In this document: positions 1 to 64,000 of the stretch, piece by piece
Layout of the letters: each line of letters starts with the position of its first letter
How positions within the stretch are numbered: position 1 is the first letter of the stretch
Assembly: GCA_029891345.1 (NCBI GenBank)
Contig: CM057002.1
Span: 64,808,590 to 64,872,589, forward strand
DNA length: 64,000 nucleotides
Direction of reading: 5' to 3'
Origin: Dryococelus australis
Lineage: Eukaryota > Arthropoda > Insecta > Phasmatodea > Phasmatidae
Position numbers and translations under genes: made by a program
The notes under the pieces: model-generated
The model's input: the letters and a program-made list of their open reading frames with translations, nothing else
What the model was told of the DNA's origin: nothing
Database searches by the model: none

Positions 1-507
1 CATTAAAACAATTTGTTAATGCTTTGTATATAAGGTGCAATCAAACCGCTTTCCTTTCTTACTTCTGTCATACATTTGTGTATTCCGGTGAATAATGTTT
101 GGATTTTCCATGGTAACATAAAATTCTAAGGCGTACAGCAGAACATTATAGAGTATTTTAGACGTTCTACACGTGTATTTTATTTTCTTTCCTATCATAA
201 ATAAGACCAAAAATATATGCTCGTTAATGTAACAATTACTTTATGTCTTTATTTGTAGCTATCTCTCTTTCAGTGCACTCTTATTCACGTCTCGTGAATG
301 ATAATTGGCTGGTTAACTGTGTTAAACGTCATTTAGCTGTAATGATATGTATCAGAAAATGTAACGAAAATTCTCGGTACACCCTTTTCCACTGGTGTTA
401 TAGAATCGTGTCGTCAATACGCAACTGTAGTTCCATCCTCTGGAATTAGTTATTGGAGTTCTACCGAAATAACTCATTTCGAGGGTAACGAGTAACAGAA
501 TACAGCC
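1..507. other. AT-rich non-coding sequence, nothing recognised
   Basis: No motif, repeat boundary or coding signal was recognised here. The short open frames lack family motifs and look like chance. Confidence 0.5.
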
Positions 508-605
508 GTAGGCCCCGCATCGTAACGACATCCAACCGTCGCAGGCCCGCATCGTAATGACACCCAGCTGTCGCAGGCCCGGCATCGTAATGACATCCAG
601 CCGAC
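508..605. repeat. Tandem repeat, ~32-33 bp unit, 3 copies
   Basis: Three consecutive units start near 508, 541 and 573. Each carries the core GCATCGTAAnGACAnCCA followed by a CnGnCG word and GCAGGCC. They differ by a few substitutions and one-base indels. The array is GC-rich against AT-rich flanks and runs into the hairpin at 586-625. Confidence 0.8.
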
Positions 606-625
606 GCAGGCTGGATGTCATTACG
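586..625. repeat. Perfect 17-bp inverted repeat (hairpin)
   Basis: The arm 586-602 (CGTAATGACATCCAGCC) is the exact reverse complement of 609-625, with a 6-nt loop. It overlaps the last unit of the 32-bp tandem array, so the inverted arm is probably an inverted partial copy of that unit. Confidence 0.85.
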
Positions 626-632
626 CAGCCCG

Positions 633-955
633 GCACTGTCGGTTAGCCGCCAGTCCATATTTGCATGGCTCCGATTCCGGAATATGACATCAGGCCAGTA
701 TCGGCCGGCCGGAGTTTGTGGGCTATCTCACGCCGGCCGGAATCTGGCCTGTACTTTTCGTGTATGTTAGGCCGGAACACATTTATTTTGTATCTTGCTG
801 GTAGCAGTACAGTGTATTTTTGACACTGTCAGCAAACAGTTAGCGGTCAGTCCATATTTCCGTCGGGCCGCTTCCGGCATACGACAGTAGGCCGGTATCG
901 GCTGACGAGAGTTTGTCGGCTGCTTTTACCGGCCCAATTCTGGCCCATATTTTCC
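633..955. repeat. Diverged direct duplication (~190-bp spacing)
   Basis: Sequence at about 633-759 and 822-955 shares ordered blocks: CACTGTC, GTTAGC, CAGTCCATATTT, AGGCCnGTATCGGC, GAGTTTGT and a late TCTGGCC. The copies are clearly diverged. Both are rich in GGCCGG words. No terminal repeats or coding content are visible. Confidence 0.6.
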
Positions 956-2195
956 ATGGGATAGCATTGCTAATCTCCCACATTGAAAAAGCGTACACCA
1001 TATTCAGGTTTTATTTGAAACAAACTTGATCGCATCACTTTAAAAAAAAAAGACGAAAACTGTATTACAGCGTATCATAAGAAAAAGACTTCTACCCCCA
1101 CAGAACTTTTCGTTTACATGTTTGCTGTTATTTTAAATAAACGACATTTCAGTTGAGTATCGAACCTCTTTGATGCTATAGTACGAAGCACTGCTGACAA
1201 TCAATTCCTCCCGCCTCTCGCATATGAAAGTCACAAACATGGGTCGTATATGCACAAAAATGGTTAGTGGATAAATATTCTGTGCTAACGCAAAGGAATT
1301 ATTACCTGGGGAATAAAAATGTGTGTCAAAACATCTTGGCATACTCTAGATGCATTCTTACTAACCGATGGTTAATTTAAATAGTCATATAGCACTCACA
1401 GACTATCCAAGAAGTAGCAGAACACTTCAGATCTCCCCAGCATAGGTGAAACATCTGGCTGGCGGTAGGGAGATCACTGCTCGAGCATTATTTGTACTCC
1501 CAGTACGATCAAAACACTTTCCTTTGTCAATAGTTTCAAACAATGGCCACACAGTAGAATAGTACACACAAACGAAATGTGGCGGTTCCTTTGATGTGAG
1601 CGGAACCCGTTCGCCGATTAGCTTCGTGAAGCTCTGTTCTGGCCCATGTGCCATATTGGCTACTGCGTACTGCAAATTATTCCCTACTTGCTGGACTGCC
1701 AGCTGGTGAATAAGGTATCAGGCGCTGATAACAGTATTCTGGCAAATTCCTAGTCAGAGGCATCATTTTTCTTATGTCTACAGCTAGAGTTCATTGTATA
1801 CACAGCCAAATTTGTTTTCAGTGCGTTCTGCTTCCCATTATCTGTGCATCTAATCCGAACGTATACGATTTTTGTGTTATTATTATTACTGCATATATTT
1901 TACTGGTCAACATACGCCTTAAATGTACGCATCGCATAAAATTATCAAAAGTCCGCAGATCGCATCTTAAGCTGAGATAATTTTCATAAAAAATAACTAA
2001 AAGATACTTGGTTTACAGACTCAAACTGCTGCAGTAGGATTAATTTTATTATTAGTATTGTTTGTAATGTACATATTTGTTAAAGTAATATCCAGGGGGT
2101 GGACACGGATTTTGTAGAATATTTTGAAATATTCCAATTCAACTCCCCTGTTAAAAATTAACGAAATTTCGATTCGCATCTTGTTACCATACCAA
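956..2195. other. Unrecognised AT-rich sequence
   Basis: About 1.2 kb with no recognisable repeat end, RNA gene or coding motif. Open frames are at most about 80 codons. Confidence 0.45.
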
Positions 2196-2832
2196 CACTG
2201 TAAAAAAAAAATTTGAAGTAAAATTCCCTTACATGTAAGAGAAGCTGTAAAGTAAAATTACCTGTAAAATGTGGAAAAAATTTACATAACAAGTAAGGTT
2301 CTATTACCTAAACGTACGGAAAAGTACCTGACGAAAGTAGGGGGAAATCCTATGCATGTAAGGTAATATTAACTATATTATATAAGAATTTTATATTTAA
2401 AATTACACAAGATATTAGTACTGTTAATTTTTTTTATTACCTATATCCTCTAACGAAGAGTAACAGAAACCTCAACTCTATAATTCTTGACACATGCTGG
2501 TGGGTGAGCGCGAACCGTAGACCTCTATCACTATAGACCAATGCGCTATCCATACACCACAACAACATGATAGCATTAGTGAATATTAGTGTGTTAAAGG
2601 ATTATTTCTTCCGCCCGTCCTCCCACTTAGCTGTTGAGGCAATGCTGAAGAGATGCACGCGACGTATTGTAATCTTTGCATCCATTGATGGGATTATCCA
2701 CTGCTATGTACGTGAATTTTAATCCAGAGTGCGGTAATTTTACCTTATATGTAAGGAAAACTATGTTTCCCACACAAGTTTGTGAATATTACTTTATACT
2801 TGTCAGGTAATTTTACCATTATTTTTACAGTG
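2196..2832. mobile_element. Family D long-TIR element with tRNA-like core, copy 1
   Basis: The element starts CACTGTAAAA and ends TTTTTACAGTG. The terminal regions repeat in inverted orientation the words ATTCCCTTACATGTA, GGTAATTTTACC and ACAAGTAAGG. A second copy lies at 33048-33610 with the same order of internal blocks, such as AACTATATTATATAA and TTTCCCACACAAGTTTG, so this is a real dispersed family. The middle (2505-2570, minus) holds a tRNA-like segment. No transposase is encoded, so it is non-autonomous. The CACTG...CAGTG termini resemble CACTA (CMC) transposons, but the target duplication is unclear. Confidence 0.75.
2505..2570 (-). other. tRNA-like segment inside family D
   Basis: Read on the minus strand, GTGGTGTATGGATAGCGC resembles box A and GGTTCGCGCTC resembles box B (8 of 11 consensus positions), about 30 nt apart. 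I could not form a convincing acceptor stem, so I do not call it a tRNA gene. It sits almost exactly at the centre of element D1. Confidence 0.5.
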
Positions 2833-3156
2833 ATATGCACAACCAAGCATTCGCTTCAAAAGATCGCTATGTTTGGACCATGTCACCTCTTTCAGACGAA
2901 TCACTCTATCAATTCCTTTCTCCAACGAATGTTTTTACATAGCCACACTCCATGTATGTTTATCAGAAATACTTGCAGTCTACCAGACATTTATAAATAC
3001 GTAGCAGTAGGTACATTCTTAGGCGATAGGAAATTTAAAAAATAAGCATAATTTTTTCTAACATTGTTTGGGTCAATGCAGTGCGATGAAATCATAAAAA
3101 AGAGCATTGTCGATTGCTGTAGTGAATAAAAATATATATTTTGGCTCTAGCACCAT
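2833..3156. other. Unrecognised spacer
   Basis: AT-rich spacer between family D and the SINE. Nothing recognised. Confidence 0.45.
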
Positions 3157-3370
3157 GGGTCTTGAGAACCTACGATGGTGGCGCGAGGTGAGAATAGAGC
3201 AGTGCTCGAACGCAAGAGCGGAAGAAGCGGGAGACCACAAAGAAAACCTGCCGACAGCGCATCGTCCGGTCCCACGTGCGAAAATCCGGGAGCGACTCCG
3301 CCGGGAATCGAACTCGGTTCGCCTGTAGGTGGGAGACAAGTAGTCTGACTACCAAACCACCGCGGCCCTG
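3157..3370 (-). mobile_element. tRNA-derived SINE (family S), near full length
   Basis: Read on the minus strand it starts GGCCGCGGTGGTTTGGTAGT (box A region), followed by GAGTTCGATTCCCGGC (box B). The SINE body shared with the other copies follows: TCGCTCCCGGATTTTCGCAC, CCGGACGATGCGCTG, GGTTTTC, and TTCTCAAGAC near the 3' end. Related copies lie at 12042, 18013, 20165, 41083, 48050 and 56286. The 90-130 codon open frames here are side effects of the GC-rich SINE body, not genes. Confidence 0.85.
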
Positions 3371-3428
3371 ATGCCGTTGTTGCATCTCTGAGATTGAATG
3401 GGGTATCCATTGCGCTGCAATTTCGAGG

Positions 3429-3542
3429 AAGTGTTCCATGAAGGCAGGGGTGTCCACAGTCACGCCCAATCAATATGACCCCCAACACAATATTCAGAAT
3501 GGGTGTGATCCTGGACATCCCTGCCTTCATAGAACACTTCCA
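3429..3542. repeat. Long hairpin, ~41-bp arms
   Basis: The left arm 3429-3469 begins GGAAGTGTTCCATGAAGGCA. The right arm 3502-3542 is its reverse complement with about six mismatches, and the loop is about 32 nt. The arm ends are sharp, so it may be a small foldback element or an inverted duplication. Confidence 0.8.
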
Positions 3543-4030
3543 CCTGTTGCACCACTCTACGATACAGCAATGCTATATCACCACATTCTTCATGCAGTCG
3601 CACACAGTTTTATGTACAACAACATCGTGGCATTTTCAACTTTGATCCACATCCGTTGTTAATCTTCGTAAACATACCTATTATTGGGGCGCCTTCACTC
3701 TCATGCTCTACTTCAAAGTACTGCAGTATCCGACTGAATAACTCACAGACATTCCCATTCGCCATGCTTCCACGCCTGACCGTCCCGTGGCATAAACTGA
3801 AACATCGTGCATCTGTAACTCGCGCCCCTAGCATTGCAGCAATTATGCCACGGTAACTCTCCTGTTACCTTACCTTACCAACCTTACCAAAGAAAGTAGT
3901 TTATTCTTCTATAAATAGCGCACTTTCTCATGCCTCGCCGTGATTCGAGGTTGGGACCCATTTCACTGTGATAAAGCAACTGCGCCGATGAAAACTGTTG
4001 AAATTGAAGGAATAGAATAGCGAAACGAAA
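3543..4030. other. Unrecognised sequence
   Basis: No motif recognised. A short run of ACCTTACC-type repeats occurs near 3868-3898. Confidence 0.4.
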
Positions 4031-4160
4031 CTCTTCCAACCATTTTCTCTATATGGTGATAGAGGAGCAGAATTGTTTAACCCTTCCAATGGTTTTCTCT
4101 ATATGGTGATAAAGGAGCAGAATTGTGTAACTCTTCCAACGGTTTTCTCTATAAGGTGAT
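4031..4160. repeat. Tandem repeat, 50-bp unit, ~2.6 copies
   Basis: The word CTTCCAA recurs at 4032, 4082 and 4132. Each is followed by TTTTCTCTATA(T/A)GGTGAT, then GGAGCAGAATTGT in the two complete units. Units differ by only a few substitutions. Confidence 0.85.
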
Positions 4161-5626
4161 GATAAGGGTGGAGAATAATTCTTTAGTGATTCAAGCACGC
4201 GTGCAACCTCAGGAGCGGGCAACGTAAGGACACGTCTCCCTTAAACAGGCGAATGGGAGGAGGACACGGGGATTGATGGCGGAAATCTCAACAGACCGTG
4301 TTCGGGAGAGCATTCAGCGCCAGAGTTACACTCGGCAATGAGCATTAACACCAGATGTCGGGCACAGATATCCAGCCAGAGTACATTCACTCCCGCCGCT
4401 TCCTCGAGTCCCCCTCGGTGCCAGTACCTCACCCCATTTGACGCAAACCGCAAGTTCCCCTCCTCAGTGCACCCAACCAACCGCGATGTCCCATTCAACT
4501 GCGCAGTTTCCCCTGCCGCATGCCAGCCCTCGGCCCATCACCGTGCGTTCGCGCTAATCCTTTTAAATACGCAGGCGCCTTGCGGAAAGTTTCATAACCT
4601 CCGACTCCTCCCTTCGTGAAATTTCTTAGAAACTTCTTCAGGTACTACCACGGACTTCATCAGTCATTCGCGCATGCGCCGTTTCCTTGTTCAGCGCTGG
4701 TTTCATCACAGAGCACTTAATAATACAGAGGTGGAACATACTCGCGTACACTGTTAAAACTTTGTTAAACTTTACAAGAAAATCCTTGGCAAACCTGTTG
4801 CCAAATAATTTTTTTTGTAGAACTAAATGTTTTCTTGCAATATCCAGAAAACACATGCTTATTTGTAATGTTACATATCATAATCTGGTATTTAGACTTA
4901 CATTACTGATAAGTGGAAACCAATTTCCCGGTGGAACCGGCGCTGCCCTCACCAAACCTCCTCTATGGGTGGCCGATACCTATAAAAAAAAAAAAGAACT
5001 TTGCATTTTTGAAACCGTCATTCTGTCCGAAAATTAAAAATTTAACTACACTGCACTACTTACACAAACACTAACTAATCGCGTTCACACTTATCCTTCT
5101 TTTACCGTTTAAATTAAGCATGGCGGTACCCAATTTTCTCTTTACACGGCCCAGTGCGCTCGGGTGCCATACGGGACATAGATTCGGGAGATGATCGGTA
5201 AACCAAAATCATTCTCCTCCTCCTCGCCCCCCAAGCACAAAGCGCGAGTGTATCGTTACGGTATTCATACACACACACACATTCAATTTAGTCATCTTCC
5301 ACTTAGTGATTCTTGTTCTGCCATCTGGAAGCTTCATTTCCTCGTTCCAGATTCTCGTTCCGATGCCTTTGCCTGTGTCGTCCTCGGAGGTCTTTCCTGG
5401 AGCGAGTCTTCCTTTGTCCGGGAAATGTTCAATTTTGGTAATGTCAAGTCCGTTGAAATGGGGGGAGGGGGAATGAAGTTCTGGTAAGTATTTTCCCCTA
5501 TGCATGTTCTTCCGTTCATTACAGGTAGCAGCCAAGAGGGGGCCTTTACTTCCTTTTTTCAATTCCCTTCCCCTGCATTTGTCCTGTGTGGTTCAGTTCC
5601 CACTATTGGGGAAATAACGACTATAA
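4161..5626. other. Mixed GC-rich and AT-rich sequence without assignable features
   Basis: Contains a cytosine-rich stretch at 4240-4620, an A-run near 4983-4995 and a short CA run at 5268-5280. Open frames on both strands up to 117 codons show no family motifs. Confidence 0.4.
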
Positions 5627-6690
5627 TCAGGTAAGTTCAGATGCCATCCGAGATGAAGGACTAGTACCTGACCCCATGAAGGACTTAAAGTAATCAAAGG
5701 TGCGCCTCACGTATGTACAGATGGCATCCTTGAAGATTTCCTGTTCGGAGAATCGTTCTCCATGACGCCAATAACACTCCTTGAGCATGCTCAGGAGTGC
5801 CATTCTCTCTCTGGGTAGACCCGCCTGGGCGACGACGAGCCTGTACACAGCCTCGATCCGGGGAAAGGGGATCTTATCACCCTTCCATCAGCCTGATTAC
5901 CAGTGCCAGAGCTGCTATCAAGACATTCGGATCATCTAATCTTGTTATTAGTGCCCCACGAATAATCTCATCATACAATCATGATGAATCATCAGGTTGT
6001 GCCTGCACAGACCAAGCCTGTACAGAAGCATCAACCATGTTTTTGGCATCTTACCAGTCAATGGTAAATATCCTTTCAGGAGCTGCTTCGTTCCTTCGTG
6101 TCACTTGTTTGTGGAGGAAGAGTTCTCAGTAGACTTCGGCTTCCCCTGGTCTCTCAGAATGGACACCCTTCACCGGCACTCCCATCTCCTTCACTTCCCT
6201 GGCATGGTACATGGCAAATACTGTTCTACGTCTGTTATCCCTTACCATTTTGCAAATATTTCTCACGTGACCAAATCCTTCCATCATAAACAACATGGGA
6301 TTCCACGAACATGACCATCCATCATTGGGCTGCTCTGCCTGGTCCATGGGTGCTTCCATCTCCAGATCAATAACACTTGTTATTGATCTGGATTTGGGCA
6401 ACTCATTTCCCTCTTTCCTATTCTTACTTTCTCTTTCTCTCTCTCTGTCAATTTGGGGGGGGGGGGGGTTCCTTGGACCACTTCAAGACCTCCCTCATCC
6501 TGTCTGTTGACCTGGGTCTTCCTTGTTCCTGCATGCTCAGGAACAATCGCATCGTTATCTCCATGACATTTTGGACGAGGTGTGAGAGCCTCCCCCCCCC
6601 CCCCCTTTTCACACTCGTTCAAAACAAGTATTTTTAGATATGTGTTCAGCCATCCTGTTCGAACTCCGCTGCAAAACTGTCCCAAAAGTC
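5627..6690 (-). pseudogene. Possible 3' continuation of LINE debris, unassigned
   Basis: Minus-strand frames here have protein-like composition, for example around 5640-5848 (motif YVRRTFDYF) and 6126-6400 (motifs MVRDNRRRTVFAMYH and VHSERPG). They are broken by stops and by poly-G/C tracts at 6450-6468 and 6590-6605. They lie directly downstream, in the minus direction, of the reverse-transcriptase remnant. I do not recognise the family. It could be the end of the same LINE or part of another retroelement. Confidence 0.3.
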
Positions 6691-6779
6691 TTCACTCAGA
6701 CAGTGGCTTAGCCACCAGACATCCAATTCCTCATTCAGTTTCCCTCTAGGTGTTAGGTACCAGAGTACCTCAAGAGCCT

Positions 6780-7505
6780 TCACTTTGTCCCTGAGCATGA
6801 CCCGAAGGTCTACGTCCATGATTCCCCTCGAACTTTAGCCGTAGGTCCTCGAACTTTGGACAGTCCACTGAGTGGGTGGAGATATCTGGTACCCCACACA
6901 CCACACAGTCAGGATTGTCTACCAGTCTCATAGACAATAACAGCACTTTGAAATTTCTATGTCCGGTCCAGAACTGCGCAGAGTAGTGACCTATGTCAAG
7001 CTACAGCATGCGCAGCCTATCCCGGACATTAGGGAATATTTCGTATGTTATTCTGCCTTTTTCTGAATTGTACCATCTGGCCTGCCATGCTGTCATTGTG
7101 GTTTCTCTTATTGTTCTCTGGTTTTTTGGGGGAATTCCTTCCACCATTTCCATCTTGCAATTTCAACTTTTTTTCACCGGAACGTCCAGAGGGACGTCTC
7201 CGACCAGAACTTGCAAAATTTCACTCGAAGTTGTCCTATAGGACTTGGTAACCCCCAATAGTATGGCTTTCTGGGCACTAATAATCTTTTGTTTTCTATG
7301 GATCCTTTCAATCTCCAGTTACAATATCCCACATGCATACGTCACTATTGGAAGGAACACACTCCTGTACATGAGTTTTAAAGTCCGGTAGCCAAGACCA
7401 CTGTTTGTAGGAGCCACGGCTCTGAGCTTCTGAAACATCTCCACAGCTTTGTTCGCTGCATAGCTGACATGTCCGTGGAAGGTTATATGGGCCTCCAACA
7501 TGACA
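6780..7505 (-). pseudogene. LINE (R1/Jockey group) reverse-transcriptase C-terminal remnant
   Basis: One minus-strand frame reads through most of this interval. It contains KLRAVAPTNSGLGYRTLKLM and FLPIVTYACG (end of the RT domain), then GVTKSYRTTSSE, LVGDVPLDV, TAWQARWYNS, YEIFPNVRDRL and AQFWTGH. It closes with a CxxC...H...C knuckle (CVVCG, then HSVDC). This order matches the region after RT in R1/Jockey-like ORF2 proteins. The frame carries at least three stops (TAA after YACGIL, TGA after PVKK, TAG after DRLRML), and the N-terminal RT and endonuclease are absent. It is a dead 5'-truncated copy. The clade within R1/Jockey is not certain. Confidence 0.75.
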
Positions 7506-7556
7506 AAAGTGGACTTATATTAGGAACTAATAATTTTTAAACCCGTTCCTATTTAT

Positions 7557-8134
7557 TAGTGCGTTTACGGTAACGTTTCAATCCGGATTGAACCTGGAGT
7601 GGACTGAAGAATTCCCGATTGAAATGTTAGTATAAACACACCCGTACTAGGCTGAAGTAGGAGTGGAGTGAGATAATCCAGTCCAGTTGTCAAGGTGGAC
7701 TGGAATGTAAAATCCGGATTGAAATTTTACTTTAAACACTGTTCGGACTGAAATCAGAACAAAGAAGAAGTGTTCACGATATTGACTCGTTAGTTTGGTT
7801 ATGTAAGAGGTTAGAATCATTCTGAGACAAGTAAAATAGGTGTGTGCTTTTTTTAAGTGAAGTGAAAAATAAATGGCCACGAAGGAACTGAGAAATATTT
7901 AAACGCAGAAATACATGAAATTCATTTTATATTATGTTTGTTTTATAGTTCTGCCAGTCGCCAATGGAGTGCTTCTATCCCGTTTCAATACGCATTCAGT
8001 CTTGTTTACACTTTAGTCCACGTTCGAAACTTTACCTTAATCACTTATTGTCGATACGAGTTCGCTCCGAGTTCGCCACAAGTTGATTTCAATCCGATTT
8101 CGATCCAGTCCAAAATTTTACTCTAAAAGCACTA
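7557..8134. mobile_element. Candidate TIR element M
   Basis: The left end AGTGCGTTTACGGTAACG pairs loosely with the reverse complement of the right end, AGTGCTTTTAGAGTAAAA. Both flanks then carry repeated TCCGGATTGAA / AATCGGATTGAA words in inverted orientation. It is about 580 bp with no coding content. Ends are diverged and only one copy is present, so the call is tentative. Confidence 0.45.
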
Positions 8135-8191
8135 TATGTTTAGAAATCAGTGGCTTGTAGTGAGTTTTTTTTTTTTACAGGATAAGTAATA

Positions 8192-8251
8192 TAACAGCCC
8201 CACAAATTTGAGGGTTATGGTTAACAGCCCCACATATTTGAGGGTTGTGGA
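8192..8251. repeat. Tandem duplication, 30-bp unit, 2 copies
   Basis: TAACAGCCCCACA(A/T)ATTTGAGGGTT(A/G)TGG occurs twice in a row at 8192 and 8222 with three differences. Confidence 0.9.
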
Positions 8252-9112
8252 TAACATTTGCTAGTGCCGGGCTGTGGTTACGTTTTCAATTTCTACTAAC
8301 AAACGCAACATCCAACTTTGCTTACCCTCCACATATATTTACAGTTTTATAATACCTAACATAAGTTATAAAAATGGAAACTAAATGAATGTAATAATAA
8401 TTAAACTGGATACTATGTATAGAGTAGGCATACATAACAAATCGTAAGCAAAGTCCCGTTTTCCCGAACACTTTCACTAACTTTCCAAGGAAATATGAGG
8501 ACTGGAGGACGCAAACAGAACGGATGTTTACCCTGCTGAAGGAACGAAACACGGTAACTTCAGCTTGCGAGTTCGATTCATCGCTAGTCGCTCCTGTTTG
8601 TAGGACTAACTACTAGATAGCAGCACTACGAGGGAAGGAACAGTACGGAGTTACGAAAACACTGTTCCTCGAATCGGAAACGGGAAACTCAGAATTAAAT
8701 GTATTTAAATTTAAAGTTAAGGCGGTAACTATAAAGGGCCAAACATTCCCAATACGTATAGGGTAAGAGTTGCTTACCTTGCGTATATGGGATAAACATT
8801 CACTGTAATAGAAACGATTCGAGTCGGGATTGGGAGACAACACATCCATCATTTCAAAAGAACTCGTTACTCGGCAGGAACTGACGTTTCTGCTACACGT
8901 GTTGTGATCAACAAGTGGTCGTACTAAAATAGAGTGCACATACTCTGTAACGAATAATATAGTAAAGAATTTAAAAAATTGTTGTAAAAAACTGAGACCA
9001 AAAACTTCACCACTCATATATTTTCGACTACATATGTTATTCTGTGCATATGCATAAATACGTTATGCTCTACGCCAAATAGCTGCTACATTATACTGCT
9101 AGACTATGCTTA
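8252..9112. other. Unrecognised sequence
   Basis: Mostly unrecognised. A box-B-like GAGTTCGATTC occurs at 8570-8580 without a matching box A. A 134-codon minus-strand frame at 8613-9017 has no recognisable motif. Confidence 0.4.
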
Positions 9113-9529
9113 AAGGCTGTTTACGATTAAGTAAGTACTTTAGAAATGAACCTCAGAAAAAAAGTCGCTGCCTCCTGCCTGCATAAATTTTAACGTGCGT
9201 ACAGAGTTACAAGCGTCCAGTAAAGTTGGTAACGAGGGTTTGGAAAGTAGTCCCATATATTAACATCTAATAAAAAGTGTTAGGTAGCCATTTGTGATAA
9301 CTTAAATTAATATTTGTTCGTTTTTTTATGCATTGAAGTGTAAAATTGAGCCGGTTTGTATAATATTTACTTTTATAATAATTTCACAGTTTCATTTGAC
9401 CGACGCATGAATAAAGTGATGCGGCCCATGGCAAAATTCATTTACATAAGGCGGAAGAATACACAACGTGCAAACAAGTAGATACTAAGCAGGGCTTTAA
9501 AAAGTGCTCATGTTACTGTGAACAGCCTA
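9113..9529. mobile_element. MITE family A, full length
   Basis: Ends AGGCTGTTTACGATTAAG / TTACTGTGAACAGCCTA. The family-typical body includes GTAAAGTTGGTAACGA, a run with GTTAGGTA and CATTTGTGATAAC, TTTCATTTGACCGACGCATG, GGCGGAAGAATACACAACGT and a CAGGGCTTT block. TA lies at both edges. It is about 417 bp and non-coding. Confidence 0.85.
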
Positions 9530-9638
9530 TAGCGAAGAGTTGTGTAAACCAGAGATCCCAAAACACCAGGCGAGTAGTTTCTTGATGATCTTGACCATTA
9601 GTCCGTCGGGAAATGACGTCACGAGATGATGATGTAAA

Positions 9639-10281
9639 GCTCCTGTCAACTTTTAAAATTTTTCCATCAAACTGCTTCCAATAAGTTTGGTCTAAAAAAG
9701 TTGGACAGTTTTGACGTCATTGAAACGCCGTAAACGCCGACATTTTTCTACGAGAAAAGTTGGATGGCTTTAGTTTTAATCAAATATTGGTAAAATGGAC
9801 CGGATCTAAAAACTTTTTATGTATGTTTGACGGTCTCAGCCAATCAGAATCGTGTCCGATAAAAATGGACTTCAAGTAACATTAAAATAACAATCAATTG
9901 CTGGAAACGAAGTAAGTTATGAAGATAATTAATTTATGTAGATGCTCTCTGGGCACGAGTGGTATTTTATGTGAATATTGTTCATAATATTACGAACTCA
10001 AAGGCATTAATTTCATTGTGTAAGAAACATATCTTATAAATAAAATTTAAATTTAGTAAAGAAAATAAAATAAATTACAATATTACTTATATTTCTGCTT
10101 GAATAATATTTCAAAATAGATTCTCCCAATAAAAAAATTTGGCACTGTGACACGTTTTCAAACACATTCAAGATTATTTGTTAAAATTTGTTGCAAGGAA
10201 AGATTTGATGGCCGTATTTTGTCCTCGAATTTTATTGTCAAAAATAGTTGAATGCAAAAATGTTGATGGTGTGACAGGGGC
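9639..10281. mobile_element. TTAA-flanked element J, copy 1 (piggyBac-like MITE)
   Basis: The right end GTGTGACAGGGGC is followed by TTAA at 10282-10285. The left end GCTCCTGTCAAC is preceded by TAAA at 9635-9638, a probable mutated TTAA. A second copy at 21938-22612 matches across the whole length, with shared blocks such as CCATCAAACTGCTTCCAATA, CGGTCTC(A/C)GCCAATCAGAATCGTG and TTGATGGCCGTATTTTGTCC. TTAA target use points to piggyBac, but no transposase is present. Confidence 0.7.
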
Positions 10282-10285
10282 TTAA

Positions 10286-11420
10286 GGCAAGGATAAACTC
10301 TGACAGAGCCCCATCAGGCTGGAGCTACATGTGGAATGTAATCCTAGCAGAAATGGGAACCCCTATCGCAGGAACTTCGGCTATCGGTGACCCGGTTCAT
10401 CGCAACTGAAGATGTATACGCACACGTTTCACACGTGATAGATTATGCGAAGTGGTATGCTCTCAGCAGTAACTACTTAGATGGTCTCGTAATGCCCGGG
10501 GAGTTCCGTGCACAAAGCGTATATCAGCCGTCTCACGCCAAGTTCTCTCGTACTTCAACAGCGAGCCACAGAATTTCCGTTAGGAAAATCCTACTTCTCG
10601 CACATGCGAGAGCTGCTGTTTGAGAAGTATGTCTATAGCTGCCTCTGTGACATACAGTCAAGTAGGATTGTTTGGAAAATCCATTCATTATACAAAACTT
10701 TCCGCTCCAGGAAGGGGCCTTCAAACTAAATTGTATAAGTATGACATTAAACACAAAATAAAAAAAGTGAATATAATACACTGAATGTGAATAATTCCTC
10801 ACGTCCAAACATACAAAAAAAGGCAACTTTAGAATGTAATAGACCGTTGTTATACCTAATGCCTACTCGGTAACATCAGAGTAAGTACTCAGTTATCCTG
10901 CGGCACATTTGCCAAATATATTACAAACAATGCTTTAATCACCACTACTTTGGCATGGAAGAAGATGGCGTACAATTTTGTTAACCAAAATGCGACGAAT
11001 AAGGTCACGAAGAAGGTCAGAAAAGACTTAAAAGATGACGTATTCTGTTATCTGGCTGGAAACATATTCACGATCTTCTTACTCAGTTATAGTCCGCGTG
11101 CCAGATATCTGCTACAACGTCACGAAAAAGGGGGACTTCACTGACAATTCGTGTAATCCATTAGACAGAAGGCGAGGTGTTGGGGTGGGTAAGTAGCCAA
11201 GCATAAAATAGCCTGTCACTTTATGTAATAATAACAGAAAATATTATCTGTGATGACCACTTTTCGCTGATAAGTCTACATATTTTCAACGCCATCCACC
11301 ACTGTCGGTGAGAGTGCACTACTAACGTCTCTGCTTTCACTAACATACATTCTGGAGTGTGTTGCCTCATCCCAGGTGCACTCCCCGTACGTTATTGATT
11401 TAGTTTCGCTTTCACTACTA
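10286..11420. other. Unrecognised sequence
   Basis: About 1.1 kb with no recognised repeat end or coding motif. Open frames are below 100 codons. Confidence 0.4.
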
Positions 11421-11838
11421 AAGACTGTTCACGATAAAGCGAGCACTTTAGAAATGAACCTTAGAAAAATGTCACTGCTCCTGCATGGGTATATTTTAAT
11501 GGGCGCACTGAGTGACATGCGCTCAGTAAAGTTGGTAACGATGGATGGAAAGTAGTTCCTTATATTAAAGTCAAAGAAAAACTGCTAGGTAACCATTTGT
11601 GAAAACATAAAATTATTTCTTTCGCTTTTTTTTTAATGCACCATAGTGTAAAAATGAGAGATTTGTAAAGTATTTAAATTCTTAATTATTTCAGAGTTTC
11701 ATTTGACTGACGCCTGAATAAAGTGATGAGGCTCATGGCAATGTTATTTTACGTAAGGCGGAGGAATATACAACGTTAATGCAAGTAGATCTTAAGAAGG
11801 GCTTTCAAAAGTGCTCATTTTACCCCGTGAACAGCCTT
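11421..11838. mobile_element. MITE family A, full length
   Basis: Starts AAGACTGTTCACGATAAAGC and ends GTGAACAGCCTT, flanked by TA. The body matches the A consensus in the same orientation as the copy at 9113. A long TC/TA microsatellite begins a few bases beyond its right end. Confidence 0.85.
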
Positions 11839-11845
11839 TAACTCT

Positions 11846-11949
<104 letters not shown>

Positions 11950-12041
11950 AGCTATATCACTGGTCATTTCAGCTTGGGAAACTATTGTACCTTCTCAATA
12001 CTGAAGTTACTGAAGGAGTTACAATTTTCCTATCAGTTCGG

Positions 12042-12350
12042 TGGCCGCGGTGGTGTAGTTGTTAGACTACCAGGTTCGATTCTCGGTGGGGTCGCTCTCA
12101 CATTTTCGCATGTGGGATGATTATCCTAGTCGGCAGGTTTTTCTCGGGTATCTCCTGTGTCTCCCGCCATTCCATTCCGGCGCTGCTCCATACTCTATTG
12201 GCTTCATCCTCATCAGCTCTTAAGACCTCGATGTTAAGAACCACCGAAATATCTCCACTCCACCCCTATCAGTTCGTAGGAAATATTCCGCGCTGTGTTC
12301 TACGTACACCCCTCAAAGCGATAGTGCTCGAAAGTAGAGTCGTTTGTATA
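12042..12350 (+). mobile_element. SINE family S, internally deleted head
   Basis: GGCCGCGGTGGTGTAGTTGT (box A) lies only about a dozen bases from GGTTCGATTCTCGGTGGGGT (box B), so the tRNA-related head has lost much of its middle. The body follows: CGCTCTCACATTTTCGCATG, GTCGGCAGGTTTTTCTCGGG, CATTCCGGCGCTGCTCCATA and AGCTCTTAAGACC. The 3' part runs into MITE B at 12351 via TAGAGTCGTTTGTATAAGC, the same type of junction as at 18013-18290. Confidence 0.8.
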
Positions 12351-12465
12351 AGCTGTTCACGGTAAAGTTTGCCCTTTTTATGGCCATTCAAAATTTTTAC
12401 TTTTACCCAATTTCTATATGTTTGCTGCTTTATAGTATTAACATTGCAATGGGACCAATAAACAC

Positions 12466-12531
<66 letters not shown>

Positions 12532-12635
12532 CACTCTCATAAGTTAATTCCTAATGCTGCAAAAAGATATATTTATTGGTGGTTAATGGCTGTTGGGAAG
12601 GCCTTAAAAAGTGTTCACTTTACCGTGAATAGCCT
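12351..12635. mobile_element. MITE family B with TA expansion
   Basis: Ends AGCTGTTCACGGTAAAG / TTTACCGTGAATAGCCT, flanked by TA. The body is shorter than family A and matches copies at 18291, 57853 and 62757. A (TA)n tract at about 12468-12528 sits where copy 18291 has only a short AATATATTTATTG stretch. Confidence 0.8.
12468..12528. repeat. (TA)n microsatellite inside MITE B
   Basis: About 30 uninterrupted TA units inside the MITE body. The long IYIYIY-type open frame here is an artefact. Confidence 0.95.
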
Positions 12636-13732
12636 ATAACCATGGTTCAGTCTCGCAGATATACGGTGCGCAGTACAATGTCTTCGCGTACCTCTGTGAA
12701 ATCATTGAACCGCAACCAGTAGCGAAAAACAATGTCACTTTAGATCATCACACAAGTAGTTGGGGATGTGTGTTACTGTAAAGAGAGGAAGAAATTGTAG
12801 GGTTATTTTGCAGTTACCAAACTCTGGCATGCGTGTTATCCGTTCCCAAATGTATAAACTGAAGACTGCCATGATTAAAATCAGGTTTTTCATCTTGGGA
12901 TTATTCCGCTATATATAAGATATAACTAAATGCGACCTACAAACTTCGGGTGTCAGTTAATCACGAAAAAAAAAAAGGTGAAAACTTGTATACAACATGT
13001 AGTCTAAAATTGTTTTCTAAGATAGGTACGCATTTTTGAAGGTGTAGTGAACGAGAAGTTTGTTACAGTACGACTGTAATGTACCTCTGTATGGAATGTT
13101 CCCCTCCCTTTAATAGCAGCAAAAGTGTGTTATTGGGTATTGTGCGTGCCCCACCTGTCTAGAATGGTAAATATTATTTCGAAAGCAAAACATGAATAAC
13201 TCGAAAACGGAGAGGCTTAAACAAGGTAATATTTTTGTTAATTGTGACATGAGGATTAATAATCCATCCTTTAAATCGCTAATATGCTACCGCGACGTCG
13301 ATGTTAGCTCGAAATAGCGGTAGTAACAGTGATTATGTACATGAAATAATTTGATGAGAGCGACAAGTGTTGTGGTGTTTGAATATCTTTCATTTAACCA
13401 CTATCCAGACAATCGGTGTCCCATCTTAAATGTTATCTCCGATATTTGCAATAAACAAGTGTTCCAGTTCCAACATCACCGATGACTACCACCCTTAGTA
13501 TTCACTTTATTCCATAGGTTGTATATATGTTTTCGACTAATTTATTCGTGATTAACTTATAGCTGAAGTTTGTTGGTCGAATTTAGATACATCCTGTATG
13601 AGCTTAACACTGTCAATAACTTCCTTGCTTTATTCGTGCACCGTCCAATTGAGATCCGTAGAGATTTTAGGGAAGAAAAACCTTTAATAATACGCAAATT
13701 CATGCAATTATGTGTTTAAAAACCAGATAACT
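12636..13732. other. Unrecognised AT-rich sequence
   Basis: About 1.1 kb between MITE B and MITE C with no recognised repeat or coding motif. Confidence 0.4.
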
Positions 13733-14083
13733 TGGAATTCACTCCCGGTTACTTCCTACTTCTTTGAAGCCCTGCTGAAGTTCTACTTCCAGGATATTCC
13801 TCCGCCTCATGCAAACAAAGCTTAAACGAGTCTAGGAAACCACACCAAAGGGACGACTCACCGCATTCGTGCGCACACAGTGTAATAATATGTGGCATAA
13901 GAACTATTTCATACTGGGCATTACCATCACACAATTATTTCTTACTGATTTCTATTTGCATTAGTTATACATTAAAAATTGATATTTATTGATAACATTA
14001 AATTAAATTACGGGGATACGTAGCATAGTTAGGAAATAACCAAACACGTCATAAATGGGGTGATTTTTCAAAGGTTAGATTAA
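13733..14083. mobile_element. MITE family C, 3'-truncated
   Basis: Shares GAAGCCCTGCTGAAGTTCTA, CAGGATATTCCTCCGCCTCA and ATTCGTGCGCACACAGTGTA with copies at 50507, 53993 and 60314. It lacks the expected right terminus: after AAAGGTTAGATT it passes directly into the long inverted-repeat element. Either that element inserted here or the end was lost. Confidence 0.7.
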
Positions 14084-14942
14084 GAAATGGGGCGTGGCTG
14101 TGTTGGGGACACGGCCGTTTTTTGCGTGAATACGTCTACGTTGACGCGCTCGGATACCTTGTGTTGTGTGTGTGTGTTTTTTTTTTTTTTTTTTTTTTTT
14201 CGGCACAGCTTCACTCGATAATACAAGGTTTTGTAGGTATTGCTTAATAGCTTTTGAGATGCTATTTACAACCGTATACGATTTCTGTATTTCGACTTGG
14301 CTTTTTGGAGAGTATAGGCCGAAAGTGTGTTAAGTTTTCTTAATTTTTTATATTAAACTCATACAACATCACCATAACAATGCAACACAGATGTTTTTAT
14401 ACACGCAATCAATTGATCTTGACGAGAGCTGTCGATTGAAACCTAAACGAGCGTCGTAACTTCTCCTAGCCAAAAGTTATACTACGCGGAAGTTATGAGA
14501 CGCGGCGAAACAAACTCAAAATGGCGGCGCTCACCCCCCCCCCCCCCCCCCCGCTCCTCATTCCCTCAGCGTGCGCGATGTTTCGCAGTTTTCACTCAAC
14601 GTAACAACATATTATTTGATCCTTTAGCAATCGAGTGGTGTAATTGAAATTTTATTGTAGACGACAGATTCGGAGCTTATATGCCAAACTGTATCCCCCG
14701 ATTTTGTTATAATCGGTTTTTCTGGATTGCCTCCCACTATGGTTGCAAATTTAAAGACGTATTCACATCAGAAGTGTGAATAAACCGCCAATAGGCTACA
14801 GCAATAAATTTACGTATTACACTCTCAATAAAACAGCAAGTCTTACACCTATTTTTATCGATTCGGTAGCAACTAACCTGAGAGTCTGCACGCCGGTATA
14901 GCATGCGTGTAGTAATGGACAGTGCTTTATTAAACAGTGGAT

Positions 14943-14981
14943 TGATTTCAAAAGTGCTCACTTTACCGTGAATATCCTTTA
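14943..14981. mobile_element. Terminal fragment of MITE A
   Basis: TTTCAAAAGTGCTCACTTTACCGTGAATA is the right terminus of the A/B family; no body is attached on the left. It lies inside the large inverted-repeat element. Confidence 0.65.
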
Positions 14982-15694
14982 GTAGAGCTTAACATCTCGT
15001 CAACTACATGGTCATTAGAGACGGTGCAAGTTCCTATGAGAAGTAGGGACGGGGAAAGAATCGACAATAGCGTTTAGCTAAGGACCATCCCAGCATTCGA
15101 CTGGACTGATTGCGGGGAAACATGTTTTACGTTTTTAAAAGCGCGTCGCTTTAATGTGGATAATTATATCTTATATTAAACGGACATGCGGGGAATGGCC
15201 GTACACAAGTTGAACTCAAATATATTAATTATCGTCCCAGTATTAAATTCATTATCAAATTACATCTTGTTACAATACGCTGTACAACTCGTTACCGAAT
15301 CTTAGTTTTCTCGTTCAATCGGAGGAGCTTTCGTTAAGCTTATTTGGTTACATTGTGTTAGATATTAATGTTACTTATTTATCTTAAAGCCACTCTGACT
15401 AGTTCTCTATGGTCTGACGTCACCTTGTCCATGATGCAGTGGGCTGAAGACTAGACGCATGTCGGCGGACGCCAGGCCCCCATCTCTGGACGTCTTGCTG
15501 TCGCAGTGTCACGACGACAAAAGCCACCTTCTCCGCGTTTCCAGCCGTAATATAATCGGCGCACTCGGCCTGCCTGGCGGGGTTTGTTTAGAAGCGCTCA
15601 AAGCTTCGCTTCACGTCTTCGCAATATGTTTGTGCTCCCGCAATCAGGCTAGCATGCCGGTTGCTGCACATAAGAAAGTAAAACCGAAATCATG

Positions 15695-15768
15695 ACGGCC
15701 GGGCCGAGAATTGAACCCAGGTTATTGCGAATGCGAATGCAAATGTTCACCACTACACCAAAGCCCTT
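15695..15768 (-). other. tRNA-like segment in the centre of the 3.9-kb element
   Basis: On the minus strand TGGTGTAGTGGTGAAC fits box A well, and GGGTTCAATTCTCGG fits box B (10 of 11 positions), with usual tRNA spacing. The acceptor stem pairs poorly and the anticodon arm holds a repeated GCATTC word. It is therefore a tRNA-derived or tRNA-like sequence rather than a sound gene. An unexplained 78-codon frame on the opposite strand lies next to it (15459-15695). Confidence 0.5.
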
Positions 15769-16192
15769 GGTCGTGTTTCTTGACTTAAAAAAAATATATA
15801 TTGCCAGTCCTTAATATTAAAACTACGTTCTACAGACGACATTGAAAACAAAGGTGACGACCTAGATGACAGAACGTGTCAAGGTTGTCGGCATTGCAGA
15901 TTTGATTTTATTGGAGCTTGAAAATGCTTCTAGTAGAGATAAGCTGCTCTAATGTAGCAACCACGTATCGCTTAATGGCCGGAAAGGAGGCTGCTAAGTT
16001 CTGTTCCTGCCTTTCTGACAATCAAACGGACCGTCCGGCTAGTGGTATGTAGGGTCCATCCAGAAACCTTCTTGACTGTGAAGTGCTGACATGCCAAATT
16101 ACAGAAAATTCGTCGATCTCTTCACCTTCCTTCTCCAGTGCTGTTAGCTACAAAGTCTCTTTTAAACTATATAATATGTTACACGGTAGTTA

Positions 16193-16515
16193 TAGGCTGT
16201 TCACGGTAAAATGAGCACTTTTGAAAGCACTGCTTATGATCTATTTATATGCACGTCGTATATTCTTCCGCCTTATGTACGTTCAACATTGTCGTGGGAG
16301 TAATTACTTTATTCATGCGTCGGTCAAGTGAAACAGTGAAATTATTAGAAAAATAAACATTTAATAAATATGCTAATTTTTACATTTCGATGTATTAAAA
16401 AAAGAGAAAGAAATAATCTAATCCATCACAAATGGTTACGTAACACTTTTTATTCGACGTACAGTTACGGAACTACTTCCCATCCATCGTTACCAACTTT
16501 ACTGCGCTCATGTCA
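16193..16515. mobile_element. MITE family A, 3'-truncated and rearranged
   Basis: Starts TAGGCTGTTCACGGTAAAAT after TA and follows the A body through CATCGTTACCAACTTTACTG. The expected last ~80 bp are missing. The following 16524-16546 is instead an inverted copy of an internal A block (GATGGATGGGAAGTAGTTCC), making a short palindrome with 16476-16498. Confidence 0.75.
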
Positions 16516-16619
16516 CTTAGGGCACGATGGATGGGAAGTAGTTCCCATCCGTCTCTTGTGCTGTTCCTTTAGTTCATTGTGTTATATATTAATCGCGTAA
16601 TATTTACCTTAAACTTATA

Positions 16620-17324
16620 ATGCAAATGTTATGTTATGCTATTTATTTATTCATAAATAAATTGATACATAGATAATATATTTTTTACCAAATTCGATTT
16701 TTTTATCATAGAAAACAACTTCCACTCCGGTAAAATATTGTATTTTTTTTTAAATTTCGCTTACTGTCACAGTACAGTACAGACTACGTTACATACAGTA
16801 CCCAACAAGACGTGGCACGTTTGAAACACTGTATAATCAGGATATATGACGTCAAGTACAACACCATACTCATTCAAACATAAATAATTCACTATTTTAC
16901 TTATTTATTTCACAAGTCCTTTAAAACAAAGTTTTGCATTTTTTCTCAAGATATTTTTGATGAAATTGTGTAATATATTCTTGAAACTTGTCAAGGAATT
17001 TTAAAGTATTAATTTACGTGTTTTTTTTAATATAATTATTTTGTATTAAATCTTACGTTCTAGATTTACTTATAAATTATACACATTATGGATTGAGATA
17101 GAAAACGAAAAGTAGAGTTCTGACATTGTAAAGGGCAAGAGACAGAACCGAGGAAGCGATATGGAGGACACTAAGAGACACGTCTAGTGCCTTATCGCTC
17201 CTACGTACAAGAGACGTGTGGTGCTTTAAGTATTAGTCGGTGATCCGTACTATACAAATTATAATTGCAACAATAGGACTTCGCTACCACGATGGAAGCC
17301 AACATGTCAAACAACGTCGAGGTT
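16620..17324. other. AT-rich interior of the inverted-repeat element
   Basis: Very AT-rich with many T runs. No motif or long frame recognised. Confidence 0.5.
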
Positions 17325-18012
17325 GTTGTATTATTGACGTGGATACGTCTTTAAATCTGCGACCATAGTTGGAGGCAATCCAGAAAACCCGATTATAACA
17401 AAATCGGGGAATACAGTTTGCCATTGCAGCTGCAAGTCTATTGTCTACATTCGAAATTCAATTACACCACTCGATTGCCAAAGTATCAAACAATGTGTTA
17501 CGTTGAGTGAAGACTGCGAAGCATCGCACGAGACCGCGGTAGTGTCGGGGGGGGGGGGAGGAGGGTGGGTGTCGCAATTTTGAGTTCGTTTCGCCGCGTC
17601 TCATAACTTCAGCATAGTATAACTTTTGACTAGGAGAAGCTACGACGCTCGTTTCAGTTTCAATCGACAGCTCTCGTCAAGATCAATCGATCGCGCGTAT
17701 AAAAACATACGTGTAGTGTGGTTATTGTGAAATTGTATGAGTTAATTGTTAAAAATTAAGAAAACTTAACATAATTTATGTCTATACTCGTCAAAAACCC
17801 AAGTCGAAATATAGAAATCGTATGCGGTTGGAAAGATCATATCAAAAACAATCCAGTGATACCCGTAAAATCCCATATGATCGAGTGAAGCGGTGCCGGG
17901 AACGTAACATAAACACCAAGGCGTCCGAGCGCGTCAACGTAGACGTATTCACGCAGAACAAACGGCCGTGTCCCCAACACAGCCGCACCCTATTTCTCTC
18001 CTATTTACTGAG

Positions 18013-18290
18013 GTTGCCGCGGCGACGCAGCGACGATATCGCTCGCCCTCCACCGAGACGACCCGGTTTCAACTCTCGACGAGGGTTGCTCCCGTATTTT
18101 CGTACTTTGGAATCGTGCCGGACGATGTCGCTGGTCGTCGGGCATTACTCAGGGATCCCTCGTTTCCCCCTTCTCTTGCATTCCGGTGCTGCTCAATACT
18201 CACCTCGCTTCACCAACATCGGCTCTCAAGAAACCGATTTTAAGAGCCGCCCATATCTCTCAGTTCCAATTACGTAGACTCCGTTGTATA
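18013..18290 (+). mobile_element. SINE family S, diverged head
   Basis: A degraded GTTGCCGCGGCGACG head is followed by TCAACTCTCGACGAGGGTTG (decayed box B region). The family body is present: CGTGCCGGACGATGTCGCTG, GTCGGGCATTACTCAGGGAT, CATTCCGGTGCTGC and CATCGGCTCTCAAGA. It ends GTAGACTCCGTTGTATAAGC, where MITE B starts, as at 12042. Confidence 0.75.
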
Positions 18291-18530
18291 AGCTGTTCAC
18301 GGTAAAGTGAGCACTTTTTTTGGCCCTAGTTACTTTTTTCTTTCGGCTATTTTTTTTTTATCTTTTAACAACCTTTTTGAAATAAATATTGTCATGTATG
18401 TAATAAACCCAGTGTATGTATTCCACCGCACTCGGAAGTTAACGTCTAAGGCTAAAATAAAATATATTTATTGACTATTATTCCAAATGAGAGGGCTTTC
18501 AAAAGTAGTCAAATTACCGTGAATAGCCTA
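18291..18530. mobile_element. MITE family B, full length
   Basis: AGCTGTTCACGGTAAAGTGA at the left and TTACCGTGAATAGCCTA at the right, flanked by TA. The body includes GGCCCTAGTTACTTTTTTC, AAATAAATATTGTCATGTA and AACGTCTAAGGCTA. This copy lacks the TA expansion seen at 12351 and 57853. Confidence 0.85.
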
Positions 18531-18767
18531 TATAAATAGTTGATTTTTACCTTTTGGGGTAGAATAGTCACATTCCTAGAATATCTAATAACTTTGATAA
18601 CCATAACAGAGGAAACAACGAATTAAAAAAAAAACCTTAATGACTGCTAACACTTGAGAGGTTAAAGTGTTTCCAAGAGAGTGGGGTAATCACAGCTTGC
18701 TGGAGCGAACTTCAAGTCGGGCGGTGAATCCTCGCGAAAAAAAAAAAAGACTATAGCTGTCGGCCAT

Positions 18768-18850
18768 TCTCGCGCGCGAACTGGTAGAGCGCTCATTGCG
18801 CCCATCCGGGGGCGGCGTCCGATACCCGGGGCCAGATGTACGTCGCGCGA
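18768..18850 (+). other. tRNA-like segment, weak
   Basis: ACTGGTAGAGCGCTCATTGC resembles a box A region and GTCCGATACCCGGGG resembles box B. It could be the head of a SINE or chance in a GC-rich patch. No SINE body is recognised before MITE A at 18983. Confidence 0.35.
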
Positions 18851-18982
18851 GTTGCCGTCACACGAGCAGAAGGGTGGTTTGTTGGGAGTGGGAGGGGGGG
18901 TGGTCTCATGGCGCCGGCACTTGTGCCCCCGTGATGGCCTCGTTTCGGCGAGATGTGCTCTCGCTGCAGCACACGGTTCGTA

Positions 18983-19406
18983 TAGGCTGTTCACGGCAAA
19001 GTGGGCAATTTCGAAAGCCCTGCTTGAGATCCACTTGTGTGCACGTTGTGTATTCTCCCGCCTTATGTAAAATTAACATTGCCATGGGACTCATCGCTTT
19101 ATTCATGCTTATGTTGAGTGAAACTGCGCAATTATTAGAAAAGTAAATGTTCTACAAATATGCTCATTTTTACACTTCGATGCATTAAAAAAAAACAGAA
19201 AGCGAAATAAATAATATAAGTTAACACAAATAATTACCTATCATTTTTTATTCGACGTTAAGATACGGAACTACTTTCCATCCATCGTTACCAACTTTAC
19301 TGAACGTATGTCACTCAGTGCGTCCGTTAAAATATATATAGGCAGTGGCAGTGACTTTTTTCCTAATGTTGATTTCAAAAGTGCTCACTTTATCGTGAAC
19401 AACCTT
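18983..19406. mobile_element. MITE family A, full length, reverse orientation
   Basis: TAGGCTGTTCACGGCAAAG at the left, CTTTATCGTGAACAACCTT at the right, with TA at both edges. The body is in the opposite orientation to copies 9113 and 11421 (CATCGTTACCAACTTTACTG on the plus strand). Confidence 0.85.
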
Positions 19407-20164
19407 TACCTCCCCCTCGTCCATCCAACATATATTTTTTATTTTAACCCGCGCAAGAAATATACATTCTATATCACGAATGAAGCCACCAAGCAATATT
19501 TAAGAGTGGGATGGGCCCCCGCGTTTCTTGTGAAACAGTTGCTTGCGCGAATACGTGTAACTCGGTAGATAAATGTTCTGCAAATACGACTTTCTGTCAG
19601 AAAAAATAAGAAACAATTATCAATACACCAATTTTTTTTTACTTTTGTCATATTAAGTGTATTATTGGAAAAAAAGCCGTGAAAATGGTCAAAAATCGCA
19701 TTTTTAAAGCTTTCCTTTCCAGTTTCCTGACGCGGAAAAGAGAAAAGTACAAAGATACGGGAGTGGTTTAATCTGTGTGCTCTCATCGCGTGTAATAAAA
19801 CCCCTATGTTATGTTACAGATCTAATTTGCACAGTACAGCGTTACTACGGAAACACTGCACGCCTTGCGCGTAGGAGCGATGAGGCGCTAGGCGTGCGTG
19901 TTAGTGTCGCCCGTATCGCTCCCTCGCTTCTTGACCTTGGACGCGGTGGTCCCACGGGGGTCCACCCCAATTTTAACGTATTCCTGCAAACAAAGTTGCC
20001 GTGTATTTTGGAACCCATTTTGATTTTTACGAAATACTGCAACCATCACCTCACTCCCCCCACCCCCCCCCCCCCCCAAAGGGGCCACACTACCTAGAGC
20101 ATTTTCCACGTTCGAGGACGAGAAGCAAAATAACGATAAGTGTGTCAGTACCACGCACATCAAT
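19407..20164. other. Unrecognised sequence with a C tract
   Basis: No repeat end recognised. A cytosine-rich run near 20056-20080 produces proline-rich frames that are artefacts. Confidence 0.4.
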
Positions 20165-20372
20165 GGGCCGCGGTGATGAAGTGGTTATACTGCTCGCCTC
20201 CCACCTAGGCGAACCACGCTTGATTCCCAGCGGGGTCACCCGCCGGATTTTTCGCACCCGGGAACCGTGCCGGACGATTCCGCTGGTCGGCGGGTTTCCT
20301 CGGGGATCTCCCGTTTCCCACTCCCTTTTCATTCCGGCATCTCCACACTCACCTAGCTTCACCCTCTTTGCT
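20165..20372 (+). mobile_element. tRNA-derived SINE, family S
   Basis: GGGCCGCGGTGATGAAGTGG (box A region), then GCTTGATTCCCAGCGGGGTC (box B region). The body follows: GATTTTTCGCACCCGGGAAC, CGTGCCGGACGATTCCGCTG, GTCGGCGGGTTTCCTCGGGG, CATTCCGGCATCTCC and TCACCTAGCTTCACC. One of the best preserved heads in the window. Confidence 0.85.
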
Positions 20373-21437
20373 CACGTGCACCAAGCGAGAAATAGTGGGA
20401 AATGTCCATAGCTTCACGTAGCCCATGACGAAGAATAACATTAATGAGATCTTTACGAGACAAATACCGAACTACTTTTTATTCCTGAGAAATATTGCTT
20501 CTGGTTTCGGGATGAACAATGTCGAGTGTGTACACAAAGCTTTATGTAATAAGGACTTTGGTAACTCCTACGATAGTTAGGAAATAGGAAATGTATGCCC
20601 TTCTAAGTTCAGATCTCTTAAAAGAATTACAAATTACCTTGAATAGACAGCATCACTTGACATATTCTAAAATTAATGGGAACTTATTTGTCGTTTCCGT
20701 CAGAGTCATATAAATACTTTATCTACAGAACAGTATTATATAACGCTAAAATATGCTAGGTAAGTGATTAGTCAATAGGCCACAATTGTTTTTTCTTCGA
20801 TTTAATATCACACTAGAAAAGACTATTTTCTTGCATATATATATATATATAAGTTTGAACAAAAAATTACATAAATTAATTTTTGTATTCATATTCATAG
20901 ACAAAAATTCTGCCAAAAAAACTAGCACATTTGAGAATATTTTTGGCGATTCTATGAAGAGTTCATTTGGAAGAAAATGAATGTTAGTAATCTTACAAAG
21001 AATTGTGGATAATTTTCGCTAGTGTATTTCTGTTAATTTTACGGTATTTTTTTTATGAGTGCAGGTGGGAATGTGAAGTGTAAAATAATAAATTATACGA
21101 ATTCAGGGTAAGAGTGCAGTCTGCGGAAGGTAGGTCATGAAGACGACTCTCGATCACCCATGTGTAATTATTGTGAACTAAGTGTGTCACAATATGCGTT
21201 CCGTCACGATTATTGCACAGTAAATTATTCACAAATTAAATTCTGTCTATTTGGTCCCACGTAATGTAGGTTTCGTTCCCTAGATCCCATTTTGATTGCG
21301 TCCATCCTTGCAGTGTGCGCTTGGCATTTGATTGGAACCAAGATCTCTATGAAAAGGAATGAACGTCTTAATTTCAGCCGGGCCAAGTTACGGACATGGG
21401 CAGAGATTTAATTAAACCGATAAGGACAGAGAGTTGT
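20373..21437. other. Unrecognised AT-rich sequence
   Basis: Contains a short TA run at 20836-20851. Nothing else recognised. Confidence 0.4.
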
Positions 21438-21487
21438 TGAGGAGAGAGAGAGAGAGAGAGAGTGTGTGAGGATGGGGGGGGGGGGGG
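21438..21487. repeat. (AG)n microsatellite plus G tract
   Basis: About ten AG units, a GTGTGTGAGGAT linker, then a ~14-nt G run. A longer G run of similar type occurs at 21720-21736. Confidence 0.9.
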
Positions 21488-21937
21488 CGAAGAAAGAGGG
21501 ACGAGGCGACTAAAACAGCAGCAAGAAGAGTTTGGAACACTTGGGAAGGAACATCGCGTTGCACGCAGCTGGACAATGGCAGCCCCCATCCCCAATCTGG
21601 TTAGGGGATTGAAGGCGGGGCGTGAGAGGTATGTAGTTGTCTGAGGAGACCTGGATCGATAAGTGGCGAAATTAGACGTCTAATGTCCCGGCCAGCCTTT
21701 GTCGTCGTTGTCCGTGAAAAGGGGGGGGGGGGGGGGAGCACAAAGCCACTATCGCCATGAACGCAAGCGCCCGCCTTTTCCATGCAAATTCAAGTACCGT
21801 GTCACCTCTCAGGGGGAAAAAACACGTAATTTTCTTACGGATTCCCTGAACAAAATGATCTATAATTAATAACCCCTTGAAACAGGCAGTACTTCAGGAA
21901 TGTTTATGAAATTGTTTTATACAGAGACAGGTCTTAA

Positions 21938-22612
21938 GCCCCTGTCACACGGTCAAATTTTTCCATCAAACTGCTTCCAATAAGTTTGGTCAAATAAAGT
22001 TTGACAGTTATGACGTCATAAACGCCGCCATTTTTGTCTGATAAAGTAGGATGACTTCAGTTTCCATTAAATATTTGTAAATTGCCCGGTTCTAAAGTGT
22101 ATTTGATGTTTGACGGTCTCCGCCAATCAGAATCGTGCACGACAAAAATGGACGTCAAGAAACTTAAAATAACGAACAATTGCTAGAAACGAAGTAACTA
22201 ATGAAGATAATTAATTTATGTAGAAGCTGTCTGGGAATGAATGCTATTTTAAGTTAACATTGCACATAATATTACGAACTCAGAGGCATTTATATCATTG
22301 TGCAGGAAACACATCAAATAAAATTTACTTTAGCAAAGAAACGAATATAAGTTACAATATAACTTCCATGTATTCTTGTAATGGACCGCATTGAAAAACA
22401 AAAGCAATATCTGGCTATAAATAAAATTTTAAATAATATTTACAATTAGATTCTCCCCAGTAAAAAAAAATTCTCACTGTGACACATTTTCAAACACATT
22501 CAAGATTATTTGATAAAATTTGTTGTAAGGAAAAATTTGATGGCCGTATTTTGTCCTCAAATTTTATTGTCAAATATATTTGAAGGCAAACATTTCATAG
22601 AGTAACAAGGGC
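21938..22612. mobile_element. TTAA-flanked element J, copy 2
   Basis: TTAA at 21934-21937 precedes GCCCCTGTCACACGGTCAAA. The right end AGTAACAAGGGC is followed by TTTA (mutated TTAA). It aligns end to end with copy 9639-10281. Both copies contain an AACGAAGTAA block and AAGATAATTAATTTATGTAG, and have no coding capacity. Confidence 0.75.
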
Positions 22613-22616
22613 TTTA

Positions 22617-24127
22617 CCACGTCGTGCTTAATACGTACATTTACATAACTCCATGCTGATAAATGTGCTCTAGTTTGTAGTACAAGCTGGATGGCTTTGG
22701 CACCAAACATAGGCTTCGAGTTCCATAAATCTACAAATAAGCATGCAACACTAACCAAATATGAATCTGCTACGTACACTTTTTAAAAGCAAATAACTGG
22801 TTTTATACATAGGCGTTATTTAATAAGCAATTTGACATACCGTGTTTGGAAATTGTTGTAAATCGCTTAAATAATCTGAAATTGTATGTATTTATTTCGT
22901 CCAGCGATAACAGTTTTTTTGTACGTTCTACAAATATTTACTAATATTTACATTTACTGAAGAAAAATGTTGAGTTTACTATTCAATATAAACATTTTTA
23001 ATCATAATTCACACAGAATGCGATGATATTATAGCATTTTGCGATAAGTGTTTTGAGAGGTAAATCTGAAGACTTGCAACTCTACAAATATAACTTGACA
23101 CCCACGAAGAGAAAAGAAATTTAAAATTTTATTTTCTAAGGAATTTTTTTTCGGAAAATGTAAACTTAACATATTTTATTACAATGTAGGAAAAATTAAT
23201 CAGTTTTAAATTATTTCTCAAGCAGGTGGATTCGCAATGATCGCTTATAATTCATTTAAAGACGTTAGTTATCGTAATTTTATAATTCAACAAACTCGAT
23301 GTTGATTTCGTACGACCGTTCCGTTTCTAACGGACGACTTACACATCAATTTAAAGCACTTGAAATTGACATGTATTTTTGTTTGTGACTCAGTCGACAG
23401 CACGTGTAAAAAATGCGTTATCACACTAAAAATTAATTTAAATAATAATTTAAGTATTATATATTCGACTCTCAACTAAAATGTATTAAGAAAAACTGAA
23501 AGGAAACTTAAAACGGGAATTCCAATGGGTCTAGCAGAACGAACATATGACGGCTGAAGTAGAAACCCTACCTAGGTGGACAACTTAAATAATTGAATTC
23601 TTGGTTAAAATATGTCGAGACCGGTGTAATTGAAAAGTATTTTCTGCAGACGACGTTTCTTCTCGGGGAAAAAAAAAAAAAAAAAAAAAAACCGATAATT
23701 AGAGATATGAACTGTACGCTCCTTCGATTTGTAAACTTACACCATAACTTCAGCTTCCGGTCTCCAAATAACGCTTACAAAATACAGTTGGCCCCAACCG
23801 CTGGTAACATGTAACATTAGTAACGAGGAAAGTGCGCGAGTCTAGCGAACTTTCCTCGAAATGCCACGCTCACTGCCAGCTCACCGCCCGTTCTCAACTC
23901 CACTTTCCCACGGGCGACCCGCAATAGCTTTTCCCGTGTCCAGCTCAGTCCGTTTGGAGATAAAGCCGAGCGCATTTTCAGCACAGTATTTGGCTTTTCA
24001 AACCGGGTTTCTCTTCTCGCCTGCGGTACGTTCATTACTGTAGCAGAGTTTGTTTTACACAAGTCACGTTAAACTCTACGGGGGAGTATGTCGGTACTTC
24101 CTGTCCTAGGCAAACCCCAGCAAGCAA
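22617..24127. other. Unrecognised sequence
   Basis: AT-rich until about 23800, with a ~24-nt A run at 23669-23692. A moderately GC-rich patch follows at 23820-24060. No motif recognised. Confidence 0.4.
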
Positions 24128-24316
24128 ACCTCTCGTGGCGCAGTCGGTTGGTGCGCCTCCGATCTGGGGTGCGGGAGGCTCTGGGGTCGAATCCCGGGAA
24201 AGCACTGGTGTTAATTTAAGTTAGGTAATAAGTTGGTCTACAAGCCGCCCCCTGCTAAGCTTTCAAGCATAAAACCGGGGGACGTTACAAAGCCCTATTA
24301 CAATACAATACAGTTT
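24128..24316 (+). mobile_element. Second SINE type with tRNA head and ACAAT tail
   Basis: CTCGTGGCGCAGTCGGTTGG is a good box A region and GGGTCGAATCCCGGG a good box B, with the usual spacing and an anticodon-stem-like CCTCC...GGAGG. A non-tRNA body of about 100 bp follows, then a short tail (TACAATACAATACAG). The body (AAGTTGGTCTACAAGCCGCC) is unlike family S, so this is a separate SINE family. Only one copy is present. Confidence 0.65.
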
Positions 24317-24546
24317 TAATTTATAAAAGGCGGAGCATAACTCGGCAGTTAAACCAACCATTTAATTAAAAAAAGATCCTTTACTTCTCGTTCGCATGTA
24401 AAAGTTACACTTTAAGTTACTTTATATTCAGTTCAACTCTCAGACCAAGCTATATGAATACAATGAGATGTGCAACGAAATCCGTTCAACTCTATAAATT
24501 ATGCAATACAATTTATCTTTACGTTCAGCTTACCGCGGCTTCTTAA

Positions 24547-24904
24547 GGGGAATGGTGCACGCAAACCGTATATTTATTTAATTTTTATCATAACTTGTAA
24601 TACAGCGGATTTTCCAAAATTTTTCGCTCCACAAGACGTAAATAACAATTTTGAGCACCTTACTACATTGTTACAAATTCACTGTGTTTGTTATTCTCGA
24701 AACACTAATTGAATATAAAACAAAAATTCTTTCTTTTCTTCCATCAGAGCTCCGAGAACAATGGAGGCAGTGAATATTTAACAACACAAAAAGGTGTTGA
24801 AAATTATTATTTGCGTTTTGTCGAGTAAAATATTTTGAGAAACCCTTTGGCAAACGACTTATATCGAAAATCGCGTAAACAGACTGCTTTCATGCACCAT
24901 TCCC
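24547..24904. mobile_element. TTAA-flanked foldback element K
   Basis: Perfect TTAA duplications at 24543-24546 and 24905-24908. Termini GGGGAATGGTGCA / TGCACCATTCCCC are perfect, and inverted similarity continues inward for about 170 bp, leaving almost no unique centre. Inner matched words include AAATAACAATTTT against AAATTATTATTT. It has piggyBac-type target preference and no coding capacity. Confidence 0.8.
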
Positions 24905-24908
24905 CTTA

Positions 24909-27199
24909 AACTTCAAGACTCCTAGCACCTTCTCACGCTCAAACTAGGGTTTTCACTGAACAATGAATTTGTTAAGCCGATGCCGCTCGACGGACGCACG
25001 AGACTTCCGCCAAAACTCGGCTTTGTGGACCGGCGCAGCTCGCCGGTGCGGTGACCTGGTGACCTACAAGGTGGGGGGGGGGCAACCATGTGATACCTTC
25101 ACTTTTATACGCACCGCTGGCCTACTGTCTTTCTGCCGGCTCCTTGTTTAATTATCGTCTCCAGAACATTGCGCCTCGGCTGGTCCCCTCGAGGCTTCAG
25201 CGCCGCCTCGTTACAATATGCTAGGGAACCCAACTCATCATGTCTGCAGAACCACTGAGTAATGATATTCGCTAGAGCGGCCATGGGTTAGGGAAAAGTC
25301 TGAACAGTTTTTTTTTATGACATCTTGTGATGATTCAGAGGAGCGCTAGTGTTCTCGACTACGAGTCAGCAGACAGCAGACGACGCAGCGGTCAAAATAC
25401 CTCGCCACCCGTGCGGTGTTGCCAGTTCCGCAACCTTCGAAAGCAGGTCATAGCCCTGGCCTCGGCTCATCCACATGTTCGTTCATGTTCTGCTAAAGTC
25501 GAGCCTGTCTCACAAGAGTTATGAGTTTTCGTTGCAGCTGTGAATACCCAACTCATGATTTACTAGTGGCGACCTCGGAATATGTTTCTTTTCTGTGGTA
25601 GAATTTTATGTATTTGCTGAAATTTGCAGCGATACCAACTACTACATGATTTTAGTTAGGCTAATTCTGTGGATACGAGTAGACACTGTTATCACTTACA
25701 ATTAAAAATTTGATATGAATCTGGTAACATATCGTACATCATAGTAGCATTTTCCTTCCATACTTATGTGAAAATAAATTGATAGAAAATGATTGTTCAC
25801 TAGTCGAGAAATACCTCTATGTTAGACGCGCGAAGGTCTACAATGTGACTCAGTGTTTACGGTTTGGGGCTGTGATCTATTACAAAGGTGACTATTTATA
25901 CAAAAAAAACCAGTACGTTAAATTTGTGATTCAAGTGCCACCAAGGTTGTGTCCGAACCTAAGAATGCGCTGTTGTATATGAACATATTCCACTCGGCTC
26001 GATACTTGATGCATTCCGACAGGCATATTTATTTGTATCCGTTCCAGCAACTAGTTAGCTGATAATATTCTGAAAAAGTATTCCGATGTAAAACAAATAC
26101 TGAATCTGTTCTGGGACGTTGGCGCATAGATGCAAATTATCAACCCATTAGCAGCTGGCACACGACAATGAAAGAATTGCTATTAATCAATCACAGACTC
26201 ATTAAAGATTAAAGAGTATACACTGTAGACAACTTTTCTCAGTTGCTTTTTTCAAAAGTTAATGCCTCTATACCACTCTTTAGAAAGATAAACAGAAGGA
26301 GTAACGATTATGAACTAATTTGAAATGGCTTTTCTAAATAGTAGCCAATGGGCTGCAAGGGCGCGAGACGTACACACATTCGTTTCCCCGTGTTTGTGAG
26401 TATGTTGTGTAGAATATTTTCGTACGTAGACGGATGCAAACGCTGTGTGGGTGGGGCGTGCATCTCATTAAGCAGAACAACTTATCCATATTGCCGGAAA
26501 AGGACATTGATCACGTATGAGGCTCAACTGTAACATATGTTTTTTTTAATGACAATATAATTTTCGTCTCTGTAAGAACCATGTTTACAATAATGATGTG
26601 CATTAATGGTAATTCTCTTAAAAGCTGGTAGCTTTGTGTGTTTACAGTTACACGAGTGTAACACAGCACACCATTTTATATTCTGCACTGAAACCTCGAA
26701 CTCATAACAGTGCGAAAAACGTTGACACTGAAGTTATTATCAGTAATGTTAACACTACCAAACGCATGAAAACTAGACATAACAAAGAGGGTCGAAATAT
26801 TCTACTTCAGATTACATTACAAAATATAACTATTTCTATACTAAATATCGGTTGCATGCAATAACTCGGTGCCAATCGGTAATAGTTAAGCTAAATTTAC
26901 AATAAAAACATTATGCTTTAAGAACTATGCAGTAAGCTCTTATCTGTCATACGGAAAAAGTCTTCTGTATTTGCAGTTTCCAAAATTGTTTTAATTCTCA
27001 TTTCTAGCCAATGGAAACAAGGTCTGATATCCCTATCTTTGTTCCTACCCTAACTTTATAAGTCACAACCATATTTCAGCAGATCATACTTCAGAGCTGA
27101 CATTTTCTATCAGAGAGGCTTAGTTTTGTGAACACATATAATAGTTAACAAGTGCACACAAACGAAGTTTTAATATTACTCATACTTAGATTATTGTAT
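24909..27199. other. Unrecognised sequence
   Basis: About 2.3 kb with no recognised element. A G tract at 25072-25081. Short frames only. Confidence 0.4.
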
Positions 27200-27364
27200 C
27201 GACTTGGAGGATGCTAGACAATTCTAGGCTCGACTTAGAGGATGCTCTGCAGTCTTTGGTTCGACTTGAAGTGTGCTAGACAGTCCTAGGCTCGTCTTGG
27301 AAGATGCTAGGCAGTCCTTGGTTCGACTTGGAGTGTGCTAGACAGTCTTAGGCTCGTCTTGGAG
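27200..27364. repeat. 31-bp tandem array, 5.3 copies, with 62-bp higher order
   Basis: Units start at 27200, 27231, 27262, 27293 and 27324, each beginning CG(A/T)CTT(G/A)(G/A)A. Odd units end TAGGCT and even units end TGGTT. The array therefore has a two-unit (62-bp) higher-order period. A partial sixth unit ends at 27364. Confidence 0.85.
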
Positions 27365-30300
27365 CCGCCAACAACACATGTGCTGTATTCTGAGTGGTCA
27401 TCGCCTCACAAGTTTATTTTAAAATATAAAATATAACTATTTCTTTCAACGCCTAAGAAAATCCCAACACCGCACACGATCTGCTACGTTCCATCGGAAA
27501 ACAACACATGAGATAACATACTTTCGTTTCTTTTGCACACGTCTTAAAGCATAAATTAACGCTTATAATATATATTGTAGTAAACCAAGCTTTATTTCGC
27601 AGCTTACACTAAATTAAAATGCGAATGTGCGTTTAAACACAGTCGAATCAAATAATTCCTCTGTTCAGAGTGTACAGTTGTTACCAAGAAGGACAAAAAT
27701 TATTTGTAAATATCTTCACTGTGACAAAATTATTTCAGTATTCTGGAATGTTTGTCGTCTCCTAGCCTAGAAACGGATAGCGATAATTTACAACCAATAT
27801 GTAACTATTTAAATTATTTGTGACAGTAGGTCATCCTTGTGTGTTAACTTTGTGGCGTATTCACAATATTATAACTTACGTTTCCTAAAAGTAGTAATGT
27901 TCTCAGAGCCCCGTAATATGTTGAATGAATAAATACGTTTTTCGGTCACTAACACTCATTTTGTTTGCCGATTATACTTTACTAACGAAACATATTTTAT
28001 AGCATGTTAGTTCATCTTCATAACAATAAGTTTTAATTCATAAAGCAAATTTAGTTTCGATTCTTTCATCATGGGTATTTTTTCATCTTTACAGGCATTA
28101 CCCTACCACTTAAGAATGTGTTCATTAATTTTAATAAGTAAGTACGACTTCCTATATTATAAAGGATTGTATAAAGTTTCCAGTGCCTAAATTCTCTGAG
28201 AGGCGTGAATCAAGCCGGCCTTACACGATACCAAATATCTGCTACCTTCTGTTATACCCATGGGCACAACAGATGGCATAGACGTTTCTATAGCAGAAAA
28301 GAAGAAAGAATTTATCAGTTCATACCCTCACGTTAACTAAAGTGATAATAGAAAAATGTAAATGGCAGTCAAAACAACTCGCAGTGGGTAGGGACACAAA
28401 TACAACCAAATGTTATATGTAGTCGCTTGTGGTGTATTCAAATGTACGAAGATGGTTTCTTTCCCCTGAAAACTGCATCTATTTATGTTTATAACTACGA
28501 GTACCTACTATTAAGGTACGGAAAATGAGATGAGCAACGGCATTGTTTGTGTGTGGAAAACATGGTACTGTATTCAAATGTATGTAGGCCCTACGACGGA
28601 CATTTACACCAATCATTAAAAAAATTAACAAATTGTTTAAACATTGGCGTGGCCAGGAGGGGGGTGTGATTTCATATTACTATTTTTGAACAAAATACAA
28701 AAGCTGTAATATTAAAAATTAATAGTTAAAACAATTATTTGTAACTAATGGGCTAATATACATATATGGAAGCACAAAATACTATATAAACACCCTTCAT
28801 GTTCAAGGAGGATCACACGTTTCTTATACTAAAATGTAATTCATCTTGTCATTTTTATTTTCAAATTTTATTTTTGAATATTTTATTTTTAATACAGGGG
28901 AGTAGGAATATGTCCTGATATGGCCCCCCCCCCCCGGGTAACTGCCTGTATTTACATACGTATATATAATGAGCAATAATAATAATCAGTCATGTACTTC
29001 ACGTAATTTAAAAAGCTTTTACGGTTAGAAGACCAAAAGAAGGCAAAACTCTCACAAGGTCTACATTGTGCTTGTTAATATTACTCACGCTATACAGCTC
29101 AAATCCTCTACTTTAGAAACCAATCGATTTGATTAGCAAACAACCACAGCTAGTTGATTTAATCGTGCTGTTACTTACGTATTGTTGCTTTTACACGGAG
29201 TTATTCTGGAAAGTGAACTTCTTCTAACATTAACATACGTTATAAACAGCAATAGAGTATCACACAAAAAAAGCTTTCGGTACACGACGGAAATTTAAAC
29301 TCAAAAACTTAAAATTACCCACTTTTTTGTTATGCTTGTTTGTTGTTGTAGTTGTTGACGTTGACGAGCTCAAGTGACACCGACTTGCTGACGAATTCTC
29401 AGTGCGACAAGCGAACCGAAAATCTGTCACGGAGGCACCAGGACGCGAACCCACGACCCCCCCGACTAATGCAGGCCACCCTACCCGTGAGTTATGTGGG
29501 GCAGGGCTGGAACTGTTCTTTTAGCACGATTTGTGCTTAAGATAATCGTTCAATTCAATCCTTAGAAATAAAACTCTTTCGCCCTTTCTTTAGATTCTAT
29601 TTTATTCTATTCGTGTAGCTGGTTCTCACCATGAGACAACTTACAAACCAATCAATAATATTTTACATCTAACAATCGCGTGCACATGATTTTGGCTTAA
29701 CTGGAGTTCTATCTCGAGAACTTATAATCCTATTGTAACTTATAAGCAATCACTTCGATGGAGGTTGCCTCACAAAGTAGTAACTGGGTTTGTACAGATA
29801 CGTATGTTGTAAATCCTTGTATAATACAAGTCCTTGTATAATTACCGAATTAAGTTGATTCACAAAGTAATGTTTTGTAAATCTACAGCATTTGTTCAGT
29901 GTTTGTATTAAGAACCAAAGCAATTTGCGTGGTTACAAATGCACAGTAAACAGCTGATAACATTGTGTGCGCCATTCATCACTTCCGAGAATAGCCTACC
30001 TGGCCCAAGAAGCGTTGCATTTTTAAACCGCATAACCTTCCGAAGAATGCCGTTGCTGTGGCTAACATCAACAGAGCGGCAAATTCGATTATGACTAAGA
30101 TAAATACGTTTGTAGATCTTAATTTCGTAATGTCTGAAGTGTTTTGAATTTCGTCGTAAAGTTGTATTTACAGTGGATTCGGGACTTAAATTTTTGATAA
30201 ATTATTACAACGTTGGCAATAATGGATTCCAACTAACGACTATCATACTTGCACAGAAAAATAAGCATAACATGTTGGAAGGTACTGAAATGAAATGCTG

Positions 30301-32181
30301 TGAGAACACTCTTAACTTGAAACAGTGAGATCAGAGCCAAATCAGTGAGAACAGTGAATATTGCACAAGTGATAATCAGTGCTAGATAAGTTATTAATGT
30401 GGTGGCTGCATTACAGTGATTTATTTGCAACTAGATTTCCTGTGCTACTTCGAACGCATGAGATTTAGGATCTATAAAAATTCACCTGTCGAGAGATAAA
30501 AAGTGTTTGTATCATTTAAAAAGAGTGTGACTCTTTTTTAGCAATCCTCTGTTATGTGCTCAATTAATAAATTTTCCAATAATATCATTCACTTTATTTC
30601 CTGACTCTGCAGTCAGGAAATACGACATAGGTGGAAGGAACTAAAAATCGGTTTGCAGGTCTCTTCATAAGCAACGCACTTCTGCTGTTCATTGACATTC
30701 CTTCGTTGGATATCTTGAAGGACACTATTAAGAAGTTGAATATTACAAACATATATTTATAAACGTTTTGAGAAATCTACTCCAGCTAAGGTAGTGTGGA
30801 CATATATTTCTCGGTTCTCCTAAACAAAACTTAGCTCGTCTATAGTTATATTGTTTCTTTACGTTTTATATTGATATTATAGAAAACTTAATCACATCGA
30901 AAGTATATTTCTTTTAATATTTTTGAGAATATTTTTTAAAATCACTGTTGACTGTTTATTCTCCTAATGAAAGAATATTTAATATGAACGTAGTCATCTC
31001 GAATCTCAGTTGTTTTAGAGCTACTCGATAGAGTTTAAACGTGTTGTATCATATGTACACTAATAAGATAACAATAATAGGAAACACAGAAACCAGTATT
31101 TTTGTTTGTCATGTAGTAGGCGAAAGTCTTGACTAATTTGTGGTAATTATCAATGCAAAAGTTTACGATTTCTAAATTTATTTTAAAAAATTAACCATAT
31201 TTCAATGCAAGCCTCTTCACTACTTTATTTGAATGACTCTTATTAGATACCAGTATCAGATCCTTTCTTCAAACATTCGACAAATTGGTTAATGGCATTC
31301 TGTAATACAGTCGTCCTAAAAATGCTCTACAGAAAATAACACTATTTCTGCATTTTTGGGTGCATATTTGTACAGTAATAGACTAACCGTTTAACCAGCC
31401 ACGTCCAGTGTACATAAATTGCATACATAATATGCATAAGGTTATTTGTGGCCGTTGATCGACACTGCGAGTGTCAATGTCCAATGACCTTCATGTGGTC
31501 TGCTGATTCGTAAACCACCGTAATATTGGTCTAAGCTATGAAGAGTTCATATTACCATAGTCAATCACATTGCTTACAACTCAATGGATGTAATAACGAA
31601 ACAAGAGCTCTGTCGGGTTAAGTAGAGCCCGCATAATTTTTTTTCAACACCTGTAACTATAATATAATGTGGGTATGAAAGAGTTTACAAAGTAAATTAT
31701 TGGGCACGTATATATAACGTATTTAGGGATTTCATATTTTCCCGGTAGAGTTTGGCGAGAGGCTAGACATCATAAAATACACGTTTCGTTTACTCCTCGA
31801 ACCTGACATCCTTCGAGGCAAACAAGAAAATTATTTCTGACTAAAGTGTCGTAAATAGACAATTATTTGATTATAATATCAGACATTGTAGAGTTACTGA
31901 TTGTAACGCGAAACATCCGTTAATTCATTCAGAAGCCATAACGACTTTGGGACGTTTCGATCACTTTTGAAACTGGACCGTTTTATGTAAATACATTCTC
32001 TAGGGGACAATGAGCTGATAATATTAATGCAAACAAAACAGCACAGAAGCATAAAAAAAACTGACGGAGAACAAAAAGGACTGTTAATCAGGAATTTCAG
32101 CGATTGTGTAACGTAGCAAACAGGCCACTAAATTCACGAATTTTTAGTAGCGGATGGGCTGTCATGCGTGAATATTATTCA
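27365..32181. other. Long AT-rich stretch without recognised elements
   Basis: About 4.8 kb in which I recognise no MITE, SINE or coding motif. A C run lies at 28923-28934. A weak minus-strand box-B-like GTGGGTTCGCGTCCTGG lies at 29440-29456. It is comparatively repeat-poor for this window; it could be intron or ancient decayed repeat. Confidence 0.45.
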
Positions 32182-32597
32182 AAGGATGTTCACGATAGTG
32201 GGCAATTTTGAAATCAACTTTGGAAAAAGTCCCTGCCCTTGATTGTATATACTTTAACAGGTGCACTGAGTGACGTGTACCTGGTAAAGTTGGTAACGGT
32301 GAATGGGAAATAGTTCCATACCATAACGTCAAAAAAAAGTGTTAGGTAACCATCTCTGAAAATTTAAATTGTTTCTTTCGCTTCCTGTTTATTAATTCAT
32401 CGAATTGTAAAGATTAGCAGACCTGTAAAATATCTACGTTTATAAACATTTCAAATTTTCACTTGACCGACTCTTGAATAAAGTGATGAGGCCCATGGCA
32501 ATGTTAATGTTACGTAAGGCGGAAGAATACACAACGTGCCTACAAGTCGATCTTAAGCCGGGCTTTCAAAAGTGCTCATTTTACCGTGAACAGTCTA
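32182..32597. mobile_element. MITE family A
   Basis: Left AAGGATGTTCACGATAGTGG, right TTTTACCGTGAACAGTCTA. The body carries GTAAAGTTGGTAACG, GTTAGGTAACCATCTCTG and GGCGGAAGAATACACAACGT. Confidence 0.8.
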
Positions 32598-33047
32598 TGC
32601 CCGTTTAACTTACAGCGTGTAGAAGACTGGAACAAGAATGGACTGGGAAATACAGCTGTACGCCAGATTTTAACTAGGTTATTCTTCGTCCCACTGTGAT
32701 GTTAGACGCAAACATACTACTCAAGTTGAGACGTCGCGATGGCAATCGTCATCAGTAGTTCTCATAACGACCGTCGGCGCTCGCCTCTTCGAGGCATTCT
32801 CCTTGAAAACTCGGTACGCGTTTCCCTTCCCCTTTCTTTTCCCCCACCCTCTTTTCCCTCCTGCGTGAGTCACTGGTTTTAATTTTAAGGGGGACGGAGC
32901 GAGTTGTAGGTCCTCGGTCTGTACTTCCCCCGCGCTGAGAGGCTTAGCCTCAATGATGATAAATCGGCGGAGTTGTAAGGTAAGCTCTCCCGACTGCTGG
33001 TCATTCTCTTCCACCTACTACTTGGGGCGACTTCACTGACTGACCAG
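32598..33047. other. Unrecognised sequence, moderately GC-rich
   Basis: A 97-codon minus-strand frame (32721-33014) with motif KRGWGKRKGKGN and a serine-rich overlapping frame give no recognisable protein family. No repeat end seen. Confidence 0.35.
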
Positions 33048-33610
33048 CACCGTAAAACATATTTGAGGTGAAATTCCCTCACATGTAGGGGAAGTTAATT
33101 ACAACTACATTTAAGGTAAAATTACCTCTTAAATGTAAAGTAAATTGACATAACAAGTAAAGTAATATTCCCTAATCATACGGAAAATGTACTTGCCAAA
33201 AGTGGGTGAAAATCCCATACAAGTAAGGGAACATCAACTATATTATATAATAGCTAACCTTATATTTAAAAATATCCCGGAATATTATATTTCTTCTTTT
33301 TATTAGTCTACATATCTCCTGTAATGTTGGACAGCTTGTATGACTACAATTCAAATTTAATTATAACGTAAAAATATATAAAATACAATTACCAAACAGG
33401 TACGAATATACAAGGAGCTCCACATGTCGTAAGGTAATTTTCCCATCCATGTATGGGATTTTCCATTACCATGTACGTGAATTTTACTCCGGAATGCGGT
33501 GATTTTATCTTACCCGTAAGGAAAACTGTGTTTCCCACACAAGTTTGAAAATATTACCTTTACACTTGTCAGGTAATTTTACCATTTTTTTTTTTTTTTT
33601 TTTTACAGTG
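33048..33610. mobile_element. Family D long-TIR element, copy 2
   Basis: Starts CACCGTAAAA and ends TTTTACAGTG, with AG on both sides as a possible 2-bp duplication. It shares ordered blocks with 2196-2832: AAATTCCC, CATAACAAGTAA, CATACGGAAAA, AACTATATTATATAA and TTTCCCACACAAGTTTG. Unlike copy 1, the middle lacks a clear tRNA-like segment. An 18-nt T tract precedes the right end. Confidence 0.75.
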
Positions 33611-36600
33611 AGCAGCGTGATATTTGACGGCGATTGATACTGAATGAAGGCGCTTCGCACTTGGGGCGATTTAACTTGGTCGGCAATTAATTATTTTGAA
33701 ATCGTGTAAATACCATTGTAACTTAGCGAGCCGGAGAGGGAGGAGAATCGGTGAGTTTTAGACGTCAATAATTCATTAAAGTAAGGGCGTTTAAGATTGT
33801 CATTGGGTGTTTGCATTTCGTAGAGAGTGCTTAATTTGCGTGGGCGTGCGGTCGTAGTGTATTGTCAAAATTATGTTTTAGACAGTACGTCAAAAGGTGC
33901 ATTTTGGTTTAAATTCTTTAGCTAGTTTGCTGCGTTGAGTAAAGTTTGTCATGTAAGTAAGTTTGTACCGCCCACATTTGACCTTGACCGGGCTAGCTTA
34001 TGTTTACCGTCGCCACGACTTCTGCAACTCATGGATTTGTTTTATAGCGTGTGCGCATTTTTCGTGTTTTACAGCTGGAAATGCGGAAGGCCTTTAAGAT
34101 TTAGTGACCGGTTTGGCTTCCACCTCATGTCTATTTAATATTCAAATATGTAAAGCAACACTGTGATTATATTAAGTTATTTTTTTTAAGGTAAAAGATG
34201 TGAATACAAGGTGCAGAGAAATGGTTTTGGCGTGTGCTTCCAAGATATAATTGGGTGACCACGAGTGCAGCACGTGGATCGCAATTAATGTGATTACTGC
34301 CATTTTTAACTGCACTTTGCCTTTCAACTGGAAATGAAAAATTACTTGCCCGTTTTAGAGTAATTGTCATATCACGTAAATCCAAGAATTGTCTTGTCTT
34401 GTTAAGTTGAGGAAATACTGGGGTTTCCAGCTAGTGCTGAAGTTACATCAAACTACAATTTGAAGTTTAACGAATTTATGAATCTTACGTCACGTCGATT
34501 GACAAATTGATCTGGTTGTCTACGTTGCGTCAGGTAACTTGTTAAAAACTCATTAATTATTTAAATGTTTATGTTGGGCTGTCATCCACCATTAAAATAT
34601 TGTGTATAGGGGCTAGCGTTAATGTTTTTTCCAGACGTTATGTAACGATTTAAAAATACGTTTTAGAAATGTTAACGTTGCTTTTTCCTCCCATAAATAT
34701 TTTATCAATTATATATTTTTTGTGTGATTTTATGAAATATAATTTTGGTCTTTTCTAGTCACTGTAAAACATTTATGGCACCAGTGTTGAAATGTCACAT
34801 TATCTTGGCAAGAACATTATACAATTTTTTAAATAATTATTTTCAAACTGTGAGTTGTATAAATTTATGGGCATTGTGAGTAAATATGTTAAACCTGTTT
34901 GCGACTTCGAATTTATGCTGGGTAGCACAAAGTGATTTTAATTTAACCAGAGTTCTCGCAAAAGGTTGAGTCAATTAAGAGGAATAAGTTTTTTAATTTA
35001 CGTTTTCATAGCCTGTCATCGAAAGGGTTACAGACCACAAACGCTGGAGAACATTTTTGTGTACATACAAGAGTCGGGTTATTTAATTTTGATTATGAAT
35101 TTAGATGTACAGCTACTGCAAAGCCAACTTTTGCCTGACAAGTAACTACTAAAATAAAATATCTTCTTGTATTTCTTTTAGAGTTAGGTGAATAATAATT
35201 TATGCCGCTTCCAATTTTATTTAACATATATATATATATATTATACATGTTTATATAAACAAATACGTTTAACTTGCACGCCACATTTGCCACAATAAAT
35301 TTTCATATGTGGAATGACCTGAAACGGTTCCATCTTTCGTTCTCCCTGATAACAAACAAATTAAATGTTTTTGTATGTTATACAAACGTTAAGTGGCGTT
35401 AGCTGGCAGTTATGAATTAATACAAGGTCTGGATAGCGTTACTTGAACAATGTAAATTTTAATGAGCTTCAATAAATACATATCGTTCAAAATTAATAAT
35501 TAAATAATTTACTTTGTTATTTTTAATCAACAATGATCAGTGGGAATTTTGTAAATGTATCTTAATAGCACATATTTTCTGGTCAACATATTAGTTTAAA
35601 GCTTTGGCCCATAGGTTATATAATTTCGTTTAAGTGTTGGACGTAATTTTATTACTGACGTTTGGAAAGACTAATCAAATATGAGCTTACCTATTTCGTA
35701 CCAATCGTATGTCACGTGTGTGACTTCATGAAATGAAGCCGATTTAACTGGCGTTTATAATTAGGGATAATTAACTTGCAGGTAATTAATTATTCGTGGT
35801 AACGGGAACAGGGCGATTGTTGTCACATGATTTGTAACATTTCACACGTTTCCCTGCAGTTCTCTACGGTATCATTTAATAAGGTACAATTAACGGTTTA
35901 TTCTCATTAAGCCAGCGCTGCTTTCATTTCCCAGGTTGTGCTAAATTGTACGTTCTCAATTAAAATGATGGTATTGAAGCGAGACATGACATTTGTGCCT
36001 AATAATTGAAAATTGGACAACTAATTTCTATGTCAAAAATTTTTAATTTTATTCCCAAAGCCTTCTCTGCCATTTCCGGACAATTGCCATGCCCTAATTA
36101 GTTCCAAACTAGACACATGTGAGGGTAAAATATTAAATATTATTGCAAGTATTTTATTTGGTACTCATTCCTGAGTGATTTTATTAATCAGCATTAGTTA
36201 AAACAAATGCTATGCTCATTAAGTCCTCGAGGTCCATTCACAAGGAAACATTCGTTTCGAGTTGATCTGACAATTCCCTTACTTATAAAAACGTGACATA
36301 TTCAAATAATGTCTCGCTGTTTTTGTGGTCGACTACTTGGGGAGGTCATATTATTAATAGGTAGTCTATGTCATATCAGAAATAATTTTACACCACATAA
36401 ATAGTTTATTAATGTATAAAACTAAAACAATGATACAGTTGATTGCAAGGTACTGCATGGGTAAAGCCACTTTCATTTGAGGAAAGTAATCAATGCACTT
36501 GAAACGTCAAATCTCAAATAAACATTATACAGTAAATGACGCGTGTTAAGTGTTGTTAGCGCGAAATGTAATATTGGTGACTGAAATGTAGAAAATAAAC

Positions 36601-38469
36601 TAAAGTACTGTTTGCAAAATGTCCATAAAATCTTTATCGCATTTATTTTGTTAACACACTTGAGAATTAAAGTATTCACTTCGGGAATGTGGTTTGTTAG
36701 AATGCGCACATTCTAGACTATCCATTTTTAAATTCCTTCCTCACGGCAGTTAATAATTTAAGTACGCACCAAACGAAGAACTCTTAGTAATGTTGGCAAT
36801 GAAATGTTTTCATGATTCAAAGTATTTTTAACATTGTATACCGTAAACTAGTGAGAAGTTGAATTACATCGTATCTGTGCTATAGACAGCAGCATTATAA
36901 AATTGTGTAACAGTATTAAAATTGCGTCTTTAAGAATTCCACATTACATATTCATCAACACGGGGATACCTGAGGATATATTCATACAATATTAATTTTT
37001 ACATGCAATGGAATGATAGCCTACAAAATACGTTGAAAACATAAACTGAGAATATTTTTCAGAAGTGACTAATAAACCGCGAAAGTAAATTAAGTGATTG
37101 CTTGGTGTTCGCTAACCAACATTTAATAAAACTTTGGGATGTAATGTTACCAAAATTTCTGGGGCAGTTGCAAACGAAGAGGAAATACTAGAAACTCGAC
37201 GGGTATCGAGAAGAGCGTGATTGACGTCAGGACTTCATACGTACGTTTCGTAATCGTCTTTTTCTGTCCTCGTTCTTCATCTTGTCGTTTCGTACTCACA
37301 TTTAATTGATTTCCTATCGTTACCCCTAAGATTATTGAACATAAACCGTATCACGCATATCTACTGATCAAAGAACTCCAAAATATCCGAAACTATACAG
37401 ACGCAAGTATTGGATTCGCAAATTATTTCTGGCGTGAAAATAATATTCACAACCACGCAGAGTGCGTGAAATTTGAATGCGTGACATATAGGCATACACG
37501 ATGTGGTGGAACTTCTCCACTCCAACATTCACCACAACTTCTCATATTAACCTTTCCTATATCCCACCTTCCTACACATACACAGTAATAAGGGGGAACT
37601 AAATGATGGAAGCATTTCTTCCAAAAACAAAAAACAAAAGGAGAAGAAGGTCACTTGACTTCTTATTAGCCTTACCAGGTTGGTATAGGGCCTACGTATA
37701 AAAGAAAATAACATTGATATAACTTTATTTGGTATATTTTGGTATTAAATTTTCTTTTTGTCCGAAATGCCATTTTATAATGTTAATACAGCAACGATTG
37801 AACTAATATTCAAATGTATATATAATACTATAAAACATCCTACTTGCTTCAACAGTGTGCATTTAAACAATCGCATAAAACTTTCACATTTATCATTTCA
37901 TAAGATTACGCAGGCTTTAGACAAGAGGCACTCCAGAGAAAAACCACATTTAAAACTCAGTCCTTCACAATCTTCCATCCATCGCACATCCCCTTGATCA
38001 CAGCATCCCATCATGTGTAGAGCCTTGTGTACTCCCCTCGCCTGGCACCTGAAGGAGTAGGTAGAGCTCACTGATGTTGAGTTAAGCATCCATACAACAG
38101 TCGTGAATACAAGTGTTCTCCCCTCACCTGACACTTAAGGCAGTAGTGATTCACTGATGGGCCACACTCACTAATAAGTACAGAGCCAGGGACACACTCA
38201 CCACCATGTACATTGCGATGCCGGTAGTGCCCGACTGATGCACAACTCTCACACTCCTTTTTACTCCGACCACAAAAAGCCTATCGTCTCAGCAATTCTA
38301 CATTGCACAATTTCTTTCGTGTACCAGAACCGCCCTGACCTACTACACTCCCGAGCAATCGTTTATCTCACAACATTCCTTCGAGCCCCTTTCTTCAGAA
38401 GAGCATACAAGTCATTACCACAAAACTCTTGTAAATATTTCCTGAAGGTAACTGCCAGTTGCATGACTA
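33611..38469. other. Repeat-poor AT-rich stretch
   Basis: About 4.9 kb with no recognised mobile element or gene. A GAGAGGGAGGAGAATCGGTGAGT string at about 33733 superficially resembles an exon/intron border, but no reading frame supports it. Two diverged copies of a TCCCCTC(G/A)CCTG(G/A)CAC block occur at 38033 and 38119. Confidence 0.4.
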
Positions 38470-38995
38470 ATGCCCAGCTGCACCATCGTGGTTCGAAACT
38501 CGATCCGTGATCGGATCTAAGATCGACACAGAAAACAGTTACACCATTCGAATTCAGAGCTGGACTGGAGATCGAGATGAAGTTCATTTCGAACCGCTGA
38601 AATTAGCGGTACGAAATCTCGATCCGAGATCAGCAGCCATCGTCAACAAATGTAGTTTTAAAATACGCCAACATATAGAACTACGTTTGATTGTTTTCAT
38701 GGGAAATTAAAACAACATTATACGCACTTGAATATTATTCAGTAAAATTCGTACAACAATAATTCACTTTACACCTACTTCCATGACGTCATATATTACG
38801 AACCATATGCACAATTTGTCTCATACTTAATCTCGATCTCTCACACTGGAACCAAATTCGACGAATCGAAGATCAAAAATTGTGAAATTTCGTTGGTGCA
38901 ACACTTTACGTTGGAACTAAGGTCAAATTGGATCCTGGTTTGGAACTAGGATCTTTCGATCTCGGATCGGGGATGATGTTGGTGCAACCGGGCAT
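38470..38995. mobile_element. TIR element N (GGTTGCACCA-type ends)
   Basis: Left TGCCCAGCTGCACCATC and the reverse complement of the right TGCCCGGTTGCACCAACATC pair well. Both ends are followed by GATCCGAGATC-type words in inverted order. Inside, 38588-38619 forms a short hairpin around ACCGCTGAAATTAGCGGT. It is non-coding, about 526 bp. Ends of the type GGTTGCACCA are common in insect MITEs, from memory. Confidence 0.6.
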
Positions 38996-39300
38996 GAGTT
39001 CCAATTCCATTCAGAAAAGTTAAACAGCTACGTTTATATTTATCTCTAGTAGTAGATTATCTCGCTCTCCACAGCATAGGGTGGCATCAATTATGGTAAC
39101 ACGAAGCGTGACATCTCGCTGACAATGTCGACCCGCAGTATCTGGGTCGACGACGTCTCCCTCCAGCGCAAATAGGTGTTTTTTTTCGTCGCGGAAAGTG
39201 TGTCTGCCCTCTAATTTATTTCTCCCCTGGCAAGCCCCAAAATCCCGCTACGCCAGTGTGAGCCCCTTCAAAGTCCTTTGAGCACTCCAGCATGCGTGTA

Positions 39301-39726
39301 AAGGCTGTTCACGATAAAGTGAGCACTTTAGAAATGAACCTTAAAAATAATTCGCTACCCCTGCATACATATATTTTAATGGGCGCACTGGGTGATATTC
39401 GCCCAGTAAAGTTGGCAACGATGGATGGAAAGTAGTTCTATATTTTAACGTCAAATAAAAAGGATTAGGTAAACATTTGCGATAGATTAAAATTATCTCC
39501 TTCGCTTTCTGTTATTTTTTAATGCACAGAAGTGTAAAAATGAGCAGATCTGTGAAGTATTTCCTTTTCTAATAACTTCAGTTTCACTTGACCGACGCAC
39601 GAACAAAGTGACGAGACCCATGGCAATGTTAATTTTACATAAGGCGGAGGAACACACAATGTGCATGCAACTAAGCTTAGATCTTGAGCAGGGCTTTCAA
39701 AAGTGCACATTTTACCTTGAACAGCA
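39301..39726. mobile_element. MITE family A, full length
   Basis: AAGGCTGTTCACGATAAAGT after TA, ending TTACCTTGAACAGCA before TA. The complete A body is present, including AAGGCGGAGGAACACACAAT. Confidence 0.85.
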
Positions 39727-39956
39727 TAGTAACTAATAACGTTGGAGAATTGGATGCGTCTCATGGCAAGAACTATACGTCTTACATCGCAATTCCTATG
39801 TTAAAAATGGGCGCATACATCGCGACTATAGCAGGGTTGTCTGATGCCGTGGCCGCAATTGCAGTCATGAACACACCCCGACAGAAAAAGGGCCTCTTTG
39901 GAAGGGCACAGATAATCAACGCCAAGCGGAGAGGGCACTGGGAAAATCTGTGCGAC

Positions 39957-40305
39957 TAACTTCGGGAGGTGATTCTTCATAAAAAAGTAAAAGGAAAACA
40001 TATGTAACACTTTATACGTAAACCGAATATAAAGTGAGGTATGATCCCTTAAAAAACGAGGATTTAAGCCGTATCTATATGTGCAAAATATCGGTAACGA
40101 AACCAAATACAATGACAACTCTCAGATCATTATTGTATGTTATTGGGACCTTCAACTTAAGAGCCTATATTTTGCACAAATACAGCTTAAAATGTAGTTT
40201 TTTTTTTTAAGGACTTAAACCTCCCTTAATATTCGGTTTAGGTATAAAGTGCATCATATGTTTTCCTTTTACTTTTTCATGAAGAATCACCTCCCGAAAT
40301 TTGTC
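39957..40305. mobile_element. Foldback element L, ~165-bp arms
   Basis: The left arm begins TTCGGGAGGTGATTCTTCAT, and the right arm (40145-40305) is its reverse complement ending ATGAAGAATCACCTCCCGAA. Matching continues through GTAAAAGGAAAACATATG and CACTTTATAC / GTATAAAGTG to the centre near 40130. Non-coding. Confidence 0.85.
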
Positions 40306-40317
40306 TGTCTAATTGAG

Positions 40318-41082
<765 letters not shown>

Positions 41083-41240
41083 AGTGAGTGAGTGAAGAGA
41101 TTTTGGCGCCTCTAAACAGCGAGGTCTTGAGAGCTGATGAGGGTGATTGAAGTCAATATAGAGCGGCGCCGGAATGAAGGGGTTGGGGAAACGCGGAGAT
41201 CAACGGCACCTTCTTGCACGATTCCCACTTGCGAAATAGT
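41083..41240 (-). mobile_element. SINE family S, 5'-truncated
   Basis: Only the 3' half is present: GTGAGTGAGTGAAGAG and AGCGAGGTCTTGAGAGC match the SINE at 48050, then GGCGCCGGAATGAAGGGGTT and CACGATTCCCACTTGCG. It stops before the box B and box A region. Confidence 0.75.
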
Positions 41241-42100
41241 ACGTAGTGTGAGAGATATCTCGCGGGGCTCGGGCTGCCATTCCAAGCTCCATCCCAAGGT
41301 ACAATATACATGATGTAAATTAATAAGCGTTTCAAATGAATAGGTGTGCCACATGAGATGAAATGGGTCACATTTCATTCAGGTATCCATGTCCGGAAAT
41401 GCCTTCTTATACACAAACTGGCGATTATAGAGTGCAAGGGTGGCATAATGTACTAAGAAATACGCATGTGAATCAGTACTGTAAAAAGATGTATTACACT
41501 TAGAGAGAGAACAGCAGCTGTTCAGAATTGTTTCCTCCGCGTCTGATGCATACTCTGCAGCGCCGCAGCATGTTGCGGAGCACATAATTGAAGATGGCCG
41601 GCGTGTTGTTTATGGTTTCGAATGCTGCACGAAACCTAGTCTAAAGTTTATCTCTTCTCTGGTATTCACAGGAGTGTCATACGCCAGTGTTTTTACGTGG
41701 CTCCAAAGGCGTTAGGTCGGGGTAGCGGGGTGGCCAGACAATGGGACCTCCTACTGTACGTCAAATGGGCAAGTGCAGAACAACCTTCAACCTACACATG
41801 TAATGCCCGTATATGCAGCTATACTGCTCGATTGCCACCTGGTTAACGACTAACCTTGCACACGGTTATCGCCTTGTTTTGGTATAAGGAGGCATTTTCC
41901 GGCATGGGTATCTTAATAAAGTATGTTCCATTTCATCTAATATACCACCCCTTTTAATTTTGTAACACTTATTCATTGACATTCTGTATATACGTGCCTG
42001 ACAGCCCTTTTCCCCACCAGTGAAGCCTACGCCAAGATACACTTAGGAAAAATATGAGGACAGCCGAGATGAATCCAGAACAATGTAAATATTAAACATT
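41241..42100. other. Unrecognised sequence
   Basis: No recognised repeat or coding motif. The phrase GGTCGGGGTAGCGGGGTGGCCAG near 41707 may derive from a decayed transposon, but I could not assign it. Confidence 0.35.
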
Positions 42101-42238
42101 ATAGCGACCCGCCCATCCTCGCTTGGGAGCGATTTAGAAATATGGCGTTGTTTAGGTTTACAGCAAGTATACACAATGTTCCGCGATTCGACCGACATAC
42201 TTTGGCAGTGTATTCTACAGCTCATTGGCAACAAAACA

Positions 42239-43338
42239 TTCATATGGCTGCGACGCGTTGCATCATGGAGCGCTGCAACTGCATGCGAGGTAGGTCTGCG
42301 TGTAACTGATCGGCGGCGTTGGTAAGCACCTGCTGTAACCGAGCACGTGTGTCCGGCCGCGGTCCATCGCACACCCGATTCTTCAGGCAGCCCCACACGA
42401 AGAAGGCCAGAGGGGAGAGGTCCGGAGAACTCGTCGGCCACGATACCGGCCCACCCCGTCCAATCCAGCGGAGTGGAAATGCAGTATTCAGCTATGTTGT
42501 AACAGTCCTTCTGAAGCGTGGAGGAGCCCCATGCTGCTGTAGCCACATCCGCCGGCGAACCTCTAACGGCACATCGTTCAATAACACGGGGAGGGTGTTG
42601 ACCAGAAACTTCCTGTAGACGTGAGCAGTAACACACTTCCAGCGAAGTAATGTGGGCCGACGAGCCGTGAGCCAAGCACACCGCACCACACGTTGACTGA
42701 AAACCTTTCCTGGAGATTGGTTTCCGTGACACCGTGCGGATTGGCGTGTGTCCACGTGTTCACATTGCGGCTCTTGGTGAGGCCCTGACGCGCGAAAGTT
42801 GCCTCGTCGGAGAACAGAATGAGGGGCAGTGTGTCCTCGTGTTCCTGTAGCCAGGCGCAAAACTGCAGACGGGGTGCGTGATCCTGGGGCCGCAGGTGTT
42901 GCACTGTTTCCGGAGGTAGGGTTGCTGGCCGTCGGCGCTCAATATCCGCCACACCTGTGTTTGCGACACCACTGCCGTCTGTGCAATCGTACGTACGCTG
43001 GTATGTGGTGCTTCCGCGATCTCGTCCAGTACAGCCACGTCATGCCAGCGATACTCCCGCTCCTGTGTTCGTCGCGGGCAGGCTCTTGTCTCCCTCCAAC
43101 ACTGGTACGCTTTGGCGAACGTCGTATGAAGCGACGCTCGGCGGGCGATACTCCACCGCCATCACAGAATCCGTACATCTATACCATGTCCGCGTACTCT
43201 GCTCGGGTAATCAGACTTGGCATGGTGCGTCGTATGATGCGGCGCTCGGCGGGCGATACTCCACCGCCGTCACAGAATCCGTACACCTATACCATGTCCG
43301 CGTACTCTGCTCGGGTAATCAGACATGGCATGGTGCGT
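42239..43338 (-). pseudogene. mariner/IS630-type transposase pseudogene
   Basis: The enzyme would cut and paste the element with a D,D,D active site. Visible on the minus strand in order: N-terminal YADMV...YGFCDG and TTFAKAYQCWRETRA (DNA-binding region), VLDEIAEAPHTSVRTIAQ, LILFSDEATF with the first catalytic Asp, NTWTHANPH, FSVNVWCGVLG, MWLQQHGAPPRF, and SPDLSPLAFFVWG with the third Asp. The second Asp, usually in an HDGAPPHF-type motif, reads QHGAPP, so it has become His. Other breaks: TAG in the N-terminus, frameshifts near 42900 and 42640, TAG near 42490, and a 108-bp in-frame duplication of the N-terminus. The terminal stop TGA is at 42239-42241. Confidence 0.85.
43123..43338 (-). repeat. 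108-bp in-frame tandem duplication in transposase N-terminus
   Basis: Copies 43123-43230 and 43231-43338 differ by only a few bases. The period is 36 codons, so the frame is kept. Both copies carry the same TAG in place of the codon after YADMV. Confidence 0.9.
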
Positions 43339-43542
43339 CTCCTCGCCTCGTAACACCAACATTGACAGGCCATGCCGGCCTCCCGACACTGTGGCCTGCG
43401 TGTGATTTAATGGACACTTTGTCAACTGCGTGTGTGTGTCTTTCACCTGTCCTGTCAACACAGCAATGGACGGTTTTTCCACTGTATCTGCCTGTGATCC
43501 TTGCACGTCCGTCCCTGTAGCTCGATACTGGAGCTGCGTAGC

Positions 43543-43545
<3 letters not shown>

Positions 43546-43624
<79 letters not shown>
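43546..43624. repeat. (TA)n microsatellite inside the mariner
   Basis: About 40 uninterrupted TA units next to the 5' TIR of the mariner. It generates long IY-repeat frames on both strands that are artefacts. Confidence 0.95.
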
Positions 43625-43625
<1 letters not shown>

Positions 43626-44209
43626 GACTTTTTTTGTTGGCCATGAGCTGTAGAATCCACTGCCGATGTATGTCAGTCGAATCGCGGAACATCGTGTATA
43701 TACTAAATGCTTAAGGTTACTTACATAAGAATAATACTGTGTTGTTCAAAAAGTCTTCGTAAGTGAACCCCTATTTTTAAGCAAATATAAAAATATGAAA
43801 ATGGTTACTGTGGGTCATTCTTAGATGATAAACATATGGTGTTGGGGACTTTTTGGTAGACATTTTTGAGTTCTACAATTCTGTAGTGCATTAATTTGGT
43901 GTATATCTTATGGTATAGTCAGCGTAAGCCATGGAAGCGTACGTAAAACGGCTATTTCCGACTTCTACTATCCTCGTATTAAATATTAATGAATTATACA
44001 CGTGAACCTTCCTCAAGAAATTCTCTAGATGATGGTGATAAACGTATCGAAATCCATCAAGTAGTTTAGAAGCCTTAGCCAAATACACAAAAAACACGCG
44101 GCCAGGCTACTTTGTTTTATACTATGTATAGATTCTCTGCCAAAACATATTACGCACTATCCATCCTTTAAGTGATGCCCATCTTTTTTTAAACAACCTG
44201 ATACGCCTA

Positions 44210-45199
44210 CACTCTAAATCGGAATCAGTTATTTTTTTAGTGATTGTCAGTTGAAACTGCACCATCCGAAATCGGTAAAAAAAATATCACTAATTCATCA
44301 GTTAAAAGAAATCTTCTAAATCAGGCAGTAAAAAACTAGTTATTTATAGTTGGTTAATGCAAGTACATGACTTTGCAAAGTTCGAAAATCAATCTATTTT
44401 AGTTTAGTTCGGATTCTGTTCTTTAAAAGATAAGTATGGTGGTTTCAATGTACGAGATCATCAATGTTAATTAGTGCCCGTCATTTTACAATGCAACGAG
44501 ACACACAGGTTTAAACTGTTATTTTTAGTGGCAGATAGATGAGTGATCATTTTACTGGCTCGATAGTGGGGTGATTCAATAAGAAAGGTGAATTTACACC
44601 AACAAAAGTTGCATTGTAAAATGGCAGATACATATACAACACAGACAACACCGTTAAAACCACTATATTTCTCTTTTAAAGCACACAATCTGAACTAAAC
44701 TTAATTTAGAATGACTGTCGAGCCTTACAAAGACATGTAAATACGTACGCATAATATGTGTATATTTCGACAATATGAAGTACTTACACATTACTAAACC
44801 GTTCGCCATTGTAAGTTTCTGTTACTAGGCAAATACAAAACCGTTTCTCTCAGTGACAAAGTAGCAGAGTTGGTAGAACGTCAGCCAAAAGAAACAAAAA
44901 AAATGTGTTGCTTTCTGGGGTGGCAGTTCGATACCAACCACTTCCAAAATTTCCTTGTGCATGTGATAATTTGGTTTTGCGACAAAATAATTGTACTTAA
45001 TTTATTTCAAACCATAATGGGCCGTTTTTAATCCTTGTGCTTTTTATTAATCGACTATAAATAACTGATTTCCTACTGTTTGTTTTAGTGGATTTCATTT
45101 AACTGAAGAGATTAGTAGCTTTTTTTATACTGATTCCGGATGGAACAGTTTCAAACCGACAATTAGTAAAAAAAAAATAACTGATTCCGATTTAGAGGG
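44210..45199. mobile_element. Family E long-TIR element with tRNA-like core
   Basis: Left terminus CACTCTAAATCGGAATCAGT; right terminus ACTGATTCCGATTTAGAGGG, flanked by TA on both sides. Inverted similarity extends about 150 bp (44210-44360 against 45047-45199), including TTATTTATAGT(T/C)G(G/A)TTAAT at the inner edges. The interior holds a tRNA-like segment at 44862-44935 and no coding region. It is about 990 bp and is assigned to the CACTnTAAA-ended group. Confidence 0.8.
44862..44935 (+). other. tRNA-like segment inside family E
   Basis: GTAGCAGAGTTGGTAGAACG matches the box A consensus TRGCNNAGYNGG exactly. CAGTTCGATACCAACC fits box B at 9 of 11 positions. The middle is A-rich and lacks a normal anticodon arm, so it is not called a functional tRNA. 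Confidence 0.55.
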
Positions 45200-45322
45200 T
45201 ATATATGAATAATTAGATACTTTTATCTTCGCAATCTTAACAAGTGATGGCAGTAATAGCAGACAATGAGTGACCCTCCTCCTCACCCTAAAAAACAAGA
45301 AATATAAATAACTTACCTAATA

Positions 45323-45685
45323 TCTATACTAATATCATAAAGAGATAATGTGAGTTTGTTTATTTGCTTATATGTTTCGGGTAGTCTGAGCAACTGCATG
45401 GCATAATCTTACCATTTTTTCACTATTAGGAAACTACGTTCTTCCAGATGGATATGGGCTATGTTAAAATTTAAAAAATCCTTGAGAAATTTTAAATGTC
45501 TATACCAAGTCAGAGAAAAATGAGCATCTTGGTTGCTTTCTAAGTATACGCTAACAAAACCATTATTCGCAGGTAATCACGGGTAGTCACAGGTAATCAC
45601 GGGTAGTCACAGGTAATCACGGGTAGTCGCAGTATATATTTGAATAACTCCGTAACACCTGAGCGAAGCGATGGCGAGTTGTTAG
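45323..45685 (+). mobile_element. Compact non-autonomous Helitron-like element
   Basis: Starts TCTATACTAATATCATAAAG with A before it, and ends GCGAAGCGATGGCGAGTTGT then TAG, with T after it. Insertion between A and T and the absence of TIRs fit Helitrons. The 5' CTATACTAATATnATAAAG and 3' GAGCGAAGC...G words are typical of insect Helitron repeats in my memory. It contains a 20-bp minisatellite. Confidence 0.75.
45571..45630. repeat. 20-bp minisatellite, 3 copies, in Helitron-like element
   Basis: AGGTAATCACGGGTAGTCAC repeats at 45571, 45591 and 45611. The last unit has one change (GTCGC). Confidence 0.95.
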
Positions 45686-46739
45686 TTCTACTATGAACCT
45701 ATTTTAGAAGAATATAGGCCTATCTGTACTGGAAGTTTAAGCCGGAATTAATAGACCAGTATCAAGTTATTTTTAATTTAACATTATTCGTTTTGCTCTA
45801 CATTAAAAAAAATTCTTTACCTTAAAAATGTGTTTGTTTTCTAAGAGAATTATTGTCTTTAATCTCCAATAACTGAAAAGTGTATTTTGGCCACAAACAA
45901 TATTTGATGTGGTATGCTCTGCAATGCATTTAAAATAGTTAACCAACAAGATATAAGCATAACCCTGACATATGCAAAGGCGAGATTGTGTTACATAGAA
46001 AATAAAATTTCTTTCCTGGATGTATGGCTGTGAAGTTGTTTATGAAAACATGTTTGGTAGACAAAAACTTGTAGGGACCGCAGGCAGATGAAAGCTACAA
46101 ATCGAACTAGAGATTCACGACCGAGAGTTGTGTAATATCCTTCACGCCGGCGTGTCATTTCTTGTTACCGTCGCATAAAGAAGGGAGATGTAATCACTAA
46201 GGCACGCGGGGGATGTTTTCTCGCCACCCTGCCAACGCACCTTAAAATCTTTACGAGCTCCCGTCAAGTGGACCATATTTTATTCATCCACGCGCGCTTT
46301 CGCTACGCTATTTATTAGTCTGCTCTCGGGCTGAATGCAACCCCCCCCCCCCCCAACTTAATATTTTATGCATCTCTCCCTCCTCGCCACCCCATACTCT
46401 TCGCATTTTCCGGGACTCGCCATGTTTCACACCCGCGGGGAATCTCCGTCACTCAGATGAGATACTGCCCTCCCTCCCCCCTTCCCATCAAAGTATCACG
46501 CCAACCTTCCCCTTCCAAACCCAAGTCTCTCGGTTCTTTCCTAGAGTCAATTAGAGTACGCCGGCTGTTATGTAGTGGGAGTGGCCACATCTTTCACTGG
46601 CTGGAGTGCGCCCTCGACTATCCTCCTGGATAAATAAGCCCTTAACGAAGTGGGAACTTGGCTGCTGTGGAATTAATGAAACTTCAAACTAAACAAATTC
46701 GCAGCAAATTTTAAGACACAAATTTTCCTTCTATTATTC
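45686..46739. other. Unrecognised sequence with GC-rich patch
   Basis: A C tract lies at 46341-46354, and a pyrimidine-rich GC-rich patch at 46330-46660. No motif recognised. Confidence 0.4.
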
Positions 46740-47097
46740 CATCTTAGCCTAGAGTCGAAGGGTGCGCGAGTTCAATCCCGGCCATATGCGGACTTTTTTT
46801 TCTAGTTCTTAAATTACAATAAATGACACAGTATAAATAGTAAACTGTCATAAATATGTTTATTTCACGTATTTATTTGCCTACATTTAGTAAAAACAAT
46901 ATGTAATTCGTCACTGCAGTTCGTCATCCCTTATTCAATCAGTGAAATTGTTTCACGTCACTAATTAAATAAGTGACATTTTTTCACAGAAACAATAAGT
47001 GGTTTTCTACTGATTCTAAGTGGAGCCATTTTCAATGATAATAGTAGATTAATTTCACTGCGAATCAATAGTTCCCCACTGATTCGAATTTAGAGTG
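46740..47097. mobile_element. Family F fragment (CACT-ended) with box-B-like sequence
   Basis: The right end GATTCGAATTTAGAGTG is the reverse complement of a CACTCTAAATTCGAATC terminus, very like family E. Subterminal blocks GTGACATTTTTTCAC and AGTGGTTTTCTACTGATTC resemble E. At 46767-46781 CGAGTTCAATCCCGGCC fits box B (10 of 11). No matching left terminus was found, so the element is truncated. Confidence 0.5.
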
Positions 47098-47608
47098 CAC
47101 ATGATCCCAAGAAAAGGTTTTGCTTCTAACATAAGAACGTTTTGAACTACGTCTCAAAAATTCGACATTACATAAACGACTTGTGAGTCAACAAATAGGA
47201 ACAAGAAAATTTCGCTCGTTCAACGACACTTAACGGATCGTTCCAAAGTGATCCAACATATTCATGGCAAGACTGTAGCTCACTGGCTGCTGATATACAA
47301 AGGAATATTGTTCACTTCGGAAAGGAATGCTAAGGTGTTACTTTTCTGGCTGTTTTATATAACGCTGATAAGCATCATTTCAACGTTGCCATGGACCCCA
47401 TCTCTTTACGGTCCGATCGCTCGAAATCGTGAGAAGGTCAAGTACGTTAAACAGTTGCTAACATTGTCAATTCTTTCATGATGTGCATATAAAAAACATG
47501 AACGCAATTAAATGAATGCAGTAGGTACTGGTTTTAATGTTGCACTTTGAATACACTTTAAAAAATTAAAGTACTTTCTTTACATCGCTGCCAGTTTTCT
47601 TGGGAGTA

Positions 47609-47871
47609 CACTCCAAGAAATTATTCGCAAATTACCACATCACATAGTAAGAAACGGTGAATGGTAAGGTCATTTCCCACATATCGATTGTAGCGTTCCT
47701 ACATTTTCTCAGGAAACAGTCAAATCCGTATGGAAGTTCCCAACTTTTTATAGTAGAGACGCTAAACATTCCTATATCTGCAGCTTGATGTGTGGTAATA
47801 TTTCCATACAGTGTATAGGTTAAAAACTTCCATTTAAGTTTGAGAAGTTGACCAGAAAAATGTTTACAGTG
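47609..47871. mobile_element. Short CACT-ended element
   Basis: Left CACTCCAAGAAATTATT, right AAATGTTTACAGTG. Inverted subterminal similarity is weak. Dinucleotides TA (left) and CA (right) flank it. Assigned only by terminal resemblance to families D, E and H. Confidence 0.35.
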
Positions 47872-48049
47872 CACTCAAACTAGTTTGTTCTTCACAATAC
47901 ACGCAGTTAAAGGCAGGGGAAGTTTTCTGAGGTCTGTTTTAGAAGTAGTCAATTCAAGCAGCGGCCAGATAATAAATCTACGCTACGTTCACTGTGTGTG
48001 CTGAGTTCTCTATGCTCGCTGTTTCTACTGCACTGCGCGACTAGTCAGA

Positions 48050-48300
48050 ATGAGTGAGTGAAGAGCTTTGGGTGACTCTTAACAGCGAGATCTTGAGAGC
48101 CGATGAGGGGGTGATTGAGGTGAGCGTGGAGCAGCACCAGAATGAAAGGTTGGGGGAAACGGTAGATCCCCGAGAAAACCCGCCAACCAGCGGCATCGTG
48201 CGGCACGATTCCCCACATGCGAAAAATCTGGGAGTGACCCAGCCAGGGATTGAACCCGGTTCGTCATTGGTGGAAGGCTAGCAGGCTAACCGCTCAGTCA
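48050..48300 (-). mobile_element. tRNA-derived SINE family S, near full length
   Basis: On the minus strand TGACTGAGCGGTTAGCCTGC is a Leu/Ser-class tRNA-like box A, and CGGGTTCAATCCCTGGC is box B. The body runs GGTCACTCCCAGATTTTTCG, CGTGCCGCACGATGCCGCTG, GGCGGGTTTTCTCGGGGATC, CATTCTGGTGCTGCTCCA and CGGCTCTCAAGATC. The best full-length copy in the window. Confidence 0.9.
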
Positions 48301-48305
48301 TATAA

Positions 48306-48714
48306 ATAGTCTATTAGCGGTTTCTTCACACTATTTTTATCTAACCTTTGAAAAATCACCACTTGTATGACGTGTTTGTTTATTTCCCAAATATGCCATG
48401 TATCACAAGCGTTTTATAAATCTGTTAACGTAAAAATTCCTTTTTTGTTTAAATTAAACGTTTACTTATACATTATATATAACATATAATATTTAATTTA
48501 TAATTAATATGGATACAAACAGTGAGGTAACAGTTCTGTTGGCAATACCTAGAAAGGAATAGTTCAGATGCAAAATATCATTACACTGAGTGCGCACGAA
48601 TGCGGTGAGTAGTCCGTTTGGCATAATTTTCTAGATTGTATGAGGCGTAGTGATATCCTGGAGGTAGAACTTTAGCAGGGCTTCACAAAAAAGTAAGTAA
48701 CTGTGAAAGGACTG
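48306..48714. mobile_element. MITE family C, reverse orientation
   Basis: Starts TAGTCTATTAGCGGTTTCTTC and ends CTGTGAAAGGACT. The interior is the reverse of copy 53993: CCTTTGAAAAATCACC, ATGACGTGTTTGTTTATT, GTGCGCACGAATGCGGTGAG and GAACTTTAGCAGGGCTTC. It lies only a few bases from the SINE end. Confidence 0.75.
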
Positions 48715-48774
48715 TAGCAAGTATTGCGTGTGCAGCACTCAGTGTAACCGGAATGTTAAGGGCGATGACCTCCA

Positions 48775-48842
48775 TATATATATATATACTATATATATTA
48801 TATATCATATAATGTGTGTATGTATAGTATATATGATATATA
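48775..48842. repeat. Imperfect TA-rich microsatellite
   Basis: Interrupted TATA runs between 48775 and 48842. Confidence 0.85.
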
Positions 48843-48849
48843 CACTTGA

Positions 48850-49440
48850 ACGAAACATCGTTCAATTTGTAGACATTACTGATAAGCACACTTTCCTGGC
48901 ATTAAAACATTATATACCCCATAGTTTTTGTATCATAGCGTGTGTATCATTTCGGTGACGAAGAAATAAAATGAACAAAATATTTCACAGAAAACTTAAC
49001 AGAGGCAACTGAATGGTAATGTCTTAATTATTTTAAAAGTACCTGGCAAAACTTACATAACAAAAAAAAATCATATACTGTTACAAATGAAGACAAATGC
49101 AAAATTTCCTGATTTTAACCTAGTTTTAAAAATTGCCGAAACGTTTCATAGCGCGATTTGAAAGATTCATTGAAGTACATAACTCCTGGTATCTCATTTA
49201 TACGTAATTTATCTCACCTGTGTAAGTGAGTTAGTTTTTATGACTTCTACTCCCCAAAACATAAAAATTGCGTTTGACAGCCCACTGTGTAAAAAATATG
49301 ACATCAAATTTTTTTATACGAGTAATACGTAATATTAAATAATATACACTAGTTGAACGACGGCTCGTACAAATATAAAATAATGTTTTTTTTTTGTACC
49401 AACGCACTTACAAAAACCGCCTATAGCCTAATTTCAAACA
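48850..49440. other. Unrecognised AT-rich sequence
   Basis: No motif recognised. Confidence 0.45.
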
Positions 49441-50368
49441 TCTATACATAGTATAAAACAAAGTCGCCCGGCCGCGTGTTTCCGTGTATTCCGCTAAGTA
49501 TTCTAAACTACTTAATGGATTTTGATGTAATTTTCACCATCATTTAGAGAATTTCTTGGGGAATGTTTACGTATAAAACACATTGATATTTAATTCAAGG
49601 ATAGTAGAGAAATGTTGACGTTGTATAATCACGTCGGAAAACCCCACTTTTTCGGGCGCTTACATGGCTTAAGCTGACTAAATGATAAGAAATACACCAA
49701 TTTAATGTACTATGGAATTGTAGATAAAGACCGTTCACAATAAAGTGAGCACTTTAGGAATGAACCTTAGAAAAATGTCATTGCCCCTGCATGCATTTAT
49801 TTTAATGGGCGCATTGAGTGACATTCGCCCGGTAAAGTTGGTAACGATGGACGGAAAGTAGTTCTACATCTTAACGTTGAATAAAAAGTGTAAGGTTACA
49901 ATTGGTTTCGGCATTTCTTTATGCACAGAGGTGTAAAAATTAGCAGATTTGTAAAGTATTTCCTTTTCTAATAATTTAACAGTTTCGCATGGCCGACGCC
50001 CGAAGAAAGTGATGATGCCCATGGCATTGTTAATTTTACATAAAATGGAGGAATACACAACGTGCATACAAGTAGATCTTAAGCAGGGCTTTCAAAAGTG
50101 CTCATTTTACCGTGAACGGCCTATATCAAAAAAGTCTACAGCAAAAACCACTGCAGCATATATTTATCTTTTTAGGATGACCCACAGTAACCATTTTTGT
50201 CTTTTAAAATTTGATTAAAAATAGGGGTTCAATTACGAAGACTTTTCGAACAACACAGTATTAATTCTATGTTAGTTACCTTTTTTACATAGTATATATA
50301 CTTGCTGTAAACCTAAACAACGTCATGTTTGTAAATCGCACCCGAGCGAGGTCATGGCGAGTAGTTAG
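49441..50368 (+). mobile_element. Helitron-like element, copy carrying MITE A
   Basis: Starts TCTATACATAGTATAAAAC after A, and ends CGAGCGAGGTCATGGCGAGT then AGTTAG before T. It matches the minus-strand element 42101-44132 on both sides of an inserted MITE A (49727-50123). Shared blocks include TTTTGATGTAATTTTCACCA-type, GGATGACCCACAGTAACCAT-type and TACTTGCTGTAAACCTAAAC. Non-coding. Confidence 0.7.
49727..50123. mobile_element. MITE family A inserted in Helitron-like element
   Basis: Left AAGACCGTTCACAATAAAGT, right TTTTACCGTGAACGGCCTA, with TA at 49725-49726 and 50124-50125. The other Helitron-like copy reads GAATTGTAGAACTC across this point without the MITE, so the insertion and its 2-bp target duplication can be read directly. 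Confidence 0.9.
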
Positions 50369-50506
50369 TAGAAGGAAATTCAAAGTCGTGAGAACTGACA
50401 GTAGAGAAAATTATGTGTATGGATGTTTCGGGAACATCGCCATGTGTGTTAGTGGGCGAAATATTCTTTGGACTAAGGATGCGAAATGAAAGAAACAAAA
50501 TGGATA

Positions 50507-50923
50507 TAGTCCAGTCACAGTTCCTTCCAACTTTTCTGAAGCTCTGATCAAGTTCTACTTCTTGGATATTCCTCCGCCTCATGCAAACAAAGCCTAAGTA
50601 AGTACGCCAAAGGGACAACCCACCGCATTCGTGCGCACTCAGTATAATGATATTTTGCATCAGAACTATTTATTACTATGCATTGCCAAAACAAATATTT
50701 CCTCACGGGTTTGTACTAACATTAACAATATATTAAATATTATAAGTTATATACAATGTATAAGTAAAAGTTAAATTTAACAACAAATCATATGTTTTTA
50801 TTTTAACAGACGTGCCAAAAAAGTTATAATAAATGTAACATTTAAGCTACAACCAAACACATCATACATGATGTTATTGTTCTTAGGTTTGTTTAAAAAA
50901 GTGCGAGTAAATCATAAATAGAC
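50507..50923. mobile_element. MITE family C
   Basis: Starts TAGTCCAGTCACAGTTCCTT and carries GGATATTCCTCCGCCTCATG and ACCGCATTCGTGCGCACTCA. The decayed right end is AAATCATAAATAGACTA. Confidence 0.7.
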
Positions 50924-51282
50924 TACACTTGGCTTTCATGCCTTAATTGACATATTTAGACATCTTTCGCCCGGCGTCAAAATCATCACGGTGGCATATC
51001 GAGGTTCGCGGCATATACTGCCCTGAAATTTTTGCCTACGGTCACAATGTACGGTTAAATAAAGCTACACATGACGAAAATGAAATGTTCGACTAAGCCG
51101 CAACATTTGAACAAATTTGAAAATTCCGATTATACCGTGACCTTTGAACAAAGTAACTATGTAATTAAATGTTTTTAAAAATACAATTTAAGGCAAAATA
51201 TTTAAGAACGTATATACATGTTTCATCATATTTCCACTCCTAGAGCGAACAACAAAGTATATTCAATACGTAAGTTTTACTG
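50924..51282. other. Unrecognised AT-rich spacer
   Basis: No motif recognised. Confidence 0.4.
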
Positions 51283-51713
51283 TAGGCTGTCAACAGTAAA
51301 CTGAGCAATATTTAAAACCTTGCTTAAGGTCTACTTCTATGTACATAATGCCACTGCATGCATATATTTGAACAGGCTCAATGAGTGAAATGCGTCCACC
51401 AAAATTTGCCGCCGATGGATGGAAAGTAATTCCATTACTTAACGTCGAAAAGAAAGAGCTAGGTAACCATTTGTGATAACTTTCATTTATTCTTTCGGTT
51501 TCCGGTTTTTTTTATTGCATATAAGTGTTAAAATGAGTAGATTTTAAAAGTTTCACTTTTATAATAGTTCAACAGTTTCCCCTGACCGACGCATGGATAT
51601 AATGATGAGGCCCGTGTAAATGTTAATTTTACATAGGGTGGGAGAATACACGACGTACATAAAAGTTAATAACCAGGATTTGAAAAAGTGCTCAGGTTAC
51701 TGTGAACAGCCTA
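51283..51713. mobile_element. MITE family A, diverged
   Basis: TAGGCTGTCAACAGTAAACTG at the left, GTTACTGTGAACAGCCTA at the right. The body carries GATGGATGGAAAGTAATTCC and GAGCTAGGTAACCATTTGTG. Confidence 0.8.
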
Positions 51714-52179
51714 TATATTTATTTCAAGCTTATTATTAGTCACGAAGTTATATCGTGACGGAATTGATAGCCATGAAAACGTTACATCGCCATTTCCATC
51801 TTGGCGCCCTCCACCCATAGACTAAAGAAGATGTACATAGTTTATTTGTCTTCTGCGCATGTATCCAACAACGACAAAGAAACACGACTGTCAAAGCTAC
51901 GTGGCCAACAATGAGGATCGTGTTTGTTTACATCTTAGTTTCTAAACGACACTTCATATTATAACAACGAAATACTTTCACCAATTTGAATTTAATCAAA
52001 CTGCATTATAGATTGGTTGGAGGAATTATAAAAAATATCTCACAGCACTTGTTTACTAGACAGTATTCTAACCTGAAATCTAGTCCACGCCGTTTTTACA
52101 AGTCGTATTGGCAGAAAATCCGTTCAATGTAGGGACACGGAGACTGGTTGTGCGCAAGTAGTGGCCTACATCAAACTCA

Positions 52180-52697
52180 GCCTAGAAAAATATTTTTAGT
52201 TATGTTTGAATTTACAGGAACGTTAGTGTAAAATTACAAATACTGTACTCGTTTGAGCAGATTACACATAAAAATGTAAAATTAAGAAATTTTTCATGTG
52301 TAAATATACGCTCACAGACACGCAGAATAATGCCAGTTTAGACGCATGCAGTCATTGTAAAATCACACAATTAAAGATGTACAACCATACCAACAGCAGC
52401 TGACGGTTGTTCATACAACGACCATGAAGCACAAAAAAAAAAAACATAACTTAAGGTTTCAATACAGTGTGTGGGTGTATTTTCACACTTACTTCAAAAG
52501 TGTAAATTGACACCAACATTGTATTCATTAAGTCGTACATTCATGTATTTTCGCCAAAGACATATAGTACTCCCTGGGTTATTAAGAACATTTGTGTAAA
52601 ATTACACATGTTGTAGTTGTTTTTTAAAATTTCACACATAAAATGTATAATTTCCCAAAACTTGTATGCGTAAATTCACACTTAATTATTTATAGTG
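52180..52697. mobile_element. Candidate family I element, CACT-type right end, direct repeats
   Basis: Two ~100-bp segments, 52214-52310 and 52583-52683, repeat in direct orientation: (A/G)GAAC(G/A)TT(A/T)GTGTAAAATTACA, ACACATAAAA(A)TGTA and GTAAAT(A/T)(T/C)ACnCTCAC-type words. The right edge AATTATTTATAGTG is the reverse of a CACTATAAAT terminus. The left terminus is not identified. Confidence 0.4.
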
Positions 52698-53194
52698 TAT
52701 GCCGCCATCAGCAGATGGGATTTTAAAGACGCCTTTACATCAAAGATCGGTCCAAGAAATCTCGAGTCTCTCAAACGGAACGGAGCCCACTCGGGGGACA
52801 GTTTGGCAGCCGCAACCAGAGAGAGAGAGAGGGCAGGCTCTGCTGTGGCGGCCAGTTAATATTGCATGGCCGGAGCGCCGCGACGATGGATGACGTAGCT
52901 TCGCGTGCATCAACCCCCTGTCGCCTGGCCCCCTGCCTCCCCTCCTCCACAACATCATCCCCCTTGGCCCTATCTCATCTAGTCGGGGGACCTCCCTGCG
53001 GTCACCGCACGTCATGCGACTACGCGTCTTCATCAGTCACCGTCAGGGCGACCAACTGCCTCGCCTACACGCGCGGCTCATATTTCTTCCGTCGCAGTTG
53101 CTACCCCTCCACAAACCCCCCTCCCCTCGACAACAGCCGGCCGAACGTTGAGCGCGTTCGCCTTCATATACAACACATCTGATGACGCTTGTTA
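52698..53194. other. GC-rich patch without assignable gene
   Basis: Cytosine-rich sequence with overlapping frames of about 100 codons on both strands and no recognised motif. The frames look compositional. Confidence 0.4.
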
Positions 53195-53619
53195 TAGGCT
53201 GTTCACAATAAAATGACCGCTTACGAAAGCCCTGCTTAAGATCTACTTGTATACACGTTGTGTATTCCTCCACCATATGTAAAATTAACATCGCTATGGG
53301 CCTCATCACTTTATTCAAGCGTCGGTCAAATTAAACTCTGAAATTATTAAGAAGGTAAATACATACTTTACAAATCTGCTCATTTTTACACTTCGATGCA
53401 TTAAAAAACAGGAAGTGAAATAAATTATTTTAAGTTATCACAAATGGTTACTTAATACTTTTTATTCGACGTTGAGTTATACAACTACTTTCCATCCATC
53501 GTTACCAACTTTACTGGGTTAATGTCACTCAGTGTGCCCATTAAAATATCTGCAGGCATGGCCAGTGACTTTTTTCTAAGGTTCATTTCTAAAGTGCTCA
53601 CTTTATCGTGAACAGCCTA
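53195..53619. mobile_element. MITE family A, reverse orientation
   Basis: TAGGCTGTTCACAATAAAAT at the left and CTTTATCGTGAACAGCC at the right, flanked by TA. Full body in reverse orientation. The next A element begins within a few bases of its right end. Confidence 0.85.
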
Positions 53620-53622
53620 TAC

Positions 53623-54465
53623 AAGGCCTGTTTACGCGGAAAACTTAGCACTTTCGAAATCAATCGTTCAACAATTCACTGCCCCTGCCTGTATATAATT
53701 TAAACGGGCACATGCGCCAGCTAAAGTTGGCAGCAAGCTAGGGAAAGTAATTCCATATTATAACGTTTTTAAAAGAGAGTTTAGTAAATATTTGTGAATA
53801 TCGAAATTATTTTATTTGTTTTCCGTTTTACCAAAGTAGGCCCTATATAAGTGTGAAGAATTAGCACATTTGTGAGCTGATTACTTTTCCAATAATTTCA
53901 TATATTTTACTGAGCAATGCACAAATAAAATGGCCAGACCAATGGCAATGCTAAATTTACATATGGTGTAAGAATACATAATATTGATGTGTTAGCCATT
54001 CACTATTACTGCAGCCTTTTATGAAACCCTGCTAAAGTTCTACTTCCAGGATATTCCTCCGCCTCGTGCAAACTAAGCTTAACTAATCCTGGAGAATTAC
54101 ACCAGAGGGACAATGCACCACATTCGTGCTCACTGAATGTAACAGTATTTTGTATAAGGACTATTTCTCACTACGCGCTACCAACATACCTATTTTCTCC
54201 CTGATTTTTATTCAGATTATTTATAAATGAAGCATTATAATTTATACATAAAATATGAATAACAGTCCCATCTAGCAGAAAAAAAAGTAACTTTTATGAA
54301 CACAAGTATAAAATGCTTGTGATACAGGGCGTATTTGGGAAATAACTAAACACGTCATACATGGGGAGATTTTTCAAAGGTTTGATTCAAAAAGGCTGAA
54401 GAAACCGTGAATGGACTATAAATCTTAAGGAGGGTTTTCAATAGTGCGCAGTTCACTGCGCACAG
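53623..54465. mobile_element. MITE family A split by a MITE C
   Basis: The left part 53623-53992 starts AAGGCCTGTTTACGCGG and runs to AAGAATACATAATATTGATG. The right part 54421-54465 resumes with TCTTAAGGAGGGTTTTCAAT and a decayed terminus. Family C lies between them, at the same body position as in the A copy near 60170-60807. Confidence 0.75.
53993..54420. mobile_element. MITE family C nested in MITE A
   Basis: Left TTAGCCATTCACTATTACTG, right GCTGAAGAAACCGTGAATGG then ACTA. Complete C body, including CTACTTCCAGGATATTCCTC and CACGTCATACATGGGGAGAT. Confidence 0.8.
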
Positions 54466-54860
54466 TCATGATAAAGTGAGCTGTTTTTAAATAAACCTTT
54501 GAAAAAAGTCGCTGTTCCTACCTGCGTATATTTCAACGGCAGCAGTGAGTGGCATGCGCCCAGTAATGCTGGTAACGATGGATGGAAAATAGTTAAATAT
54601 CTTAACGTCGAATAAAAAGTGTTAGGTAACCATTTGTGGTAACTTCTTTTTAAATATAAAAATCGAAGTGTAAAAGTGAGCATATTTGTAAAATATTAAC
54701 CTTTATAAGAATTACACAGTTTCACTTGTCCGACGCATGAATTAAGTAATGAGACCCATGGCAATGTTAATGTTACATAAAGCGGAAGAATACACAACGT
54801 GCGTACAAGTAGATCTTAAGCAGGACTTTTAAAAGTGCTCATTTTACCGCGAATAGCCTA
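54466..54860. mobile_element. MITE family A, 5'-clipped
   Basis: Begins inside the terminus (ATGATAAAGTGAGC) and ends TTTTACCGCGAATAGCCTA. The body carries GGTAACGATGGATGGAAAAT and AAGTGTTAGGTAACCATTTG. It abuts the previous A element directly. Confidence 0.8.
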
Positions 54861-56285
54861 TAGTTCATAAATGTTGTTATTCCCTCAAGAGTGCAGATAT
54901 GATGAAAATAGCTACATGTTCTTAAATATTTTGCTTAAACCTGTATTTTTCAAAACATTAGATTACATTATTAGTTTGTTCAAATGTCATGGCATGATAG
55001 AAATTTTATTTTCGTCATGTATAGCTTTATTTTCGTCATGTATAGCTTTATTTCACCGTAAATTCGTTACTTGCTATCATAAGCGTATTTACAACAAAAC
55101 TGAATACAATCTTATTTGTACTTTTTACGATTGAAAATATTGTTGGACAGTGTGCATAACTCTTAAAAAGCCAAGTAAATTATATATTTTGGCATTGGAC
55201 TAACCAATAAACAGAAATTCTCAATTTACCGCTAGTTCACAGCTTAAAAACGACTTTTTTGAACACCACCGTACTTTACGGCAAACATTTTCGCTATGCA
55301 TAACACGTCCATGAGAAATGTTGTTTTATTCACAAACCGAACAGAAGAAATATTATTAAGGAAGGAGCATAAATTATCTCCATTGCGTCATCCGAAGTGT
55401 CCAGGGCTTTGGGTGATGACACAAAAAACTAAAAAAGAGAAATTCTAGATAACAGTTATTGCGAACTTTATGAGTAATTATTCTGCACTATTTGTGCATT
55501 CCTTTGGCATAATATCTTGCTTCACGATTGCATCTAAAAGTTTATGGCGCCGGGAATAGCTTAGCGTTAATCCATCACTCTGATAAAGTATTTGCTCTCA
55601 GGGCTAGTAAAAATGGTTGTTTAGAATAGCTTTTTTTTTTTTTTTTCTTCCCCATAAGTTGAAAAAATACTATTAACCTCAAAACATTCATTCCTGCCCC
55701 ATGCCCCTTTCAGTCGGAGCACAATAAATCCCAAGAGCCAGGTCTTCACGGCCCCTATAATTACTGGGTTGCGCCTCGTATGCAACAAATTTCCCCAACA
55801 TTTCACGATCACATTCAAACACAAAGGCTACACCTGCTATAAAACAATGATTCGAAAAACGCATCCTAAAGGAACAAAGACTTCTACTGCAGCTTGTTCC
55901 AGGTACCTGATTAAAAACAATCCATGGATTTTAGGACGTTGCCAACTCACTTTGCACTAGCACAAAGTCTTGAATTTATGTCTGTATTCGATAACTTGCA
56001 TAAGTGTTTACATAAGTGTTTACAACAGTAGTTCGTACATCTTGTAGCGAAGTAAACACAATAAAGTTATTAGTTCCGTTGTGAGGTAGATTAGGGTTCG
56101 TTTTGGCGAGTATAAGCTTAGATGAAAAGTTCTTATTGTTATCCACAGAAAAAACCGATGTCAGACATGTTTTATAATATTAAAGTGATATATTTTATAT
56201 TTCAAAGCTGTGCAATCAGAATACTTGACGGAACCAAAAGAGAAGGTACACGCAATAAGAACAAATGGAATAATTTCAATGAATC
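54861..56285. other. Unrecognised sequence
   Basis: Contains a short direct duplication at 55009-55044 (TTTATTTTCGTCATGTATAG twice, joined). A T run lies at 55631-55647. No coding motif recognised. Confidence 0.4.
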
Positions 56286-56490
56286 AGTGAGTCAAGAAAT
56301 ATGGACGGCTCGTAAAATCGAGGTCTTGAGAGCCGGTGAGGGAAACGGGATATCCCCGAGAAAAGCCTCCGACCAACGGTATTCTCCGGCACGATTCCCA
56401 CACGCGAAAATCTGGAGTGACCCGGCCGGGGATTCAACCCGGATCGCTTTGGTGGGAAGCGAGCAGGCTAACCGCTCAGCCACCATGGCC
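56286..56490 (-). mobile_element. tRNA-derived SINE family S
   Basis: On the minus strand GGTGGCTGAGCGGTTAGCCT (box A, Leu/Ser-class) and CGGGTTGAATCCCCGGC (box B). The body includes CGTGCCGGAGAATACCGTTG and TCTCGGGGATATCCC, ending CCGGCTCTCAAGACC. A body segment is shortened relative to 48050. Confidence 0.85.
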
Positions 56491-56563
56491 CCTTTGATGG
56501 ATGAGATTAAACAGATGTCGCACGGCCTTTGCACTTGTATACACTCGACATCAATAGTGTAGT

Positions 56564-56752
56564 TCTCCCTAAAATTAAAATTGTTAAGATTGCTTCAAAT
56601 CGGTGAATTTTACTGCATGTATGTCGAATCTTCTTCACAGTGACCAAACATTTGTACTGATCATTATGGTCGATATTATTCACCGATTTAGCAGTGACTT
56701 CAACTGACTCTCAACTACGATTTAGCAGTGACGTCTACTGACTCACAACTAC
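56564..56752. mobile_element. Family G copy with duplicated 34-bp end
   Basis: GCTTC(A/G)AATC(G/A)G(T/C)GAATTTTAC matches the subterminal block of family G at 61844. The right part contains GATTTAGCAGTGAC...ACTGACTC...CAACTAC twice, at 56685-56718 and 56719-56752. The left terminus is decayed. Confidence 0.55.
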
Positions 56753-57396
56753 GCTTCCCTAAACATTCAATTGGTTTGCCAGTAGCTCTAATGAAAGTGC
56801 CAACAAGAATAATCCTATTACTTATTATAAAGTCAGCGATTGACATTTTTTTATATTTATTTATTACTCTGACGGAAAAAAAAAACTATTTTCTACACTC
56901 TACAAATTGCTGTCGAAGTAAATGTATGTACAATAATATTACCTCCCGAAGGTGTCTAGTTAAACTGATGAACGTTTCAAGTACATCGGCCAACATACGG
57001 CGTTGTATCATTCACTTCGTTACACCGTGTACAGTAAAGCACCAGACAGTAACTCGTGCACATGGAAGGTTGAACGTTGAGTATGTGTGTACCTGCCATG
57101 CCTCCAAGACGGCTGTACGCCCCTGTTGCACGTTTGCAACAGTCTGAGAGGGGCCTCATCTGGGGACTTCACAAGGCGGGATTGACATGCCGACGGAGTG
57201 CTGCCAATGTTTGTCATGATACATCCGTAGTTGGGTAATGTTTCCAGTGGTGATCGGTTGAACGGGCCAAAACAGGTTCGGGACGACCGCGTAGTCTGTA
57301 CGGTGCATTGTCAAGGTAGCACTGGCAGACCGCTCTGCATCAGCGGCAGAGATCAGAGCGGATGTGGCACCAGGGTTGTCTGCACACAGCACTGCT

Positions 57397-57823
57397 ATAG
57401 GCAGTTCACGACAAAGTGAGCACTTTTGAAATCAATCTTAGAAAAAATTTCCCCGCCCCTACCTGCATATATTTTAACGGGCGCAATGAGTGACATGTGC
57501 CAAGTAAAGTTGGTAACGATGGAGGGGAAAGTAGTTCCATATATTAACGTCGAATGAAAAGTGTTAGGCAACCATTTGTGACAACTTTAATTATTTCTAT
57601 CGCTTTATGTTTTATTTTTAATGCTTCGAAGTGTAAAAATGAGCAAATTTGTACGGTATTTACTTTTCTAATAATTCCACAGCTTCACTTGACCAAAGCA
57701 TGAATAAAGCGACGAGGCCCAGTGCAATGTTAATTGTGCATAAGGTGGAAGAATACACAACGTGTATATAAGTAGATCTTAAGCAAGACTTTAAAAAATG
57801 CTCATTTAAACGTGAACAGCCTT
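57397..57823. mobile_element. MITE family A inside Tc1 relic
   Basis: TAGGCAGTTCACGACAAAGT at the left and AAACGTGAACAGCCTT at the right, flanked by TA. Full body. Confidence 0.85.
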
Positions 57824-57852
57824 TAACAAACAGTCTACTCGTAGCAGGACTA

Positions 57853-58095
57853 TAGGCTGTTCACGGTAAAGTGAGCACTTTTGAGGCCCTAGTTACTTTT
57901 TTTCTTTCAACCATTTTTTATTCAGTAATCACCTTTTCAAATAAATATTACCATGTAAGTAATACACACACTGTGTATATTCCACTGCACTCTGAAGATA
58001 ACGTCTTAGGCTACAATAGAATATATATATATATATATATATATATTGAATACTATTCAAAATTTCAAAAGTGCTCACTTTACCGTGAATAGCCT
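57853..58095. mobile_element. MITE family B inside Tc1 relic, with TA expansion
   Basis: TAGGCTGTTCACGGTAAAGTG at the left, TTTACCGTGAATAGCC at the right, flanked by TA. A (TA)n tract at 58021-58048 is at the same internal site as in copy 12351. Confidence 0.85.
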
Positions 58096-58300
58096 ATACG
58101 AGCATGTGTGCCTTCGGCCAGACTTCCTCTTCTGCCACAACACCGCCGTGTGCAGTGTCGTGAAAGGATCGCATTGAGAACTGAATGGCGTATGCGACGT
58201 CGACCTGGTGAGCGCCATCTTCCAGAATGTATTCGCTCCCGACATACGGGCCCAACTCCTCATGTCATTGCGTGGAGCGCAATATGCTATAATTCCTGTT

Positions 58301-59639
58301 AATCTGTCGGGAATGTGGGGGGCCCATTAAACAGTGCCCTGTTATATACCCCCTATGTGGTATACAACCACAAATAAGTTTGATCAGGAAGGAAGTTTCA
58401 AGGGCTATTAAATAATCTCCTTTTAACAAATCTCGACAACTTTTACTGAAGCTAAATAACACTATAATACATTATGTGGTGTGCCTGGAAGGGTTAGGGT
58501 CGTGATATAAGTAATGAAGGACAAGGGTTTGAGGGTTTGGAATAGCTCTCTCACCCTGGCTAGATTAAACTCACCCCCAATCGTCGCACGGTTACCGCTG
58601 ATCAGGGATGACCGCCGCCGACTGACACTCAGCTGCCATGTCTGGTTCAAGCCTACCTTCACCGATGTCCTCAATTCCTATTGGCTCTCCCCAGTAGCCT
58701 GGGTGGAGTTACTAACGTATATGCAGATGGAACTACTGCAATCCCACTGTGTCGGCCGGACATAATTATCCTGCTAACTTGTGTAGATCCCTGTACTTTC
58801 CGCTGTTGTGACACTGTCCCCGTGGTCTGCGAGGTTCGTTTCGATAAAAAACGATATTACACAATACCATAGTCCGTAAAAGCTTGTGCAATGTCCGCCA
58901 TTGCGACCGCTATACCGGCTAGTATGACACCTGTCATGTAATTTTCCGCCTAGTACGGCCAGATTTCGTGCCAAGTTTGGTAATTGGACACGTTCTATTT
59001 TTCGTGGCAGGTTCCATACCAGCTCTCGTACCTGGCCAATCACATTGCAGTTTCAGAGCGTAGGGTGCTCCCCGTGGCTACTACTTGAAACCAGTTGATG
59101 AAGAAACTGAAAACGACGCCTTCATATTGATTTTACATCAGTGAGGTTGAAACTCTTTCAAATATATCTAAAATACGACGACGACAAATAATATTGGCTA
59201 TGGCAAAGTTTAATTACTGTTTGAAACCGTTCTGAATAAATAAACCATTTCTATATTATATCTACAATACATAAACTATGTAACTAGAGTATGAACTGGT
59301 AGTATGGTGTTAAAGTCGTGGCGTCCGCTATTAACATGCAACTTTTGGGCGTGTGTTCGAAACTCCACTGGAACTAAATATTTTTATCATTAAATTGTAC
59401 GTGCTTATAATATCCCGATACACGAAGAAAAAACTATATTTGGCAGCCGGTCAGTAATTTTCGTCAAAATTAAAAATAACACACTCGTACTCTAGTGACT
59501 TCACTGTCGTGTAAAAATAATTTTTAAATGGCGGCTCGTGTAGCGGCTGGTATACCAGCTCGTGCACCAGGGCTTGTAGAAGTTTGTACAAGAACCAAGT
59601 ACAGCTGCAGGTATCGTGTAATAGCGACTTTACAACCGT
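58301..59639. other. DNA separating Tc1 relic pieces, unrecognised
   Basis: About 1.3 kb between transposase pieces 2 and 3, presumably one or more inserted elements. I find no clear termini. Frames of about 80-90 codons give no family match. Confidence 0.4.
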
Positions 59640-60169
59640 TGGCCACACTCCAACCTTACCTGGCCTCGCTTGTTATGACGTAAACGTAACAGCCCGCTAC
59701 ATCCAGCACATTGTTTGGCCTGTTCTGTGGCCATTCCTCCAACATGAAGGCGATGTTCTGTTTCAGCAGGATAATGTGCGCCCACATACTGTTCCTACTG
59801 TCCGACATGCTCTTTGTGCTGTACGACAACTGCTCTGGCCAGCACGATACCCAGATTTATCTTACATTAGACATGTTCAAGACATGACGAGACGACGTCT
59901 GGCCCAGTCTGTACGGCCAGCTACTAACCTTGTGTAACTACAAAAGGGGCAGGAGGCTTGGGACACTATAGGCCGGGACTACCTCAAATTGTTTGTCACG
60001 TGTGACAAATAACATCCTGTACTGAATTAGACCTGTTTTGATACCCGAGTAGGGTAAAATGTAAATACTGGTTTTGCTACACACTTTCCGTTCTCGGTTT
60101 CTACCTCGTGTATTTTTTTTTGTCTATTGTTGATCATGAAATGTCATGAAGCCTTATTACCTCTATGTT

Positions 60170-60807
60170 AATGCACTCAAGTGTAAGAATTATATCATTT
60201 TTAATAAAAATAATTGTCTAATTTTTTTTTACCTAACAGAAGCATAAATAAAGTGATTAGGCTGATGGCAATTCTAATCTTATGTATTGTGGTTAGAATA
60301 CACAACGTTCGCATAGTCGAGTCACGGTTTCTTCAGCCTCTTCTGAAGCCCTGCTAAAGTTCTACTTCCAGGATATTACTCCGCCTCCCACAAACTAAGC
60401 TTAACTAAGCCTGGAGAATTACACTTAAGGACAACGCACCACATTCGTACGCACTAAGTGAAACAGTATTTTGTATAAGTACTATTTCTCACTAGGCGCT
60501 ACCAACATAGGGCCTACCTATTTTCTCCCTGTATTTTATTCAAATTATTTATAAATGAAACATTATAATTTATAGATAAAATATGAATAATATTTCAATT
60601 TAACAGGAAAAAAAGTCACTTTTATGGACACAAGTAGCCTATAAAACACTTGTGATACATGACATATTTGGGTAATAACTAAACACGTCATACATGGGGC
60701 GATTTTTTTAAAGGTTTAAGTCAAAAAGGCTGAAGAAAACATGAACAGACTATCCCAGTAGATCTTAAAGAGGGCTTTCAAAAATGCTCAATTTATCGCG
60801 AACAGCC
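60170..60807. mobile_element. MITE family A split by a second MITE C
   Basis: Left part 60170-60313 (5'-truncated): ATGCACTCAAGTGTAAG, CATAAATAAAGTGATTAGGC, GGTTAGAATACACAACGTTC. Right part 60753-60807: CAGTAGATCTTAAAGAGGGC and ATTTATCGCGAACAGCC. The break is between the ACACAACGT and AGATCTTAA blocks, the same point as in the copy at 53623. Confidence 0.75.
60314..60752. mobile_element. MITE family C nested in MITE A, second case
   Basis: TAGTCGAGTCACGGTTTCTTC at the left and GAAGAAAACATGAACAGACTA at the right. Body as in 53993, with CTACTTCCAGGATATTACTC and CACGTCATACATGGGGCGAT. Confidence 0.8.
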
Positions 60808-61843
60808 AGTGGCAAGACGTAGCAACCGAAGGGAGTGAGTGAACTATACATTACGTGACGCCTGTACATTTGCTGTACCTATCGCGCCGGCGCACGACAG
60901 CAGATACGCGAGCAGGGCAATCGATCTAGCGATACCCCCCTCGGTGTACATTTCTCCTGAGTTTCTCAGCACATCGTCCGGAGGGGCGAAAGAGGCCGAG
61001 AGCCGTGGCGCGAAAATTCCAGCTCATGAGGGGGTTGGCCCGTGGAGGGGCAGGGGGGTTGGTATCGAAATCCACGGTGCCCTCGCGGAATTAATTACCG
61101 CGGCGGAGAGATTGAACTGCGAGGGTAAAGTGGAAGGGTTCGGAACGTAGGAGGGGGTTGCTGGCACATGCCATCCGCAGGCCCGCGCGAATACATGGGG
61201 TGTGCCTGACATCACCCTCCCCCCCCCCACCACTTACACCCTCAAGCTATTCCTATACGAAACTGACGCGGCACGCTCCGATGGATGGGATACTTTTTCG
61301 GCTTGTCAACTGCCGGGCCGGTTAACCCCCCCACCCCCCTAATCAATCATGACCTTTCGCTCCGACCCTTGACAGAGACAGCGCTGATATGATGACGTGC
61401 CTTCTGTCAAATAGTTCTTGGCGTTGTGACGTATGCAAACCGGTTGAAATGCGGAGAGCCATGCAGAGACTTAGAAACCTGTCATCTCGTTGTATCGTCA
61501 ACTAGCATATGGTCGCGACGAGCGTTTAAAAATCACGAAGGGGGTAATCAGAAAAAGCCTAGGAATTTTTTTTCCAACTTTGTGAGTGTACACGTAGCCA
61601 AAGTGACGAGTTCATGTCGTAGATTTTTAATTTTGGGTTCGTGCTGCAACCAGATGGCGCGACTTCCGCTGTCCGTGTCCACACCAGAATCTCTGTAGTT
61701 CTATTGATGTAGTGAGTGTCGGGAAGCGTCTATGAACGATCACCCCGACGGCACAATCAGCTTGATTCGAGCTTGAAACAAGCTTATCACGGCAACCCTA
61801 CAAGCTTCATGTACAAGTCGGATAGCTTGAATCAAGCTAACTA
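60808..61843. other. GC-rich patch and unrecognised sequence
   Basis: 60830-61340 is GC-rich with C tracts near 61220 and 61328. The 103-codon frame at 60839-61150 has no recognised motif. The rest is unassigned. Confidence 0.4.
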
Positions 61844-62121
61844 CACTCTAAAGTTGAAACAGTTAAATCTGCTTCGAATCAGCGAATTTTACGGCATATA
61901 TAGCGAAAATGCTCCATTCAAATCAGTAAAATTCTATTCGACAATTTATTTAGTGGCATTAACTGTTTGAACAGTGGTTTATATTGATTCCTGGTGAATA
62001 GCACTCGTCTCTTGCAGTCAAAATGCGGTGAATTCTACTGATTCGCCAGTAAACAGATAATTCACTCAAGATTCTGTGAAATAATTCTACTGACTGAAAT
62101 CGTTGACTCAGATTTATAGTG
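61844..62121. mobile_element. Family G short TIR element
   Basis: Left CACTCTAAAGTTG, right CAGATTTATAGTG. Subterminal blocks GAATCAGCGAATTTTAC and GTGAATTCTACTGATTC are inverted counterparts. 278 bp, no coding capacity. It belongs to the CACTnTAAA-ended group and has no tRNA-like centre. Confidence 0.6.
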
Positions 62122-62756
62122 GAGTCCCTACAAATTAGTGTTGTAGCAAATTTCATTAGTTACACTTGCTGCAAGTTTACCTCGGCAAGCTGCAAGCATA
62201 CTGCAAGCGATCTACAGCCTTACATATATCGAGTATGTGCCAGTGGTGAGAAATTAGGCTCGAATCAAGCTTGAATCACACATGGCATAATTAGCTTGCT
62301 GGCAAAAGAAAATTCAAGACAAATTACAAGCGTAGATGCTATCTGGGCTGTAGCTATGACTACTGCGAAGAAACTGCTTTTGAACTACCCACTTATTCAC
62401 CAACGATCCTAAATAAGTTTTTACTGAAAAGGCATGCTTTAAACTAGTATTGTACGTTGGTTATGATTACGTTAATTTTTACTATAAAACCACGTATTCG
62501 CCGACTGTCCTAGGATAGTCTAGAATGGCTTGTTAGGTTAGAATACATCATTGAATAATGATTGATGAATACCATGGAGGTAATAGATGATGGAGTGGCA
62601 ACAGCCTATATTCTCCACGTTTATCAAGTGAAGCCGATGCCTTTTCTGACTTCTTCAACTACGCACGCGCAGACTGATTGTTTACGTCAGCCGCCATATT
62701 GCAAGGGGCAAAAGTTACATAGTAAGCAATGTAAAACATGCACCTTTTTGCCACTG
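62122..62756. other. Sequence rich in CAAGCTTGAATCA words, otherwise unrecognised
   Basis: Repeated AAGCTTGAATC / GATTCAAGCTT-type and TGCAAGC words occur here and just left of family G (61760-61840). They suggest that G inserted into another decayed inverted-repeat element. Confidence 0.4.
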
Positions 62757-62992
62757 TAGGATATTCACGGTAAAGTGAGCACTTTTGAAAGTCTTCTCAT
62801 TTGGAATAATAGTCAATAAATGTATTTTAATTTAGTCTGAGACGTTAACTTCAAAGTGTGGTGCAATCTACATGCTGTGTTTATTACTTGCATGGCAATA
62901 TTTACTTCAAAATGTCGGTTAAAGAATAAAATGGCAGAAATAAAAAAGTAACTAGGGCGTCAAAAGTGCTCATTTTACCGTGAACAGCCTCT
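62757..62992. mobile_element. MITE family B, reverse orientation
   Basis: Left TAGGATATTCACGGTAAAGT, right TTTTACCGTGAACAGCCT. The interior is the reverse of copy 18291: AATAGTCAATAAATGTATTT, GAGACGTTAACTTC and AAAAAAGTAACTAGGGC. Confidence 0.8.
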
Positions 62993-63204
62993 ACTAGCCG
63001 TGTCCTTGTCTTTCATGATCAGCTTCACTTTGGTGTCTCGGCTTCCACTTCATAGACTAATACCTCCATGATGAAAACGCACAAGCGAAGTAGTGATGGC
63101 TACCCGTAAACACACGCGCCGTATTGAGATTAATCATACTCAGGTTAGGAAAAATACGAGGTTTCTTATCTGAGGGTTTGTTATAAGGAAGATTTCCATC
63201 ACTA

Positions 63205-63875
63205 CACTGAGAGAGAATTAAACAAAATATTTGTTTGTATAGGGCCAAAAATATATTTAGCTGCCGTAACAAAATATATTGTTGAGCAAACAAAATTTGA
63301 AAAGCAACAAAATTACCTTTGTTCGTTAAAATAAACATGTTTGAATACACAAAATCTCTGTGTTGGACCCAAAAAAATTAGACTGTCAACTAAATAGTTT
63401 GTGACAATTAGGATAGTAACAGTGCTTGTTAGTGCATCTATTAATGTTTCATATTCGTATAAATACATTAATAAAACAATGCAACAGGAAACTGACAAGT
63501 AAATCTGTAAAACTTGAAATATTTGTTTACACGCGTTGCCCAATATTAGCAGTATATCTACTTAAATGCAGCCGCACGTCCTCAGTTGTCACATCAGGTG
63601 AGGTTACTAAGGCGTAGCGTGCGGACGCAGGTGATCCAGGTTCGAAACTTGGTCGAAATTGTTAACTTTTGTTACATAAGCCCAAACTGTTCAAGGTACG
63701 TAGATGCAAACTAATCTGTAGTTGCGTCAACCAAATCTTTGTCTGGCGGCAACCAAATGAGAACAACAAAATATTATGGTTTCAGCAACGGGATATTTCG
63801 TTGCCCATATACAAACAAATAATTTGGTGGCACCAAACAAATCTTGTTTGATTCAACTAAACATTTTTCTCAGTG
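63205..63875. mobile_element. Family H long-TIR element with tRNA-like core
   Basis: Left CACTGAGAGAGAATTAAAC, right TAAACATTTTTCTCAGTG, flanked by TA on both sides. Inverted similarity of about 130 bp, including AAATATTTGTTTGTATA(T)GGGC against GCCCATATACAAACAAATAA. A tRNA-like segment lies at 63607-63655. Non-coding, 671 bp. Confidence 0.75.
63607..63655 (+). other. tRNA-like segment inside family H
   Basis: AAGGCGTAGCGTGCGG fits box A at about 10 of 12 positions and CAGGTTCGAAACTTGG fits box B at 9 of 11. The distance between boxes is shorter than in a true tRNA, so it is a decayed or tRNA-like segment. Confidence 0.45.
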
Positions 63876-64000
63876 TAGTTGCGCAGTGTTCCAATGAGGT
63901 CACTTTTAATTAAAATTTTAACATACGTAAATAATAAAAAATAAAGATTTTAGATAACGAAGTAAAGATTTTAGTTAGTTACGAAGTTATTTTGTACAGG

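Follow-up and report, generated by a model that had tools for sequence, protein, structure and literature searches.

tRNA-like modules, probably captured, inside CACT...AGTG terminal inverted repeat elements of Dryococelus australis

The head of a SINE derives from tRNA, 7SL or 5S RNA; a tRNA-derived SINE is recognized by a head with A and B boxes in a decayed cloverleaf, a LINE-like or A-rich tail and target repeats of variable length. This anatomy is also described in the accessible part of a report on MER6 and MER6A, a mariner MITE with TA duplications in which a V-SINE is embedded (PMC6887750). Among transposons with related ends, the EnSpm-Mirage-Chapaev-Transib clade has, in the available text of its description, CA...TG ends and duplications of 2–5 bp; the CMCT clade is given there as EnSpm/CACTA, Mirage, Chapaev, Transib and ESTA, the last of which duplicates TA (PMC12730594). 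For the ISL2EU group of the PHIS superfamily, the part of the source at hand reports 2-bp duplications and terminal inverted repeats (TIRs) of 6 to 259 bp (PMC4482050).

The window analyzed here, 64,000 nucleotides of contig C10 (64.81–64.87 Mb) of the stick insect Dryococelus australis, contained four element families, D, E, F and H, which were compared with these systems. Like MER6, as presented in the accessible text, they are non-autonomous TIR elements that hold a putatively SINE-derived part and were amplified as composites. Unlike MER6, whose SINE part lost its tRNA head, a tRNA-like promoter region was present, and this in four families, one of which had the module doubled in opposite arms; in addition, the target duplication was not strictly TA (PMC6887750). 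CA...TG termini and a duplication within 2–5 bp are shared with the CMCT clade as described in the available text, a possible affinity based on ends and duplications (PMC12730594). The 2-bp duplications and the TIRs also recall ISL2EU, but this group, in the portion of its description at hand, has AT as its duplication and TIRs that mostly begin with GG (PMC4482050). ISL2EU, considered for the 2-bp duplications, was set aside because of the ends. As in tRNA-derived SINEs, the modules of D, E, F and H showed an A/B-box head with a decayed cloverleaf; unlike SINEs, the elements ended in inverted repeats, not in a LINE-like or A-rich tail, and lacked target repeats of variable length. The exception was an extra SINE inside F, which was a genuine tRNA-headed SINE. 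A literature search, with subscription journals mostly outside its coverage, recovered no recognized description of tRNA-like modules in MITEs besides MER6.

Element families, termini and target sites

The E element noted in the preliminary description at positions 44210–45199 (forward strand) proved to be real: TA flanked both ends, the TIRs of about 150 bp (left 44210–44358, forward; right 45046–45197, reverse) were 80% identical in a self-alignment (query positions 1–149 against 837–988), a tRNA-like module lay inside, and 28 copies were delimited. For this family, 40 candidates out of 2041 candidate genomic places were scored, the best matches being whole copies. The delimited copies comprised 20 of a form designated Ea (1.08–1.15 kb), seven of a longer form, Eb (1.40–1.45 kb), and the window copy, an internal deletion of Ea (990 bp, with about 105 bp of Ea missing). 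The other families were represented on the forward strand of the window by D1 (2196–2832, with unequal flanking dinucleotides, AA and AT), D2 (33048–33610), a 5'-truncated F with its right end present (46680–47097) and H (63205–63875, TA at either side). G2 (61844–62121, forward), a short module-free CACT element, served as negative control.

Loci in which an end was not found were dropped, which left 17 of 20 genomic loci plus the window copy for D, 12 of 20 for F and 18 of 21 for H. The unconfirmed candidate places of the first-pass genome search ranged from 2041 (E) up to 6823 (H). Mean divergence from the consensus was 5% for both Ea and Eb, 8% for F and H, and 9% for D, as measured on top-scoring copies, so that the families may be older than these figures imply. 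The longest stop-free stretch of each consensus reached 85 codons in E, 58 in F, 95 in D and 168 in H; the E, F and D consensuses had no long reading frame and no transposase coding. A strict scan of the collected sequences for TIR elements (CACT...AGTG, 13 of 16 TIR matches, equal dinucleotides, five window-repeating loci excluded) gave 25 pairs, all of them E, F or D, and missed H and G.

The CACT...AGTG termini previously claimed for the group were common to the genome copies of D, E, F and H. Equal flanking dinucleotides, mostly TA and then CA and TG, were found in 51 of the 76 copies (E 16/28, H 12/18, F 11/12, D 12/18). Where the left flank was not TA, the same dinucleotide stood on the right in 20 of 41 copies against 6.2 expected, the maximum across 5000 permutations being 14. 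Equal flank words of 3–5 bases were absent from the 76 copies, save two 4-mers in H. The target duplication was hence 2 bp long, with a preference for TA and next for CA and TG. One such target was visible as a paralogous filled site (L021), where an E copy sits within the module of an F copy and the GGCCTAGAG of F has become GGCC-TA-[E]-TA-GAG; in the flank count this copy was scored as unequal, its assigned end having been displaced by the absence of two TIR bases.

The Tc1/mariner group duplicates strictly TA. The TA flanks had earlier been taken to suggest targeting of this type, an assignment that was not supported, as non-TA dinucleotides were duplicated as well. D, E, F and H combine TIRs with a short fixed target duplication, as MITE-like elements do. 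Of the CACTA/CMC transposase proposed at the same time, the CA...TG ends and a duplication within the 2–5 bp range were found, and an affinity with this group would be compatible with these two features. The transposase of the group carries C(2)C and H(3-4)H motifs; the EnSpm transposase model PF02992 gave no match, in a search that was also blank in its controls.

Further repeats were present in the window. A second repeat group comprised nine copies of a 125-bp unit together with many inverted partners, and contained stretches similar to TATAGGCTGTTCACGGTAAAGTGAGCACTTTTGAAA (for example at 9356, 11663, 32423, 39548, 49949, 51542, 53870, 54686 and 57649). A putative relic of a Tc1/mariner-type transposase was noted by eye at about 57100–57350, and two copies of a 108-bp unit, 95% alike, lay at 43120–43339. 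Elsewhere in the genome (L005:2095–2400), a 68-bp tandem unit directly followed the right end of an E copy, each repeat finishing with the last TIR bases.

The tRNA-like modules

The modules were scored with a matrix built from 8 distinct box A words and 10 distinct box B words of the genome's own tRNA genes, and the score of each consensus was compared with those of 400 dinucleotide shuffles. The observed score was reached by no shuffle for Ea, Eb and F, nor for either arm of Eb when the left and right arms were scored separately, whereas H was weaker (8/400). A box excess was not recovered for D with this matrix, in which its type of box A is absent: 35 of 400 shuffles reached the score, no better than the control G1 (37/400). 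Among the module-free sequences of the window, G1 was slightly above its shuffles, and G2 (217/400) and D2 (199/400) did not exceed theirs.

At the family level, the tRNA-like segments proposed for D, E, F and H were borne out. Outside F, the segments were kept in most copies: all 20 Ea copies and all seven Eb copies had both boxes (up to three substitutions allowed in each), the latter in each of their two modules, as did 17 of 18 D and 16 of 18 H copies; in F both were found in 5 of 12. These counts are biased upward, the copies being the top matches to queries that contained the module (for F, its second half only). In the window, the E module is of the right-arm type (44842–44957, forward; box A 44862–44873, box B 44925–44935), that of D1 occupies 2495–2566 (reverse), that of H 63603–63660 (forward), and the F copy retains the second half only (46747–46801), without box A. 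In the F consensus, an almost complete tRNA-like 5' half is followed by a B box.

A covariance model, R1, was trained on 23 tRNA genes. In a search of 33 loci (62.5 kb), four of nine D copies were found at E values of 0.006–0.08 and five of six left-arm Eb modules at 0.07–0.8, followed by two F copies (0.29 and 1.5), one H copy (7.7) and the right arm of E in two copies (about 8–9). The window modules of D1 and H scored 15.1 bits (E 0.017) and 6.8 bits (E 9.6), the latter a weak match also recognized by the box matrix. ARAGORN reported no tRNA in the window, nor in the consensuses at normal settings; with relaxed settings the modules were detected, but alongside noise. Rfam likewise reported none, whether in the window (gathering scores) or in 16 copies (E values up to 10). 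Scoring with tRNA models, as suggested at the outset, therefore supported D and left-arm E through the covariance model, left H and right-arm E weak, and gave nothing with Rfam or, at normal settings, with ARAGORN. Since ARAGORN and Rfam were negative and R1 scores were far below those of true tRNAs (at most 16.4 bits for the D, E, F and H modules against 78–89 bits for the 29 given tRNA genes), the modules are decayed or SINE-type tRNA derivatives, by their sequence, and not tRNA genes.

Six places in the window matched R1 at E values below 0.05: D1, a SINE at 29342–29507 and four outside the listed elements, so that tRNA-like heads are not specific to these TIR elements. Apart from D1 and this SINE, heads lay at 24129–24204 (forward) and, on the reverse strand, at 56418–56489, 15696–15765, 3293–3366 and 48235–48299, the last with an E value of 1.2 only. 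The heads at 56418 and 48235 shared 85% identity, perhaps as members of one SINE family.

The module had been described as central in these elements, which was untrue for Eb. The Eb consensus (1439 bp) aligned end to end with its own reverse complement at 73% identity over about 1500 columns, the first 60 bp of the arms being identical and the following 60 columns 82% so. This long form of E is palindromic over its full length, and each arm holds one module that faces outward. Ea lacks positions 143–443 of Eb, and hence the left module. At two loci (L113 and L114), about 6 kb apart on contig C5, a tRNA gene read by eye as Lys type (anticodon TTT) lay about 235 bp from the end of an Eb copy. 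At another (L109:2432–2521), an E copy stopped just past box A of the module and continued as unrelated sequence.

A second tRNA-derived sequence was found in F. In 5 of the 12 copies, box A of the module was interrupted by 136–255 extra bases made up of another tRNA-like head with a body and an A-rich end; five of the seven copies that failed the box count have this SINE in box A. The same SINE stands free in the window (29342–29507, reverse strand), and was 79% identical to the F insert over 173 columns. The nested SINE head alone was matched by R1 in L065 (E 5.3e-5), whereas the match in L056 (2.9e-6) connected box A of F to the latter half of that head; the insert was also matched, at 75%, in an undelimited F locus (L057). 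AAGTAG flanked the insert on both sides in L059, and the other SINE-bearing copies were compatible, by eye, with an AGATGG repeat. Because all five inserts share one place, the simplest reading would be one SINE insertion in an F master. The route from a SINE into a TIR element and on to amplification is seen in F at its middle stage.

D2 had been listed as lacking the module, which held for its own sequence but not for its relatives. It shares both ends with the D consensus and differs in the middle. The module-free D2 query listed 39 further places, 23 of which were read (L127–L129 and 20 more); a D-type box A, judged by eye, was present in 20 (the first three and 17 of the 20) and not visible in L132, L134 and L147. 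In L127–L129 the D sequence, module included, is followed by a duplicated 3' segment, and L148, a D relative, continues beyond box A as the head of the SINE nested in F. Two places (C14:83583880 and C8:10038962) align straight through D2 without the usual break and likely lack the module. Since 20 of the 23 relatives keep the D box A, D2 is probably an internal-deletion derivative of a module-carrying D subfamily and not a module-free family of its own. The idea that D2 preserves the state before a module was inserted was rejected, as the relatives have the module plus the duplicated 3' segment. The consensuses of D1 and of D3, the subfamily of the D2 relatives, differed at one position in the module, which was uninformative on compensatory changes.

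Origin and possible role of the modules

Modules of different families were 57–69% identical to one another, apparently, therefore, the result of separate acquisitions. Their identity to the nearest true tRNA gene was 68–74%, no closer than that of other tRNA-like heads of the window. No parent SINE or tRNA of the D, E, F and H modules was found outside such elements in 353 kb (344 kb once the window-repeating loci are left out), a set much of which was chosen as element copies. Matches outside a module's own loci were short chance strings or same-family copies only, namely E in L109, in L113 and L114 (beside tRNA genes) and in L021 (inside F), and H in L070. No target repeats were recognized by eye around the D, F and H modules.

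The preliminary description had left open whether the tRNA-like sequences were captured or are a functional part. Capture was better supported, by the module identities and the SINE nested in F, and function was hinted at in E only. Independent captures of tRNA-like modules, amplified mainly as passengers in the D, E, F and H TIR transposons, are thus considered the probable explanation. D, E, F and H would be four non-autonomous TIR DNA transposon families that duplicate 2 bp and are mobilized by a transposase supplied in trans. Each would have gained an A-box/B-box module independently, from a SINE or a tRNA-like pseudogene, before amplification, and transposition would then have copied the module along with the element. 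A whole E may have become an inverted repeat, giving Eb with two outward modules, and Ea may have arisen from it by deletion of the left module; both forms are seen in the consensuses, and the direction is the one we infer. In F, the module itself received a SINE, flanked by a short target repeat, presumably in one event, and this form multiplied (5 of 12 copies). Some modules, although mainly passengers, may still bind TFIIIC or start short pol III transcripts.

Alternatively, the module could be a working part of the element, through which pol III or TFIIIC keeps the element accessible, or a short RNA aids its mobility, the boxes being selected in the masters. Four of the five families tested carry a module (G does not), although the families were those picked in the preliminary description. 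The hint comes from the two arms of Eb, which are about 73% identical overall and 57% between the boxes (30 of 53 columns), yet agree at 17 of the 18 defining box positions (binomial P 0.027 at a 73% background and 6e-4 at 57%). Box B differs at its two free positions only and box A at three free and one defining position, which places five of the six differences at the five free positions (hypergeometric P 1.8e-4); this comparison was chosen after the arms had been seen, with the free positions taken from the box consensus. Retention was not restricted to the boxes: 74 of 94 columns were kept 60–150 nt upstream of box A, with 88% identity in one 60-column row upstream of the module, compared with 44 of 66 over the 60 nt adjoining box A on that side and 50 of 68 downstream. 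Box retention in the E arms is hence a lead, and it would hint at a pol III function for E only.

Extra conservation among copies, which had been proposed as a test, was not found. Identity to the consensus, in 50-bp steps, was lowest in the module of F (0.83–0.85 against 0.89–0.97 in the other full steps) and lower in that of H (0.86–0.90 against 0.91–0.95 elsewhere); in D it was 0.88, equal to that of positions 201–250, the others being 0.91–0.94, and in Ea it was average (0.94–0.96 within a range of 0.93–0.97). As a test of function this is of limited value, the copies being probably neutral after insertion, nor would dead copies be expected to pass it even if the master required the module. 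Against a working part, F also amplified a form in which a SINE disrupts box A, although the SINE brings its own boxes, and the module is missing from G and from at least one deletion derivative (D2). A run of at least four T, a possible terminator, lies 13–34 nt after box B in five of five modules (chance product 3.6e-4), but this argument was rejected because five of the six other tRNA-like heads of the window have one as well, 17–23 nt after box B. Overall, a working part seems unlikely. The broader proposal, in which class II elements would keep a tRNA-type pol III promoter as a working part, and DNA bound by TFIIIC would be open to the transposase and so favor repeated recruitment, is quite unlikely too. 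If it were true, Eb would be a 1.44-kb palindrome in which both arms carry an outward-facing pol III unit; the boxes would have been maintained as the remainder of the arms diverged by more than a quarter.

That the modules are mere coincidence, strings resembling A and B boxes in AT-rich elements and noticed since the genome is full of tRNA-like heads, is very unlikely. The silence of Rfam and of ARAGORN, apart from the noisy relaxed run, speaks for it, as do the six tRNA-like places in 64 kb, D1 included, and the box scores of D, no better than the control, and of H. However, no shuffle equaled the E and F consensuses, each E arm passed alone, the covariance model matched four of nine D and five of six left-arm E copies (E 0.006–0.8), and the F consensus retains almost a whole tRNA-like 5' half with its B box; for E and F, coincidence appears already unlikely on these sequence comparisons. 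SINEs that acquired inverted-repeat ends and move by retrotransposition would account for the tRNA-like heads, but are extremely unlikely given the fixed CACT...AGTG termini with 2-bp duplications and the internal modules, which occur in two orientations in E and without a 3' tail at the element end.

Significance of the probably captured modules

As captured passengers, the modules make these elements ordinary in kind: non-autonomous DNA transposons that hold captured sequence have a published parallel in MER6, according to the accessible text of its report (PMC6887750). They are unusual in that the captured part is a pol III promoter region, in four families, and that the module was once doubled into a palindrome (E) and once the target of a second capture (F). 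Pieces with pol III promoter boxes can thus spread by way of TIR elements, and not by retrotransposition, in several families together. In the published annotation of the D. australis genome, according to the part of the report available, 1.56 Gb of repeats are unclassified (PMC10268593), and the present analysis supplies an anatomy for repeats of this genome. If the boxes of E are truly selected, this family would offer a testable case of a DNA transposon that uses TFIIIC.
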